From positions 434,001 to 498,000 of the forward strand of contig NZ_VHLG01000003.1 in assembly GCF_006516955.1 (NCBI RefSeq): 64,000 nucleotides of DNA, written 5' to 3'. The first letter of the stretch is position 1, and the number at the start of each line of letters is the position of its first letter. This DNA comes from Martelella alba (lineage in GTDB: Bacteria > Pseudomonadota > Alphaproteobacteria > Rhizobiales > Rhizobiaceae). This document shows positions 1 to 64,000 of the stretch, one piece after another. A model generated the notes under the pieces. It was given only the letters and a program-made list of their open reading frames with translations, was not told where the DNA came from and did not search any database. The position numbers and the translations under genes were made by a program.

Positions 1-677
1 CGCAGGAACAGTGTGGCAATGCCGATCAGGACCAGCGATGTGCCGACCATCCAGAGAATGAAAATATGGGTGTTGGAGGCATAGGTCATGCTGCGCCTGG
101 CGAAGACGCGCAGAATGCCCTTGTCTAGTTTGACCCGGATTTCGACGAGGCGGGAATTGCCGACCGTGTCGATGAAGAAAGGACGCCCGATCCGTTCGGA
201 GATCTGCTGGGCAAGCACCTGGTCCAGAAGGCCGAAGAAAGGTTTCGGCAGCGGCGGGGGCAGCTGTCCTTCCGGCTCGATGGCGACGCGCAGGTTCATG
301 TCCTCGCGGGCAATCCGGATAATATCATCATAAGTATCCGGGCTGGTGCTCTCGATCAGGTCGATGATGGCGGCGATATCGCCGGTCACCGCAGCCGAAA
401 GGCGTTCGGTCACCATCTGCCAGTGACGCTCCATGAACACCGTGGCGATGACAGCCTGCAGCAGCAACATCGGCATGATGATGATGAGAAGCGAGCGGGC
501 ATAAAGACCACGCGGCAATCGATGATGAACGAAGCGTGCGAAGGTTTTGTAAGAGCCAAGGATCTGTCGCCCTGGCGGCACGGTCTGAACCGTACACAGG
601 CTGGTCCAGAGCCGCCGGTTAAGGTTTCGCCATCGGCGGAAAAAGGTGAGCAGCCCGTGCTTCAATCGCGACACCAT
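1..677 (-). CDS. Sensor histidine kinase, EnvZ-like (N-terminal part, runs off the window)
   Basis: Only the first ~225 residues are inside the window; the HAMP, dimerisation and ATPase domains lie beyond the left edge. What is visible is a basic cytoplasmic N-terminus, a first membrane helix near residues 53-72 (rich in L, I, M), a periplasmic sensor segment of about 130 residues, and a second membrane helix at the very edge. This is the layout of EnvZ-type kinases. The ATG at 677 begins three bases after the stop of the response regulator, so the two are co-transcribed and this kinase is the likely partner. The stimulus cannot be inferred from the sequence. Confidence 0.8.
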   Translation of the reverse strand, partial: MVSRLKHGLLTFFRRWRNLNRRLWTSLCTVQTVPPGRQILGSYKTFARFVHHRLPRGLYARSLLIIIMPMLLLQAVIATVFMERHWQMVTERLSAAVTGDIAAIIDLIESTSPDTYDDIIRIAREDMNLRVAIEPEGQLPPPLPKPFFGLLDQVLAQQISERIGRPFFIDTVGNSRLVEIRVKLDKGILRVFARRSMTYASNTHIFILWMVGTSLVLIGIATLFL

Positions 678-680
678 GCG

Positions 681-1379
681 CTAGTCCCGGCTCAGACGGT
701 AACCGATGCCGCGCACCGTTTGAAGGTATCGGGGATTGGCCGGATCGGTTTCGATCTTGCGCCGCAGACGGTTGATCTGCACGTCGATAGTGCGCTCATT
801 GATATCGGAGGTCGAACTGGCAAGATCGAGCCTGCCGACGGTTTCGCCAACCTCGGCTGCCAGCATGGACATGATATCCTGCTCCCGGTCCGTCAGCCGG
901 ATGAGTTCGCCGCCTTTTTTCAACTCCTTGCGGGCCAGGGAATAGGCATAGGGCCCAAACATAACCACTTCAATGGCCGGTGTCTGCGGTGTCTGGCTGC
1001 GGCGCAGGATATTGCTGATTCGCAGCAGAAGCTCCCGTGGCTCAAAGGGTTTGGCGAGATAGTCATCTGCGCCTGCCTCAAGGCCGGCAATGCGGGCATC
1101 TGCCTCCGCCCGGGCCGTCAGCAGCAGAACCGGGACATCGCGAATCTTGCGGAGGCTGGCGGTGAGCGACAGTCCATCCTCGCCAGGCATCATCACATCA
1201 AGCACCAGAAGGTCGAATTCCAACCCGTCGAGTTTGCGGCGCGCATCGGCCGCATCGATTGCCGTCGTCACCCGGTAGCCGCTTTCACCCAGATAGCGTT
1301 TCAGAAGGGTTCGGATGCGGGTGTCGTCATCAACGATAAGAATATGGGCGGCATCGTCGGCCGGCATGGTACTGCTCAT
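681..1379 (-). CDS. OmpR-family response regulator (PetR-like)
   Basis: A two-domain regulator of about 232 residues. The N-terminal receiver has the acidic pocket (VDDD), the phospho-acceptor Asp in LLVLDVMMPGEDG, the Thr of LLLTA and the Lys of YLAKPFEP. The C-terminal winged helix ends in the usual NERTIDVQINRLRRKIE and TVRGIGYRL blocks. It is the middle gene of a MarR / response regulator / kinase set, an order known from the petP-petR locus of alphaproteobacteria. The start at 1379 has GGAGG about 12 bases upstream. An in-frame GTG at 1412, just after the MarR stop, is an alternative start adding 11 residues. Confidence 0.88.
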   Translation of the reverse strand: MSSTMPADDAAHILIVDDDTRIRTLLKRYLGESGYRVTTAIDAADARRKLDGLEFDLLVLDVMMPGEDGLSLTASLRKIRDVPVLLLTARAEADARIAGLEAGADDYLAKPFEPRELLLRISNILRRSQTPQTPAIEVVMFGPYAYSLARKELKKGGELIRLTDREQDIMSMLAAEVGETVGRLDLASSTSDINERTIDVQINRLRRKIETDPANPRYLQTVRGIGYRLSRD

Positions 1380-1415
1380 CGGTTCAACTGGCCTCCGGAT
1401 TGTTGTCGTCACCGC

Positions 1416-1895
1416 TCAGCATTTCTGCCGGGTCGTATCACACATTTTATCGAGAAAGTTGAATATGGTCTCGCGGTCCTCCGGCGCAAGCTTTTCCATC
1501 GCGCCCTCAACGCGCTTAAGCTGGGGGGCAACAAGCGTACAGCGCAATCTTTCCCCTTTTTCCGTCAGGTAAAGGCGGCGCTGGCGCCGGTCGCTCGGGC
1601 CCGCAGCCTGTCGCACATAGCCCATGTCGATCAGCTGCTTTAAGACGCGGGCAAGACTCTGCTTGGTGATCTTGAGAATGTCGAGTAGGTCGGCGACGGT
1701 CATGCCGGGATGACGGCCGACAAAGTGGATGACGCGGTGATGTGCACGGCCGAAGCCAAGTTCGGCCAGGATGACGTCAGGATCCGAAACAAAATCACGA
1801 TAAGCGAAGAACAGGAGTTCGACGATCCTGAATTCATCCGTTTCCTCCAAGGCAATATCCACGCTTCCGGCGCTTTTTCTGGCTTCATTCAACAC
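1416..1895 (-). CDS. MarR-family regulator (PetP-like)
   Basis: About 159 residues with a central MarR winged helix: the MTVADLLDILKITKQSLARVLKQL segment is the recognition helix and the SDRRQRRLYLTEKG segment is the wing. No ATG fits the protein. I chose the GTG at 1895, read as VLNEARK, because the frame upstream of it looks non-coding. The gene ends about 35 bases before the response regulator and heads the three-gene operon. PetP of Rhodobacter, the family precedent for a MarR protein beside PetR, is the comparison. Promoter elements should lie in 1896-2075, shared with the divergent hydrolase gene. Confidence 0.82.
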   Translation of the reverse strand: MLNEARKSAGSVDIALEETDEFRIVELLFFAYRDFVSDPDVILAELGFGRAHHRVIHFVGRHPGMTVADLLDILKITKQSLARVLKQLIDMGYVRQAAGPSDRRQRRLYLTEKGERLRCTLVAPQLKRVEGAMEKLAPEDRETIFNFLDKMCDTTRQKC

Positions 1896-2075
1896 GTTGT
1901 TCCCATCCCGATCCTCGTCACCCCTGCTGTATTCCGGCACTTGGCAGGAACAGTCATTATGACATAGGTTTAGCGCCGTTCGACGTCGGTGAGAAGGGCA
2001 TTGGACCGGCTTTCCGGGGGCAAGGAAGACATGAGTCGCGCTTGCGGGCGCGAAGTAATAGAGAGGGCCAGTCAG

Positions 2076-2723
2076 ATGGCAAAGCTTCAGGCCGGGATCA
2101 TTCCGGTAACGCCGTTGCAGCAAAATTGCACCGTCATGTTTGATGCCGAGACCCGTCAGGGTGTGATTGTCGATCCCGGCGGCGATGTCGATGTGATCGT
2201 TCAGACGCTTGAAGAAAACGGACTGACGCTGTCGGCGATCTGGCTGACCCACGGTCATCTTGATCATGCCGGCGGTGCCATGGAACTAAAGCAAAGGCTC
2301 GGGCTTGAGATCATCGGCCCGCATGAGGCCGACAAGCCTCTTCTTGAAAATATTGAGGAGAGCGCCAAGCGTTTCAACATGGAGGGTATGGTTCACAATG
2401 CCTATCCCGACCGTTTCCTGAACGATGGCGAAACGGTCAGCTTTGGCGATCATGTCTTCGAGGTCTATCATTGTCCCGGTCATGCGCCTGGCCATGTGAT
2501 CTATTTCAACCGCGAGCAGGGCTTTGCCCATCTCGGTGATGTGTTGTTCAACGGCTCTGTCGGACGCACGGATCTGCCGGGCGGCGATCACCAGACGCTG
2601 ATGAATTCGATCCGGGACAAGGTTTTGCCGCTTGGCGATGAGGTCGGCTTCATCTGCGGGCACGGGCCGGGTGGACGCATTGGCGAGGAACGCAGGACCA
2701 ATCCCTTCCTCAAAGGGTTGTGA
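2076..2723 (+). CDS. MBL-fold metallo-hydrolase (glyoxalase II-like)
   Basis: A 215-residue metallo-beta-lactamase fold protein. The metal-binding motif THGHLDHAGG lies at residues 58-67 (HxHxDH). Further metal ligands are expected in HCPGHAPGH (about residue 135), HLGDVLF and the final GFICGHGPGG. The size and motif spacing match the short GloB-like hydrolases that act on thioester or glutathione adducts, but the substrate is not predictable. The ATG at 2076 follows GAGAGGG by about nine bases. It is transcribed divergently from the MarR operon and is followed by two hairpins at 2760-2779 and 2782-2809. Confidence 0.87.
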   Translation: MAKLQAGIIPVTPLQQNCTVMFDAETRQGVIVDPGGDVDVIVQTLEENGLTLSAIWLTHGHLDHAGGAMELKQRLGLEIIGPHEADKPLLENIEESAKRFNMEGMVHNAYPDRFLNDGETVSFGDHVFEVYHCPGHAPGHVIYFNREQGFAHLGDVLFNGSVGRTDLPGGDHQTLMNSIRDKVLPLGDEVGFICGHGPGGRIGEERRTNPFLKGL

Positions 2724-2759
2724 AGCCCGGTCCGGGGCCAATTTCGATACGCGAGGCAT

Positions 2760-2779
2760 GGCCGCCTGTTCCGGCGGCC
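2760..2779. terminator. Stem-loop after the MBL hydrolase gene
   Basis: GGCCGCC and GGCGGCC arms with a six-base loop. There is no T-run on the plus strand; it lies directly before the next hairpin of the palindromic element. Confidence 0.4.
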
Positions 2780-2781
2780 TC

Positions 2782-2809
2782 AAAGCGCTTCCCTGACGGG
2801 AAGCGCTTT
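2782..2809. repeat. Left flanking hairpin of palindromic element A
   Basis: A perfect 12-base-pair stem, AAAGCGCTTCCC with loop TGAC. It has no T-run on the plus strand. Its stem sequence reappears at 3019-3042, on the other side of the element. Confidence 0.85.
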
Positions 2810-2815
2810 GAGTGT

Positions 2816-3010
2816 TGACAAAGTCATTCAGATTGCCTGCTCGGGGTCACAGAACTAGCCCCCTCCGTCGTCATCCCCGCGCTTGTCGCGGGGATCCAAC
2901 TCCCTAAGTCATTGAACAAAAAGAACCCTTCGCCGTGCCGGCGCACGTCCGCTGGATGCGTGCGGGACCAAGCACAGGCATGACGTCAGAGGGTGCAGAT
3001 CGGTTTGTCA
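2816..3010. repeat. Intergenic palindromic element, copy A (RIME/REP-like)
   Basis: A 195-base non-coding unit bounded by TGACAAA and TTTGTCA. It contains a strong palindrome around 2870-2897 (TCATCCCCGCG / CGCGGGGAT) and a second, imperfect one around 2957-2984. Read forward it aligns along nearly its whole length with the reverse complement of 48913-49104, including the blocks TCCGTCGTCATCCCCG, GGGGATCCA, CTGGATGC and AAGCACAGGCATGACGT. It resembles the mosaic palindromic repeats (RIME/ABC type) described in rhizobia, though I cannot confirm family membership. It lies between convergent genes. Confidence 0.85.
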
Positions 3011-3018
3011 GAAGTCTG

Positions 3019-3054
3019 AGCGCTTCCCAGTTGGGAAGCGCTTGCAGTTTTTGT
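3019..3054 (+). terminator. Right flanking hairpin of element A, probable terminator of the MBL gene
   Basis: Stem AGCGCTTCCC / GGGAAGCGCT with loop AGTT, followed a few bases later by five Ts on the plus strand. It repeats the stem of the hairpin at 2782-2809. Confidence 0.65.
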
Positions 3055-3493
3055 TGATCACGGACCAGAGTGACCGCTGCCGCAGGGGCAGGCAGGTGAG
3101 TAGGCCGTCAGTGCTTCATGTGTTCGGGCAAAGCAAGACGGCCTGAATGTTCCATGCCAAGTGAACAGGTCAAACGACCGACGAAATGCGCCAGATCAAT
3201 GCAGCGCAGTCACAAGGCATGCCTTAACAGTCGCAAGAGCATAGGAGTTTTGCAGAAATCGCGTCGCGGTAGGCGCGGAGTGCAAGCGAAGTCAATGCGG
3301 GATGGCCTGATCCCTTCGGATATTCGGCACATAAATGCAGGCGCCTGCGCACGAAGCGCCCACGTTTGACGAAACGGCCTGCGTCTGTCGCGAAACATGC
3401 GCTTCGCTTCAGCTATGCAGCCGGAAGGTGCCGCAAAACCGATCCCGCAGACGCCTGGTCTCCAGCATTAAGGTTTTGGGGTTCAGGTCTGTT
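3055..3493. other. Intergenic region without recognised features
   Basis: About 440 bases between element A and the end of the cold-shock gene. Open frames here are short, overlap one another on both strands and carry no recognisable domain or ribosome site. I see no RNA gene. Confidence 0.5.
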
Positions 3494-3709
3494 TCAGCCT
3501 GCGATCTGCAGGTTGACGGCCTTCGGGCCCTTGCCGCGACGATCTGGCTCGGTGTCGAAGCTGACCTTCTGGTTTTCAGTCAGGCCGGTCAAACCGGAAG
3601 ACTGAACGGCGGAAATATGGACGAAAATGTCCGCGCCGCCATTGTCCGGCTTGATGAAGCCGTAGCCCTTGTCTGTGTTGAAAAATTTTACAATGCCTGT
3701 TTCGGCCAT
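3494..3709 (-). CDS. Cold-shock domain protein (CspA family)
   Basis: 71 residues forming one cold-shock domain. RNP1 is seen as KGYGFI at about residues 14-19 and RNP2 as DIFVHISA at about 28-35; the fold ends with KAVNLQIAG. Proteins of this family bind single-stranded RNA and DNA and melt secondary structure after temperature downshift or in stationary phase. It stands alone, with more than 400 non-coding bases upstream, which is compatible with the long regulatory leader typical of csp genes. The exact paralogue cannot be assigned. Confidence 0.93.
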   Translation of the reverse strand: MAETGIVKFFNTDKGYGFIKPDNGGADIFVHISAVQSSGLTGLTENQKVSFDTEPDRRGKGPKAVNLQIAG

Positions 3710-4127
3710 TCTCTGGGTCCTTTGCTCTCCGCCTCCGCTTTCTCTCGGAGGGGGATCATTCCAATGCTCGATCGCCCGTGAAGGGCAGCGCAGGCAGTTC
3801 TTGAATTGTGAGGAAAGGTACCGTTGTTACCGCGGCTCTCGATCATCCCGGGATACAACCTCAGGTTAACCTTAAAGAGATACCGCCCGGAATATTAGCG
3901 TTTCCGGCGCGCATGGATTATTGGTCTTCCCGTGCTCGCAAAATGCCCGAACACCGTTACAATGCGGTGTTTGCTGGACATTTGCAAGCGAAACTTTGCA
4001 GCAAAAGTCATGGTTGCGGCTTTTTCCGGTGTCGGTCTTGCACATCGTGGTTGTTTAATGGTGCGCGACAAGGTCATTTGTCTTTCGGGCTCTTCGTAAT
4101 CTCGAAGATGCGCAGAAATGATATTGC
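3710..4127. other. Upstream region of the cold-shock gene, possible long mRNA leader
   Basis: 418 bases between csp and the end of the EamA gene. No convincing coding frame. TTAACC-type sequences occur at 3866-3875. A long structured leader is expected by analogy with csp genes but I cannot demonstrate it. Confidence 0.4.
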
Positions 4128-5021
4128 TCAGGCCGGGTTTTGTTTTTTTCGTCCAAGTTCAGGCAGAAGCTCAACCATGATGATCGCCAGAAACATCAGC
4201 GCGCAGCCGAGATAACCTGCGGGGACAAGCCTTTCATCAAGAAAGATCGCAGCGCCGAGCGCGCCGAATAGTGTTTCCATTGACAGAAAGATTGCAGCCT
4301 GTGGCGCGGTGGTATAGCGCTGGCCGACCACCTGCAGGGCGAAGGCGAGTCCGGATGAGATGATGCCGACATAGAGAATTTCGCCCCACGATCCGGTGAT
4401 TGAAGCCAGGCTGACAGGTTCGCCGGTAACAAGACCCGTCGCCATGCCGAGCAGGCCGCACACGAGAAATTGTACTACCGACAGCATTAGCGGCCTGCCG
4501 CTCGGGCCAACGAAAACTCCGACAAGGGTCATCTGAGCCGCCCAAAAGAGTGCGCAGAAGATTGTCAGCCAGTCACCGATGTTCAATCTTGAAAGGTTGC
4601 CGCCTGAGAGAAGGTAGATACCGCCAAGCGCCATAAGGGCTGCCGGCCAGACGACCGGGTGGGGCGGCTTTTTCAGGACCAGCAGGGCTATTGCCGGAAC
4701 AGCGAGCACATAAAGGCCGGTGAGAAAGCTGGAATTGGTGACGCTGGTATGGATGATACCGACCTGCTGCAGCGCCGAGCCGCCGAACAATGCGACGCCG
4801 ATGAGCGCGAAATGGCCATAATCGCGGCGGACAAGGCGTCTTTCAGATCTGGCACCTTCGGCAAGCGCGAAGGGCAGAACCACAGCGGCCGCCAGCAGGA
4901 AACGGATACCGATGAACCAGTATGGCCCTATATAGGTCATGGCGGTGGATTGGGCAACGAAGCCGCCGCCCCAGATGGCTGCTGCGAGGAGAAGGACACT
5001 GTTTGCTTGTAGCCGGTTCAT
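4128..5021 (-). CDS. EamA/DMT-family transporter
   Basis: A polytopic membrane protein of 297 residues with ten hydrophobic segments in two EamA repeats. The first repeat opens with LLLAAAIWGGGFVAQ, the second begins near the LTIFCALFWAAQMTLVG segment, and the C-terminus carries the family block SMETLFGALGAAIFLDERL. Proteins of this family export small metabolites such as amino acids, but the substrate is unknown here. The frame is open 34 codons further upstream. I chose the ATG at 5021 because the fold starts immediately after it and the upstream extension is basic and non-membrane. Confidence 0.9.
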   Translation of the reverse strand: MNRLQANSVLLLAAAIWGGGFVAQSTAMTYIGPYWFIGIRFLLAAAVVLPFALAEGARSERRLVRRDYGHFALIGVALFGGSALQQVGIIHTSVTNSSFLTGLYVLAVPAIALLVLKKPPHPVVWPAALMALGGIYLLSGGNLSRLNIGDWLTIFCALFWAAQMTLVGVFVGPSGRPLMLSVVQFLVCGLLGMATGLVTGEPVSLASITGSWGEILYVGIISSGLAFALQVVGQRYTTAPQAAIFLSMETLFGALGAAIFLDERLVPAGYLGCALMFLAIIMVELLPELGRKKQNPA

Positions 5022-5280
5022 CTGTGGTTCATGCAGTTTGTTGATAAAGTCGCCGCGTCGTTGCGCTTTTTGCTGAAAAAGGTGATTTCTGCGTCGCATA
5101 AACACAGCTCTGCACGAAAGCAAGGATGAACCGCTTCAGGGGCGGCAGATCCGGGGCGTGCGGCCATTGCTGCAACGCAATTGGTTCGCCATATCGTGGC
5201 GAATTTGCTAGAAGGCATGTTTGAAAATGCGAGTGGCATTGGAACTGGCGCGGGTAATGGCAGGAAAGAGGACGCGAGGG

Positions 5281-6375
5281 ATGAAGATGTGCAAAGCTCT
5301 GGCCGGGGCTTTTATTGCTGTCGGCTTGAACGTCGTGAGCCTTGTCGTACCCGCATCGGCCTTCGAGTTCCGCCAGTTCGGTGACTGGGGGGTCAGTTGC
5401 GACAATGCCTATGATTGCACGATCTCTTTCAATCCGGCCACAACGCCGACCGACAAGTCAGGCCTGAGCGGGTTGCAATGGCATCGCACCATTGATCCCT
5501 CTTCGCCGCTTTTGATGTCGTTGCCGTTTCCCCCCGGTCTTTCGCAAAAGGCCGATGGCAAGGGGACTTTCTCCATCGCGGTGGATGGCGTCGAGCGCTA
5601 CAGCGTTGCGATCAAGGATCTCAGCCGTGATGATGTTCTCGGTACCTTTGGCGTCAAGGAGCCGGATGGGCTGCGTGCATTGTTCACGACCATGACCACG
5701 GGGCGGGTCGCCACGATCAGCTACAGCGGTGCTGCGGGCGATTTTTCCAGCCAGATCAAACTTGACGGTCTGGACGCGGGCGGTCGCTATGTCGATCGGC
5801 TTCAGGAACGCAATGGGCGGACTGACGCGCTTATTGTTGTCGGATCAGTGCCGCCGCCGGCCAATTCAGCGGTACACGCCATCGACAGCCTGTCGCAACT
5901 GCCGGATTCGGTTTTGCGCAATCTGACCGATGAGAAGAGTGTGTGTTACACGACCGAGGATCAGCTGGCGCAGGCCGACGCCTTTGCCTTCGATACCTCG
6001 GCAGGCTCGGCCATCGTCCTGCCATGCGGTCCGAGCGGGGCTTATAATCAGCCCTATCAGATCTATGTCGGCAATGATGAAACGTATCATCGCTCTGAGT
6101 TTCCCAATGTCAGCGATACAGGTATTACGGTTCTGGAAACGGTCTACAATGTCAGCTTCGATCTCAGGGAACGCAAGCTGACCTCGGTCTATCTTGGTCG
6201 CGGGCTCGGTGATTGCGGTGTCGCCCATTACTGGAAGATCGATGACAAGGCCACCGGCAATCCGCTCGTCCTGACCGAGGAGCGTGGAAAAAACGCCTGC
6301 GACGGAAGCGGCGTTGGTGCCGATAAGTGGCCGGTTACCTGGTCGGCAGACCAGCGCGACACGACAGAGAAATAG
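5281..6375 (+). CDS. Secreted DUF1176 protein
   Basis: 364 residues. A signal peptide is clear (MKMCKALAGAFIAVGLN followed by a hydrophobic stretch and a PASAFEF cleavage region). The mature protein begins with FEFRQFGDWGVSCDNAYDC, typical of the DUF1176 family, whose biochemical role is unknown. Paired cysteines (GDWGVSCDNAYDC, CYTTED, LPCG, GDCGVAHYW, KNACDG) suggest disulfides in the periplasm. The ATG at 5281 has GAGG just upstream. It faces away from the EamA gene and appears monocistronic. Confidence 0.82.
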   Translation: MKMCKALAGAFIAVGLNVVSLVVPASAFEFRQFGDWGVSCDNAYDCTISFNPATTPTDKSGLSGLQWHRTIDPSSPLLMSLPFPPGLSQKADGKGTFSIAVDGVERYSVAIKDLSRDDVLGTFGVKEPDGLRALFTTMTTGRVATISYSGAAGDFSSQIKLDGLDAGGRYVDRLQERNGRTDALIVVGSVPPPANSAVHAIDSLSQLPDSVLRNLTDEKSVCYTTEDQLAQADAFAFDTSAGSAIVLPCGPSGAYNQPYQIYVGNDETYHRSEFPNVSDTGITVLETVYNVSFDLRERKLTSVYLGRGLGDCGVAHYWKIDDKATGNPLVLTEERGKNACDGSGVGADKWPVTWSADQRDTTEK

Positions 6376-6767
6376 CATCGGCAATATCCCGTCGGTGCCG
6401 TCGCTGCATTTGGAGTGCTTTTAGATCTGAATGAGTGAGATCGGCGCTCTATCCGGTCGCTTCTTGCCGTATGGTCTTGATGATCCTCGCCTGGCTCCGG
6501 TCGGGTCAACCGCCAGCGGGCGATTGACACGGTCGTTCTCATCGCCTGTGGCGGCGGATCGGCAACACATGATATCCCGCCTTGAATAGTGCGCGCTTCA
6601 CGCCTCTGTTCAGCGTCCAGCTTCTCTGAAAGAAAACTATTCTCAGCAATCACCATGCACTGGCATGGGGCTGATGATTTGAGCTGGCGGTGGCTCACCG
6701 TACAGATCTGCGCCAGAAGGTGCCGTTGAGACTGCTGGCAGTTCGGCTGACCCTTTTGACGCTTGCG
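6376..6767. other. Intergenic region, nothing recognised
   Basis: About 390 bases between convergent genes. A small inverted repeat, CCATGCACTGGCATGG, lies near 6653-6668. Frames here are antisense extensions of the DUF1176 gene. Confidence 0.45.
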
Positions 6768-7166
6768 CTAGAACAGGCCGGCGGCGTCGCGGTTGCGGCG
6801 TTCCTCATCCTTGCGCAGTGAGGACATGCTTTCGCGCCAAAGGAAGGAGGCGCCCAGCACCATGGCGACGAAAGTGGCCATCAGCAGCCCCATGACGAGA
6901 TCTCTGGTCAGCATGTCTGAGGTGAGACCTTCCGGCGCCGCAATCGTCGCGCCCTGCGGGAAGGTGAGGTAGTAGTTGAGCAGCAGGGCTGAAGGGTGCT
7001 GCAGGGCCGTTACACCGTCTGCCTGGGTCAACGGTGCGATATGGTGGTCGACCGGCGCGGCCAGGGCCGGTGTTGCGGCGGCCAGAAGGCCGAGCGATGC
7101 CAGCAGCATTTTCGTCCTGCCGATTGGGGCGGAAACGATGCGGGCAGCATATCTTTTCAGTTTCAT
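6768..7166 (-). CDS. Small exported membrane protein of unknown function
   Basis: 132 residues that I do not recognise. It has a long signal-like N-terminus (hydrophobic core MLLASLGLLAAATPALA at about residues 20-36), a short extracytoplasmic segment with HH at the mature end, one strong membrane helix near residues 92-111 (VMGLLMATFVAMVLGASFLW) and a charged cytoplasmic tail rich in R, D and E. A good ribosome site (AAAGGAAA) precedes the ATG. It is single, with no operon partner. Confidence 0.65.
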   Translation of the reverse strand: MKLKRYAARIVSAPIGRTKMLLASLGLLAAATPALAAPVDHHIAPLTQADGVTALQHPSALLLNYYLTFPQGATIAAPEGLTSDMLTRDLVMGLLMATFVAMVLGASFLWRESMSSLRKDEERRNRDAAGLF

Positions 7167-8772
<1,606 letters not shown>

Positions 8773-8798
8773 TATACCGCTTTCATAGCGGCTGATCG

Positions 8799-8834
8799 GG
8801 AGGCGGGCAGCAATGTCCGCCTCCTTTGGTTTTG
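8799..8834 (+). terminator. Rho-independent terminator of aatA
   Basis: Eight-base-pair stem GGAGGCGG / CCGCCTCC with a ten-base loop, followed by TTTGGTTTTGG. Confidence 0.75.
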
Positions 8835-8914
8835 GGGCGCTGGGTTAACAACTTGCGGAAAAGACGCTATAGCGGCCATATATCCCATATCTTCAACAGG
8901 TTGCCATCGCCGCT

Positions 8915-10078
8915 ATGTCTGCCGTTTTGTTACTTTCTGCCCCAGCTCGCATTGCGTGTTATTGGACGCGTTTTACCGTTTGCCTGGTCGCGTTCCTGGC
9001 GCTGGGTATCGGCCTCGTGCATGCTCAGCAGGCGAATACGGCCGCGCCATCGGTTGATACCGCTGCATCGGGCGGCACCGAGCCGCATCTGGTGATCGGT
9101 ACGCATGCCGCGCCGCCATTCGTCGCCCAGCGCTCCGATGGCGGCTGGTATGGCATCAGCATCGATCTCTTGAATGAGATCGCCGATGAGGTCGGCTTCA
9201 CTTATAAGCTTGTCGATCTTGATAAGGATGAACTTGTGGCAAGCGTTGCGAGCGGCAAGATCGATGCAGCCATCGGCGCGGTGCCGATCAACGGAAAGGA
9301 TGAGACGCGGATCGACTTCACGCAGCCCTATTATCACAGCGGCATAGGTGTCGCGGTCCATGATGCCAATCCGGTCGAGCTGGCCTTCATTTTCAAGCTG
9401 ATGACCTCGCCGGCCTTTCTGTCAACCATCAGTCTGCTGATCGGGCCTGTCTTTTTCTTTGGTGCGCTGATCTGGTTGCTGGAGCGGCGCGCCAACCCCC
9501 AGCAATTCGAACACCGGCCCGGACGCGGTGTGTTCAGTGGCTTTTGGTGGGCGACGGTAACAATGACCACGGTCGGCTATGGCGACAAGGCGCCGGTCAC
9601 CTTTCTTGGCCGGCTTCTGGCGATGGCATGGATGTTCATCGCCCTTTTGCTCGCCAGTGTTACCACTGCGCAGCTGGCGGCCGGTCTGACATCGAGCATG
9701 CGTGAAACCGTGGTGGCTGGCCTCGGTGATCTGGGACATGTCCGTGTCGGCACGGTTTCCGGGTCTCCGGCCGAAGTGGCGCTGAAGGCGCTCAGTATTC
9801 CCGCTTCCGGTTTTGACAATGTCGATGCTGGCCTTTCAGCGCTTTCCGCCCACAAGATTGATGCCTTTGCCTATGACAAGCCGGTCCTGGATTGGGTGAC
9901 GCAGTCCAGGTCCGGTCTCAAGGTCAGCGATATTGTTTTTTCAGAGGAGAGCTATGGTCTGATCCTGCCGCAGAAGGATGCGCTGCGCGAACCGATTGAT
10001 GTTGCCATTCTGAACCTGCTCGATACCAAGCAGTGGGATCTGGTTCTCAAACGCTACATGCCGGATCTGTCTGACTGA
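8915..10078 (+). CDS. GluR0-like ligand-gated potassium channel (periplasmic binding domain plus pore)
   Basis: 387 residues. Order of parts: signal sequence (1-38); first lobe of a family-3 solute-binding domain (55-155, with GGWYGISIDLLNEIA and the conserved Arg of DETRIDFTQPYY); membrane helix M1 (169-190); a pore loop with the potassium filter TVGYGD at 219-224; helix M2 (230-252); and the second binding lobe (265-387). A binding domain interrupted by M1-P-M2 is the layout of the prokaryotic glutamate receptor GluR0. The likely role is an amino-acid-gated K+ channel in the inner membrane. The ligand is unknown. No strong ribosome site is visible, and the stop overlaps the convergent LysR gene by 25 bases. 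Confidence 0.88.
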   Translation: MSAVLLLSAPARIACYWTRFTVCLVAFLALGIGLVHAQQANTAAPSVDTAASGGTEPHLVIGTHAAPPFVAQRSDGGWYGISIDLLNEIADEVGFTYKLVDLDKDELVASVASGKIDAAIGAVPINGKDETRIDFTQPYYHSGIGVAVHDANPVELAFIFKLMTSPAFLSTISLLIGPVFFFGALIWLLERRANPQQFEHRPGRGVFSGFWWATVTMTTVGYGDKAPVTFLGRLLAMAWMFIALLLASVTTAQLAAGLTSSMRETVVAGLGDLGHVRVGTVSGSPAEVALKALSIPASGFDNVDAGLSALSAHKIDAFAYDKPVLDWVTQSRSGLKVSDIVFSEESYGLILPQKDALREPIDVAILNLLDTKQWDLVLKRYMPDLSD

Positions 10079-10968
10079 TCGTCTTCACCGATATAAGCGC
10101 GCATGCCTGCATAAAGGGCGTCAAATGTTGCGCGGCAGCGGGGCGAATGCCTGAGGTCCTCATGCATGGCGATATAGACCGGCAGCGTCAGCGGTATGGC
10201 GCCTTCAATGACTTCGACCAGATCTTTCTCTCGCCGGCCGAGCTGCAACTGGCAAAGACCGATGCCAAGGCCTGCGCGGATGGCGGCAAGCTGGGCAAGA
10301 TTGCTGTCGGTTCTGATTCTGAAATGCGGCATGGCGATATCAGGGAAGGCGCGCATGCTGTCGCGGACATAGCTTAGTTCGCGGTCAAAGCCGATAACCG
10401 TATGGCGGGCGAGATCGTCGAAGCCTTGCGGTATGCCATGACGTTCGAGATAGCGACGATGGGCAAAGCAGCCAATGCCGATCCGGCCGGCAAAGCGCAT
10501 TCTTAGCGCTTCCTGCGTCGGCTCAATCATGCGCAACGCTATATCGGCCTTGCGCAGCAATAGATCCTCCACCGAATCGGAGATCGAAAGCTCCACTTCG
10601 AGCGCCGGATGGGCCGCAAGCAGCGGTTCGAGCACCGCAGGCAGGACTTCAACGCCGATCACCTCGCTGACACTGATACGCACTGTACCCGAGACCTGAC
10701 CGGCTTGCTGCGATGCCGCACGACCAAGTGCCGATGCGGTTGCCGCCATGGCCTCGGCCAGCGGCTTCATCGACAGCGCGATCTCTGTTGGCTGCAAGCC
10801 CTGCTGGGACCGGGTGAAAAGCGGCTGGCCCGCCGCCGCTTCCAGCGCGGCCACATGCCGCCCTATGGTTGGCTGCGTCAGCGCAAGCTCGCGCGCTGCA
10901 GCGGAGAGCGAGCCTTTCTCCAGCACGGCCAGCAAAGTGCGATAATGGTCCCAGCTCAGTTCGCTCAT
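10054..10968 (-). CDS. LysR-family regulator
   Basis: 304 residues. The N-terminal winged HTH covers residues 1-60 (LLAVLEKGSLSAAARELALTQPTIGRHVAALE) and a substrate-binding effector domain follows (VRISVSEVIGVEVLPAVL onward). It is divergent from the epimerase-like gene at 11064, separated by 95 bases; this LysR arrangement usually means the regulator controls the neighbour. Its 3' end overlaps the channel gene on the opposite strand. The effector is unknown. Confidence 0.9.
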   Translation of the reverse strand: MSELSWDHYRTLLAVLEKGSLSAAARELALTQPTIGRHVAALEAAAGQPLFTRSQQGLQPTEIALSMKPLAEAMAATASALGRAASQQAGQVSGTVRISVSEVIGVEVLPAVLEPLLAAHPALEVELSISDSVEDLLLRKADIALRMIEPTQEALRMRFAGRIGIGCFAHRRYLERHGIPQGFDDLARHTVIGFDRELSYVRDSMRAFPDIAMPHFRIRTDSNLAQLAAIRAGLGIGLCQLQLGRREKDLVEVIEGAIPLTLPVYIAMHEDLRHSPRCRATFDALYAGMRAYIGEDDQSDRSGM

Positions 10969-11063
10969 ATATTTATGTATAGCATCGGCAACATTTTATG
11001 CAATTCCGTATGGCCTCATGTCACGGCATTATTGTTCCATCAGGAATGATGTGGAGATGTGAG

Positions 11064-12077
11064 ATGACTGAGACAAAGGGACGTGAGCGGCCCGTAGCAC
11101 TGGTTCTGGGCGCGGGCGGCGGCATTGGCGGGGCTGTGGCAAAGGTGCTGGCTGCGCGTGGCTTCAAGGTAAGGGCACTGTCACGGCGTGCAGCGGAAAT
11201 GCGAGTAGCGCGGCCCGAATATGACTGGGTTTCCGGCGATGCCATGAACGGCGCGGATGTCCGCCGGGCGGCGGAAGACGCGACGCTGATCTTCCATGGC
11301 GTCAATCCGCCGGGTTATCAGAACTGGGAAACGCTCGCCGTGCCAATGCTCGACAATACGATTGCCGCCGCGCGTGCGAGCGGGGCGCTGATCCTGTTTC
11401 CCGGCACGGTCTATAATTTCGGCCGCGAGCAATTGCCGGAACCTGCCGAGGATGCAGTCCAGACGGCCACGACCAAAAAGGGGCGGATCCGTATCACGAT
11501 GGAGAACCGCCTGCGCGATGCCGCTGCGGCCGGAACCCAGGTCATCATCGTCAGGGCCGGGGACTATTTCGGGCCAGAGGTTGCCAATAGCTGGTTCAGC
11601 TATCTGGTGAAATCCGGCAGGCCGGTCCGTTCCGTCACCCGGATCGGCCGCAAGGGCGTCGGTCACCAATGGGCCTATCTGCCGGACGTGGCCGAAACGA
11701 TGATGCAGCTGGTAGAGCGCCGATCCGAGCTGCAAGCCTTCTCGGTATTTCACTTCGAAGGGACGTGGGATGCAGATGGTGAGCGGATGATCGAAACCAT
11801 TGGCCGGGTTGCGGGGCGCGACAATCTGGCGGTCAAAAGCTTTCCCTGGTGGATGGTGCCGTTTGCCGCGCCCTTCGTTACTGTGATGCGCGAGGTGCAG
11901 GAAGTGTCCTATCTCTGGCGTGAGCCTTTGCACATGCGCAATGACCGGCTCGTTGCTGTGCTTGGTGCCGAGCCGCGGACCCCGCTGGAAACGGCGATCC
12001 GTGCGACGCTGATCGGGCAGGGATGTTTGCCGGGGCCGGATGGGCTCCCCTTTACAGCCCCAGCACGGACAGCATGA
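11064..12077 (+). CDS. NAD(P)-dependent epimerase/reductase-like protein
   Basis: 337 residues of an extended short-chain dehydrogenase fold. The cofactor loop is ALVLGAGGGIGGAVAKVL near residue 11. The usual YxxxK pair is not obvious: the sequence around TVYNFGREQ has Tyr but the Lys spacing differs, so catalysis may be altered. The start at 11064 has GGAG seven bases upstream; an upstream in-frame extension overlaps the LysR promoter and looks non-coding. It is probably regulated by the divergent LysR protein. Its tail overlaps the antiporter gene by 26 bases. Confidence 0.82.
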   Translation: MTETKGRERPVALVLGAGGGIGGAVAKVLAARGFKVRALSRRAAEMRVARPEYDWVSGDAMNGADVRRAAEDATLIFHGVNPPGYQNWETLAVPMLDNTIAAARASGALILFPGTVYNFGREQLPEPAEDAVQTATTKKGRIRITMENRLRDAAAAGTQVIIVRAGDYFGPEVANSWFSYLVKSGRPVRSVTRIGRKGVGHQWAYLPDVAETMMQLVERRSELQAFSVFHFEGTWDADGERMIETIGRVAGRDNLAVKSFPWWMVPFAAPFVTVMREVQEVSYLWREPLHMRNDRLVAVLGAEPRTPLETAIRATLIGQGCLPGPDGLPFTAPARTA

Positions 12078-13155
12078 GGAAGGTGGCGAACAGCACGAAA
12101 TGCGTCATGCCCTCGATCGCGTTGGTTTCGCCGTCATTGACGTTGATGGCGGCGGCGACCAGCGTGATGGCGACCATGGTGATCTGAACCGGTGTCATGG
12201 CCATGATAAACGGCTGGCCGGTGAAAAGCGCAATCGCCTCGACCACGGGCACCGTCAGAATGACGGTCGAAAGCGATGCGCCGAGGGCGATGTTCATGAC
12301 CGCCTGCATGCGGTTGCCAAGTGCGGCGCGCAATGCGGTAAGGATTTCCGGTCCGGCCGAGATCGCGGCGACGAGAATGGCGGTTAGCGCCAGTGGCGCG
12401 CCCGTGCCCTCCAGTCCGTGATTGAGGAAGGATGACATGAATTCCGCCAGCAGGCCGATCAGAACGACGCCAGCGATGATGATGCCAATGGAGAAGCTTG
12501 TTGATCCGCTCTCGTCGTCTTCTCCATGTTGCTGGCCGTCTTCTGCAATGACATGCTGTTTTTTCGGAGCGCGGTAGGAGAAGAAGTAGCTGTGCTGGCC
12601 AACCTGCATCTTCAGGAAGAGCGCATAAAGGGCGAGCATGGCGACTATGGTGAAGCCCGAATAGAAGTGCCACTTCGCCTGGGGAACGAAGTCGGGCACG
12701 ATCATCGATATGCCCATCGCCGTCAGGATCATCACGGAATAGGTCTTGCCTGAATCACTGTTATAGGGCTGTTCGCCATGCTTCAGCCCACCCAGGAGCG
12801 CTGCCAGGCCGAGTATGCCATTGATATCCAGCATGACGGCTGAATAGATCGTGTCGCGCACCAGCGTGGGCTGTTCGCTTTCCGCCATCATGATCACCAG
12901 GATCAGCACCTCCACCATCACGGCGGAAAGGGTGAGGATCATGGTCCCGTAAGGGTCGCCTGCCTTTTCCGCGAGAATTTCCGCGTGATGGGCGACGCGC
13001 AGCGAGGCGCAGGCAATGGAGGCCACCAGAAGCGCTGCAATGAGCAGCAGGACCGGCCTCGACGCATGGGCAAGCAGATGTTCGAGATAATAGGCGATTG
13101 CCGCCGCCGGCAATGCCTGAAGCAGTAAAAGCTCGCCTTTCAGCGCGCGCAGCAT
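12052..13155 (-). CDS. Calcium/proton antiporter (ChaA-like, CaCA superfamily)
   Basis: 367 residues with about eleven membrane helices. It carries the two alpha repeats of the cation/Ca2+ exchanger superfamily: the first includes AVMVEVLILVIMMAE, the second SAGPEILTALRAALGNRMQAVMNIALGASLSTVILTVP. A histidine/acidic cytoplasmic loop (HVIAEDGQQHGEDDE) separates the halves. Expected role: export of Ca2+ or Na+/K+ in exchange for protons across the inner membrane. The ATG at 13155 follows GGGGA by six bases. Transcribed alone; convergent with the epimerase gene. Confidence 0.9.
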   Translation of the reverse strand: MLRALKGELLLLQALPAAAIAYYLEHLLAHASRPVLLLIAALLVASIACASLRVAHHAEILAEKAGDPYGTMILTLSAVMVEVLILVIMMAESEQPTLVRDTIYSAVMLDINGILGLAALLGGLKHGEQPYNSDSGKTYSVMILTAMGISMIVPDFVPQAKWHFYSGFTIVAMLALYALFLKMQVGQHSYFFSYRAPKKQHVIAEDGQQHGEDDESGSTSFSIGIIIAGVVLIGLLAEFMSSFLNHGLEGTGAPLALTAILVAAISAGPEILTALRAALGNRMQAVMNIALGASLSTVILTVPVVEAIALFTGQPFIMAMTPVQITMVAITLVAAAINVNDGETNAIEGMTHFVLFATFLMLSVLGL

Positions 13156-13253
13156 GGCATATCCCCAAAGCGAGGTTGATGTGATCCTGTATCCACTATC
13201 AACGTGGCACGCTGACAAAGGTTTCTGCGCGCCACCATCCTTGTCCCCGGTTT

Positions 13254-14369
13254 TCAGCCGCCGAGGAACGGATAATCAATATAACCTTCCGCGCCGCCGC
13301 CATAAAGCGTGCGCTGGTTCAGCGGATTGAGCGATGCATTGATCCTGAGGCGTCTGACATAATCCGGATTGGCAATGAAGGCACGGCCAAAGCCGATCAG
13401 ATCGGCATGTTCCTTCTCCAGCGCATCAATGGCCAGGTTGCGGTCATAGCCATTATTGACCATCCACGCGCCGGTTCCATCGGTGCGGTAGTAAATCTGG
13501 CGCATCTCGTCGTAATCGAAGGGCCGCCCGCCCTGGCTGAAACTGCGTTCGCCGCCGGTGGCGCCCTCGATCACATGCACGTAAGCGAGATCATAGGCGG
13601 AGAGCTGGCTGGCAATATAGTTGAACAGGCTCTGCGGGTCGCCGTCCTGGACATCGTTGGAAGGTGTGACCGGCGACAGCAGCACGGCGGTTCGGCCGGA
13701 GCCGATCTCGCGGCTGACAGCACCGACAATGTCGAACAGGAAGCGGGCGCGATTTTCGATCGGTCCACCATAAAGATCGGTGCGTTGATTGCTGCCGGAG
13801 CGCAGAAACTGGTCAATCAGATACCCGTTGCCGCCATAGACCTCGACACCGTCAAAGCCGGCTGCCATGGCGTTGCGGGCGGCCTTGCGGTAGTCGCTGA
13901 TGATTTCCGAGATTTCGAACGGCTTGAGCGCGCGCGGCATCGACGTCTCGACGAAGTCACCGGTTCCGTCCGGGTAGACGACAAAGGTTTTGGCCTTGGC
14001 CTGGATCGCCGAAGGGGCGACGGGCGGGTCGCCGAAGGGCTGGAGCGATTTGTGTGAAATACGCCCGACATGCCAGAGCTGGCAGAAGATTCGCCCGCCT
14101 GCCTCATGGACAGCACTGGTGACCTGGCGCCAGCCGGCAATCGCTTCATCCGTATAAAGACCGGGAACATCGGAAAAGCCCTGGGCCTGTTCGGTGATCG
14201 CGGTTGCCTCAGAAATGATCAGGCCGGCGGTGGCGCGCTGCCGGTAATATTCGACATTCAGTTCATTGGGAACCGCTTCGGGGGAACGGTTGCGCGTCAT
14301 GGCAGCCATGACGATGCGATTCTCCAGCGTGACATCACCGATGGTGATTGGGTCAAAGAGATTGGCCAT
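13254..14369 (-). CDS. Old Yellow Enzyme family alkene reductase (NemA-like)
   Basis: 371 residues, full-length FMN beta/alpha barrel that reduces activated C=C bonds with NAD(P)H. Family blocks seen: NRIVMAAMTRNR, QLWHVGRISH, DQFLRSGSNQRTDLYGGPIENRARF and the C-terminal DLIGFGRAFIANPDYV. Anomaly: the active-site motif normally written HxxH/N before GYL reads YGGN (codon TAT), so the first substrate-binding His is a Tyr. The ribosome site AAGGGAA precedes the ATG. No operon partner. Confidence 0.92.
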   Translation of the reverse strand: MANLFDPITIGDVTLENRIVMAAMTRNRSPEAVPNELNVEYYRQRATAGLIISEATAITEQAQGFSDVPGLYTDEAIAGWRQVTSAVHEAGGRIFCQLWHVGRISHKSLQPFGDPPVAPSAIQAKAKTFVVYPDGTGDFVETSMPRALKPFEISEIISDYRKAARNAMAAGFDGVEVYGGNGYLIDQFLRSGSNQRTDLYGGPIENRARFLFDIVGAVSREIGSGRTAVLLSPVTPSNDVQDGDPQSLFNYIASQLSAYDLAYVHVIEGATGGERSFSQGGRPFDYDEMRQIYYRTDGTGAWMVNNGYDRNLAIDALEKEHADLIGFGRAFIANPDYVRRLRINASLNPLNQRTLYGGGAEGYIDYPFLGG

Positions 14370-14592
14370 GTATTCCCTTTCAGTGCCGACCGGCCGCGAT
14401 TGCCGTTACGAGAACTACATGATGGTCTCGCGCGGCGCAATTTCTCATCAGATACATTTACCGTTACAGCGCTTGAACCGGAAAAATCCGGATCGCATGG
14501 CGACGTTTCGTATCGTAAGACCGTTATCATAGGGAAAAAGCGGTAAGAATTCGTTTACTCAGATTCGAAATTTTGCCGACTTTGAAAAACGC

Positions 14593-14705
14593 AAAAAAAA
14601 AGGACCACCAAATCGGGGTCCTTATGAGTTGTGAAGGTAAAACCTCCAGAGGGGAACAGCTGCTGCAGCGGGACTGGAGAGCCAACCGCCAGACGCATCA
14701 GCTAT
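14593..14705 (-). ncRNA. AbcR-type trans-acting sRNA, copy 1
   Basis: A non-coding unit on the minus strand ending in a terminator hairpin (14601-14622) and nine Ts (14593-14601). It shares with the second copy the block GCAGCAGCTGTTCCCCTCTG, the following GAGGTTTT and the 5' AGCTGATGC, while the rest differs. A CTCC motif occurs in the single-stranded region. Tandem sRNAs of this kind next to the LysR gene lsrB/vtlR match AbcR1/AbcR2 of Rhizobiales, Hfq-dependent repressors of ABC-transporter mRNAs. The 5' end is estimated from the promoter. Confidence 0.75.
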
Positions 14706-14710
14706 TAGTG

Positions 14711-14739
14711 GATATGGTTCTTTTTTGTGCGCATTGCAA
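14711..14739 (-). promoter_or_regulatory. Sigma-70-type promoter of sRNA copy 1
   Basis: On the minus strand: -35 TTGCAA (14734-14739), 17-base spacer, -10 CATATC (14711-14716). The predicted RNA start is near 14704. A 9-base inverted repeat (14745-14753 / 14777-14785) lies upstream. Confidence 0.6.
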
Positions 14740-14789
14740 TAGTTTTCAGCGGGCGATGCGAAAAAAAAGTTCAGACCCCGCTGAAGCGC

Positions 14790-14906
14790 AAAAAAAAAGG
14801 GCCTCCGAAACCGGGGCCCTATAAGTTAGAAGGCTTCTCAAAACCTCCAGAGGGGAACAGCTGCTGCGGTGAGCCAGGGAGAAGTTGGCCACCAACTGCA
14901 TCAGCT
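14790..14906 (-). ncRNA. AbcR-type trans-acting sRNA, copy 2
   Basis: Second member of the tandem pair, about 115 nucleotides, ending in a GGGCC-type terminator hairpin at 14799-14819 and nine Ts (14790-14798). It has the same GCAGCAGCTGTTCCCCTCTG core and the single-stranded motif CTTCTCCCTGG, containing the CTCCC typical of AbcR target-binding sites. It lies nearest to lsrB, whose product (VtlR/LsrB) activates abcR genes in related bacteria. Function inferred from family: Hfq-assisted silencing of nutrient-uptake mRNAs. Confidence 0.78.
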
Positions 14907-14912
14907 ATGTGC

Positions 14913-14941
14913 GATATGCTCTTTCATTAGGCAATTTTCAA
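14913..14941 (-). promoter_or_regulatory. Sigma-70-type promoter of sRNA copy 2
   Basis: Minus strand: -35 TTGAAA (14936-14941), 17-base spacer, -10 CATATC (14913-14918). Spacing and -10 are identical to those of copy 1. Confidence 0.65.
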
Positions 14942-14951
14942 TATTCTATTG

Positions 14952-14968
14952 TGCATGGCAGCTATGCA
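14952..14968. promoter_or_regulatory. Possible LsrB/VtlR operator
   Basis: Inverted repeat TGCAT-7-ATGCA centred about 55 bases upstream of the predicted start of sRNA copy 2, where a LysR activator would bind. Not seen upstream of copy 1. Confidence 0.35.
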
Positions 14969-15250
14969 TTTCACGAAAAATCATTACTATTATGACTAAA
15001 TTCAAGTCACCTTAGGTGTCGGCCTAAAATATAGGCATTTTTAAGGCGCTTGGGGTCTGCCTCGCTGCTATCGCCTTTCGAAGGAAATAGCGCGGACTCG
15101 GTCAATCTGGCCTGATTCTTGCCCTGCGCGGCGTATTGCGGCCCGCACCGCCTTTCCGATTGCCTGGAATGAACACTACGCACAAGCGATTCGGCAATTG
15201 CAACCGGTGAAGCCGGTTTGACGATTGTCGTCTTGTCTGCCTGCCGGTGC

Positions 15251-16162
15251 TCAGAAGCTCCAGTTGCGGGCCTTTGACACGATGAAATCGCGGAAAACCT
15301 TCAGCTTGGCCGAATTTTTCATTTCATCAGGATAGCAGAAATAGGTGTCGAAGGTCGGAACATCGGCATGGGTGACGAGCTGCAGCAGGCCGGGATCGCG
15401 TCCGACGATATAATCGGGCAGCATGGCGATGCCGATGCCGAGCAAGGCAGCACGCTTGATTGATGTCAGCGAGTTGATCTGCAAATGCGCCGGGCGCGGA
15501 TTGTCGGATGAGCGTCCTGCGATCTCAAGCCAGTTCACATCGAGCAGGTAGCTCGGTGCCGGCTCACCGAAGGAGATGATTCGGTGATTGTCGAGATCCT
15601 CGATGGTCTGCGGCTCGCCATAGCGGTTGATATAGGAGGGCGAGGCGTAGACATGCATATGCACGGTGAACAGTTTGCGCTGGATCAGATCCGGCTGCTG
15701 CGGCTGGCGCAGGCGGATGGCGCAATCGGCGTGGCGCATGTTCACGTCCAGCTCTTCATTGTCGAAGATCAGCTGGATCTGCATGTCGGGGTATAGCTGG
15801 AGAAATTCCTGCACCTTGTCCGTCAGCCAGCCCTGTCCGAGCCCGACCGTGGTTGTGACGCGCAGCTTGCCGGACGGCTTTTCCTTGGTCTCCGTCAGGC
15901 GCATGCGCACGCCTTCGAGTTTCAGGAGCACGTCATGGGCGGTACGGTAAAGCAGTTCGCCCTGTTCCGTCAGGATCAGGCCGCGCGCATGGCGGTGGAA
16001 CAGCTTGACGCCGACATCCTGCTCAAGCGCGCTGACCTGACGGCTGATGGCGGACTGGGAAAGATGGAGCTTGTCTGCCGCATGGGTAAAAGAGCCCGCC
16101 TCGGCTGCAGCATGGAAAATGCGCAGCTTGTCCCAGTCCAGAGGCATTCCTGAGCTCTTCAT
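15251..16162 (-). CDS. lsrB: LysR-family regulator LsrB/VtlR
   Basis: 303 residues. The HTH (DKLRIFHAAAEAGSFTHAAD and following, with LSQSAISRQVSALE) and the effector domain (VTTTVGLGQGWLTDKVQEFL) match the highly conserved LsrB/VtlR group of Rhizobiales. In those bacteria it controls abcR sRNAs, redox and surface-polysaccharide genes and host interaction. Two cysteines (about 147 and 276) could serve the redox sensing reported for orthologues. The start at 16162 has GGAG nine bases upstream; the internal ATG at 16147 (MPLDWDK) is an alternative. It begins six bases after trxB, so the two form an operon, and the sRNA pair lies downstream. Confidence 0.9.
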   Translation of the reverse strand: MKSSGMPLDWDKLRIFHAAAEAGSFTHAADKLHLSQSAISRQVSALEQDVGVKLFHRHARGLILTEQGELLYRTAHDVLLKLEGVRMRLTETKEKPSGKLRVTTTVGLGQGWLTDKVQEFLQLYPDMQIQLIFDNEELDVNMRHADCAIRLRQPQQPDLIQRKLFTVHMHVYASPSYINRYGEPQTIEDLDNHRIISFGEPAPSYLLDVNWLEIAGRSSDNPRPAHLQINSLTSIKRAALLGIGIAMLPDYIVGRDPGLLQLVTHADVPTFDTYFCYPDEMKNSAKLKVFRDFIVSKARNWSF

Positions 16163-16168
16163 GTCCGT

Positions 16169-17146
16169 CTACTCCGCAGCGGCGAGCGTTCCCGCTTTCT
16201 GGGCAGTGAGGAAACGATCCGCTTCCAGCGCTGCCATACATCCCATTCCCGCCGCGGTTACCGCCTGACGGTAGTTGTCGTCCGTAACATCGCCGGCGCC
16301 GAAGACCCCTTCAATGCTGGTCTTGGTCGTGCCGGGCTCGGTCCAAAGATAGCCATTCGGCTTCAAGCGTAATTGATCCTTGACAAGATCCACCTGCGGA
16401 GCGTGGCCGATGGCGACAAAAACGCCGTCTGCCGCGGCTTCGCGGGTTTCGCCCGTCACGACGTTTTTCAGTCGTGCTCCGCTGACTGTCGCGGGCAGGG
16501 GAGGCACTGCACTGGAACCGAGAATTTCGTCAATGGCGTGATTCCAGATTACACGCACATTCTCAAGCGCGAAAAGCCGTTCCTGCAGGATTTTCTCGGC
16601 CCTGAAGCTTTCGCGGCGGTGAACGACCGTGACACTCTTGGCGATATTGGCAAGGTAAAGCGCCTCTTCGACGGCGGAGTTGCCGCCGCCGACAACAATC
16701 ACATCCTTGTTGCGATAGAAGAAGCCATCGCATGTGGCGCAGGCGGAAACGCCGCCGCCCATGAAATGTTGTTCGCTTTCGATGCCGAGCCATTTGGCCT
16801 TGGCGCCGGTTGCCAGGATCACCGTATCGGCCGTCCAGGTGACGCCGGAATCCGTCGTTGCGACAAATGGCCGCTTGGTGAGATCAAGCCCCGTCACGAT
16901 GTCGTTGACGATCTCGGCGCCGACATGTTCCGCCTGTTCCAGCATCTGGCTCATCAGCCAGGGACCCTGGATAGGATCGGCAAAACCCGGATAATTTTCC
17001 ACGTCAGTCGTAATCATCAGCTGTCCGCCCTGATCAAGGCCGGCAATCAGTACAGGCTTCAGCATGGCGCGGGCGGCGTAAATGGCAGCGGTATATCCGG
17101 CGGGACCGGAGCCGATGATCAGCACGGGGCTGTGACGATCGGACAT
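16169..17146 (-). CDS. trxB: Thioredoxin reductase
   Basis: 325 residues. It reduces thioredoxin with NADPH through FAD and a redox-active disulfide. FAD loop IIGSGPAGYTAAIYAARA near the N-terminus, redox centre CATC (GVSACATCDGFFYR), NADPH loop VVGGGNSAVEEALYL and the C-terminal FAD motif GVFGAGDVTD are all present. The ATG at 17146 is six bases after AGGA. It is the first gene of the trxB-lsrB operon and divergent from the Lrp-type regulator. Confidence 0.96.
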   Translation of the reverse strand: MSDRHSPVLIIGSGPAGYTAAIYAARAMLKPVLIAGLDQGGQLMITTDVENYPGFADPIQGPWLMSQMLEQAEHVGAEIVNDIVTGLDLTKRPFVATTDSGVTWTADTVILATGAKAKWLGIESEQHFMGGGVSACATCDGFFYRNKDVIVVGGGNSAVEEALYLANIAKSVTVVHRRESFRAEKILQERLFALENVRVIWNHAIDEILGSSAVPPLPATVSGARLKNVVTGETREAAADGVFVAIGHAPQVDLVKDQLRLKPNGYLWTEPGTTKTSIEGVFGAGDVTDDNYRQAVTAAGMGCMAALEADRFLTAQKAGTLAAAE

Positions 17147-17372
17147 ATCAGTTCCTTTCAATGACGGCCTGGCCGCAGCAATGGCGGCGCCTTCCGTCCG
17201 TAAATTCTGTTTCCCTCATTTATGGCTGCTCCCCCCCAGCTTTCAAGGTGGTGATCTTCGCTACCAACAGAGCATTTCATACAGTTGAAAGATTCATACC
17301 TGTTGTTGTAATATTATTGCGCAAATCAGGGTGGCTTCTAATCGCCAATCTCACATCATGAAGGAATATGGT

Positions 17373-17837
17373 ATGCGCGCCGATCTCGATGCGGTCGATC
17401 TGAAGATTTTGCGTGAATTGCAGCGCGACGGGCGTATCACCAATGTCGATCTTGCCGAACGGGTTGGCATTTCCGCACCGCCCTGCCTGCGCCGGGTTCG
17501 CCGGCTTGAGGAGGCTGGCATTATCGAGGGCTATCATGCCATGCTGAGCGCACCAAAGCTTGGCTATGATCTGGTCGCATTCTGTATGGTTGGTCTGAAG
17601 CACCAGTCCGAGGCCGAGCTCAAGGCCTTTTCCAAGGCCACGGATGACTGGCCGATGGTGCGTCAGGCCTGGATGACCTCCGGCGAAACCGATTTCCTGC
17701 TGCATTGCGTTGCCGAAAATCTGATGCAGTTTCAGGATTTCGTCATCGAGGTTCTGACCAGCCATGAGCATGTCGACACGGTGCGCACCATGCTGACGAT
17801 CCGCCAGGTCAAGAAGGTGGGGCTGGTGGCGCTTTAG
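17373..17837 (+). CDS. Lrp/AsnC-family regulator
   Basis: 154 residues. N-terminal HTH (LDAVDLKILRELQRDGRITN, then VGISAPPCLRRVRRLEEAG) and a C-terminal RAM ligand-binding domain (GETDFLLHCVAENL). Members sense amino acids and act as octamers on nearby or global targets. The start at 17373 follows AAGGA closely and begins just before the HTH; earlier in-frame starts add non-conserved residues. Divergent from trxB (226 bases between). Its stop overlaps the convergent glycosyltransferase by four bases. Confidence 0.9.
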   Translation: MRADLDAVDLKILRELQRDGRITNVDLAERVGISAPPCLRRVRRLEEAGIIEGYHAMLSAPKLGYDLVAFCMVGLKHQSEAELKAFSKATDDWPMVRQAWMTSGETDFLLHCVAENLMQFQDFVIEVLTSHEHVDTVRTMLTIRQVKKVGLVAL

Positions 17838-18982
17838 CGACCGTCCCTGTTCATGATTTCCTCGAGCCGCTGATAGGCGGAAAACTCCTGTTCCAGCATA
17901 TTCTGCGTGGTAAAGTGGGCCAGTACATGACTGCGGCCGGCTTCTCCCATGCGCCGACATTCGTCCGGCGCGTCCAGCAGGCGGTCGATGGCCTCTGCCA
18001 TCGCATCGGCGTTGCCAGGCGGCACAAGCAGGCCGGTTTTTCCATCGATCACGGTTTCCAGGCTGCCGCCATGGGCGGTTGCGATGATCGGCCGCGCCAT
18101 GGCCTCGGCTTCAATGGCGACCCGGCCAAAGGCTTCCGGGCGCACCGAGGCGGAAACGGCAATGTCGCAGGCACTCAGTACTGCGGGAATATCGGAACGG
18201 CTGCCGCAAAGCCTGACCCTGTCGGTCAGGCCGCATGCGGAGATCAGGTTTTTCAGACTATCTATGGTCGATTCCTGGCCGCTGCCGACGATGGCCAGCC
18301 GGGCATTGCCATGGCGGCTCCTGGCCAGCGCCTCGACAAGGAAGCGGTGCCCCTTCCAGTCGGTCACCCGCCCGACAATTACAATCAGCGGCGCATCGGC
18401 CGTGCCGCCAAGCTCGACACGAATCCGGGCAATGCTGTCCGATGCGATTTTCGCCGGGTCGAACTGCTCCGGCTCAACTCCGCGCGGGGCAACGATGATC
18501 CTGTCTGCGGGGTAGCCATAGACGGCAATGATGTGATCACGGATAAAAGCTGAATTGGCAACAACCATCGGCCCCTTCAGCATGACGCCGTTATAGATCC
18601 GTTTCAATCGGCCTGAATGGCCGTAAACGCCGTGGAAGGTCGTGAGGAAACCGACCTTGCGCCGGGCCATGCGCGTTGCCCAATATCCCGCCCAGGCCGG
18701 GGCCCGGCTTCTGGCATGAAGAATATCAATCCCTTCGTTGTCGATGAGGGCGGCGAGCTTCCGGGCGTTCTGCCAGATTGCCAGCGGTGATTTGGCGCCC
18801 ACAGCAAGCTGAATGTGGCGCGAACCGGCCTGTTCAACCGCCTCGACCAGACGGCCGCCAGCGCTGACGACGATATTTGTGAGGCCGCGCTGTTGCAGGA
18901 ATGCCGCCATTTCGATGGTTCCGCGCTCGACGCCACCATCGCCAAGTGCGGGCAGGATCTGCATGATGCGGGATTTGGTCAT
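17834..18982 (-). CDS. Family 4 glycosyltransferase
   Basis: 382 residues of GT-B fold. The N-terminal acceptor domain starts MQILPALGDGGVERGTIEMA. The C-terminal donor domain has IVIVGRVTDWKGHRFLVEAL, GSGQE and the E-x7-E signature within PEAFGRVAIEAEAMARP. A role in LPS core or surface polysaccharide assembly at the cytoplasmic face of the inner membrane is likely; sugar and acceptor are not predictable. It faces away from the next glycosyltransferase (19120). Confidence 0.88.
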   Translation of the reverse strand: MTKSRIMQILPALGDGGVERGTIEMAAFLQQRGLTNIVVSAGGRLVEAVEQAGSRHIQLAVGAKSPLAIWQNARKLAALIDNEGIDILHARSRAPAWAGYWATRMARRKVGFLTTFHGVYGHSGRLKRIYNGVMLKGPMVVANSAFIRDHIIAVYGYPADRIIVAPRGVEPEQFDPAKIASDSIARIRVELGGTADAPLIVIVGRVTDWKGHRFLVEALARSRHGNARLAIVGSGQESTIDSLKNLISACGLTDRVRLCGSRSDIPAVLSACDIAVSASVRPEAFGRVAIEAEAMARPIIATAHGGSLETVIDGKTGLLVPPGNADAMAEAIDRLLDAPDECRRMGEAGRSHVLAHFTTQNMLEQEFSAYQRLEEIMNRDGR

Positions 18983-19119
18983 GGCGTCACTCCGGGAACT
19001 TCGTGCTGATGACGCCTATCAATGTGGCTCGTGCTAGGCAAGCGCTCATGCTCGCAGGTAATATATTGGCATTCCCGAAGCCGATGGGATATTGAACGGC
19101 CGAAAGCTGAAACGGAGTG

Positions 19120-19857
19120 ATGAGCGTGCAGACCATCGTGTGCATGAAATGGGGAACGCGTTACCCGGCCGATTATGTCAATCGTATGTGGTCGGCGATC
19201 AAACGGAATACCGAGCGTGAAACCCGCCTGGTCTGCTTTACCGATGATCCGGACGGTATTGACCCTGCGGTGACAACCTTCCCCCTGCCGGACATTACCA
19301 TACCCGAGGTTCTGGCCTGGACGCCCTGGCGCAAGCTTTCACTCTGGCAGGCGCCGCTTGCCGATCTCGAGGGCGATATCCTGTTTCTCGATCTCGACAT
19401 CGTTATCACAGGTAATCTTGATGATCTGTTCGATTTTGCGCCTGGCAAATACTGCGTCTGCGAGAACTGGACTCAGAAGGGCAAGGGCATCGGCAATACA
19501 TCGGTTTTCCGCTGGCACGTCGGACGCAACACGCATGTTTTCAATGATTTCAATGCGGACGGCTATCCGATCTTTCAAAAATACCGCATCGAGCAGACCT
19601 ATATCTCAGACGTTGTCGATGACATGGTGTTCTGGCCCCAAGAATGGTGCGTCAGCTTCAAACATTCACTCGTTCCCGCCTGGCCGCTAAATTTCTTCAA
19701 GGTGCCGCCGCTGCCGGCGGGGACCAGGGTCGTCGCCTTTACAGGCAAACCCGATCCCGATGAGGCCGCAATTGGAAAATGGCCAGCGGGCAAGGCCTGG
19801 AAGAAGCTTTACAAGCATGTCCGGCCGACACCCTGGATTGGGGAAAACTGGCGCTGA
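19120..19857 (+). CDS. Glycosyltransferase-like protein with DXD motif
   Basis: About 245 residues. The N-terminal strand TIVCMKWGTRYPADYVNRMWSA and the LFLDLDIVITGNLDDLFDF segment (DXD metal site) fit a GT-A nucleotide-sugar transferase, similar to GT8-type proteins. No signal or membrane helix. Start choice: ATG at 19120; the GTGs at 19117 and 19126 are alternatives around the ACGGAG site. It lies head-to-head with the GT4 gene and tail-to-tail, four bases apart, with the GT10 gene, which suggests a surface-glycan cluster. Confidence 0.75.
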   Translation: MSVQTIVCMKWGTRYPADYVNRMWSAIKRNTERETRLVCFTDDPDGIDPAVTTFPLPDITIPEVLAWTPWRKLSLWQAPLADLEGDILFLDLDIVITGNLDDLFDFAPGKYCVCENWTQKGKGIGNTSVFRWHVGRNTHVFNDFNADGYPIFQKYRIEQTYISDVVDDMVFWPQEWCVSFKHSLVPAWPLNFFKVPPLPAGTRVVAFTGKPDPDEAAIGKWPAGKAWKKLYKHVRPTPWIGENWR

Positions 19858-19861
19858 AACG

Positions 19862-20926
19862 TCAGCCCCGGATGATGTTTGAAAGCCGGTTTTTAAAATG
19901 CAAGGCTTCGCGGAAGACTGCCGTAAACAGCGCTGACAGAGGATTGGAATTTCGGGTGGCGCGGTAGGATTTGATGCTGGTTGCGCCGGGAATGTAGCCG
20001 GTATTTCTGTTTTCGGTGACGATATTGGTCACCAGCGTGAAGCAGTTGTAATCCTCGATCACCCGTCTGCGTGCTTCAATGATCGCCGGCAGGCGCTTTT
20101 CATATTCATTGTTTTCAATCGCCGCCTTTATGATCGCCACAGCCTCGCCCGGCTTGCGGATATCAAGTGCGATGAAGCTTTCTGCCGGAAAATAGTCGGC
20201 TGCGTTGGGCGCACCGAAATAAAACGGCAGCGCCAGACCTAAAAAAGCATCCGACAGTTTTTCGGTGATGTGGTGCGGGGCCACATGGTTCTCGATGGCC
20301 AGGTGGTATCTGAATGGATCAATCGCTTCGGCCTTGTCGCCCATAGGCTTGCGACCATGTCCGAAGACGTCCATTTCGGGCAGGGCTGTTGCTGCAAATT
20401 CAGTAAAGTCGTAACGCAGCCGGTGTAGGGTGTGCCCCTGCCGTTTCGTAGAGCAGACGGTTGAGAGTTGCCGGCTTTTTGCGGGGAAACTATTGGCGAT
20501 CATGTCGGCAGTTCGGTTCGGTCCGCCGCCGGTTCCGTAGAACCAGAACAATCCGACCTGGTGCCAGATCCGCCCTGGATGCCTCAGGGCAAAGGGTTCC
20601 TGGCTGGTCAGGACATGTCCGAACTGGCGGGTGAAGGCGTGATTATATATCCGCACCCCGCTTGGCTCGCCGGTCAGGAGGATCGTGTTTTGTGATGGGC
20701 AGGCGAGATGTTCCACACGGCCCATGCGACGCTTGTCAACATCGACCGGCAGATCGTCATAGACGACGAGCCAGTCATAATCAGACGCGTCGGCATCGAA
20801 GATAAATTTCACGCCTCTCGTCTCTTCGAAGCCCGGAAGCAACTGCCTTGTAAAAGCAAGTTGCGGTCCCTTCAGCATGGGGCCACGGGCGACGAATTTG
20901 ATACGTATGGGCTGGGGGTCGTGCAT
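19862..20926 (-). CDS. GT10 family glycosyltransferase (alpha-fucosyltransferase-like)
   Basis: 354 residues. The C-terminal donor domain carries the GT10 signature: FRYHLAIENHVAPHHITEKL, then LALPFYFGAPNAADYFPAESFI. Family members transfer fucose from GDP-fucose to GlcNAc or similar acceptors. The N-terminal half is more divergent and ends around the HPGRIWHQVGLFWFYGTGGG segment. No GDP-fucose synthesis genes are visible in the window. It lies between a DXD-type transferase and greA; likely acts on LPS or capsule sugars. The actual donor is uncertain. Confidence 0.8.
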   Translation of the reverse strand: MHDPQPIRIKFVARGPMLKGPQLAFTRQLLPGFEETRGVKFIFDADASDYDWLVVYDDLPVDVDKRRMGRVEHLACPSQNTILLTGEPSGVRIYNHAFTRQFGHVLTSQEPFALRHPGRIWHQVGLFWFYGTGGGPNRTADMIANSFPAKSRQLSTVCSTKRQGHTLHRLRYDFTEFAATALPEMDVFGHGRKPMGDKAEAIDPFRYHLAIENHVAPHHITEKLSDAFLGLALPFYFGAPNAADYFPAESFIALDIRKPGEAVAIIKAAIENNEYEKRLPAIIEARRRVIEDYNCFTLVTNIVTENRNTGYIPGATSIKSYRATRNSNPLSALFTAVFREALHFKNRLSNIIRG

Positions 20927-20977
20927 GCTCAGCGGCTCAGCATGTCGAAATGGCGGCCGAGAGCCGCCAGCGACAGC

Positions 20978-21454
20978 TTATTTCCAGAGGACTTCGAGAA
21001 TTTCATAGGAGCGGGCGCCGCCCGGTGCGTTGACTTCAACGCTGTCACCCTCTTCCTTGCCGATCAGTGCACGTGCAATCGGGGACGAGATCGAGATCTT
21101 GCCTTCCTTCACATCAGCCTCGAAGTTGCCGACGATCTGATAGACTTTTTCGTCGTCGGTTTCTTCATCGACGAGCTTCACGGTCGCGCCGAATTTGACC
21201 TTCGAGCCCGACATGGTCGCCGGATCGACAATTTCCAGACGTGCGGTCACATCTTCCAGCTCGCCGATGCGCCCTTCATTGTAGCTCTGGGCTTCCTTGG
21301 CGGCATGATATTCGGCATTTTCCGAAAGGTCGCCATGCGCGCGCGCTTCCGCAATTGCCTGAATGATGCGGGGACGTTCTTCCTGCTGGCGCCAGCGCAG
21401 TTCCTCGACCAGCTTTCCGGCGCCGCCCCTCGTCATCGGTACTTTTTCGACCAT
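20978..21454 (-). CDS. greA: Transcription elongation factor GreA
   Basis: 158 residues, normal length. The N-terminal coiled coil includes [16 protein letters not shown], with the acidic tip that enters the RNA polymerase secondary channel, and the C-terminal FKBP-like domain holds [18 protein letters not shown]. It stimulates cleavage of backtracked RNA. The ATG at 21454 follows AAAGGA. A terminator-like hairpin sits in the leader (21594-21634). Confidence 0.95.
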
Positions 21455-21593
21455 TTCAAATTCCTTTGGCCTATTGTCCTCACGGCGGCGGGCAGGCTGT
21501 ACTCCCACGCCTGGCAACGCCGCGCGTTTTCAGTTTAAACTTTCCTCGGCCGCGAGACAGGGATGAAAGACAGCGCTTTCCTCGCCTTTGCAG

Positions 21594-21634
21594 CACACAA
21601 AAAGAAACAGGTTCCAGAGCAAGAGCCCGGAACC
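21594..21634 (-). terminator. Terminator-like hairpin in the greA leader
   Basis: On the minus strand: GGTTCC, 13-base loop, GGAACC, then TGTTTCTTTTTG. It lies about 140 bases upstream of the greA start codon. It may attenuate greA or end a leader RNA, as reported for E. coli greA (GraL). Confidence 0.5.
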
Positions 21635-22009
21635 AGTCTCAAATCACTGCGGAATCTATAACAGAAGCCGGGATGCCATTTCCAGACAATTCGTGGCGCG
21701 GCTTCGCGAATGCAAACAATACCCGTTAAAAGGCCAGGTTTTACGGGCTTTTACGTCGTATTGATGATGATGCCGGCACCATGTTCCGGAACAGTCCTGG
21801 AAAAACGCGGTAAAGCGGTTTGAAAATCAAAAGGGCGTTCTTTACGAAAGCGATGTCTCCTGTTTATCATCACATCGCTGCCGGAGCATCGATGGCGTCG
21901 TTTGCAAGAACCGGCCGCGCTCATCTCATGATGATGATGTGTCCTGCACGCCCGGACGTTAAACCGGGCTGATGGATGGATCCCGCCCGGTCTGGACGAG
22001 GATTGCTCC
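21635..22009. other. Divergent promoter region of greA and creatinase
   Basis: About 375 bases with no convincing coding frame. Holds the greA promoter (upstream of the leader hairpin) and the creatinase promoter. An ATGATGATG-type tract occurs near 21760-21773. Confidence 0.4.
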
Positions 22010-23230
22010 ATGACAGAAATGCCCGAACGCCCGCGTTATTTTTCGCTCAAGAACGGCGACAAGGTGGCTTTGCCCTTCTCGAAGGGTGAGTATGAACGGA
22101 GGCTCGCACGTCTGCGTGCCATCATGGCGCGGCATGATCTTGATGCCGTGTTTCTGACCTCCATGCATAACATCGCCTATTATTCCGGCTTTCTTTATTG
22201 CAGTTTCGGCCGTTCCTTCGGCTGTGTCGTCACCATGGAGACCTCAACCACGGTCTCAGCCAATATCGATGCCGGCCAGCCCTGGCGGCGCAGCCATGGC
22301 GACAACATCATTTATACCGACTGGCGCCGCGATAATTTCTGGGGTGCCGTAAAGTCCCTTGCCGGCTCGGCCCGCCGGATCGGGATTGAGGGCGACCATC
22401 TGACCCTTTCAGCAAAGGCGGCGCTGGAAGATGCGTTTGGCGCGGTCGCGCTTGTCGATATCGCCCCTGACACCATGCGCGCGCGGATGATCAAATCTGA
22501 TGAAGAGATTGCGCTCATCCGTGCAGGCGCCCGCATCGCTGATATTGGCGGGGCGGCGATCCGTAAGGCGATTTGTGAAGGCACGCGCGAAATCGATGTT
22601 GCAATCGCCGGGCGCGATGCCATGGAGCTGGCGATTGCCGAAGCCTTTCCCGGCGCTGAATATCGCGACAGCTGGGTCTGGTTTCAGTCAGGGTTGAATA
22701 CCGATGGCGCCCATAACCCGGTCACCGCGCGGCAATTGCTGAAGGGCGATATTCTCAGCCTCAACTGTTTTCCGATGATCTCCGGCTATTATACCGCGCT
22801 TGAGCGCACGCTGTTTCTCGGCGAGCCGGACGCCCGCTCGCGGCATATATGGGAGGTGAATGTCGCGACCCATGAGCTTGGATTTGCGCTCATTCGTCCG
22901 GGGGTGAGCTGTGCGGTAATTACGGCGGAACTCAACCGCTTTCTTGCCGGGGAGGGCATGCTGCAATACCGCTCCTTCGGCTATGGCCATTCCTTCGGCA
23001 TGCTCAGTCATTATTATGGCCGTGAAGCAGGGCTGGAACTGCGCGAGGATATCGAGACCGTGCTTGAACCGGGCATGGTTATCTCGATGGAGCCGATGCT
23101 GTGGATCCCCGAAGGCGAGGATGGGGCCGGAGGCTATCGAGAGCATGATATTCTGGTTGTCGGCCCGGATGGTGCCGAGAATATCACCGGTTTCCCCTAT
23201 GGCCCTGAACACAATATCATCGCGGCATAG
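22010..23230 (+). CDS. Creatinase (creatine amidinohydrolase)
   Basis: 406 residues, close to the 403-404 of characterised Pseudomonas creatinases. It hydrolyses creatine to sarcosine and urea. It belongs to the pita-bread M24 fold but keeps the creatinase-specific blocks: NIAYYSGFLYCSFGRSFG, IDAGQPWRRSHGDN, IYTDWRRDNFW, MIKSDEEIALIRAGARIADI, WFQSGLNTDGAHNPVT (catalytic His), CFPMISGYYTALERTLFL and FGYGHSFGMLSHYYGREAG. Metal ligands of true aminopeptidases are not all expected. It is alone: no creatininase, sarcosine oxidase or urease genes are nearby. Confidence 0.92.
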   Translation: MTEMPERPRYFSLKNGDKVALPFSKGEYERRLARLRAIMARHDLDAVFLTSMHNIAYYSGFLYCSFGRSFGCVVTMETSTTVSANIDAGQPWRRSHGDNIIYTDWRRDNFWGAVKSLAGSARRIGIEGDHLTLSAKAALEDAFGAVALVDIAPDTMRARMIKSDEEIALIRAGARIADIGGAAIRKAICEGTREIDVAIAGRDAMELAIAEAFPGAEYRDSWVWFQSGLNTDGAHNPVTARQLLKGDILSLNCFPMISGYYTALERTLFLGEPDARSRHIWEVNVATHELGFALIRPGVSCAVITAELNRFLAGEGMLQYRSFGYGHSFGMLSHYYGREAGLELREDIETVLEPGMVISMEPMLWIPEGEDGAGGYREHDILVVGPDGAENITGFPYGPEHNIIAA

Positions 23231-23250
23231 GGCAAGGCGGTGGCGTGGCC

Positions 23251-23691
23251 TCAGTCTGCCACCGTCTTGAGCAGGGATGCGAGGCGATCGAAGTTCTGCT
23301 CATTGGCAGCGCGGAACAGATGACTGATCGCCTCGGTTTCTTCGGTCCTGTCGAACAGCATGCGCCATGAGAGGCGCGCGCCGGCATCTTCATCGGCAAA
23401 ACGCATTTCCAGGGTGAAGGCGTGGACCGGTTCATGATGGACTGCGCGGATAAACTGCCCGGCGACGACATCGGTGAAGGACCAGCGATTGTCGAAATCC
23501 GTGCCGTTCGAGGCTGTCATGGTAATCAGCCAGCTGCCGCCGGGACGAAGTTCAAAATCGGTGATGCTGTTGGAAAAGCCGTGCGGTCCCCACCAGCGCT
23601 CCAGCATGTCGGGATCGGCAAAGGCTTCATAAAGCGTTTCGCGGGAAACGGGGAAGACCCGTTCATTGAGGATTTCGATCTTGTCAGTCAT
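23251..23691 (-). CDS. SRPBCC/AHSA1-family protein
   Basis: 146 residues, one START-like helix-grip domain: RVFPVSRETLYEAFADPDMLERWWGP, FELRPGGSWLITM and the C-terminal long helix. Members bind hydrophobic ligands or resemble the Hsp90 activator Aha1; the ligand is unknown. It lies downstream of carB on the same strand, but a terminator at 23719-23743 separates them. Confidence 0.85.
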   Translation of the reverse strand: MTDKIEILNERVFPVSRETLYEAFADPDMLERWWGPHGFSNSITDFELRPGGSWLITMTASNGTDFDNRWSFTDVVAGQFIRAVHHEPVHAFTLEMRFADEDAGARLSWRMLFDRTEETEAISHLFRAANEQNFDRLASLLKTVAD

Positions 23692-23718
23692 GCTGCCGGT
23701 ATCCTGAATTTACACGGA

Positions 23719-23743
23719 TAAAAAAGGCGGGCTCTCGCCCGCC
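23719..23743 (-). terminator. Rho-independent terminator of carB
   Basis: Minus strand stem GGCGGGC / GCCCGCC with a four-base loop and a run of T residues. Confidence 0.8.
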
Positions 23744-23781
23744 TTCATAGCACGATATCGCGCATATATAAGCCTCACAGA

Positions 23782-26700
23782 TCAGGCGTAGCTCTGCAAT
23801 GGTGCGACTTCCAGCTGGCCCTTCTTCAGGGCCCGGATCGCCTGCGCGGCGGCGAGCGCGCCGGACATGGTGGTGTAATAGGGCACCTTCTGCGTCAAGG
23901 CGGCGCGGCGCAGCGATTTCGAATCGGAGATTGTCTTGTCGTTACTGGTCGTGTTGATGACCAGCTGGACCTGACGGTTGCGGATCGCATCCTCGATATG
24001 CGGACGGCCCTCGCGAACCTTGTTGATCTTGATGGCGTCGATGCCATTTTCTTCAAGGAAATCGCGGGTGCCGCCGGTTGCCATGACCTTGAAGCCTTCT
24101 TCAACCAGAAGCTTGATCGCCGGCAGAACGCGGGCCTTGTCCTCCTGCTTCACCGAAACGAAGACACAGCCCTGACGCGGCAGGTCGACGCCTGCGCCGA
24201 GCTGGGCCTTGGCAAAGGCAATGGCGAAATCGCGGTCCAGGCCGATCACCTCACCGGTGGAGCGCATTTCCGGCCCAAGCAATGTGTCGACGCCGGGGAA
24301 GCGGGCGAAGGGGAAGACGGCTTCCTTGACGGCAATGTGATCGAGCGCGCGCGGATGCGGCTTCTCGCCATATTCGCCGATCGCCGCGTCGAGCCCTTCA
24401 CCGGCCATGACGCGCGCGGCAATCTTGGCAATCGGCGCACCGATGGTCTTGGCGACGAAGGGAACGGTCCGCGACGCGCGCGGATTGACCTCAAGGATGA
24501 AAATCGTGCCGTCCTTGATGGCATATTGCACATTCATCAAGCCCTTGACGTTCAGCGCCAGCGCCAGTTCGCGGGTCTGCACTTCCAGCTCATCGAGAAT
24601 GGTGGCGGAAAGCGTATGCGGCGGCAACGAGCAGGCACTGTCACCGGAGTGGATACCGGCTTCTTCGATATGTTCCATGATGCCGGCAATGAAGACGTTC
24701 TTGCCATCGCAAAGGCAATCGACGTCCACTTCTGTGGCATTGGTCAGGTAGCTGTCGAACAGGAGCGGGTTCTTGCCCAGCATCGTGTTGATCTGACCGG
24801 TCTTGTCGTTCGGATAGCGCTGCTTGATGTCTTCGGTCACCAGTTCCGGCACGGTTTCCAGAAGATAGGTCGAAAGTCCGGCGTCGTCATGGACGATCTG
24901 CATGGCGCGGCCACCAAGAACGTAAGACGGGCGCACGACCAGCGGGAAGCCGATCTCACCGGCGACGAGGCGCGCCTGCTCGACCGAATAGGCAATGCCA
25001 TTTTCCGGCTGGTTCAGTTCCAGCTTGACCAGCAGTTTCTGGAACCGGTCGCGGTCTTCGGCGAGGTCGATCATGTCCGGCGCAGTGCCAAGGATCGGAA
25101 TACCGTTCTTCTCCAGCGCTTCGGCAAGCTTCAGTGGTGTCTGGCCGCCAAACTGGACAATCACCCCGACCACTTCGCCGTCTTCCTGCTCGGCGCGCAT
25201 GATCTCGATCACGTCTTCGGCCGTCAGCGGCTCGAAATAGAGGCGGTCGGATGTGTCGTAGTCGGTGGAAACCGTTTCCGGATTGCAGTTGACCATGATG
25301 GCTTCAAAGCCCGCATCCTTCAGCGCGAAGGCGGCATGGCAGCAGCAATAGTCGAACTCGATACCCTGGCCGATCCGGTTCGGGCCGCCGCCGAGAATGA
25401 CGACCTTTTTGCGATTGGAGATCTGGGCTTCTGACCGGGTGGCGCCGGCAAAGGGCAGTTCATAGGTCGAATACATGTATGCCGTCGGCGAGGCGAATTC
25501 GGCCGCGCAGGTGTCGATACGCTTGAAAACCGGGCGCACGCCGAGACGGTTGCGCAGCTGGGCCACTTCCTTCGGCCGGCCATGGGTGAGGCTGGCAAGC
25601 CGTTGGTCGGAAAAGCCCATCGATTTCAGCATGCGCATATTGTCGGCATCTTCCGGAAGGCCGTGCTTGCGGAGCTTTTCTTCCATATCGACGATGCCCT
25701 TGATCTGGGCCAGAAACCACGGGTCGATCTTGGAATGTTCGTGGACTTCTTCTTCGGAGAAGCCGAGGCGGAAGGCTTGGGCAACCATGCGCAGGCGCTC
25801 CGGCGTCGCCGTGCCGATGGCCGCGCGTACGGCGTTGAAGGGCTCGCCGGTGTCATAGCCGGGGATTTCGATCTCATCGAGACCGGTCAGACCGGTCTCC
25901 AGACCGCGCAGTGCCTTCTGCAGCGATTCCTGGAAGGTGCGGCCGATGGCCATGACTTCGCCGACCGACTTCATCGCCGTCGTCAGCGTATGTTCGGCGC
26001 CGGGGAATTTCTCAAAGGCAAAGCGCGGGATCTTGGTGACGACATAGTCGATCGACGGTTCGAAAGAGGCCGGTGTGGCGCCGCCTGTAATGTCGTTTTC
26101 CAGCTCGTCCAGCGTATAGCCGACGGCGAGCTTGGCCGCGACCTTGGCGATCGGGAAACCGGTTGCCTTGGAGGCGAGTGCGGAGGAGCGCGAAACGCGC
26201 GGGTTCATTTCGATAACGACCAGACGTCCGTCCTTCGGGTTAACGGCGAACTGAACATTCGAGCCGCCGGTTTCAACGCCGATCTCACGCAGCACCGCAA
26301 GCGAGGCGTTGCGCATCATCTGGTATTCCTTGTCGGTCAAGGTCAGCGCCGGTGCAACGGTGATCGAATCGCCCGTATGGACACCCATCGGATCGATATT
26401 CTCGATCGAGCAAATGATGATGCAGTTGTCCGCCTTGTCGCGAACAACTTCCATTTCATATTCCTTCCAGCCGAGGACTGATTCTTCGATCAGCACTTCG
26501 GTGGTGGGGGATGCATCGAGGCCGGAACCGACAATCTCGAAGAATTCCGAGCGGTTATAGGCAATGCCGCCACCCGTGCCGCCAAGCGTGAAGGAGGGGC
26601 GGATAATCGCCGGCAGGCCGATCACGTCAAGCGCCTGGGCGGCAATCGCCATGGCATGCGCCATATAGCGCTGCTTGCGGTCGGTATTGCCGAGGTTCCA

Positions 26701-27264
26701 CTTGTTTTCCAGCGCATCCAGCGCCGTGTCGAGAGCATCGCCGGACAGTGTGGTGCGCAGCTCTGCGCGTTCGGCCTCGTGTTCCTGGCGATCCTTGTCC
26801 TTGATCTCGGTGGCATTGGCGAGCATCGAACGCGGCGTTTCCAGCCCGATCTTGGCCATGGCCTCGCGGAACAGTGCGCGGTCCTCTGCCTTGTCGATGG
26901 CATCCGGCTTGGCGCCGATCATTTCGACATTGTAGCGCTCGAGAACGCCCATGCGGCGCAGCGATAGTGCGGTGTTGAGCGCGGTCTGGCCGCCCATGGT
27001 CGGCAGCAGCGCGTCAGGCCGTTCCTTGGCGATGATCTTGGCGACGACTTCCGGTGTGATCGGCTCGACATAGGTCGCATCCGCAAGGCCGGGATCGGTC
27101 ATGATCGTCGCCGGGTTGGAATTGACGAGGATCACACGATAGCCCTCGGCGCGCAGCGCCTTGCAGGCCTGTGCACCGGAATAGTCAAACTCACAGGCCT
27201 GGCCGATGACAATCGGCCCCGCGCCGATAATGAGGATGGACTTGATATCTTGGCGCTTTGGCAT
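23782..27264 (-). CDS. carB: Carbamoyl-phosphate synthase large subunit
   Basis: 1160 residues, somewhat longer than enteric CarB owing to an insertion in the first ATP-grasp half ([17 protein letters not shown] region near residue 150), a feature common in alphaproteobacteria. It makes carbamoyl phosphate from bicarbonate, ATP and glutamine-derived ammonia for pyrimidines and arginine. Both ATP-grasp halves are visible ([40 protein letters not shown]), and a C-terminal MGS-like allosteric domain ([16 protein letters not shown]). The ATG at 27264 matches MPKRQDIKS. carA lies about 3.4 kb away, so the subunits are not in one operon. Confidence 0.97.
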
Positions 27265-27611
27265 GGGTGCTTCCGTTTGTTCTCGTTCCTGCATCAAAAA
27301 CCGGCACGGAAAACCGGCCGGCTTGAGCGTCGTCGCAAATTTCTAGGCTAGGAGGGCCTTATAGGCAAAACATTACCCGAACGGAACCCCGAAAATGGCC
27401 GAAATTGGGGATTGGGCAGGCAAATGCCGAACCGAAGCCTGTCCGACCGGGACTGAAACCGGGCAAATTTTCGTGAAAGTCGGATCTGACAAGCTTCGTG
27501 GCAAAGGGATGTGCAGAGTTGATCTGGGCGAAAAGAATCACATTTGCCAAATCACAAATGAACCAAATCACCGCCAGCAACGTTTACAGAGCAAACAAGA
27601 GGAGTAACAAC
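27265..27611. other. Divergent intergenic region upstream of carB
   Basis: About 350 bases with short overlapping frames only. It should contain the carB promoter and that of the small protein at 27612. No clear operator seen. Confidence 0.4.
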
Positions 27612-27734
27612 ATGATGGAATATCTGCCTCTCATCGCTTTTCAGTCGCTGTTTGCCGCGGCCGGCCTCGGCGTGCTCTACCGCATCGTCGCTACGAAAAA
27701 TACTGAAGCGGGGCGCGCACGCCACCTGCGCTGA
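27612..27734 (+). CDS. Small hydrophobic protein, 40 residues
   Basis: Starts MMEYLPLIAFQSLFAAAGLG, has one membrane helix and a short basic tail. AGGAG lies eight to ten bases before the ATG, a stronger signal than most genes nearby. A GC-rich inverted repeat follows at 27751-27775. No known family recognised. Confidence 0.55.
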   Translation: MMEYLPLIAFQSLFAAAGLGVLYRIVATKNTEAGRARHLR

Positions 27735-27750
27735 TCCGGCCTGTGCTTTC

Positions 27751-27780
27751 GGATGGCAGGTCGTTCCGGCCTGCCATTCT
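27751..27780 (+). terminator. Possible terminator after the small protein gene
   Basis: ATGGCAGG / CCTGCCAT stem with a nine-base loop, followed by a weak T-rich stretch. Confidence 0.4.
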
Positions 27781-27847
27781 GCTTGACTTGACGCGAAGGC
27801 ATCATGATCCCATCTCAGGCTTACCTGCCCATTGAAGGTTTCGCGTC

Positions 27848-28525
27848 ATGATCCTTGTTCATTATCTCGAAGATTCCCGCGCCCACCGCATTCTGTGGCT
27901 CCTGGAGGAACTTGGTGTCGATTACGACATCCGTGTCTATCGCCGGGCTGAAGACATGCGTGCGCCGGACGAGCTAAAGCAGGTGCATCCGCTCGGCAAA
28001 TCACCGGTTATCGAGGACGGTGACCGGGTTATCGCCGAAAGCGGCGCGATCATTGAATATCTTCTCGATACCTATGGCCAGGCTTCCGGTCTCCGGCCTG
28101 AGCCGGGGAGTGAAGCTTTGCAGCGCTATCGCTACTGGCTGCATTATTCGGAAGGCTCGGCCATGCCGCTCTTGGTCATGAAATTGGTCTTTTCCAGGCT
28201 GCCTGAGCGGGTTCCCTTCCTTTTGCGTCCGGTTGTCCGGGCGGTGTCGCGTGGCGTTATGGGAGCCTTGACGGATCCGCAACTGAAGGAACATGGCGGG
28301 TTCTGGGAAGAGACGCTTGCCCGCAGTGGCTGGTTTGCCGGTGATCAGTTTTCGGCGGCTGATATTATGATGAGTTTCCCCGTCGAAGTTGGCATGGAGC
28401 GCGTCCCTTTCGATCAGCGCCCGCAGGCCGTTCTTGGCTGGCTGGCCGAAATCCATGCGCGGCCCGGCTATCGCCATGCGATCCAGCGTGGCGGTGCCTA
28501 TCGCTATGGAGCAAAGGCAGAGTAG
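27848..28525 (+). CDS. Glutathione S-transferase family protein
   Basis: 225 residues. N-terminal thioredoxin fold (ILVHYLEDSRAHRILWLLEELG, LGKSPVIEDGDRVIAESGAIIEYL, with the cis-Pro and the Glu-Ser glutathione site) and a C-terminal helical domain (FSAADIMMSFPVE). Substrate unknown; detoxification or redox role is inferred. The MATE exporter begins 86 bases downstream on the same strand. Confidence 0.9.
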   Translation: MILVHYLEDSRAHRILWLLEELGVDYDIRVYRRAEDMRAPDELKQVHPLGKSPVIEDGDRVIAESGAIIEYLLDTYGQASGLRPEPGSEALQRYRYWLHYSEGSAMPLLVMKLVFSRLPERVPFLLRPVVRAVSRGVMGALTDPQLKEHGGFWEETLARSGWFAGDQFSAADIMMSFPVEVGMERVPFDQRPQAVLGWLAEIHARPGYRHAIQRGGAYRYGAKAE

Positions 28526-28610
28526 CTTTCGCAAAAGAAAAAGGATATGGGAGGGAGCCGCTCGGGCCCCGATATTGCCTGGCCCCTGCGTGTCAGTTTC
28601 AGGTGCTCTC

Positions 28611-30005
28611 ATGTCTGTCACAATGCCTCCTGCGCAAGCAGCCGGTCATTCGTGGTCTCGCCATTTTCGCGAAACGCTTTCCCTTGGTATTCCGCTTATC
28701 GGCGCGCAGCTTGCCCAGCAGGGAATCAACACCACCGATATCGTTATACTGGGCCAGTTGAGCGCCGTGGATCTGGCCGCTGCCGTCATCGCGACCCAGT
28801 ATTTCTTCACGCTGTTCATTTTCGGCTGCGGTCTGGCGATTGCGGTGATGCCGATGGTGGCCCAGGCCTATGGGCGCGGCGATGAAGTGGCGGTGAGGCG
28901 TTCGCTGCGCATGGGCATGTGGGCATCGCTCGCCTTCGGACTGATGGTGCTGCCGCTGTTTTGGTATTCAGAGCCGATCCTTTTGGCCATCGGCCAGGAG
29001 CCGGATGTTGCAGCAAGGGCGGCGATCTATTGCCGCATCGTCGCCTTTGCGATGTTTCCAGCGCTGCTGTTCAATGTGCTCAGAAGCCTTGTCAGCGCCA
29101 CGGGCCGTGCCGGGATCGTGCTTTGGGCGACGATCCTGATGCTGCTGTTGAATGCGGCACTCGCCTATATCGTCGTGCTTGGCCATTTCGGCCTGCCGCG
29201 TTTCGGTATTGCCGGTGCGGCGGTGGTTGCCTTCACGGTGCAGCTTGCCGGTTTTCTGTTCCTGGCCATCTATATCGAGCGGGACGCAGAAATGCGGCGC
29301 TATCAGCTTTTCGTTCGTTTCTGGCGGCCCGACTGGGGAGCCCTGCGCGAAGTTGTGGCGCTCGGTCTGCCGATCGGTGTTGCCGTTCTGGCGGAAGTGT
29401 CGATGTTCACCGTTGCCTCGCTGATGATGGGCCGTTTCGGTGCGATTCCGCTTGCCGCCCACGGCATTGCCATGCAGCTTGCCGCGATCACCTTCATGGT
29501 GCCGCTCGGCCTGTCTCAGGCGGGAACCGTTCGGGTCGGGGTGTTTCACGGGCAGGGGGATTTCGCCAATCTGAAGCGGGCCGCCATCGCCGTTGTCGTG
29601 CTTGGCCTTTGCTTCGCCATGATTGGCACCATGGCCTTCGCCTTTCTGCCCGCACAGCTCGCCAGCCTGTTCATCGATACCAAATTGCCCGAAGCGGCCG
29701 CCGTCATCGCCTATGCCGTGCCGCTGATCATCATTTCCGGCATGACACAGCTGGTCGATGGCACGCAGACGATGATGAGCGGTTTGTTGCGTGGGTTGAA
29801 GGATACGCGCATCCCGATGGTTCTGGTGCTGATTTCCTATTGGGGCATTGGTCTCGGCTTCGCCTTTGTTCTGGCATTTCCGTTTGATCTCAAAGGGATA
29901 GGAATCTGGATCGGCTTCATGTTCGGCCTCGCATCAGCGGCAGCGATGCTGGCCGCGCGCCTTTTGGTTCTGCTGCGGCGCGAGCGTAACGCGCTTCTTG
30001 CCTGA
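28611..30005 (+). CDS. MATE-family multidrug efflux protein
   Basis: 464 residues with twelve predicted membrane helices in two homologous six-helix bundles. It starts at ATG 28611 (MSVTMPPAQ), then LSLGIPLIGAQLAQQGINTTDIVILGQLS, and carries VEVSMFTVASLMMG-like family features (AEVSMFTVASLMMGRFG). Members use Na+ or H+ to export cationic drugs. The long frame upstream runs out of phase into the GST gene and is not part of the protein. Confidence 0.9.
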   Translation: MSVTMPPAQAAGHSWSRHFRETLSLGIPLIGAQLAQQGINTTDIVILGQLSAVDLAAAVIATQYFFTLFIFGCGLAIAVMPMVAQAYGRGDEVAVRRSLRMGMWASLAFGLMVLPLFWYSEPILLAIGQEPDVAARAAIYCRIVAFAMFPALLFNVLRSLVSATGRAGIVLWATILMLLLNAALAYIVVLGHFGLPRFGIAGAAVVAFTVQLAGFLFLAIYIERDAEMRRYQLFVRFWRPDWGALREVVALGLPIGVAVLAEVSMFTVASLMMGRFGAIPLAAHGIAMQLAAITFMVPLGLSQAGTVRVGVFHGQGDFANLKRAAIAVVVLGLCFAMIGTMAFAFLPAQLASLFIDTKLPEAAAVIAYAVPLIIISGMTQLVDGTQTMMSGLLRGLKDTRIPMVLVLISYWGIGLGFAFVLAFPFDLKGIGIWIGFMFGLASAAAMLAARLLVLLRRERNALLA

Positions 30006-30050
30006 GGTCCGTGTCACGGCTAGTCTCGCCGCTCTGACGGGAGGATAACG

Positions 30051-30647
30051 ATGCGTAACGACATCATCTTCGGGGCTTTGCTACCCTATCTGACCTTTGT
30101 GCTCGGCCAGCATTTCGGATTGTCGATCGTGCATGCGCTGGCGCTCGGATCTCTGTTTCCGATTGCGACGATCATGGTTTCCTATTTCGTCAGCCGTCGG
30201 ATCGCCGCTGTCAGTATCATCACACTTTCGGCAACGCTGGCGTCGCTGGCGGGTAGCCTCTGGTTCAATAGCGCCTATCTGGCGCTGTTGAAGAATTCGC
30301 TGATTACCGGTCTGATCGGGCTTGTCTTTCTCGGTTCGCTGTTTGCGCCGAGGCCGCTGATTTTCTTTCTCGCCGCCGAGGGAAACCGGGAAAAGCAGGA
30401 AAAATATGAGGGTTTCTGGCAGACCCGTCCCGGCTTTCGTCGCACCATGCGGGAAATGACGGGCATATGGGCAGCAGCCCTTCTTGGCGAGGCCATCCTG
30501 CGGGCGGTTTTGATCCCGCTTCTGCCGATCAATATTTTTCTGGTTGTCAGTGAGGTGATGTGGATTGCCGTTTTTGCCGGCATGATGACCTGGAGCATCC
30601 GCTACGGCAAACGCCGGTCGAAACAGCTGGAAGATCAATCTTCATGA
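30051..30647 (+). CDS. VC0807-like integral membrane protein
   Basis: 198 residues with five to six membrane helices, starting MRNDIIFGALLPYLTFVLG. It resembles the uncharacterised VC0807 group, distantly like intracellular septation protein YciB. A GGGAGGA ribosome site precedes the ATG. It lies 45 bases after the MATE gene and may be co-transcribed with it. Function unknown. Confidence 0.75.
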   Translation: MRNDIIFGALLPYLTFVLGQHFGLSIVHALALGSLFPIATIMVSYFVSRRIAAVSIITLSATLASLAGSLWFNSAYLALLKNSLITGLIGLVFLGSLFAPRPLIFFLAAEGNREKQEKYEGFWQTRPGFRRTMREMTGIWAAALLGEAILRAVLIPLLPINIFLVVSEVMWIAVFAGMMTWSIRYGKRRSKQLEDQSS

Positions 30648-30671
30648 AAAAGGGCGCCAAAGCGGCGCCCT
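30648..30671 (-). terminator. Terminator of carA (shared convergent hairpin)
   Basis: GGGCGCC / GGCGCCC stem with a five-base loop. The T-run is on the minus strand, so it mainly serves carA. Confidence 0.8.
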
Positions 30672-30696
30672 TCCTCTATCACGGATCTGTCAGGCT

Positions 30697-31905
30697 TCAG
30701 GCGCGCTCGGTCAGAAGAGCCTCGCCCTTCTGCTCGCGTACCATGTTGATGAAGCGGCGGAAGAGGTAGTGGCTGTCCTGCGGGCCGGGTGAGGCCTCGG
30801 GGTGATGCTGGACCGAGAAGACCGGCTTGCCGACAAGGCGAAGGCCGCAGTTCGAACCGTCAAACAGCGAGACGTGGGTTTCTTCCACGCCATTCGGCAG
30901 GGAAGCCTTGTCCACGGCAAAGCCGTGGTTCATCGACACGATCTCGACCTTGTTGGTGGTGAAATCCTTGACCGGATGGTTGGCGCCATGATGGCCCTGA
31001 TGCATCTTCACCGTGGTGCCGCCGAGCGCCAGTGCCAGCATCTGGTGACCGAGGCAGATACCGAAGACCGGCAGGCCGCTGTCGATCAGCGCGCGGATGA
31101 CCGGAACGGCGTATTCGCCCGTCGCTGCCGGGTCACCCGGGCCGTTGGACAGGAAAATGCCATCGGGGTTCAGCGCCAGGATGTCTTCGGCCGAGGTCTT
31201 GGCGGGAACCACCGTGACCTTGCAGTCGAGGCCGGAGAAGAGACGCAGGATGTTGCGCTTGACGCCGTAATCGATGCAGACGATGTGATAGGCAGCAGCC
31301 GTATCTTCAAGGCTGCCATAACCTTCATTCCAGACCCAGGGCTTTTCACGCCACTGTGAGGACTGGCCTGAGGTTGCCTCGATGGCGAGATCCAGACCTT
31401 CCAGGCCGCTCCAGGCTTTTGCTTCCGCCTTCAGTGCTTCGATGTCGAAATTGCCGGAAGGGTCGTGAGCGATAACGGCGTTCGGGGCGCCATGTTCGCG
31501 GATCCAGGCCGTCAGCGCCCGCGTATCGATGCCCGAAAGGCCGATAATGCCACGTGCCTTCAGCCACTGGTCGAGATTTTCGCTGGCGCGGTAGTTGGAT
31601 GGATCGGTGATATCGGCCTTGAAGATCGTGCCGACCGCGCCGCGTCGTGCGGCCGGTGTCAGGTCTTCAATATCCTCGGCATTGGTGCCGACATTGCCGA
31701 TATGGGGAAAGGTGAAGGTAACGATCTGTCCGAGATAGGAGGGGTCGGTGAGGATTTCCTCATAGCCGGTGAGGGCGGTATTGAAGCAGACTTCCGCCTG
31801 CACCCGGCCCGCAGCGCCCATTCCCTTGCCAAAGATAACCGTTCCGTCTGCGAGAACCAGTACGGCGGTTGGCTTGTTGATCGTCCATGCGGATTGGCTA
31901 GTCAT
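30697..31905 (-). CDS. carA: Carbamoyl-phosphate synthase small subunit
   Basis: 402 residues. The N-terminal CPSase domain (ALTGYEEILTDPSYLGQIVTFTFPHIGNVGTN) and the class I glutamine amidotransferase domain with nucleophile Cys in FGICLGHQMLALALGG and the His/Glu pair of QHHPEASPGPQD. It supplies ammonia to CarB. The ATG at 31905 lies six bases after AGGA; an adjacent ATG at 31908 is possible. It is divergent from yqeY. Confidence 0.96.
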   Translation of the reverse strand: MTSQSAWTINKPTAVLVLADGTVIFGKGMGAAGRVQAEVCFNTALTGYEEILTDPSYLGQIVTFTFPHIGNVGTNAEDIEDLTPAARRGAVGTIFKADITDPSNYRASENLDQWLKARGIIGLSGIDTRALTAWIREHGAPNAVIAHDPSGNFDIEALKAEAKAWSGLEGLDLAIEATSGQSSQWREKPWVWNEGYGSLEDTAAAYHIVCIDYGVKRNILRLFSGLDCKVTVVPAKTSAEDILALNPDGIFLSNGPGDPAATGEYAVPVIRALIDSGLPVFGICLGHQMLALALGGTTVKMHQGHHGANHPVKDFTTNKVEIVSMNHGFAVDKASLPNGVEETHVSLFDGSNCGLRLVGKPVFSVQHHPEASPGPQDSHYLFRRFINMVREQKGEALLTERA

Positions 31906-32228
31906 CATCGTCCTTTGCGCTTCCAGCTTATCCTTGCCGCTTGTTCTTCGCGGTGCGGATCGCCACATATTGGCCGCATGATCAGGGGCGTCCGGCTGCT
32001 TTTGCAGCGGCGCGTGGCAAACACGACCAATTCTGATGCGGTTGCCGGAAAATAGTCAAACCCGGCTTGCGGGTCAATTGCCGAGGGTGCACAGTGCACC
32101 GATAGACAAAAAAACTTCGCTGACGAAAACATTTGATTTGATCGTGGACGCTGAATTCGCTACACGCCCCCGCTGTTCACGAGGAAATGCCGCTGCAATC
32201 AACCCCCCGGCTTTCCCAGGAGATATGT
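31906..32228. other. Divergent region between carA and yqeY
   Basis: 323 bases. It contains a perfect palindrome at 32086-32100 and a small ACCCG/CGGGT hairpin at 32060-32074. No coding frame is convincing. Confidence 0.5.
32086..32100. promoter_or_regulatory. Perfect 15-base palindrome, possible operator upstream of carA
   Basis: GGTGCAC A GTGCACC, about 185 bases upstream of the carA start. The binding protein is unknown. Confidence 0.35.
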
Positions 32229-32681
32229 ATGTTGCGCGACAAGCTCGCTTCCGCTCTGAAAGATGCCACGAAATCCCAAAAACCGGTGTGCCTGTCGACC
32301 CTGCGTCTGGTCCAGGCGGCCATCAAGGATCGGGATATCGCCCATCGCAGCTGCGGCAAGGATCCCGTCACCGACGAGGATATCACGGGTATTTTGGTCA
32401 AGATGGTCAAACAGCGCGAGGAATCGGCACGTCTTTACGATGAGGCCGGCCGGGCTGATCTGGCCGCGCAGGAGCGCGAAGAGATCTGTGTTATCAAGAG
32501 TTTTCTCCCCGCCCAGCTGTCGGAGGAGAAGGTGCGTGAGCTTTGCGCCTCCGTGGTTGAGGAAACCGGCGCCCAGGGGCTTCGCGATATGGGCAAGTGC
32601 ATCAAGGCCCTGAAGGACCGCTATTCCGGGCAGATGGATTTTTCCAAGGCTTCCGGTGTTGTCAAGGAAATGCTGAAATAG
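32229..32681 (+). CDS. GatB/YqeY domain protein
   Basis: 150 residues of the YqeY family, which shares the tail domain of the amidotransferase subunit GatB: MLRDKLASALKDATKSQ, then IVSMVKQRE-like ILVKMVKQREESARLYDEAGR. Role uncertain; proposed to act on charged tRNA. The ATG at 32229 lies six bases after CAGGAG. The gene precedes dnaG and rpoD, an order common in alphaproteobacteria. Confidence 0.9.
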   Translation: MLRDKLASALKDATKSQKPVCLSTLRLVQAAIKDRDIAHRSCGKDPVTDEDITGILVKMVKQREESARLYDEAGRADLAAQEREEICVIKSFLPAQLSEEKVRELCASVVEETGAQGLRDMGKCIKALKDRYSGQMDFSKASGVVKEMLK

Positions 32682-32797
32682 CATTTCCGTTTCCGGCGGT
32701 TGTTTTCGCCGGTGATGGTACTTTTCCGGTATTATCGTTATGGTGATGGCTGCCCGTCTGGTGAAATGCAATCCGGATGGCGGGCCAAGAGGTATCA

Positions 32798-34768
32798 ATG
32801 CGTTTTCCGCCTTCCTTTCTTGACGAGATCCGCGATCGCGTTCCGATCTCGAACGTGATCGGAACGCGCGTGTCATGGGACCGCAAAAAGACCAATGCCG
32901 CGCGCGGTGATTACTGGGCCTGTTGCCCGTTCCATGGCGAAAAGACCCCGAGCTTTCACTGTGAGGATCGCAAGGGGCGCTACCATTGCTTTGGCTGTGG
33001 CGTGACGGGCGATCACTTTCGCTTTCTGACCGAGCTGGACGGCATGAGCTTTCCCGAAGCCGTTCAGGCTGTCGCCGATCTTGCCGGCGTGCCGATGCCG
33101 GCCCCCGATCCGCAGGCAGAACGGCGCGAGCGCGAACGCCGCAGCCTTGTCGAGGTGATGGAGCTGGCGACAGCATTTTTTCAGGACCAGCTGCAATCTG
33201 CAAGCGGCAGCAGGGCACGGGCCTACCTGCGGGAACGCGGGCTTTCGGCGCGTACCATCGACACATTCCGTCTTGGCTTTGCCCCCGATAGCCGCAACGC
33301 GCTGAAGGAATATCTGGCCGGAAAGGGCGTGGAAAAGGAACAGATCGAGGCCTGCGGTCTGGTGGTGCATGGCGCCGATATTCCGGTTTCCTATGACCGG
33401 TTCCGTGACCGGATCATGTTTCCCATCCTGTCGTCGCGCGAACAGGTGATCGCCTTTGGCGGCCGCGCCATGCGGGCTGATGCGATGGCGAAATATCTCA
33501 ATTCCAACGATACCGAACTGTTTCACAAGGGCAATGTCCTGTTCAACTTCGCTCGCGCCCGCAAGTCGCTTTCCGGCGCCGATGGCGCCAAGACGGTGAT
33601 CGCTGTTGAAGGCTATATGGATGTGATTGCGCTCGCCCAGGCCGGTATCGGCAATGTCGTTGCGCCGCTTGGTACGGCGCTGACCGAGGCACAGCTCGCT
33701 CTGCTCTGGCGCATGACACCGGAGCCAGTGCTCTGTTTCGATGGCGATGGCGCTGGCATTCGTGCCGCCGAGCGTGCTGCCGGTCTGGCGCTGCCGCTGA
33801 TCAAACCCGGCCATTCCTTGCGTTTTGCGCTGCTGCCGGACGGGCGTGACCCGGATGACCTGATCCGCGATGGCGGACGACAGGCCTTTGAGGCCGTCAT
33901 GGGGCAGGCCCGGCCGCTCGCCGACATGGTGTTTGAACGCGAAGTGGGCTCTGCCCGCAGCGATACGCCGGAAAGCCGCGCCGCCATCGAGGCGCGGGTA
34001 AATCAGCTGGTTCAGTCGATCGCCGATGAGAATGTACGCCGCCACTACCAGCAGGATTTCCGCAACCGGCTTTATGCTCGGTTTCGCGGCAATGGCGGCG
34101 GCGGGCAGCGCCGCGAGGATCGCGGCCGGCAGGGCGGGCGCAGCCGGGCAGGCGGCGCATCCTTTGCTGGGTCAGGGTCCTTTGCCGCATCCGACCGTCT
34201 TGCCCGCTCATCGCTTGCCAGCGCGCAGTTTCTGGCCAAGCCTTCGTTCCGTGAGTGCCAGATCGCGCTTTGCCTTCTGACCCATCCCGCTCTTGCGCGT
34301 GAGGAGTTTGACAATATCGCCACCCTGACCTTCGAAAGTGCGGATATGCGTGCTTTCTGGGCTGCCTTCATCGCCAATGTCGCACGTCCCGGCATGGATT
34401 ATCAAAGGCTGGACGAGCATTTGCGCGGTGCAGGCTTTGCCATGATGCTGGATCATTTCCAGGTTCTGGTGCGCCAGAATGTGCCCTGGATTGCCAGTCC
34501 CGATGCGGCTCTCGATGATGTGCGCGAGGTCTTTCATCAGGCTTTGTCGTTTCATAATCGTTCGCGCTCGCTGGAGCGTCAGCGGCTGGAACTGGAGCGT
34601 GAAATTGCCGAGGCGATCGAGGAAAGCGATATCGAACGCCACGACCGGCTGTTTGATGCACTGCGTGCCGTGCTGAATGAAATTTCCCGGATCGAGAATC
34701 AGGAAGCCGATATTGATGGCTTCGGTGTCATGTCCGGCCGAAACGGCCAGGTGGGTGAGGCATCGTGA
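32798..34768 (+). CDS. dnaG: DNA primase
   Basis: 656 residues. Zinc-binding domain with CCPFHGEKTPSFHCEDRKGR and HCFGCG, the TOPRIM catalytic core (IAVEGYMDVIALAQAG; VLCFDGDGAGIRAA), then a Gly/Arg-rich linker (residues ~430-460, NGGGGQRREDRGRQGG) leading to the C-terminal helicase-interaction domain. It synthesises RNA primers at the replication fork. The ATG at 32798 follows AAGAGGT; earlier in-frame codons lack a site. Confidence 0.96.
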   Translation: MRFPPSFLDEIRDRVPISNVIGTRVSWDRKKTNAARGDYWACCPFHGEKTPSFHCEDRKGRYHCFGCGVTGDHFRFLTELDGMSFPEAVQAVADLAGVPMPAPDPQAERRERERRSLVEVMELATAFFQDQLQSASGSRARAYLRERGLSARTIDTFRLGFAPDSRNALKEYLAGKGVEKEQIEACGLVVHGADIPVSYDRFRDRIMFPILSSREQVIAFGGRAMRADAMAKYLNSNDTELFHKGNVLFNFARARKSLSGADGAKTVIAVEGYMDVIALAQAGIGNVVAPLGTALTEAQLALLWRMTPEPVLCFDGDGAGIRAAERAAGLALPLIKPGHSLRFALLPDGRDPDDLIRDGGRQAFEAVMGQARPLADMVFEREVGSARSDTPESRAAIEARVNQLVQSIADENVRRHYQQDFRNRLYARFRGNGGGGQRREDRGRQGGRSRAGGASFAGSGSFAASDRLARSSLASAQFLAKPSFRECQIALCLLTHPALAREEFDNIATLTFESADMRAFWAAFIANVARPGMDYQRLDEHLRGAGFAMMLDHFQVLVRQNVPWIASPDAALDDVREVFHQALSFHNRSRSLERQRLELEREIAEAIEESDIERHDRLFDALRAVLNEISRIENQEADIDGFGVMSGRNGQVGEAS

Positions 34769-35209
34769 TTCGTTTCCTGCATGTCACAGAGCGTAAAAAT
34801 TGCCGATGCCTGTCAGGATTGCAGCAAAGAGGGGCTTGTATTTGCCGGGTGCGATCCTAAATGAGTGTCTTGCGAGAAGCGCTCTATCTAAGGATGGAAC
34901 CTGCTGCGCGGTCTGTTGCGTTGTGAATAGAGCGGATTTTTCGAATAAATCACGCGTGAAATGGATTGAACGCTTGACTGACAGTGAATTTCTGGGAATC
35001 ACCATTTCAGATGGCAAAGCGCAGCGAAATTTCACGATAGGTACTATGTGCACCCGGGGCCAAGGCTCCGCAAGGGTGCATTTTGTCCTGTTTCAGGGTT
35101 TGCGGATGAAATGACTGGCCGGATGCCGTTGTCTCCTTGGAGACTTTGTTAAGCATTCGCCATTAAGCCGCTTCAGGCCAGCGGCAGAAACGTCAGGGAA
35201 GCAAAGTAC
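34769..35209. other. dnaG-rpoD intergenic region
   Basis: 440 bases with an AT-rich part (34940-35040) that probably carries rpoD promoters and a terminator-like hairpin at 35049-35084. A 104-codon frame here has no family features and a weak start. Confidence 0.45.
35049..35084 (+). terminator. Terminator-like hairpin before rpoD
   Basis: TGCACCC / GGGTGCA arms with an 18-base loop, then TTTTG. Either dnaG terminator or rpoD leader element. Confidence 0.45.
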
Positions 35210-37255
<2,046 letters not shown>

Positions 37256-37283
37256 TCCAGTAGAACGCTGATTTCGAATGAAG

Positions 37284-37316
37284 AAAACCCGGTCTTACGG
37301 CCGGGTTTTCGTTTTT
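37284..37316 (+). terminator. Rho-independent terminator of rpoD
   Basis: AAAACCCGG / CCGGGTTTT stem, then CGTTTTT. Confidence 0.88.
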
Positions 37317-37340
37317 ATCTCAGAACATCTATCGATACTG

Positions 37341-37375
37341 GGCGTTATCCTCGGGCTTGATCCGAGCTTCCAGAC
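37341..37375. repeat. Degenerate palindrome related to the intergenic elements
   Basis: CGTTATCCTCGGGCTTGATC followed by CGAGCTTCCAG. It resembles the GTCATCCCCGNGCTTGTC...GGGATCCA part of copies A and B. No terminal TGACAAA repeats are seen here. Confidence 0.5.
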
Positions 37376-37488
37376 GTAAATTGCCGGTAACGCTTTTGCT
37401 GGCTTTCAAGTGGCAAATAAGGCGCTGAAACAATTGTCTTTAACCCTGCTATGCGTAAGACTACCCACAAAAGCTATAGGGGCAGGCA

Positions 37489-40149
37489 ATGGCAAATGCT
37501 GGGGCATCGGGTTCTCGTGGAGATGGCAGACCGGCGTTGCCGGAATTTGGTGACGATGATCAAATCAATCAAAGACGTCTCGGAGAGTATTTGCAGAATT
37601 GCACGCGAGATGAAGTTTCTCTTGTCTCCTGGCGATCAACCTTGCGAGTCTTTCCTATTCTCTCGCTAGGAAGATACCCGGAGCCCCATAGTGACGGGCA
37701 GGATTCGGTGCGTTCCGGTCTTTTGGTGTTATTTAGATGGAACTTTCTGTCTTGGGTTGGGCATTCATATCCAGATCAGAATATAGCTATTTCCACAAAT
37801 GCTGGCTCGAATTTCGAAGGTTCCACCTTCGCGAATTTCACTTTCGCGGAGGCTGACGATTCCACTCCCGGCGGAGCGTCTCAAGCCGTAGCCCATCACG
37901 TATCTACTGCGAGGAGCTTTTTCTCGGGTTTTGATAAATCCTTCGGACCTGCGTTTGGTAGTTCCCGGTCTATCGCCATCGCTAAGGCAATTTGGGCACG
38001 CGTGCTGGCAGACCTAGAGCTGCTCCAATCCCGAACCACCACCGCTTTGCTTGCGGCGCCGCTTTGGCATGACGAAAAACCCGTATTTTTCGCGTCTGTC
38101 GAGGCGCAGCTTAACGACCGATGCCGAGAGCTTGGATCTGACTGGACGCTTGTTTATGCATTCTATATTGCCATGCGAGATGGAGTTGACCCCTTCGGGC
38201 TGCATGGCGATGACTTGGAGAATTTTGTCGTTTCGCTTGCAAGCGAAAATGATGCTTTCTGGGATCGCACCGAAAGCCGAGGCGGTCCGGATGCTGTGGT
38301 GGCTGATATTGCCGCGCGTTTGCAGTCTGCGCAGGCAGGTATGGGGTCTGCGCATTATCTGAATGCAGATGGGATTGATGCCTCTGTCGATGATCTTGAC
38401 CGTGCCAGCCTGGCATTCGCGCTGGCCGGGCGGCTCAACCTGATCTGGGATGCTTTGAATCCTGTTGAGGGCGGCAAGGAACAAAGTCTTCAGCCCGGAT
38501 TTGTGGTTCATCTTGACGCGCCATGGGGTGGCGGCAAGACCACATTCGCGGGCTTCCTTGAATACATTCTCAATCCTTTCAAGCATTATGTATGGCCCGG
38601 TTGGCTTGAGAGAATACTCCTCCCACTGGATGGAAGTATCTGGCCAGCCAAGTTCCGGCGACCATGGCATATCGTTCATTTCAATGCCTGGCGACATCAG
38701 CATGTGAAGCCGCAATGGTGGACCTTTTCCGAGGCCATTCGCAAGCAATGCACCGAAGCGGATTATCGGGAGGTATGCAACAACAAGTGCAGGCTGGACA
38801 TGCCCGTCGCGCCGTATGAGTATCGTGACGCTCCTGTTCCTTTTCTTCAGTATTGTTGGCGTTGGATTCGACAAAAATACTGGGAAATTTTTACGCCGGA
38901 TGTGCTGAGCCAAGCGATCGCAGCAGTTCTTTTTCTCAGTGTAGCTGCAGGGCTGTATTTATTCGGTTTTCTGGGTGATGAAAAATGCAGATTCAACCTT
39001 TCTGTCAATGCAACGGTGTTTGCTTTTTTCGCGTTTTTGGGTGGTGCATCTGGCGTCTGGGCAATCTTCAAAACGGTCACCCGTAGCTTGTTTCCCGGTA
39101 CGCCTGCAGCAGCCAAGGCTTATGCGCTTGGTGCAGGTGACCCACTGGACCGGTTTCGGACTCACTTTGCGAAAACGATCAAAGGATTTCGTCGCCCAGT
39201 TCTGGTTATCGTTGACGATCTGGACCGCTGTGATCCGGAATATGTTGTTTCGCTGCTTCATGGCATGCAGACAATCCTCACCAGCCCCCGCGTGATCTAT
39301 CTGTTGCTTGGTGATAAGGACTGGATCGAGCAGGCCTTCACCCAGGTTTACAAGAAGCTTGGAGACATTGAAGTCGGTTGCGAGCACACGTTAGGTGCGC
39401 GCTTCGTGGAAAAAGGGATTCAGTTATCGCTTGTCTTGCCGGATTTCGGAGAGAAGGAGAAAGTGAGCTATGTTCGCAGATTGCTCGGTGTGAGTGCCCA
39501 AGTTGATCCCGAAGATAGGTCAGAGAAAGATCTGAGCCTGACCGATGAGCTGAATGGGGTTCTGAATGAGAGATCTCTCATACTGCGTGAGCAGAAAGCG
39601 AAAGAATTCGCCAATAACCGTGGGATCAGCTCCCAGCAAAAGCGTGAGCTTAACCGTCAGCTCTCGATCAAGGCTGCCTATGATGAACAGAGCGAGCAAT
39701 TAACCCGTCATGAGCTTGAAGGGCTGGTTCCGTTGTTGCCTCCCAATCCACGACAAATCAAGCGGATTATCAACACTGTCTCTCTGATGACCGAAGTGGG
39801 GCGATTGGGCCGCGCGTCCATTTCGTTGGGTTCCCGCGACTGGAAAATTCTGGCGCGCTGGGTGGTCCTGTCGGTCGAATGGCCGCGTTCGTGGTTTACG
39901 CTCAGTAAGCATCCAGAACTGGCGGATCATCTCGCAACGAACGATATTGATGCGCTTGAGGGTATCAGCGCACGCGACAAGGCAATCGTGAAAACTCTTC
40001 AGAACTCGGACTTTGTGCGACGAATTCTGGTTCCTGAAAACAGCACGTCCGAGTGGTCCCCCGAGCCAATCCTCTCTGAACATGTCAGATGGCTGCGCGA
40101 GCTGATGCCACCGACCAGCGGCGCGGAATTGGATGTCGATTCAAAATGA
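37489..40149 (+). CDS. KAP-family membrane P-loop NTPase
   Basis: 886 residues. An N-terminal region of about 330 residues of unrecognised type is followed by Walker A (LDAPWGGGKTTF, lysine 350), the family strand HIVHFNAWRHQH, two membrane helices at about 474-494 and 506-528 inserted within the NTPase domain, Walker B (VLVIVDDLDRCDPEYVVSLL, Asp 576-577) and a C-terminal helical part containing LPPNPRQIKRIINTVSLM. NTPase with inserted helices is the KAP hallmark. Bacterial KAP proteins include exclusion factor PifA and others linked to phage defence. Rare codons (ATA, TTA, AGA) suggest transfer. The ATG follows AGGGG by seven bases. It overlaps purN by nine bases. Confidence 0.85.
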   Translation: MANAGASGSRGDGRPALPEFGDDDQINQRRLGEYLQNCTRDEVSLVSWRSTLRVFPILSLGRYPEPHSDGQDSVRSGLLVLFRWNFLSWVGHSYPDQNIAISTNAGSNFEGSTFANFTFAEADDSTPGGASQAVAHHVSTARSFFSGFDKSFGPAFGSSRSIAIAKAIWARVLADLELLQSRTTTALLAAPLWHDEKPVFFASVEAQLNDRCRELGSDWTLVYAFYIAMRDGVDPFGLHGDDLENFVVSLASENDAFWDRTESRGGPDAVVADIAARLQSAQAGMGSAHYLNADGIDASVDDLDRASLAFALAGRLNLIWDALNPVEGGKEQSLQPGFVVHLDAPWGGGKTTFAGFLEYILNPFKHYVWPGWLERILLPLDGSIWPAKFRRPWHIVHFNAWRHQHVKPQWWTFSEAIRKQCTEADYREVCNNKCRLDMPVAPYEYRDAPVPFLQYCWRWIRQKYWEIFTPDVLSQAIAAVLFLSVAAGLYLFGFLGDEKCRFNLSVNATVFAFFAFLGGASGVWAIFKTVTRSLFPGTPAAAKAYALGAGDPLDRFRTHFAKTIKGFRRPVLVIVDDLDRCDPEYVVSLLHGMQTILTSPRVIYLLLGDKDWIEQAFTQVYKKLGDIEVGCEHTLGARFVEKGIQLSLVLPDFGEKEKVSYVRRLLGVSAQVDPEDRSEKDLSLTDELNGVLNERSLILREQKAKEFANNRGISSQQKRELNRQLSIKAAYDEQSEQLTRHELEGLVPLLPPNPRQIKRIINTVSLMTEVGRLGRASISLGSRDWKILARWVVLSVEWPRSWFTLSKHPELADHLATNDIDALEGISARDKAIVKTLQNSDFVRRILVPENSTSEWSPEPILSEHVRWLRELMPPTSGAELDVDSK

Positions 40150-40797
40150 GACGATCTTCTGCGTCTCATTCAGTCCGAAGCCCTTTCCAAACACCGCCCT
40201 CTCACCCTCCATCCGGACCTTGCCCTCGGCGAAGCGCTTCAGTGCTGCCGGGTAGAGCTGGTGCTCGACGGTGAGGATGCGGGCGGCGAGCGTTTCGGCG
40301 TCGTCGCCGGGGAGGATCGGCACGGCGGCCTGGCCGATGACCGGGCCTTCATCCATGCCTTCGGTGACGAAATGCACTGTGCAGCCAGCAATCCGCATGC
40401 CGGCATCGATGGCGCGTTGATGCGTGTGGAGGCCCGGGAAAAGCGGCAGAAGTGACGGGTGGATATTGATGATCCGTCCTTCATAGGCGCGGATGAAATC
40501 GCCGGAGAGAATGCGCATAAAGCCGGCAAGGCAGATGATGTCCGGATTGAGGGCTGCCAGTGCTGTCAGCATGGCGGCTTCGTGGGCGGCCTTGCTGTCG
40601 AACTGCTTTCGCGGGAAGGCGAAGGTTTCAAGGCCAAGCGCTGCTGCTTTTTGCAGGCCTCCTGCGTCGGGCTTGTCGGCAATGACAGCGACGATTTCGG
40701 CCGGAAAATCCGGCGACTGACAGGCTTCGGCAAGCTTCACCATATTGGAGCCGCTTCCGGAAATAAAAACGACAACCCGTTTTTTCGACCCGCTCAT
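40141..40797 (-). CDS. purN: Phosphoribosylglycinamide formyltransferase
   Basis: 218 residues. It adds the formyl group from 10-formyl-THF to GAR in purine synthesis. N-terminal [19 protein letters not shown] phosphate loop, the active-site Asn/His block [17 protein letters not shown] and the loop [18 protein letters not shown] with the catalytic Asp. The start ATG overlaps the purM stop (ATGA), so the two are translationally coupled. Confidence 0.97.
40145..40170. terminator. Stem-loop at the convergent ends of the KAP gene and purN
   Basis: Perfect nine-base arms AATGAGACG / CGTCTCATT with an eight-base loop. It overlaps the KAP stop codon and encodes the C-terminus of PurN. No T-run. Confidence 0.4.
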
Positions 40798-41867
40798 AGG
40801 TTGATCATGCCCTTATAGACCGTTCCGGCTATATCGCCGCTGCGTGGCACGATCTGACCAAGCCTGAAGGCGGTTTCACCTTCATCGGTCAGAACCGCAA
40901 GCACGACATCAAGCTTGTCTGCGGGGCAGACGCCAATCATGCCGACGCCGCAATTGAAGGTGCGCAGCATTTCCGCAGGCGCCACGCCGCCAGTGCGCGC
41001 CAGCCATGAGAAGACGGCTGGAACCGGAATGGACGCAAGGTCAATCTCGGCGGAAAGATGGGCAGGCAGGACGCGCGGAATATTTTCCGGGAACCCACCA
41101 CCGGTGATATGGGCCAGTGCCTTGATGCCGCCGGTCTGGCGGATGGCCGCCAAAAGCGGCTTCACATAGATTTTGGTCGGCTCCAGCAGGGCTTCGCCGA
41201 AGGTCTTGCCCGGCGCGAACGGGGCGGGGGCCAGCCAGCCGATATTGGCCAGTTCGGCAATGCGGCGCACCAGCGAAAAACCGTTGGAGTGAACACCGGA
41301 TGAGGCCAGCCCAAAGATCACATCGCCCACCGCGAGGTCTTCTGACGGCAGCAGGGTGCCGCGTTCGGCAGCCCCTACGGCAAAGCCGGCAAGGTCATAA
41401 TCGCCCTTGGCATACATGCCCGGCATTTCGGCGGTTTCGCCGCCGATCAGTGCGCAACCGGCCTGGCGGCAACCTTCGGCAATGCCTTCAACAATGGCAG
41501 CGCCCTGATCGGGATCGAGTGCGCCGGTTGCGAAATAATCGAGGAAGAACAGTGGTTCAGCGCCTTGCACCACCAGGTCGTTGACGCACATGGCGACGAG
41601 ATCGACACCGACCGTATCATGCTTGCCGGCTTCGATCGCGACCTTGAGCTTGGTGCCGACACCGTCATTGGCGGCAACGAGAACCGGATCGGAAAAACCG
41701 GCGGCCTTGAGGTCGAACAGGCCGCCAAAACCGCCGATCTCGCTGTCGGAGCCAGGGCGGCGGGTCGATTTGACCGCGGGCTTGATCTTTTCCACCATCA
41801 GGCTTCCGGCATCGATATCAACACCGGCATCACGATAGGTCAGTCCGTTCTTTCTCGTATCGGTCAT
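40794..41867 (-). CDS. purM: Phosphoribosylformylglycinamidine cyclo-ligase (AIR synthetase)
   Basis: 357 residues. It closes the imidazole ring to give AIR. Family blocks: [61 protein letters not shown] and [16 protein letters not shown]. Start chosen at MTDTRKNG (41867), preceded by GAGGGA. First gene of purM-purN. Confidence 0.97.
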
Positions 41868-41983
41868 GGGCGCATCCCTCATGAAAATATCAGAAGTGGG
41901 CATTGCATGGCGCGCAAGGTGTTGCAAGAGCGCGACCGCATTCGCAGGGCGATATTGACAGTTTGAAAGGCGCTTTTGCGGCT

Positions 41984-42439
41984 TCAGCGGGCAAAATCAG
42001 CGGATTGGCCTCTTTTTGCCGCCAGTCGCAGTCCGGCGCGCATATTGGCTGTCAGAAGAGTAAGCTGTATCAGCCCGGCCGCAATCTCAAGGAACTGGAC
42101 GGTTACAAAGGCCAGGTCGAACTGCTGCGCTTCGGCTTTGTGGTCAAGATAGATTGCAGCCGGCAGGAGGATCAACACGCCATTGGCGGCGATCAGGCGC
42201 ATGCGGATCAGCTTGGCCCGGATTGCCGGTCCCTTCATCCTTCGCGCCAGCGACAGTCCGGACGTGCCTGTGATGATCAAGAGCGGTATCAGCAGGGCAA
42301 TGCCGAACAGGATGGCACGCTTGACGCCCGGCACGGCGGTCTGGCCGATCAACAGTTCGCTCGTCAGCGTTGCTGTCAGAAACATGGCGACGAGCAGCAT
42401 CGCGCCGCCGCCTGCAAGGCGGTGAGCAATTTTGGGCAT
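41984..42439 (-). CDS. Small integral membrane protein
   Basis: 151 residues with four hydrophobic segments and a basic C-terminus; no family recognised with confidence. It sits 23 bases after the MarR gene on the same strand and is probably its operon partner and target. Transport or resistance cannot be shown. Confidence 0.65.
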
Positions 42440-42462
42440 GATATGGTCCTCCCGGTCTCGGT

Positions 42463-42918
42463 CTATTGCGCTGGAAGGGGTGTCTTTTGAAGCGTTTCAC
42501 CGAGCTTTTTAAGGGTTGTCAGTGTCGTTTGAAGGTCTTCGCCGGCAATGGTTTCGACCAGCGCATCGGCCCAGATGGTTTCAAGCGCCATCACCCGGGC
42601 ATAGGTCGTGGCCCCCAGCTCTGTCAGAATGTAAAAGGGTGAACGCATATTGCGCGGATTGGCGCGGGCCTCGATCATCTTCTCTTCCACGAGAAGATTG
42701 ATCTGTCGCTGCACCCCTTGACGGGTCATGCCCATCATGTCGCCGATCTGCGGCGCAGTCGGCCTTTCCGTTGAAAGCGCGATGGCGCCGAGGATCTGCC
42801 AGCGTGTGCTGGTCAGGCCGAGTGGCTCGCTGAGGCGGTTGCCCTTGTCGATCAGCGCACCGTTGAGATGAAAGATGGCCAGCATGATGGCGGTCGCTGT
42901 GTCTGACTTTTCAACCAT
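42463..42918 (-). CDS. MarR-family regulator
   Basis: 151 residues. Winged helix in LTSTRWQILGAIALSTERPT, then MMGMTRQGVQRQINLLVEEKMIEARANPRN. It is the first gene of a two-gene unit with the membrane protein at 41984. It is likely autoregulatory, with operators in the 43 AT-rich bases upstream (TATTGTCTTGTTGGAAACTT region). Ligand unknown. Confidence 0.88.
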   Translation of the reverse strand: MVEKSDTATAIMLAIFHLNGALIDKGNRLSEPLGLTSTRWQILGAIALSTERPTAPQIGDMMGMTRQGVQRQINLLVEEKMIEARANPRNMRSPFYILTELGATTYARVMALETIWADALVETIAGEDLQTTLTTLKKLGETLQKTPLPAQ

Positions 42919-43170
42919 CTCGTTGCTTCCATGTTTGGTAAAATATTGTCTTGTTGGAAACTTATTACCAATATTCTGACTTTGTCAACAGATGCTCTTT
43001 GACGCGCTCCCCGCGGAAGGCCCTTGGCCGCAGCGCGAAAGCTCTGTTTGTGCACACTGTCCACAGCCTTGCCGTTGTCTCGCCGTATTCCTTTGTCGCA
43101 GCCGATAAGGAGTGTTGGAAGGGGCCGGGTTTGCCGGTATAAGCCAGACAGGTTGATCGGGGAGTTTTCC

Positions 43171-44316
43171 ATGTCGGAACGCATGACGGGCGCAGGCCTG
43201 AAAAGACAGATTTATTTCTGGCTGCTATTTGCCGTTGGTGTCGCCATTTTCCTGTTTGTGTTCCGCAGCATTTTGCTGCCCTTCGTCGCTGGCATGGCGC
43301 TTGCCTATTTCCTTGATCCCCTGGCGGACCGGCTGGAGCGGATGGGGCTTGGACGCGCCACGGCGACCAGTCTGATCATGCTCTTGTTTATTGTGCTGTT
43401 CATCGCCGTCTTGCTGGTGGTCATTCCACTGCTTGTCAGCCAGGCGGCAGAGGTGGCGCAGAAGCTGCCGCAATATGTCGCCCAGCTTGAGCACTTTGTG
43501 CAGACTTCGCGGCTGCATAATCTTGTTGACTGGGGCAATAGCCAGATTTCCGAGTTGAGCCAGAATATCGGCAAGGTGCTCTCAAGCGGCGTTTCCTTTG
43601 CCGGCACGCTGTTTGGCGGCATCTGGAGTTCGTCGATGGCGGTCATCAATGTGGTGTCCTTCGTCGTTCTGACGCCGGTTATCGCCTTTTATCTTCTGCT
43701 CGACTGGGACCGGATGATTGCCAAGCTCGATCGCTGGACGCCGCGTGCCTATGTCAAGGATGTGCGGTATCTGACAACGGAGATCAACAAGGTCATTTCC
43801 GGTTTTGTCCGCGGGCAGGGCTCGCTCTGCATCATTCTTGGTGTGTATTATGCCGGTGCGCTGTCGCTTGCGGGGCTCAATTTCGGGGCTCTGATCGGCC
43901 TTTTCGCTGGCTTTGTCAGCTTTATTCCCTATCTCGGTTCGTCATCGGGCTTTGTTTTGTCGATGGGCGTGGCGCTGGTGCAGTTCTGGCCGGAATATGG
44001 CCGTATCGCCATCGTGCTCGGCATCTATCTTTTCGGTCAGTTTCTTGAAGGCAATGTGCTGCAACCGAAGCTGGTCGGGTCGAGTGTGCGGCTGCATCCG
44101 GTCTGGCTGATGTTCGCCCTGTTTGCTTTCGGCGTCCTGTTCGGCTTTGTCGGTCTTCTGGTTGCTGTTCCCGTATCGGCGGCTGTTGGCGTTCTGGTGC
44201 GCTTTGCCATTGACCGGTATCTCGAAAGCGATCTTTACTGGGGTGACAAGGAACAGAGAATTGCCGCCACGGATCTGGCCGATGGCCAGGAGGGAAAGGC
44301 TAAGGGCAAGCCCTGA
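43171..44316 (+). CDS. AI-2E family (PerM-like) membrane protein
   Basis: 381 residues with eight or so membrane helices: IYFWLLFAVGVAIFLFVF, then LLPFVAGMALAYFLDPLADRLERMG, and the family's C-terminal GNVLQPKLVGSSVRLHPVWLMFALFAFGVLFGFVGL. The family includes putative autoinducer exporters and Na+(Li+)/H+ antiporters; the substrate is not known here. The ATG follows GGGGAG. hdaA starts two bases after its stop, so they are one operon. Confidence 0.9.
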   Translation: MSERMTGAGLKRQIYFWLLFAVGVAIFLFVFRSILLPFVAGMALAYFLDPLADRLERMGLGRATATSLIMLLFIVLFIAVLLVVIPLLVSQAAEVAQKLPQYVAQLEHFVQTSRLHNLVDWGNSQISELSQNIGKVLSSGVSFAGTLFGGIWSSSMAVINVVSFVVLTPVIAFYLLLDWDRMIAKLDRWTPRAYVKDVRYLTTEINKVISGFVRGQGSLCIILGVYYAGALSLAGLNFGALIGLFAGFVSFIPYLGSSSGFVLSMGVALVQFWPEYGRIAIVLGIYLFGQFLEGNVLQPKLVGSSVRLHPVWLMFALFAFGVLFGFVGLLVAVPVSAAVGVLVRFAIDRYLESDLYWGDKEQRIAATDLADGQEGKAKGKP

Positions 44317-44317
44317 A

Positions 44318-45007
44318 ATGGAAAAGCGCAGTCTGCAATTGCCACTTGATCTTGGTGCTCACGAAATGTCGGGGCGCGATGATCTTCTGGTGTCGCCGTC
44401 GTTGGCGCCTGCGGTGGAAATCATCGATCATTGGCCGGACTGGCCGGGACCGGTTGTTGTGCTTGTCGGCCCACCAGGATCCGGCAAATCGCACATTGCC
44501 AATATCTGGCGTCTTTTGAGTGGCGCAACCGATGCCGGTGCCGCGGTCGTCTCCGGTCGGGTGCTGACGCCGGCCAAGGCTTTTCTGGTTGAAGATGCCG
44601 ACCGGATCGGCATTGACGAAACGGCGCTGTTCCATCTCATCAATACGGTGCGCCAGCATAAAAGCCATCTGCTTTTGACCGCGCGCGGCATGCCATCATC
44701 ATGGAGGGTGAAGCTGCCGGATCTGCGCTCGCGTCTTGCTGGCGCCACGATCGTGGAAATCGGCGCCCCGGATGATGTGCTGTTATGGCAGGTCGTGTTT
44801 AAACTGTTCGCCGATCGCCAGATTGAGGTGGATGACCGGGTTGTCGCCTACATTATCGCGCGCATGGAGCGCTCGCTGGAGGCGGCACGGCTTATCGTTG
44901 AGGCAATCGACCGGCATGCTCTGGCAAAGGGCAGGCGGATTACGCGGGCTCTGGCGGCTGAGGTGATGGAAACGCTTGACCTCGACCACGACCGCAAGGA
45001 GCCTTGA
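44318..45007 (+). CDS. hdaA: DnaA-related regulatory protein HdaA
   Basis: 229 residues, a short DnaA/Hda AAA+ protein. Walker A VVLVGPPGSGKSHIANIW; sensor-type AFLVEDADRIGIDETALFHLI; C-terminal SLEAARLIVEAIDRHALAKGRR block. It lacks a DnaA DNA-binding domain. In alphaproteobacteria HdaA acts with the sliding clamp to inactivate DnaA-ATP; the N-terminal QLPLDLG resembles a clamp-binding motif. The start at 44318 follows the perM stop directly. Confidence 0.9.
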   Translation: MEKRSLQLPLDLGAHEMSGRDDLLVSPSLAPAVEIIDHWPDWPGPVVVLVGPPGSGKSHIANIWRLLSGATDAGAAVVSGRVLTPAKAFLVEDADRIGIDETALFHLINTVRQHKSHLLLTARGMPSSWRVKLPDLRSRLAGATIVEIGAPDDVLLWQVVFKLFADRQIEVDDRVVAYIIARMERSLEAARLIVEAIDRHALAKGRRITRALAAEVMETLDLDHDRKEP

Positions 45008-45067
45008 ACGCGGCGCAAGTGCACGCATTCAGTGTCCAGCGGCTGCTTTGGACGTGAGAGTGGCATT

Positions 45068-45085
45068 CTGTCATCGTTCCGTCGC
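45068..45085 (+). promoter_or_regulatory. Possible Pho box upstream of ppk
   Basis: CTGTCAT-CGTT-CCGTCGC, with a perfect first half and a degenerate second half relative to CTGTCATnnnnCTGTCAT. It lies 57 bases before the ppk start. Confidence 0.3.
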
Positions 45086-45141
45086 CAAGTTCGGGTAGTC
45101 GGTTGCAAGAGTTGAATGTTTGGAGAGGTTGACTTTAGCTT

Positions 45142-47325
45142 ATGGAAAACACGGCTTCGATGATGTCTGGCGATGGTTTTACCGGTGGTGGCGAGGATTT
45201 GCGCACAAGTCCGCAGCGCTTCGTCAATCGCGAATTTTCCTGGCTGCAGTTTAACCGCCGTGTGCTCGAGGAAACCCTCAATCCGGCGCATCCGCTGCTG
45301 GAGCGGGTCCGCTTCCTCTCCATTTCGGCGGCCAATCTCGATGAATTCTTCATGGTCCGTGTGGCCGGGCTGGAAGGTCAGGTGCGGCAGGGCGTGACGA
45401 TGATCTCCGCCGATGGCAAGACGCCCGCAGAACAGCTTTCCGATATTCTGCGCGAAGTCGATAATCTGCAGATGGAGCAGCAGGCGGCCCTTGCCGTTCT
45501 GCAGCAATACCTGACCAATGAAGGCATCCAGATCGTTCGCCCGGGCGCCCTTTCCGAAGAGGACCGGATCTCGCTGACGAGTGAATTCGAACAGGGGATC
45601 TTTCCGGTTCTGACGCCGCTGTCGATTGATCCGGCCCATCCTTTCCCCTTCATTCCCAATCTCGGATTCTCCATGGGGCTGCAGCTGGTCAGCCGTGTCG
45701 GCCGCAACCCGATGAATGCGCTTCTGCGCATGCCGCCGGCACTGAACCGCTTCGTCCGCCTGCCGGATATCGACGGTGTCATCCGCTTCATCACCATGGA
45801 AGATCTGATCGGCATGTTCATTCACCGGCTCTATCCGGGCTATGAGGTGCAGGGTTACGGCACGTTCCGCATCATCCGCGACAGTGATATTGAAATCGAG
45901 GAAGAAGCCGAAGATCTGGTGCGCTATTTCGAGACGGCGCTGAAGCAGCGTCGCCGCGGCTCGGTGATCCGCGTCGAGACGGATTCGGAGATGCCGGCTT
46001 CGCTGCGCCGTTTCGTGGTGGAGGAACTTGGTGTTGGTGAAGATCGTGTTGCGGTTCTACCCGGGCTTCTGGCGCTCAACACCTTGTCGGAAATCACCAA
46101 GGTGCCGCGGCTGGATCTCCTGTTCAAGCCGTTCAACCCGCGCTTTCCCGAGCGGGTGCGTGAGCATGTCGGCGACAGTTTCGCCGCCATCCGCGAAAAG
46201 GACTTTGTGGTTCACCACCCTTATGAATCTTTCGACGTTGTGGTGCAGTTCCTGATCCAGGCTGCGCGTGACCCGAATGTTCTGGCGATCAAGCAGACGC
46301 TTTACCGCACCTCCAATGACAGCCCGATCGTGCGGGCGCTGATTGATGCGGCAGAAGCTGGCAAGTCAGTGACGGCGCTGGTGGAACTGAAGGCGCGCTT
46401 CGATGAAGAGGCCAATATCCGCTGGGCGCGCGATCTGGAACGCGCCGGCGTGCAGGTGGTCTTCGGCTTCGTTGAACTGAAAACCCATGCCAAGCTTTCC
46501 ATGGTGGTCCGGCGCGAAGACGGCAATCTGAGGACCTATTGCCATCTGGGCACCGGCAACTATCACCCGATCACGGCGAAGATCTATACGGACCTGTCCT
46601 ATTTCACCTGCAATCCGAAGATTGCCCATGACGTGGCGGAAGTGTTCAACTTCATCACCGGTTATGGTGAGCTGGAAGAGAATATGAACCTCGCCGTCTC
46701 GCCCTATACGCTGCGGCCGCGCATCCTCCAGCATATCGAGGAGGAGATTGAGCATGTGAAGAACGGTCTGCCCGGCGCGATCTGGATGAAGATGAATTCG
46801 CTGGTCGATCCGAAGATCATCGATGCACTTTACCGCGCCAGCGGCGAAGGCGTCGAGATTGACCTGGTGGTGCGCGGCATCTGCTGCCTCAGGCCGCAGG
46901 TTCCGGGTTTGTCGGAGAATATCCGCGTCAAGTCGATTGTCGGCCGCTTCCTTGAGCACAGCCGTATTTACTGCTTTGGCAATGGCCACGGTCTGCCGTC
47001 GGAAAATGCCCGAGTCTATCTCGGTTCGGCCGATCTGATGCCGCGCAATCTCGACCGGCGGGTCGAAGTGATTGTTCCGTTGACCAATCCGACTGTGCAT
47101 GAACAGGTGCTCTCACAGATCATGCTGGGCAATGTGATTGACAACCAACAGAGCTACGAGATACTCCCGGATGGTACTTCCCGCCGGATCGAACCGCGTG
47201 AGGGCGAGGAGCCGTTCAACGCGCAGGAGTATTTCATGACCAATCCCAGCCTTTCCGGCCGTGGTGAGGCGTTGAAATCAAGTGCGCCAAAGCTGATCGC
47301 CGGACGTATGTCCGGCCCACAATAG
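45142..47325 (+). CDS. ppk: Polyphosphate kinase
   Basis: 727 residues, PPK1 type. It polymerises ATP gamma-phosphate to polyphosphate. N-terminal [18 protein letters not shown], head region, and the two C-terminal phospholipase-D-like domains. The autophosphorylated His is in [15 protein letters not shown] and the second His in [26 protein letters not shown] lies 13 bases before the ATG. ppx follows 13 bases later; together they control polyphosphate. Confidence 0.96.
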
Positions 47326-47338
47326 TAGCCGGGTCTCA

Positions 47339-48859
47339 ATGGTGGAATCTGAAGCACAGGGACGGCTTCCGGGCATTTCCCCTGTCTCCGTGGTCGATAT
47401 CGGATCAAACTCTGTTCGTATCGTCATTTATGAGGGATTGTCGCGCTCGCCGACAATCCTGTTCAACGAAAAGGTCCTGTGCGGGCTTGGACGTGGCATT
47501 GCCGTCTCCGGCAAGATGGATGAGGACGGGGTGGAGCGGGCGCTGAAAGCGCTGAAACGCTTCGCGGCACTTTCCCGTCAGGCCGGTGCGGTGAAAATGT
47601 ATGTGCTGGCCACCGCTGCTGCCCGCGAGGCGTCGAACGGGCCGGGTTTTATTTCGGCCGCAGAAGCAATCCTTGGTGAGGAAATTCGCGTTCTCACAGG
47701 CCGCGAGGAAGCGCTTTATTCCGCCTATGGCATTATCTCCGGCTTTTTCGAACCGGACGGGATTGCTGGCGATCTCGGTGGTGGTTCGCTGGAGCTCGTC
47801 GACATTTCCGGCAATGCCTCAGGGCAGGGGATCACGCTGCCGCTCGGTGGCATCAGGCTTTCAGAACTGTCAGAAGGTTCACTAGTCAAGGCGCGTGCCT
47901 TTGCCCGTAAGCAGGTCAAGAAGGTTGAATTTCTTGAGACCGGCAAGGGCCGCATCTTTTATGCTGTCGGTGGTACCTGGCGTAATATTGCCCGCCTGCA
48001 TATGGAAATGACCGGCTATCCGTTGACCATGATGCAGGGCTATGAACTGCCGACGGAAACTGTTCTTGCCTTTCTTGACCGGATTGGTGAGGACGAGGAC
48101 CAGAAGGATCCGGCCTGGTCTGTCATCTCCAAGAACCGCCGTCAGCTTTTGCCTTTCGGTGCCATCGCCATGCGCGAAGTGCTGAATATCATGCAGCCGA
48201 AAAGCGTCTGTTTTTCCTCGCAGGGCGTGCGCGAAGGCTGGCTCTATTCGCTTCTGAATGTCGAAGAGAAACGGCAGGATCCGCTGATCGTGGCCGCGCA
48301 GCAGCTGGCGATCCTCAGAGCACGCTCGCCGCGTCACGCCAGCGAGATTGCCGAATGGACCGGCCGCATGGTGCGGCGCTTCGGCATTGAGGAGACCGTG
48401 GAGGAAATGCGTTACCGCGAGGCGGCCTGTCTGCTGGCAGATATTAGCTGGCGGGCCCATCCTGATTTTCGCGGTCCCCAGTCGCTGAATGTGATCGCCC
48501 ATTCCTCGCTGGTGGGTATCACCCATCCTGGCCGCGTGTTCATCGCCCTGGCCAACTACTACCGTTTTGAAGGGTTGCGTGACGATCACATGACCGATGG
48601 TCTTGTGGCGATCACGACACCGACCTTTCTCGAACGGGCCAAGCTTCTGGGCGGGCTCCTGCGGGTGGCCTATCTCTTCTCCGCCTCCATGCCCGGTATC
48701 GTCGGCGATCTGGATTTCGTGCCGAGCCAGAACCCGGATCTCGATCTGGAACTGGTGGTGCCGGAAAGATACGCCGATTTCGTCGGCGAACGTGTCGAGG
48801 GCCGGTTGCAGCAGCTGGCCAAGCTGACCAATAAACGGCTGGCCGTTGCCAGCGCCTGA
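47339..48859 (+). CDS. ppx: Exopolyphosphatase / Ppx-GppA phosphatase
   Basis: 506 residues of the ASKHA fold. Phosphate 1 loop VVDIGSNSVRIVIYEG, then GAVKMYVLATAAAREASNG and phosphate 2 AGDLGGGSLELVDI. The C-terminal HD-like part continues with RYREAACLLADISWRAHPDFRG-type residues. It hydrolyses polyphosphate from the ends or pppGpp. It is the second gene of ppk-ppx. The terminator hairpin pair and element B follow. Confidence 0.93.
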   Translation: MVESEAQGRLPGISPVSVVDIGSNSVRIVIYEGLSRSPTILFNEKVLCGLGRGIAVSGKMDEDGVERALKALKRFAALSRQAGAVKMYVLATAAAREASNGPGFISAAEAILGEEIRVLTGREEALYSAYGIISGFFEPDGIAGDLGGGSLELVDISGNASGQGITLPLGGIRLSELSEGSLVKARAFARKQVKKVEFLETGKGRIFYAVGGTWRNIARLHMEMTGYPLTMMQGYELPTETVLAFLDRIGEDEDQKDPAWSVISKNRRQLLPFGAIAMREVLNIMQPKSVCFSSQGVREGWLYSLLNVEEKRQDPLIVAAQQLAILRARSPRHASEIAEWTGRMVRRFGIEETVEEMRYREAACLLADISWRAHPDFRGPQSLNVIAHSSLVGITHPGRVFIALANYYRFEGLRDDHMTDGLVAITTPTFLERAKLLGGLLRVAYLFSASMPGIVGDLDFVPSQNPDLDLELVVPERYADFVGERVEGRLQQLAKLTNKRLAVASA

Positions 48860-48877
48860 CGGTTGTTTTCGGACCTG

Positions 48878-48904
48878 AAAAAAGCCCGGGTGTCGCACCC
48901 GGGC
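48878..48904 (-). terminator. Left flanking hairpin of element B, probable terminator of the dehydrogenase gene
   Basis: GCCCGGGTG / CACCCGGGC stem with a three-base loop; six Ts follow on the minus strand. Confidence 0.8.
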
Positions 48905-48912
48905 TGAGCTTG

Positions 48913-49104
48913 CTGACAAAGTCTAAGCCCCTCTCTAACGTCATGCCTGTGCTTGTCACAGGCATCCAGCCGACGCGCGTCCGCGCGGCGAAAGACTCCG
49001 CTTATTCAAATCCTTAAGAGTATGGATCCCCGTGACAAGCACGGGGATGACGACGGAGGCAATGGCTATTCTACCCCAAACAGACAAGCTGAATGGCTTT
49101 GTCA
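48913..49104. repeat. Intergenic palindromic element, copy B (inverted relative to copy A)
   Basis: 192 bases bounded by TGACAAA and TTTGTCA. The reverse complement aligns with copy A at 2816-3010. It holds palindromes at about 48943-48964 (ATGCCTGTGCTTGTCACAGGCAT) and 49024-49049 (GGATCCCCGTGACAAGCACGGGGATGA). Flanked on both sides by the same hairpin stem. It lies between the convergent ppx and dehydrogenase genes. Confidence 0.87.
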
Positions 49105-49113
49105 GCAGGCTGA

Positions 49114-49138
49114 GCCCGGGAGTTACACCCGGGCTTTT
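49114..49138 (+). terminator. Right flanking hairpin of element B, probable terminator of ppx
   Basis: GCCCGGG / CCCGGGC stem with a seven-base loop, followed by four Ts on the plus strand. Confidence 0.75.
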
Positions 49139-49144
49139 CGCGTA

Positions 49145-50137
49145 TCAGCGGCGCTTGTGCAGGCCGGTATCGGCATCGCGCATGGCGGACTGGATGAAGG
49201 AGATCGAAGCGTTGAGCTTTTCCGTTTCCCACGCATTGAGCGTGACCGGCAGCTGGCGCAGTATACCCTCGCGACCGATCATGCAGGGCATGCTGAGCGC
49301 GACATCGCCATCATGGCCATACTGGCCGGACAGTGTCGTTGAGGCAGGATAGATACTGCGCTCGTCGAGAAGGACCGCACGCGCCATGGTGATTGCCGAT
49401 TGCGCCACGCCCGCATTGGTCCAGCCCTTGCCGTTCAGAACATCATAGGCTGCCGAAATAATCTTTGCCTTGACCACATCCGGATCGGAAATATCCGCAG
49501 CGGGTTCAAGATAGTCATTGAGCTGGGCGAAAGGAATACCGGCGACATTGACATGGCTCAGAACCGGGAAGGCGGTGCTGCCATGTTCTCCCATCATGAA
49601 GCCGGTCACCGATTTCGGGTCGATCTGATAGGTCTCGGCGATGAGTTTGCGCAGCCGCGCTGAATCCAGCATCGTGCCGGTGCCGAAAACGCGGCCCTTG
49701 GGGTAGCCGAATTCGTTCTCGGCGATATAGACCATGGTATCGAGCGGATTGGTGATCAGAATGACGATTGCATCGCGGGTATATTGCGTGATGCCGGCCA
49801 TGACCTCGCGAATGACGGCGCAATTGGTTTTGGTCAGCGTGGTGCGGTCCGGTTCGCCCTTGGGATCGTTCGGATCCGGCATAACGCTTGGGCCTGCTGC
49901 AACGATGATGACATCGGCATCTGCGCATTGTTCATAACCGCCGGAGGTGACCGTGACATTGGTCATATAGGTGAGTGCGGTGGCCTGGGCCTGATCGAGC
50001 GCCTCGCCAAAGGCTACATTCTTCAAAATGTCGATCACGCCGATCTCGGCAAACAGGCCGATTTTCATGGCATCGGCCAGGACATAGGAACCGACATGTC
50101 CAACACCGACGACGACGAGCTTGTTCTTGTGCATCAT
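49145..50137 (-). CDS. L-lactate/malate dehydrogenase family protein
   Basis: 330 residues. NAD loop KLVVVGVGHVGSYVLADAM, then NPLDTMVYIAENEFGYPKGRVFGTGTMLDS and the catalytic His loop MGEHGSTAFP. In the substrate loop the sequence PNDPKGEPDRTTLTKTN lacks the usual Gln-Lys-Pro-Gly order, so the preferred 2-hydroxy acid cannot be told. Probably reversible NAD-dependent oxidation of lactate or a branched 2-hydroxy acid. Convergent with ppx; single gene. Confidence 0.85.
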   Translation of the reverse strand: MMHKNKLVVVGVGHVGSYVLADAMKIGLFAEIGVIDILKNVAFGEALDQAQATALTYMTNVTVTSGGYEQCADADVIIVAAGPSVMPDPNDPKGEPDRTTLTKTNCAVIREVMAGITQYTRDAIVILITNPLDTMVYIAENEFGYPKGRVFGTGTMLDSARLRKLIAETYQIDPKSVTGFMMGEHGSTAFPVLSHVNVAGIPFAQLNDYLEPAADISDPDVVKAKIISAAYDVLNGKGWTNAGVAQSAITMARAVLLDERSIYPASTTLSGQYGHDGDVALSMPCMIGREGILRQLPVTLNAWETEKLNASISFIQSAMRDADTGLHKRR

Positions 50138-50360
50138 TTTCTCTTCGTATTTTACGCAGCTGAGCCCGGCGGACCACGCACCACCGCGCGTCGGGCTTTC
50201 AGCCTTTGCCGTCTTCAGTCAGGCGGCTTGCTGTTCGGGAACTGACGGGTGAGCGAATGCCATCCGGGCCTGACGATCAGGTCGGGGGGAACCTAGCACA
50301 GTGCGGGCGCGACAACATTGACTATTCAGGAATTTTGCGCGTTTGCCGGCGGGCGGGCTT

Positions 50361-51254
50361 TCAGAGTGCGTATCGCGAAACCAGCTTTTCCAGCGTTTCG
50401 TAAAACAGGCCATAGCCGCCGCTACGCCAGCCAAGTGCATTGAGCCGCGTTGTCGTCATCAGGCTGACCGTGTCATGGGCAGCGCGCGCGGGCAGGGGAT
50501 GCGGGCAGGCTGTCGCTGCCTTGAGTGGCGCCAGAATGGCATGGGTATCGGTGACGATATCGGTGGCATTGAAGCTCAAGCCGGAGACCTTGTGCGCTGG
50601 TGCCTGCGACAAAAGCAGGGCGGCGCTGGCGAGATCGGCGCCATGAACCTCGCTTGCCGCGCGCGGCGTGATCATCTCACCGGCGAGATAACGGGCAAAG
50701 AGATCATCCCATTTATTGGGGCTGAGATGACCATAGACACCGGTTGCCCTGAGGCTTGCGGTGACGAATTGCGGGGTGGAAAGCGCGGCGAGCGCCTGCT
50801 CCGCCTGATATTTGATCTGGCCATACAGGCTGGTCGGTGCCGGTATGAGACTGTCATTGAGTTCCGTGCCGGGCGCAAAGCCGTCATAGACGGCGCGGCT
50901 TGATAAAAACAGGCAGCGCTGAACACCTGCGGCGCGGGCAGTCTCGAACAGCGCGACACTGCCATCGAGATTGGCGCGGATAAAGCCGGCCGGGTCGTCG
51001 CCCTCACCGCCGCGATAGCGGCCCGGTTCATGCAGAAAAGCGGCATGGATGAAGATATCCACGCCGTCGAAGATACCTGATTGATCGCGGTCTGGATCAA
51101 GGGTGAGCGGGCGATAAGCGGCAGCGGCGGCGAACGTCTCCGGCGGTGGCGGTGTTCTGCCGGCCACGCTGACAAGGTGGCCGCCAGCGCGAAAGGCTTC
51201 CACCATATAACGGCCGACAAGGCCGGTACCGCCGGAGATGAGGATATGCGTCAT
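50361..51254 (-). CDS. sqdC: SqdC-like NAD(P)-dependent reductase/epimerase of the sulfolipid operon
   Basis: 297 residues. Extended SDR with TGGTGLVGRYMVEAFRAG-like loop (ISGGTGLVGRYMV) and the catalytic YGQIKYQAEQAL (YxxxK). In Rhodobacter and Sinorhizobium SqdC is the reductase-like product of the sulfoquinovosyl diacylglycerol locus. It overlaps sqdD by four bases (ATGA). Last gene of sqdB-sqdD-sqdC; its exact reaction is not established. Confidence 0.8.
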   Translation of the reverse strand: MTHILISGGTGLVGRYMVEAFRAGGHLVSVAGRTPPPPETFAAAAAYRPLTLDPDRDQSGIFDGVDIFIHAAFLHEPGRYRGGEGDDPAGFIRANLDGSVALFETARAAGVQRCLFLSSRAVYDGFAPGTELNDSLIPAPTSLYGQIKYQAEQALAALSTPQFVTASLRATGVYGHLSPNKWDDLFARYLAGEMITPRAASEVHGADLASAALLLSQAPAHKVSGLSFNATDIVTDTHAILAPLKAATACPHPLPARAAHDTVSLMTTTRLNALGWRSGGYGLFYETLEKLVSRYAL

Positions 51255-52111
51255 GGCGTCGTCGGATTTTTCAGGCTGGCAATTTCGGGGATATCCTCGC
51301 CGTCGAAATAGGCCCACCACAGATCGATCAGCGGCTTGAGCTGCTCGGCACGGGGATGGTCGTCTTCCCAGGGCTTTTCATACTGATAATGTAGCACGCC
51401 GATCTCGTCCCAGCACCACAGCTCCGGCAGGTTGAACCAGACATATTGCAGCATGTTCATGAAGACCGGCAGGCCGTGCCAGTCAGGAAAGAATTCCTGC
51501 AGGAAGGTCTGGTCGGTGCGCCGCCAGAAGGCATCCGGCGCATCAAGGGCTTCCAGCATGGCGTTGAAGGTTTCAAGATCCGGCCGGGCGACGAAGACGC
51601 CGGAATTCAGCCGGTGGAAATCGGCGATCGTCTCATAGACATTCGGGGCGGCGGAGAATTCCGGGTAGAAGAACAGCTTGTCGATATTCTTCAGCACCAG
51701 CGCATCGGCATCAATGAAGATGCAGGCGTGATATTCAATGAGCTGCCAGAGCCTCAGCTTGCAGAAATTGTCGAGCGGCGTGTGGAAATCCGGTTTGCGA
51801 CCCTTGGTGAAGGGGGCGTTGTCATGGACCTTTTTGCGGGCGTGGCGCTCATTGAAGCCATCGGAAAGCGGCAGGTGATCGACGGCGATCATCCGGCAAC
51901 CGATGATTTCCAGCTGCTCCAGTGCGGCATCCGGCGTGCCGCCGGTATAAAGCACGACGATATCGGCGGGCGTTCCCGAAAGCTGGATCGAGCGGGCAAG
52001 CGCCAGTGCGCCCATGGCATAATCGCTGTTGGTAACCAGCGTGACATAGGCAAAGGCATATCCGGCATCCGCACTGCGGCGGATGCCATTTTCACTATCG
52101 GCTTTGATCAT
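51251..52111 (-). CDS. sqdD: SqdD-like glycosyltransferase (GT8, glycogenin-like)
   Basis: 286 residues of GT-A fold: YVTLVTNSDYAMGALALARS, metal-binding DXD in CIFIDADALVLKNIDKLFF and NSGVFVARPDLETFNAMLEAL. SqdD is proposed to transfer sulfoquinovose to diacylglycerol. It starts four bases after the sqdB stop and is translationally coupled to sqdC. Confidence 0.83.
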   Translation of the reverse strand: MIKADSENGIRRSADAGYAFAYVTLVTNSDYAMGALALARSIQLSGTPADIVVLYTGGTPDAALEQLEIIGCRMIAVDHLPLSDGFNERHARKKVHDNAPFTKGRKPDFHTPLDNFCKLRLWQLIEYHACIFIDADALVLKNIDKLFFYPEFSAAPNVYETIADFHRLNSGVFVARPDLETFNAMLEALDAPDAFWRRTDQTFLQEFFPDWHGLPVFMNMLQYVWFNLPELWCWDEIGVLHYQYEKPWEDDHPRAEQLKPLIDLWWAYFDGEDIPEIASLKNPTTP

Positions 52112-52115
52112 GGTG

Positions 52116-53336
52116 TCAGGAAACAGATTTCAGCGACTTGCCTTCGGGATCGTGATTGATCGTCTTGGCAATGTCCTTGGTCCATGCCGAGATGGCCGGA
52201 ACGCGTTTGCGATCGACGCGATAGGCGAATTTCTTGGCGACATCGACGATTTCGCCCAGAAGCCCTTCCTTCAGCGTGATCGGGTTGAGGCCAAGCCCGA
52301 TGAACTTGTCGTTCTTGACGATCAGGTCGTTTTCTGCGGCCTCCTTGCGTGGGTTTGGCAGCCAGGCGATTTCAACGCCGGTCATCTCCGAGATCATCTT
52401 GGCCAGATCGCGCACGCGGTGGGTTTCTGTCATCTGGTTGAAGATCTCGACGCGGGAATTGCGGGCCGGCGGGTTTTTGAGCGCCAGTTCGATACAGCGG
52501 ACCGAATCCTGAATATGGATGAAGGCGCGAGTCTGGCCGCCGACGCCATGCACCGTCAGCGGATAGCCGATCGCGGCCTGGATCAGGAAGCGGTTCAAAA
52601 CCGTGCCGTAATCGCCATCATAGTCGAAGCGGTTGATCAGCTGCGGATGGCGCTTGGTCTGTTCGGTATGCGTGCCCCAGACAATACCCTGATGCAGATC
52701 AGTAATCCTCAGCCCGTCATTCTTGGCATAGAAAGCAAAGAGCAGCTGATCGAGGCACTTGGTCATGTGGTAGATCGAGCCGGGATTGGAGGGGTAGAGG
52801 ATTTCCTGGCCGACCATATCGCCGTTGGAGGCCTCGAACTGGACGGGCAGATAGCCTTCCGGGATCGCCGCACCAACGGTGGAATAGCCATAGACGCCCA
52901 TGGTGCCGAGATGGATCAGATGCGAATCAAGCCCGAGTTCCACCAGCGCATTCAGAAGGTTATGTGTGGCGTTGACGTTGTTGTTGACCGTGTAATTCTT
53001 GTGGCGGTCGGTTTTCATCGAATAGGGCGCGGCGCGCTGTTCGGCAAAATGGATGATGGCATCCGGGCGCTCTTCGGCGAGCCACTGCTTGAGGATCTCG
53101 TAATCCCCGGCCAGATCAATCAGGTGGAAATGAATGCGGCGGCCGGTTTCGGCATGCCAGATACGGGTACGTTCCTGGATCGAATCCATCGGCGTCAGCG
53201 ACTGAACACCGAGCTCGGTATCGATCCAGCGTCGCGACAGATTGTCGAGAATATGGATCTCATGGCCAGCATCCGACAGATGAAGCGATGTCGGCCAGCC
53301 GATGAAGCCGTCGCCGCCCATAACCGCAATTTTCAT
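52116..53336 (-). CDS. sqdB: UDP-sulfoquinovose synthase
   Basis: 406 residues, usual SqdB length. Extended SDR: MKIAVMGGDGFIGWPTSLHLSDAGH, FAEQRAAPYSMKTDRHKNYTV (substrate and sulfite pocket) and catalytic SIYHMTKCLDQ (YxxxK). It makes UDP-sulfoquinovose from UDP-glucose and sulfite for the plant-type sulfolipid SQDG, made in rhizobia mainly when phosphate is scarce. First gene of sqdB-sqdD-sqdC. Confidence 0.93.
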   Translation of the reverse strand: MKIAVMGGDGFIGWPTSLHLSDAGHEIHILDNLSRRWIDTELGVQSLTPMDSIQERTRIWHAETGRRIHFHLIDLAGDYEILKQWLAEERPDAIIHFAEQRAAPYSMKTDRHKNYTVNNNVNATHNLLNALVELGLDSHLIHLGTMGVYGYSTVGAAIPEGYLPVQFEASNGDMVGQEILYPSNPGSIYHMTKCLDQLLFAFYAKNDGLRITDLHQGIVWGTHTEQTKRHPQLINRFDYDGDYGTVLNRFLIQAAIGYPLTVHGVGGQTRAFIHIQDSVRCIELALKNPPARNSRVEIFNQMTETHRVRDLAKMISEMTGVEIAWLPNPRKEAAENDLIVKNDKFIGLGLNPITLKEGLLGEIVDVAKKFAYRVDRKRVPAISAWTKDIAKTINHDPEGKSLKSVS

Positions 53337-53668
53337 GGATTAACTCCCGTCCGATTCAAACACAGATATGCCTAAGGTCTGCATTAGTATGACACGATTG
53401 CAATGATTTTGTTACGGGCTATCGGAAGAGGACGCGATACACGGCGTGTGCAGTGCACCGCGAGGATGGTGCCGAAGGGGGCTCAGTTTCATTCGGTGAG
53501 GGTCGCCCACGTGCCCGGCAGGCCGCGCCGTCAATGCCAGTTCCGTGAACCGCGTCGAGGGGAGGTTTCGACATGGTCTGAAAGCGGGATGTGGTTCATT
53601 GCCTTGCAATTGCCTATGCTGTCTGGCATCGCCGGTTTCGAGCCAGCGGCGGTGAAGACAGGATGAGA
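53337..53668. other. Divergent region between sqdB and ybgC
   Basis: 332 bases. A GTGCA-G-TGCAC palindrome lies at 53448-53458, like the one upstream of carA. No clear Pho box. Carries the sqd and ybgC promoters. Confidence 0.4.
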
Positions 53669-54148
53669 ATGAGCATGACCGAAGACATCATAGATAATGA
53701 ACTTTCCGCAGCATTCGGCGGACGTCTCGAGAACGGGCTTCATCGCCTTGTGCAGCGGGTTTACTATGAGGATACCGATTTTTCCGGCGTGGTTTATCAC
53801 GCGCGTTACCTGCAATTTCTGGAACGCGGCCGGACGGAGTTTCTGCGTTGTCTCGGCGTTGGTCAGGCAAAACTCAGGGAGATCGATGAAGAGGGACTGG
53901 CCTTTGCCGTGCACCACATGGACATCACCTTCAAATGGCCCGCGCGAATGGACGACATTGTCGAGATCCGAACGACCACGCGAAAGACGACCGGTGCGCG
54001 CATGGTGCTCGATCAGGAGATCCGGGCCAATGGTGTGACGCTCATTCTGGCGACCGTCACCGTTGTGGCTGTCAACGCGAAGGGCAGGGCACGCCGTCTG
54101 CCGGATGACCTCGCCGCGACCATGGCGCGCGGTGCAGGTCTTGATTAA
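53669..54148 (+). CDS. ybgC: Tol-Pal-associated acyl-CoA thioesterase YbgC
   Basis: About 159 residues, hot-dog fold. Motif RVYYEDTDFSGVVYHARYLQFLERGRTEFLR contains the catalytic Asp (EDTDFSGVVYH). It hydrolyses short acyl-CoA or acts in phospholipid metabolism, and in most proteobacteria it precedes tolQ. Start choice is uncertain: 53669 gives five bases after AGGA; 53663 and 53675 are alternatives. Heads the Tol-Pal cluster. Confidence 0.9.
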   Translation: MSMTEDIIDNELSAAFGGRLENGLHRLVQRVYYEDTDFSGVVYHARYLQFLERGRTEFLRCLGVGQAKLREIDEEGLAFAVHHMDITFKWPARMDDIVEIRTTTRKTTGARMVLDQEIRANGVTLILATVTVVAVNAKGRARRLPDDLAATMARGAGLD

Positions 54149-54457
54149 ACCTGAGTATTGTGTGAAGGATTTTTTGCTTCGAGTCCGGGGCGAAAAAGGC
54201 CCTTATTGCTCCAAAATCCGGACATAATCCTGTCTCGGCGGTGCAACAAAGTAATGATCCCTTAACCATAATGTAGTTTTATGGTGAATACGGGATTTGC
54301 CGGCCTTGTGCCTCCCTTTCACCACGATTCCGGTGAAAGAAGGTCTGAGAAACTGGGCAATCCGGTACATGCCGGATTTCCGGCCCGGACTTGCAGGCGA
54401 CCTTAAACTGTACCCACGCCCGGGTGAACGGGCTTCTTATCAAGGACTTGGATTTAA
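54149..54457. other. ybgC-tolQ intergenic region
   Basis: 309 bases carrying the tolQ promoter. It contains the octamer TTAACCAT at 54262-54269, a CtrA half-site, amid an AT-rich stretch. No coding frame. Confidence 0.45.
54262..54269 (+). promoter_or_regulatory. CtrA-type half-site upstream of tolQ
   Basis: TTAACCAT, the octamer reported for CtrA in Caulobacter, about 190 bases before tolQ. Short and possibly chance; a second copy precedes pal. Confidence 0.3.
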
Positions 54458-55177
54458 ATGGAACAGCTTGGGTTGGACGCGACGACGGCGAATATCGGCC
54501 TTTTGGCGCTCTTCTGGCAGGCGGGGCTGATCGTAAAGATCGTGATGCTGGGATTGATCGCAGCGTCGATCTGGACATGGGCGATCGTGATCGAGAAATT
54601 CATCGCCTATAACAAGGAAAAGCGCGCCTATAACCAGTTTGAAGATTCATTCTGGTCAGGAAATTCGCTGGAAAAGCTTTATGGCAGTCTGGCGGAGCGC
54701 AAGACCAGTGGCATGGCGGCGATCTTTGTTTCGGCCATGCGCGAATGGAAGAAATCCTTTGAGCGCGGTGCACGCGCGCCGGTCGGTCTGCAGATGCGTG
54801 TTGAAAAGGCGATGGATGTTGCCATTCAGCGTGAAAGTGAAGCGCTCGAAGCACGGCTTGGCTTTCTCGCCAGCGTCGGTTCGGCCGCGCCTTTCATCGG
54901 CCTGTTCGGCACGGTTGTCGGCATCATGACCTCATTTCAGGCGATTGCCGGTTCTAAATCGACCAATCTTGCCGTCGTTGCACCGGGTATTGCCGAGGCG
55001 CTGCTGGCAACGGCGATCGGCCTTGTCGCCGCTATTCCGGCGGTTATTGCCTATAACAAATTCTCAAGTGATGCCGGCAAGCTGACGGCGCGGATGGAAG
55101 GTTTCGCGGATGAATTTGCCGCGATCCTCTCCCGCCAGATCGATGAGAAACTGCAGCCGCGCCAGGCCGCTGAGTGA
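54458..55177 (+). CDS. tolQ: Tol-Pal system protein TolQ
   Basis: 239 residues, MotA/TolQ/ExbB family. Three membrane helices, near residues 15-45 (LLALFWQAGLIVKIVMLGLI), 130-155 (FLASVGSAAPFIGLFGTVVG) and 165-195 (APGIAEALLATAIGLVAAIPAV). Forms the inner-membrane proton channel with TolR that energises TolA and supports constriction. tolR follows 27 bases later. Confidence 0.95.
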   Translation: MEQLGLDATTANIGLLALFWQAGLIVKIVMLGLIAASIWTWAIVIEKFIAYNKEKRAYNQFEDSFWSGNSLEKLYGSLAERKTSGMAAIFVSAMREWKKSFERGARAPVGLQMRVEKAMDVAIQRESEALEARLGFLASVGSAAPFIGLFGTVVGIMTSFQAIAGSKSTNLAVVAPGIAEALLATAIGLVAAIPAVIAYNKFSSDAGKLTARMEGFADEFAAILSRQIDEKLQPRQAAE

Positions 55178-55204
55178 CGACCAAGCGATAGAAAGGCTTT
55201 AACT

Positions 55205-55657
55205 ATGGCAATGTCCGTAGGAGCGGGTGGAGCAGGCGGCGGTCGCCGCGGCCGCCGTCGCGGTCGCAAGCGGCCGATGAGCGAGATCAATGTGACGCCG
55301 CTCGTCGACGTCATGCTCGTTTTGCTGATCATTTTCATGGTCGCTGCACCGATGATGACGGTGGGTGTGCCGATTGACCTGCCTGAAACCCAGGCTCAGG
55401 CGCTGAATTCGGATACGCAGCCGATCACCGTATCGGTCAATTCCGACGGCAAGGTCTATCTTCAGGAAACCGAAATCCCGATTGATGAAGTGGTGGCCAA
55501 GCTCGAGGCCATTTCCAAGACAGGGTACAATGAGCGTATCTATGTGCGCGGCGACGCCAATGCCGATTATGGTACCGTCATGAAGGTGATGGCGCGGATC
55601 TCGGCTGCCGGTTTCAAGAATATCGGCCTCGTCACGCTGCAGGAAAAGGACAGCTGA
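55205..55657 (+). CDS. tolR: Tol-Pal system protein TolR
   Basis: 150 residues, ExbD/TolR family. A basic Gly/Arg N-terminus (RRGRRRGRKRPM) precedes a single helix with the proton-carrying Asp: INVTPLVDVMLVLLIIFMVA. A periplasmic domain follows. Partner of TolQ. tolA begins eight bases after the stop. Confidence 0.94.
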   Translation: MAMSVGAGGAGGGRRGRRRGRKRPMSEINVTPLVDVMLVLLIIFMVAAPMMTVGVPIDLPETQAQALNSDTQPITVSVNSDGKVYLQETEIPIDEVVAKLEAISKTGYNERIYVRGDANADYGTVMKVMARISAAGFKNIGLVTLQEKDS

Positions 55658-55665
55658 GCGTCGCC

Positions 55666-56820
55666 ATGAAGCGCAGTGTCGCCATTTCGTTTATATTGCA
55701 CTGTCTTGTGATCGGGATGGCCGTGCTCGCGCTCGGCTCTCCCGATGCATTCGAAGTGGCAGACGTCAATGCCCTGCCGGTGGAGCTTATCCCCGTTCAG
55801 GAGATTACCCAGATTCAGCAGGGTGACGACAAGGCTGATCTCGCCGATATCGCCGCACCCGTGCCGACCAAACGGCCGGACCCGGTCGAGGATGCGCAGA
55901 ATGTCGGCGACAATACCGTTGATCTGAGCACGCAGAAAAATGCCCAGGCGGCAACGCATGAGCAGAAGGCTGCCGCCCCGCCTAAGCCTTCCGAGGCACC
56001 GGCGCCCGAGCCGCAGCCGACGCCTGAGCCAGAGCCTGCACCGGCGCCAGCCCCGACGCCGGAGCCCGCACCTGCACCAAAGCCAGCACCTGCACCGGCG
56101 CCGAAACCTGCCCCTGAACCTCAGCCCGAGCCCAAACCGGAACCGGCGCCTCAGGCGGTGGAGACGCCTGATCCTGCACCCGCTCCGGCGGAGCAGACGC
56201 CAGACGATCTGGTTTTCCCTGATCAGGCGCCATTGCCGCAGAAGCGCCCTGATACGCAGGTCGCGGAAGCAAAACCAAAGACCGAGCCGCCGAAAACCGA
56301 GCCCGTGAAAACCCCGGATCAGGCTGAAAAGCCAACGCCGAAGCCGACGGAAAAGCCGAAGGCCGAGAAGAGCGAAACGGCGACCGACAATACCGAGAAT
56401 TTCGACGTCGATCAGATCGCGGCCCTGCTGAACCGTGATGCAGCCCAGGGCGGCGGCGCCAAGCGATCCGAGACGCCGGCAGCGCTTGGTGGCCAGAAGA
56501 CGACAACCGGTGCTCAGTTGACCCAGAGCGAGCTTGATGCGCTGCGCGGCCAGATCCAGCGCAACTGGTCAATCCTGGCCGGTCTTGACGGTGCTGATGG
56601 CGTGCGGATCCGCATCCAGATGAGCCTGGACCAGAATGGTGCGATCATCGGCGAGCCGCAGGTCACGGCGACCGGTGGTTCCGATACGGCCCGTCAGATC
56701 CTTGCCAGCGGTGCCCGGCGTGCGGTGATGAAGGCTTCACCCTTCACCCAACTTCCGCCTGAAAAATATGAAGCTTGGAAAGAAGTCGTTGTGAATTTCG
56801 ACCCAAGTCAGATGCTATGA
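55666..56820 (+). CDS. tolA: Tol-Pal system protein TolA
   Basis: 384 residues. An N-terminal signal-anchor helix (ISFILHCLVIGMAVLALG), a long Pro/Ala/Glu-rich extended segment (about residues 105-250, repeated PAP/PEP units) spanning the periplasm, and a C-terminal TonB-like domain ending FTQLPPEKYEAWKEVVVNF. Links the inner membrane to TolB/Pal. The low-complexity middle diverges fast but the ends identify the gene. Confidence 0.92.
   Translation: MKRSVAISFILHCLVIGMAVLALGSPDAFEVADVNALPVELIPVQEITQIQQGDDKADLADIAAPVPTKRPDPVEDAQNVGDNTVDLSTQKNAQAATHEQKAAAPPKPSEAPAPEPQPTPEPEPAPAPAPTPEPAPAPKPAPAPAPKPAPEPQPEPKPEPAPQAVETPDPAPAPAEQTPDDLVFPDQAPLPQKRPDTQVAEAKPKTEPPKTEPVKTPDQAEKPTPKPTEKPKAEKSETATDNTENFDVDQIAALLNRDAAQGGGAKRSETPAALGGQKTTTGAQLTQSELDALRGQIQRNWSILAGLDGADGVRIRIQMSLDQNGAIIGEPQVTATGGSDTARQILASGARRAVMKASPFTQLPPEKYEAWKEVVVNFDPSQML
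55990..56200 (+). repeat. Proline/alanine/glutamate low-complexity coding repeat in tolA
   Basis: Codons for P, A and E alternate in PAPTPEP-type units; the DNA is imperfectly repetitive. Confidence 0.7.
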
Positions 56821-56903
56821 TTTTCACCGCCGGTGTCAGCGGGGGAGGGACCCGCTGCCCCTGAATGCGATCACCGGTCAAAAGCTGAAAGGCCCGTCCG
56901 ATT

Positions 56904-58211
56904 ATGCTAAAACGCTGCCTACTTCTCATCTCGCTTGCCTATGCCGGGTTGAGCATGATGTTTGTCGCACCCGCCAATGCTTTGGTCGAAATCGATATTT
57001 CTCAAGGCAATGTCGCTCCGCTTCCGATCGCGATCACCGATTTTGCCTCCGATGACGGCATCGGCGCGCAGATCTCCGATGTGGTGAGCGCGGATCTGAA
57101 GCGGTCGGGGCTCTTCGCTCCGATCGACAAGGCGGCCTTTATTCAGAATATGACCGGTCCTGACGAGACGCCCCGTTTCCAGGACTGGCAGTTGATCAAT
57201 GCCTCGGCGCTTGTCGTCGGCCGGATATCGAAGGAACCGGATGGCCGTTTGCGTGCCGAGTTCCGCCTGTGGGATACCTATGCCGGCCAGCAGATTGTCG
57301 GCCAGCAGTTCTTCACCAAGCCGGATAACTGGCGACGTGTGGCGCATATCATCGCGGACCAGATCTACAAGGCGCTGACCGGTGAGGACGGCTATTTCGA
57401 CAGCCGGGTTGTCTTCGTCTCCGAAAGCGGCCCGAAGAATGATCGCAAGCGCCAGCTGGCAATCATGGATCAGGACGGCGCCAATGTGGAGATGCTGACC
57501 AGCGGCGACTATATGGTGCTGACGCCGCGCTTCTCGCCGAACCGGCAGGAGCTCACCTATATGTCCTACGAGAACGACCAGCCGCGCGTCTATCTTCTGC
57601 AGCTGGATTCCGGTCAGCGCGAAGTTGTCGGCAATTTCCCCGGCATGACCTTTGCGCCGCGCTTCTCACCGGATGGCCAGCGGATCATCATGAGCCTGCA
57701 GCAGGATGGCAATGCCAATATCTACACGATGGATCTCAGAACGCGTGCAACGACGCGGCTGACCAGCACGGCGGCAATCGATACCTCACCATCCTACTCA
57801 CCCAATGGCCAGCAGATCGTGTTCGAGAGTGACCGCGGCGGCCGCCAGCAGCTTTATGTCATGAACGCGGATGGTTCGAATCAGCACCGCATTTCCTTTG
57901 GCGACGGCTCCTATTCGACACCTGTCTGGTCACCGCGCGCCGATCTGATCGCCTTCACTAAACAGTCGGGCAACACCTTTTCCATCGGCGTCATGAAGCC
58001 GGATGGCAGCGGCGAGCGTATCCTGACCTCAGGCTTCCACAATGAAGGCCCGACCTGGTCACCAAATGGCCGCGTGCTGATGTTCTTCCGGCAAAATGCC
58101 GGAGAGGGCGGCCCGCATCTCTATACGATCGACCTGAGTGGCTATAATGAGCAGGAAGTTCCAACCCCGCAATTCGCATCGGATCCGGCCTGGTCACCGG
58201 TGCTTGACTGA
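56904..58211 (+). CDS. tolB: Tol-Pal system periplasmic protein TolB
   Basis: 435 residues. Signal peptide ([21 protein letters not shown]), an N-terminal alpha/beta domain ([18 protein letters not shown]), then a six-bladed beta-propeller with repeated [15 protein letters not shown] / [15 protein letters not shown] motifs. Binds Pal and TolA. Starts 83 bases after tolA. Confidence 0.95.
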
Positions 58212-58576
58212 TGCTGATGCCGGGCGCGCTGTCTTGTGGAAAGCCTGCGCGCAGGCGTGACTGGTGTTGAATAGAGGCGGCCTGAACCTGAGAGATGCAT
58301 GCTGTTAACCATCTTTCTTGAGCAGGCGTTAACGCCAGAATGCGATAGAGGGAACGGAAAATTTACTGTCTTTCTTTCGCAGAAACGGACTATGCGTTAA
58401 CCCCGGGCAAATCAGTGCCGGCGGGTTGACGCGGACTGAAACGGTTTTGGAAGGGCGTGCGGAGTTCTTTCCTTCTGATCCGGGAGATGGTGATGATACG
58501 TTCCGGCCTTACCGGCTGGCGGCGGTGTCGATCCGAATTTGGAACGAGGATCCTATTCGTTAAGGAGTGCGGCGAT
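58212..58576. other. tolB-pal intergenic region
   Basis: 365 bases. Three GTTAAC-type sequences occur at 58304-58312, 58333-58340 and about 58397; the first is a CtrA octamer. Likely carries a separate pal promoter. Confidence 0.45.
58305..58312 (+). promoter_or_regulatory. CtrA-type half-site upstream of pal
   Basis: TTAACCAT, about 265 bases before the pal start, identical to the octamer upstream of tolQ. Confidence 0.3.
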
Positions 58577-59113
58577 ATGAGCCGAGCAATCATCGGGGCT
58601 TCCAGCCCGCATATGAAATTCTTCAAGCCGACGGTCATGGCTATCTGTGCTGTCGTCGCACTGGGGCTTGCCGGCTGCGCCTCCAAGGACCAGAACCTGC
58701 CCGGCAATGGCGCAAATGGCGCTTACGGCACGGCCGGGTCGGCGACGCCCGGCTCTTCGCAGGACTTCGATCTGAATGTCGGTGACACGATCTATTTCGA
58801 AACCGATTCGACCTCGATCACGCCCGTTGCCGCAGAAACGCTGAACAAGCAGGCGCAGTGGCTGCAGCGTTACCCGCAATATGGCATTCGCGTCGAAGGT
58901 CATGCCGACGAGCGCGGCACCCGCGAATATAACCTCGCACTTGGTGCGCGCCGTGCAACCGCGACCAAGAACTATCTGATTTCGCGCGGTATTCCGGCCA
59001 ATCGCATCAGCACGATTTCCTACGGCAAGGAACGCCCCGTCGCGACCTGCGACAATATCAGCTGCTGGTCGCAGAACCGCCGTACCGTTACGGATCTTCT
59101 CGGCGGCAACTGA
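58577..59113 (+). CDS. pal: Peptidoglycan-associated lipoprotein Pal
   Basis: 178 residues. Lipoprotein signal with lipobox LAGC (VVALGLAGCASK) and a C-terminal OmpA-like domain (IYFETDSTSITPVAAETLNKQ, then RVEGHADERGTREYNLALGARRA) that binds peptidoglycan. Outer-membrane anchor of Tol-Pal. The ATG at 58577 follows AAGGAG by about ten bases; a second ATG at 58613 would give a standard signal length. Confidence 0.94.
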   Translation: MSRAIIGASSPHMKFFKPTVMAICAVVALGLAGCASKDQNLPGNGANGAYGTAGSATPGSSQDFDLNVGDTIYFETDSTSITPVAAETLNKQAQWLQRYPQYGIRVEGHADERGTREYNLALGARRATATKNYLISRGIPANRISTISYGKERPVATCDNISCWSQNRRTVTDLLGGN

Positions 59114-59134
59114 TCTCGTTGCGTTACAGAAATG

Positions 59135-59164
59135 GCGCCGGCTGTGATGGCCGGCGCTTTTTTG
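59135..59164 (+). terminator. Rho-independent terminator of pal
   Basis: GCGCCGGC / GCCGGCGC stem with a seven-base loop and seven Ts. Confidence 0.85.
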
Positions 59165-59297
59165 TCTTCTGGCGGCCGCAAAACGCACTCAGAGGTTAAA
59201 AATAATTTGAATCGTTCCTATAAAGGCCAGAATGTCTTCCTAGCTATAGGCTAGGGATATTCGGATATATGTTTTATTGATTGGGACGAAGGACGAC

Positions 59298-60167
59298 ATG
59301 AGGAAGACACTTCTCGCCCTGCTTGCCTGTTCGGTTCTGGCGATTTCGCAGCAACAGGTCATGGCGCAGGGCTTTTCACTGTTTCCGAACCGGCATGCAA
59401 GCGAGACGGCCGCAACACAGCCAGTGACCAAGGTGCAGGCAACCGATCCAAGCATGCAGATCGATGAACTCCAGCAGCAGGTGCGTGATCTTACCGGGCA
59501 GGTGGAAGATCTGAGTTACCAGATGCTGCAGATGGAAGAAAAGATCCGCAAGATGCAGGAAGATATCGAGTTCCGTTTGCAGGACCTCGAAAATGGCGGT
59601 GGCGGATCGTCAGCCCCGGCAGGCGGCAAGACTGGTGCTGCCGAACCGGCAACGCCGCCGAGCCAGGACAGTGCTGCGGCCGCAACCCCCAGCCTGACAT
59701 TTCCCGATAACACCGGCACAGGCACTGGCTCGGGCAACGGAGATGCGGCTCAGGCGCAGTTGCCGGCTGCAGCCGAAAGTGATTCCAGCGATGCCCAGTT
59801 TTACAAGGTCGCGTATGATCTGATCCTTTCGGGAGACTATCCCCAGGCAGAACAGGCCTTTGGCGAATTCGTTCTCAGCTATCCCAACAGTGCACTTCTG
59901 CCGGATGCGAGCTTCTGGCTTGGCGAGGCAATGCTGGCGCAGCAGAAATATAATGATGCCGCCAAGACCTTCCTGAATGCCTACAAGGCCTATGGCTCTT
60001 CCGACAAGGCGCCGGAAATGCTGCTGAAACTCGGTGAATCGCTGGCGGGCCTCGACAACAAGGAGACAGCCTGCGCCACCTTCAAGCAGGTTCCTTCCCG
60101 CTATCCCGATGCCGCACCAGCCGTTTTGAGCAAGGCTGCAGCCGATATGAAGAAGCTTGGCTGCTGA
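59298..60167 (+). CDS. cpoB: Cell division coordinator CpoB (YbgF)
   Basis: 289 residues. Signal peptide (KTLLALLACSVLAISQQQVMA), a coiled coil for trimerisation (IDELQQQVRDLTGQVEDLS), a low-complexity linker and C-terminal TPR repeats (YKVAYDLILSGDYPQAEQAF). Coordinates peptidoglycan synthesis with Tol-Pal constriction. The ATG at 59298 follows GAAGGA. tilS starts five bases after its stop. Confidence 0.92.
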   Translation: MRKTLLALLACSVLAISQQQVMAQGFSLFPNRHASETAATQPVTKVQATDPSMQIDELQQQVRDLTGQVEDLSYQMLQMEEKIRKMQEDIEFRLQDLENGGGGSSAPAGGKTGAAEPATPPSQDSAAAATPSLTFPDNTGTGTGSGNGDAAQAQLPAAAESDSSDAQFYKVAYDLILSGDYPQAEQAFGEFVLSYPNSALLPDASFWLGEAMLAQQKYNDAAKTFLNAYKAYGSSDKAPEMLLKLGESLAGLDNKETACATFKQVPSRYPDAAPAVLSKAAADMKKLGC

Positions 60168-60172
60168 TTGCG

Positions 60173-61546
60173 ATGGACATGAGTGAAACCATTGGCCCGC
60201 GTGATCCTGATGCGGTGGCCGATGCGTTCATCGCAAGCCTCAGGCCTGCGGCCTCATCATCGGTGACCACTCTGTTGGTCGGCGTTTCGGGCGGCAGTGA
60301 CTCCGTCGGCCTGATGATTGCCCTGAAATCTGCGATAGGGCGCCTGAAGCGTGATGATATCAGGCTCGTTGCGGCCACAGTTGATCACCGGTTGCGCGCC
60401 GAATCTGCCGATGAGGCAAAGGCCGTCAGCGAAATTTGCCGGCAGATGCAGATCGAACATGAAACCCTTGTCTGGAACGATGCTGCCTCTGGTGCGAGCG
60501 TCTCGGACAGGGCGCGCAATGCGCGCTATCAGCTGTTGCAGGATCTGGCCTCGCGGATAAAGGCGCAGGCAATCATCGTTGCCCATACATTCAACGATCA
60601 GGCTGAAACCGTTGCCATGCGCCAGATGCGCGCGCGTGAAGGCGAGGGGCTCGCCGGTATGGCGCCTGCCGTGCTGGTCGGTGGCCGGCACTGGTTGTTG
60701 CGGCCGTTTCTATCGGTTTCGCGTCAGGACATTCGCGACGGACTGATAGCGCGCGGTCAGGCCTGGATCGATGATCCGACCAATGATGATTGCCATTATG
60801 AGCGGGTGCGTATGCGCCAGAGGCTTGATGAGGCCGCGCGGACGAAACTGGTGGCGGTGGCCCGGCGACAGGCAAAGGAACGCCAGGATGTGGCCGAACG
60901 CGCTGCCCGGTTGATCGAACAGGCTGTGACGGTTCATGGGGCCGTGCTGGCCGAGGTTGATCTTTCGGTTCTGGGAACCGCCGATGCGGGTGTTGGCAGC
61001 CTTGTGCTGAGAAGCCTCGTTGCGGTTTGCGGCGGCCGGAGCTTTGCTGCGGGCCGTGATGTTCGTGAGCGGCTGATGGACGTGGCGATGTCTGCCGGTG
61101 ATGGCAGGATGACGGCGGGGCGCTGTGTGATCACCAAAAAGCGCGACCGGCTCTTTATTGTCAGGGAAAACCGCAATCTTCCCGTGCTGACACTCGATGC
61201 CGGCGAAAGCGGTTGCTGGGATGCGCGTTTCATCATCACGAATCGCACGGCGTCGCCGGTGCGGATTGCCGCAGGGCAAATTACCCCGGAAGAGGGGGAT
61301 GGCTGCGGATTGCCGGCTTCTGTTGCGGGGCAGTTGCGATGCGCGACCCCCAACCTATCCATCGGTGGTGGTATGGCGGAAGGGCAGGGATGCCGTGATA
61401 TTGTGGTGGAGCCCTATCTCGCTCCTTACGAAAAATTTCTTCCGCTCTTTGATCTTGCGCTCGCCAATGCTATCGCGACCTTGTTTCGTCGCACGTCATT
61501 TGCGGAGGCCGCAATGGTTGAACATACCGTGGAAATTGCCTCTTGA
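60173..61546 (+). CDS. tilS: tRNA(Ile)-lysidine synthetase
   Basis: 457 residues. PP-loop LLVGVSGGSDSVGLMIALK and the following VAATVDHRLRAESADEAK place it in the TilS N-type ATPase family, with the tRNA-binding RNARYQLLQDLA segment. It modifies C34 of tRNA-Ile2 to lysidine so AUA is read as Ile. The C-terminal half is divergent, as usual in alphaproteobacteria. Confidence 0.93.
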   Translation: MDMSETIGPRDPDAVADAFIASLRPAASSSVTTLLVGVSGGSDSVGLMIALKSAIGRLKRDDIRLVAATVDHRLRAESADEAKAVSEICRQMQIEHETLVWNDAASGASVSDRARNARYQLLQDLASRIKAQAIIVAHTFNDQAETVAMRQMRAREGEGLAGMAPAVLVGGRHWLLRPFLSVSRQDIRDGLIARGQAWIDDPTNDDCHYERVRMRQRLDEAARTKLVAVARRQAKERQDVAERAARLIEQAVTVHGAVLAEVDLSVLGTADAGVGSLVLRSLVAVCGGRSFAAGRDVRERLMDVAMSAGDGRMTAGRCVITKKRDRLFIVRENRNLPVLTLDAGESGCWDARFIITNRTASPVRIAAGQITPEEGDGCGLPASVAGQLRCATPNLSIGGGMAEGQGCRDIVVEPYLAPYEKFLPLFDLALANAIATLFRRTSFAEAAMVEHTVEIAS

Positions 61547-61641
61547 AACAATGGTTGTCTTGGCAATAGCTGATGGCGACCCTATGTTAGGCCTAATTCC
61601 ACGGCGGATATGACGCCGAACTTATGATTTCGGGGATTTTG

Positions 61642-63597
61642 ATGAACCCAAACTTACGTAACATCGCGCTCTGGGCGATTATCGCGCTGCTGCTTATCGC
61701 GCTGTTCAGCATGTTTCAGTCGACGCCATCACATAATGCGTCGAGCCAGATAGCCTATTCCCAATTTGTCAGCGATGTGGATTCCGGCCAGGTTCACGAT
61801 GTGACGATTACCGGCAACACGATCACGGGGACCTATTCGCAAAAGGCGGGGCAAACCTTCCAGTCCTATGCGCCGGTGATCGATGACACGCTTTTGAACA
61901 AGCTGGAAGCCAATAACGTCATCGTGGTGGCACGTCCTGTCAGCGATGGTTCGGGCGGGTTCCTGAGCTATGTCGGCACACTTCTGCCCATGCTGCTGAT
62001 CCTCGGTGTCTGGCTTTTCTTCATGCGTCAGATGCAGGGCGGTTCGCGCGGGGCGATGGGTTTCGGCAAGTCGAAGGCCAAGCTTCTGACGGAAGCCCAT
62101 GGCCGGGTGACCTTTGAGGATGTCGCCGGTGTCGATGAGGCCAAGCAGGATCTTGAGGAAATCGTTGAGTTCCTCCGTGATCCGCAGAAGTTTCAGCGCC
62201 TTGGCGGACGCATTCCGCGCGGCGTTCTGCTGGTCGGCCCGCCTGGTACCGGCAAGACGCTTCTTGCCCGCTCGGTAGCAGGCGAGGCCAATGTGCCCTT
62301 CTTCACCATTTCCGGTTCGGACTTTGTCGAAATGTTCGTCGGTGTCGGCGCATCGCGTGTGCGTGACATGTTCGAACAGGCCAAGAAGAACGCACCCTGC
62401 ATCATCTTCATTGACGAAATCGATGCGGTTGGCCGTCATCGCGGAGCCGGTCTCGGCGGCGGCAATGACGAGCGCGAGCAGACGCTGAACCAGCTTCTGG
62501 TCGAGATGGATGGTTTCGAGGCCAATGAGGGCGTGATCCTGATAGCTGCCACCAACCGTCCCGATGTTCTTGATCCCGCCCTTCTGCGTCCCGGCCGTTT
62601 TGACCGTCAGGTCGTTGTGCCGAACCCGGATATTGTCGGCCGTGAACGCATCCTCAAGGTTCATGCCCGCAATGTTCCGCTGGCACCGAATGTCGATCTC
62701 AAGGTGCTGGCCCGCGGCACGCCCGGATTTTCCGGTGCTGATTTGATGAACCTCGTCAATGAGGCGGCCCTGATGGCGGCTCGGCGCAACAAGCGTCTGG
62801 TGACGATGCAGGAATTCGAGGACGCCAAGGACAAGATCATGATGGGCGCAGAGCGCCGTTCCTCGGCCATGACCGAAGCGGAAAAGAAGCTCACCGCCTA
62901 TCACGAGGCCGGTCACGCCATCGTGGCGATGAAGGTGGCGGTTGCCGATCCAGTCCACAAGGCGACGATCATTCCGCGCGGCCGTGCGCTTGGCATGGTC
63001 ATGCAGCTGCCGGAAGGCGACCGCTACTCGATGAGCTACAAGTGGATGGTCTCGCGTCTTGCCATCATGATGGGTGGCCGCGTTGCCGAGGAAATCACCT
63101 TCGGCAAGGAAAATATCACCTCCGGCGCGTCGTCCGATATCGAGCAGGCCACCAAGCTTGCCCGCGCCATGGTGACGCAGTGGGGCTTTTCCGATGAGCT
63201 TGGTCATGTCGCCTATGGCGAAAACCAGCAGGAACTGTTCCTCGGCCATTCGGTATCGCAGTCGAAGAATGTTTCGGAAGCCACCGCCCAGAAGATCGAC
63301 AGCGAAGTCCGCCGTCTGATCGATACGGCCTATCGTGAGGCGACCGATATTCTGAAGGACAATCACGAGGGTTTTGTTCAGCTGGCGGAAGGCCTGCTGG
63401 AATATGAGACGCTCTCCGGCGACGAGATCAAGGCGCTTCTTCAGGGTCAAAAGCCCTCGCGCGATATGGGCGACGATACGCCGCCGTCACGCGGATCCGC
63501 CGTTCCGACCATGGGCGGGCAGAAGAAGGAAAGCGACAAGCCTGCCGGTGACGGTGATGCTGACAGCAAGGGCGGTTTTGAACCCCAGCCTCACTGA
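61642..63597 (+). CDS. ftsH: ATP-dependent zinc metalloprotease FtsH
   Basis: 651 residues. Two N-terminal membrane helices ([40 protein letters not shown]), AAA+ domain with Walker [19 protein letters not shown], Walker [16 protein letters not shown], an arginine-finger SRH ([12 protein letters not shown]), then the zinc motif [11 protein letters not shown]. Degrades membrane and regulatory proteins. The ATG at 61642 (MNPNLRN) matches family starts. Confidence 0.97.
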
Positions 63598-63626
63598 CCT
63601 GTTTGTCTGTGTTGACAAGAGTTTGG

Positions 63627-63655
63627 AAAACGCCGGCCTTGTGCCGGCGTTTTTG
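63627..63655 (+). terminator. Rho-independent terminator of ftsH
   Basis: AAAACGCCGGC / GCCGGCGTTTTT stem with a five-base loop. Confidence 0.88.
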
Positions 63656-63873
63656 CTGACTGGGTTCAATAGTCCTGCTTCCGCCATAATCGGCGGGTCA
63701 ATGCTTCTGGTAACGTGATGTTAGCGACGTTGACGTTAATTTAAGTGTCGCTAAGCGATAAATCTGTCAGAAAATGACGAGTTACGATGTGAAGGCGCGT
63801 TGCGCGAGACCTGCTACATCACAGATATAAGATGATGGAGCTTACGGGCTCCCTGCAGTGAAACGGAAGAACA

Positions 63874-64000
63874 ATGGCACGCAAATATTTCGGAACAGAC
63901 GGTATTCGCGGACAGTCCAACAGCTTCCCGATGACCCCTGACATTGCCATGCGGGTCGGGATTGCCGTTGGTACGGTTCTGCGTCGTGGTGATCACACCC
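63874..64000 (+). CDS. glmM: Phosphoglucosamine mutase (start only)
   Basis: The first 42 residues are in the window: [13 protein letters not shown] is the conserved GlmM N-terminus, followed by [17 protein letters not shown]. It converts glucosamine-6-P to glucosamine-1-P for cell-wall precursors. ftsH-glmM is a common order in this group. The active-site Ser lies beyond the edge. Confidence 0.95.

Follow-up and report, generated by a model that had tools for sequence, protein, structure and literature searches.

Two non-coding elements in the 64,000-nucleotide stretch of Martelella alba DNA analyzed here (the window) each lie between a pair of hairpins, and the question raised by this locus is how an element comes to be bracketed by two copies of one stem-loop. 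Target duplications made by a DDE transposase are, as a rule, of fixed length, because its two strand transfers lie a fixed distance apart.

Foldback elements between paired hairpins in the window

Copy A starts with a terminator-like hairpin of 24 bp (hairpin 1, positions 2784–2807; AGCGCTTCCC-TGAC-GGGAAGCGCT), the arms of which, with the neighboring bases included, form a perfect palindrome (2779–2793/2798–2812). It is followed by a body of 211 bp with a foldback core (2808–3018), which opens with a left terminal inverted repeat (2808–2822, + strand; TTGAGTGTTGACAAA), altered in its outer bases relative to the consensus CAGACTGCTGACAAA, and closes with a right one (3004–3018, + strand; TTTGTCAGAAGTCTG). 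Hairpin 2 (AGCGCTTCCC-AGTT-GGGAAGCGCT) occupies positions 3019–3042, with a T-rich stretch 3′ of it (3048–3055). Copy B consists of a left hairpin preceded by an A-run (48883–48905), with a stem (AGCCCGGG...) unlike that of copy A, a body of 207 bp whose core lies in the opposite orientation to that of copy A (48906–49112), and a right hairpin followed by a T-run (49113–49135). Both elements are non-coding, foldback, and related to each other, and copy B with its hairpins has strong predicted folding (z = −12.2).

The original prediction had described a 195-base element with the termini TGACAAA and TTTGTCA, exactly abutting duplicated hairpins. That stretch is present but covers only part of the element: the terminal inverted repeat extends 8 bases outward on each side, and it is the extended element that abuts the hairpins, the 195-base stretch falling short of them. 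The hairpins are likewise duplicated in their stems, which agree within each pair, but not in their loops, which differ at both copies. A core common to copies A and B in inverted orientation, with hairpins specific to each locus, was borne out, and the arrangement of an element between duplicated hairpins proved general, copies A and B belonging to a family of ~207-bp foldback elements (MITEs). The proposed location between convergent genes is clear for copy B, which lies between open reading frames (ORFs) ending at 48859 (+) and 49145 (−), and looser for copy A, where the ORF on the left stops at 2723 (+) and the next large one on the minus strand has its end at 4128, ~1.1 kb away. The protein neighboring copy A shared 98% identity with that of Martelella sp. 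HB161492, followed by three further Martelella matches (79–80%). An Rfam search of the window detected only two adjacent ar15 small RNA genes (RF02345; 14596–14703 and 14793–14906, minus strand; 90.7 and 85.3 bits).

A multicopy MITE family in Martelella

At least 80 copies of the MITE were collected in this Martelella genome, a number that is not a census, because half or single-ended copies (e.g., L002 and L043) were uncounted and only part of the 196 terminus sites was listed; three of the 83 candidate pairs were dropped, namely the two halves of a nested copy (L031) and C5:2128, which was judged to lack the core. Among the 80 copies, the commonest length was 209 bp, including an outer T and A, and the consensus ends were TCAGACTGCTGACAAA and TTTGTCAGCAGTCTGA; the outermost T of TCAGACTGCTGACAAA and the A at the opposite end are part of the duplicated hairpin. 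The 16-bp terminus occurred at 196 sites in the genome (≤2 mismatches), compared with 7 for a reversed-pattern control, and the core gave 42 matches. Furthermore, the terminal repeat (≤1 mismatch) was found in all 13 Martelella genomes searched, at 5–120 sites in each (control, 0–3). The family is thus short, non-coding, and multicopy, with terminal inverted repeats and a target-site duplication, and it shares its ends with an autonomous element, although the corresponding insertion sequence (IS) occurs in other genera and not in Martelella. RIME and other palindromic repeats of rhizobia are also short and intergenic and belong to the Rhizobiales.

Some loci are composite. At L031 (C44:198916-200359), the core palindrome is interrupted by an IS481-family IS (NF033577, 279.8 bits). 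At C54:203803 and C54:204038 (L010 and L030), tandem elements are accompanied by three related hairpins, as though the first element had produced a hairpin into which the second was then inserted. In another genome (G146; L083, L089, and L286), a second repeat of ~142 bp lies between similar hairpins; one of its ends matches, and the other (TCAGATTGATTACAAA or its complement) has diverged.

Matching of the flanking hairpins copy by copy

The two flanks of the same copy matched each other (score ≥12) in 66 of the 80 copies, compared with 21 of 640 mismatched pairs taken from different copies. Together with the 196 versus 7 terminus sites and the 42 core matches, these counts exclude chance. The expectation that flanking stems match at every copy held for these 66 and failed for the other 14, which we take to be decayed or differently inserted. 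In some pairs, such as that at C44:392582, the two hairpins are identical, loop included (GGCCCGGTTGCTGCTGCAGCCGGGCC). When orientations were compared across the 80 copies, the direct orientation scored better in 57 and the inverted in 19, with 4 equal; with a margin of ≥4, the counts were 37 direct and 8 inverted, A/T tails raising the inverted score. The pairs at C8:24476 and C52:137360 look truly inverted, and such pairs count against simple duplication, which does not predict them. The inverted pair at C52:137360 (L137) is common to two species, occurring also in the relative G005 (L261). A single copy, C9:21015, is flanked by a non-palindromic direct repeat of 15 bp.

At least four A in the eight bases left of hairpin 1, or at least four T in the eight bases right of hairpin 2, were found in 61 of the 66 matched copies, whereas about 7.5% of random 8-mers reach four or more of either base; both the outer A-run and the outer T-run were present in 31 of the 66.

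Empty and occupied sites in the closest relative

In G005, the closest relative, the gene neighboring copy A is 88% identical. The copy A site in this genome carries a single hairpin (AGCGCTTCCC-CGATTT-GGGAAGCGCT), and alignment with the window picks up again precisely at position 3019. To cover other copies, 32 joined flank pairs were prepared from 54 eligible copies, and the first 17, those with the best-matching flanks, were run against G005; copy A, the one window copy tested, was run apart from these. Read individually, 7 of the 17 sites were empty and 6 occupied, and the rest comprised two sites holding either other DNA or a single hairpin of a different kind, one one-sided match, and one site that was not found. 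All eight resolved empty sites (copy A included) have one hairpin, and none has the two that would have preceded the element if the pair were original. The matches of the left and right flanks overlap by 21–27 bp at these eight sites, and the overlap is the hairpin itself; the intergenic DNA on the left has diverged between the two genomes at copy A and C22:317636, where most of the left match consists of the hairpin. The paired hairpins thus represent target duplications in which the whole stem-loop of a terminator-like hairpin was doubled, the duplication being equal to the single hairpin of the empty site. The original suggestion, that the element inserted at a terminator and duplicated the hairpin it targeted, is therefore supported.

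Five of the six occupied sites were re-found in G005 by the element ends (C11:641237 was not). At all five, the paired hairpins are present, and the changes between the species lie on one side only, as at C44:392582, where GCTGATGC is found on the left side alone.

IS1182-family relatives with the same ends

The consensus ends TCAGACTGCTGACAAA are equal to the ends of an IS of ~1.5 kb found in other genera (L081 and L082). The IS at L082 has AGGCCGGGCCGACGCCCGGCCT on both sides, and its protein belongs to the IS1182 family of transposases (475.9 bits; cut-off 270) and has DDE_Tnp_1_6 and DUF772 domains. Among plasmid records, 1,040 matched, of which 60 were listed and 15 retrieved, with plasmids of clinical pathogens passed over. 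The IS was abutted by palindromic direct repeats of 18–30 bp in 14 of the 15 named copies; a first scoring had given 13, and the A+T-rich duplicated palindrome of L315 emerged under stricter scoring. These IS copies were hosted by Rhizobium, Sphingobium, Aminobacter, Salinivibrio, Alkalihalophilus, Bacillus, Brevibacillus, and Sutcliffiella, and the exception was a full-length copy from Exiguobacterium (L317) without a hairpin repeat. The first base was A and the last base T, one pair outside the stem, in 12 of the 14 repeats, and nine of the 14 lay between convergent genes according to the record tables (L305, L306, L309–L314, and L318). ISfinder lists IS1182 duplications of up to about 60 bp.

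An exact before/after pair was provided by Aminobacter sp. SR38 and NyZ550: the duplication is a 20-bp hairpin, and the SR38 flanks, when joined with one hairpin, give a 200-mer that is letter-exact in the IS-free NyZ550 locus. IS-free records were found for three of the four plasmid sites searched, and all five records fetched from these are single-hairpin, including those for L310 and L306; no IS-free record was found for L314. On Aminobacter plasmids (L311 and L312, one from A. niigataensis), the same kynU/ABC-transporter terminator holds the IS in opposite orientations.

When 38 IS1182 loci were examined around the transposase, 17 had repeats of 18–30 bp (the 14 plasmid copies plus L146, L147, and L284), and 21 had repeats of ≤10 bp, among them L152, for which just 89 downstream bases were present. 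A tree was built from 37 transposases (L316 was left out for its length), and the 16 hairpin-duplicating sequences fell on one branch (support 99/96), of which L317 was the only other member, with 20 sequences outside. One branch of IS1182, covering Alpha- and Gammaproteobacteria and Bacillota, thus carries the same ends as the MITE and yields the same product. Outside it, identical IS1182 copies in the genome G092 (L297–L299) are located inside split palindromes with 4-bp repeats (GTGG, TAGC, and CCAC).

No intact IS of the hairpin-duplicating branch was found in the 13 Martelella genomes, which contain only fragments, and a full-length member in G008 belongs to another branch; the present mobility of the MITE in Martelella is therefore doubtful. 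In the genome itself, IS1182 gave a single match of 18.8 bits. Other suppliers were considered and rejected: the IS481-family insertion at L031 is nested in the MITE core, with a repeat of ACGAG (by eye), and IS30 had no match in this genome and exceeded the cut-off in 4 of 41 genomes, and the ends belong to the IS1182 element.

Proposed mechanism and alternative explanations

Our main reading, to which we assign a probability of roughly 0.85, is that an IS1182-type transposase chooses a terminator stem-loop and that the whole hairpin is duplicated, so that its length becomes the length of the target duplication. The transposase, which we infer to act on the MITE in trans and to recognize extruded hairpin DNA, would pick the stem-loop of an intrinsic terminator, and the 3′ ends of the element would join its two 5′ feet, on opposite strands and roughly one base pair beyond the G+C stem. 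Repair of the gaps would then leave a complete stem-loop on each side, giving a target duplication as long as the hairpin, while hairpin 1 would keep the outer A-run on its left and hairpin 2 the outer T-run on its right. Because these runs would stay in place, each convergent transcript would still meet a hairpin and a U-tract, termination would be retained, and the insertion should be nearly neutral. The tandem elements with three hairpins at C54 support duplication of this kind; the 14 unmatched copies, the inverted pairs, the repeat at C9:21015, the lack of an intact Martelella IS, and L317 count against it.

If, instead, the transposase read a duplex motif at the A-run/stem and stem/T-run borders without any folded hairpin, the palindromes would follow simply from terminators having both borders. 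The A and T at the ends of 12 of the 14 plasmid repeats and the non-palindromic repeat at C9:21015 would suit this reading, but the spacing of the borders varies (18–30 bp in the plasmid IS copies) while both feet are still hit, the stem sequences have no obvious common feature, and the palindrome duplicated at L315 is A+T-rich. Structure recognition was, moreover, inferred for IS1272 by its authors, in the portion of their report available (PMC5678879). We therefore regard recognition of a duplex motif as possible but doubtful.

The other explanations dispense with target duplication. The original prediction had offered gene conversion of one hairpin by the other, and it is improbable that the separate terminators of two convergent genes were made alike by gene conversion or template switching, even though both stems are palindromic and close, which favors such events, a few pairs are inverted, and the perfect arms of copy A hairpin 1 extend into the element end as if corrected after insertion. 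The eight single-hairpin empty sites, the exact SR38/NyZ550 pair, and the one-side-only changes at the five shared sites speak against it; gene conversion is not needed to explain the pairs and is contradicted as their origin by the empty sites, and it is possible as a later polishing step. Amplification of a composite terminator or regulatory repeat together with its hairpins, involving no transposon, would agree with the intergenic position and with the strong folding of copy B, but the hairpins vary from copy to copy while the ends and core are constant, and the empty sites keep the hairpin without the element, leaving this explanation very remote. Duplication of a terminator hairpin by an IS1182-type transposase is thus our preferred reading.

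Comparison with known systems

IS1630, an IS30-type element of Mycoplasma fermentans, is reported to duplicate inverted repeats (Calcutt, Lavrrar & Wise 1999), and the text available to us (PMC3317919) gives duplicated junctions of 16, 23, 25, and 26 bp at four of the seven complete copies in one strain. The present system differs in having an IS1182-type transposase and a high-copy MITE, and membership of the IS1630 type is contradicted by the IS1182 affiliation of the autonomous relative and by the absence of an IS30 match in the Martelella genome that carries the MITE. Within the IS1182 family, IS1272/TnSha1 of staphylococci has 16-bp ends and targets hairpins without a sequence consensus, several of which were confirmed as terminators; in the portions available, these elements are described as removing or replacing the hairpin without target duplication (PMC4923244, PMC5678879), whereas the MITE and IS described here keep the hairpin and double it. 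Whole-stem-loop duplication is presented there, as far as the accessible part goes, only as one pathway (b) of the model in Fig 13, alongside the replacement by IS1272 (PMC5678879). ISPse1 of Paracoccus, which has 16/16 end repeats, and the G092 copies also belong to the IS1182 family in Alphaproteobacteria, but their duplications are 4 bp and not whole hairpins, those of G092 lying in palindromes (for ISPse1, the available part of PMC3281130). According to the part available of PMC12056078, target duplication may or may not accompany the activity of IS1182 elements, and IS1182 is absent from the main text of a review of prokaryotic MITEs (PMC10969869). In the open-licence literature searched, no report of this MITE or of whole-hairpin duplication by IS1182 was found. 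The IS1182 clade described here and its MITE unite hairpin doubling like that of IS1630 with hairpin targeting like that of IS1272.

Implications

In 66 of the 80 MITE copies and 14 of the 15 named IS copies, the length duplicated follows that of the hairpin, contrary to the fixed-length rule. This provides natural evidence for an outcome that, in the accessible part of the source, was only drawn as a possibility for IS1182 (PMC5678879), and brings structure-directed choice of a target within reach of experiment. In addition, it accounts for a class of paired terminators and points to a low-cost route for a mobile element into convergent intergenic regions. Taken more broadly, and with about even odds, one IS1182 clade may recognize extruded terminator hairpin DNA and join its ends at the 5′ feet, the shape of the DNA setting the duplication length, and its MITE may have remodeled scores of terminators within a single genome, with a functional one left on each strand, a duplication-based form of safe landing. 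If this is true, the IS1182 family would realize all three hairpin-directed outcomes that have been drawn: duplication, replacement as in IS1272, and the splitting of a palindrome with a 4-bp duplication as in G092.
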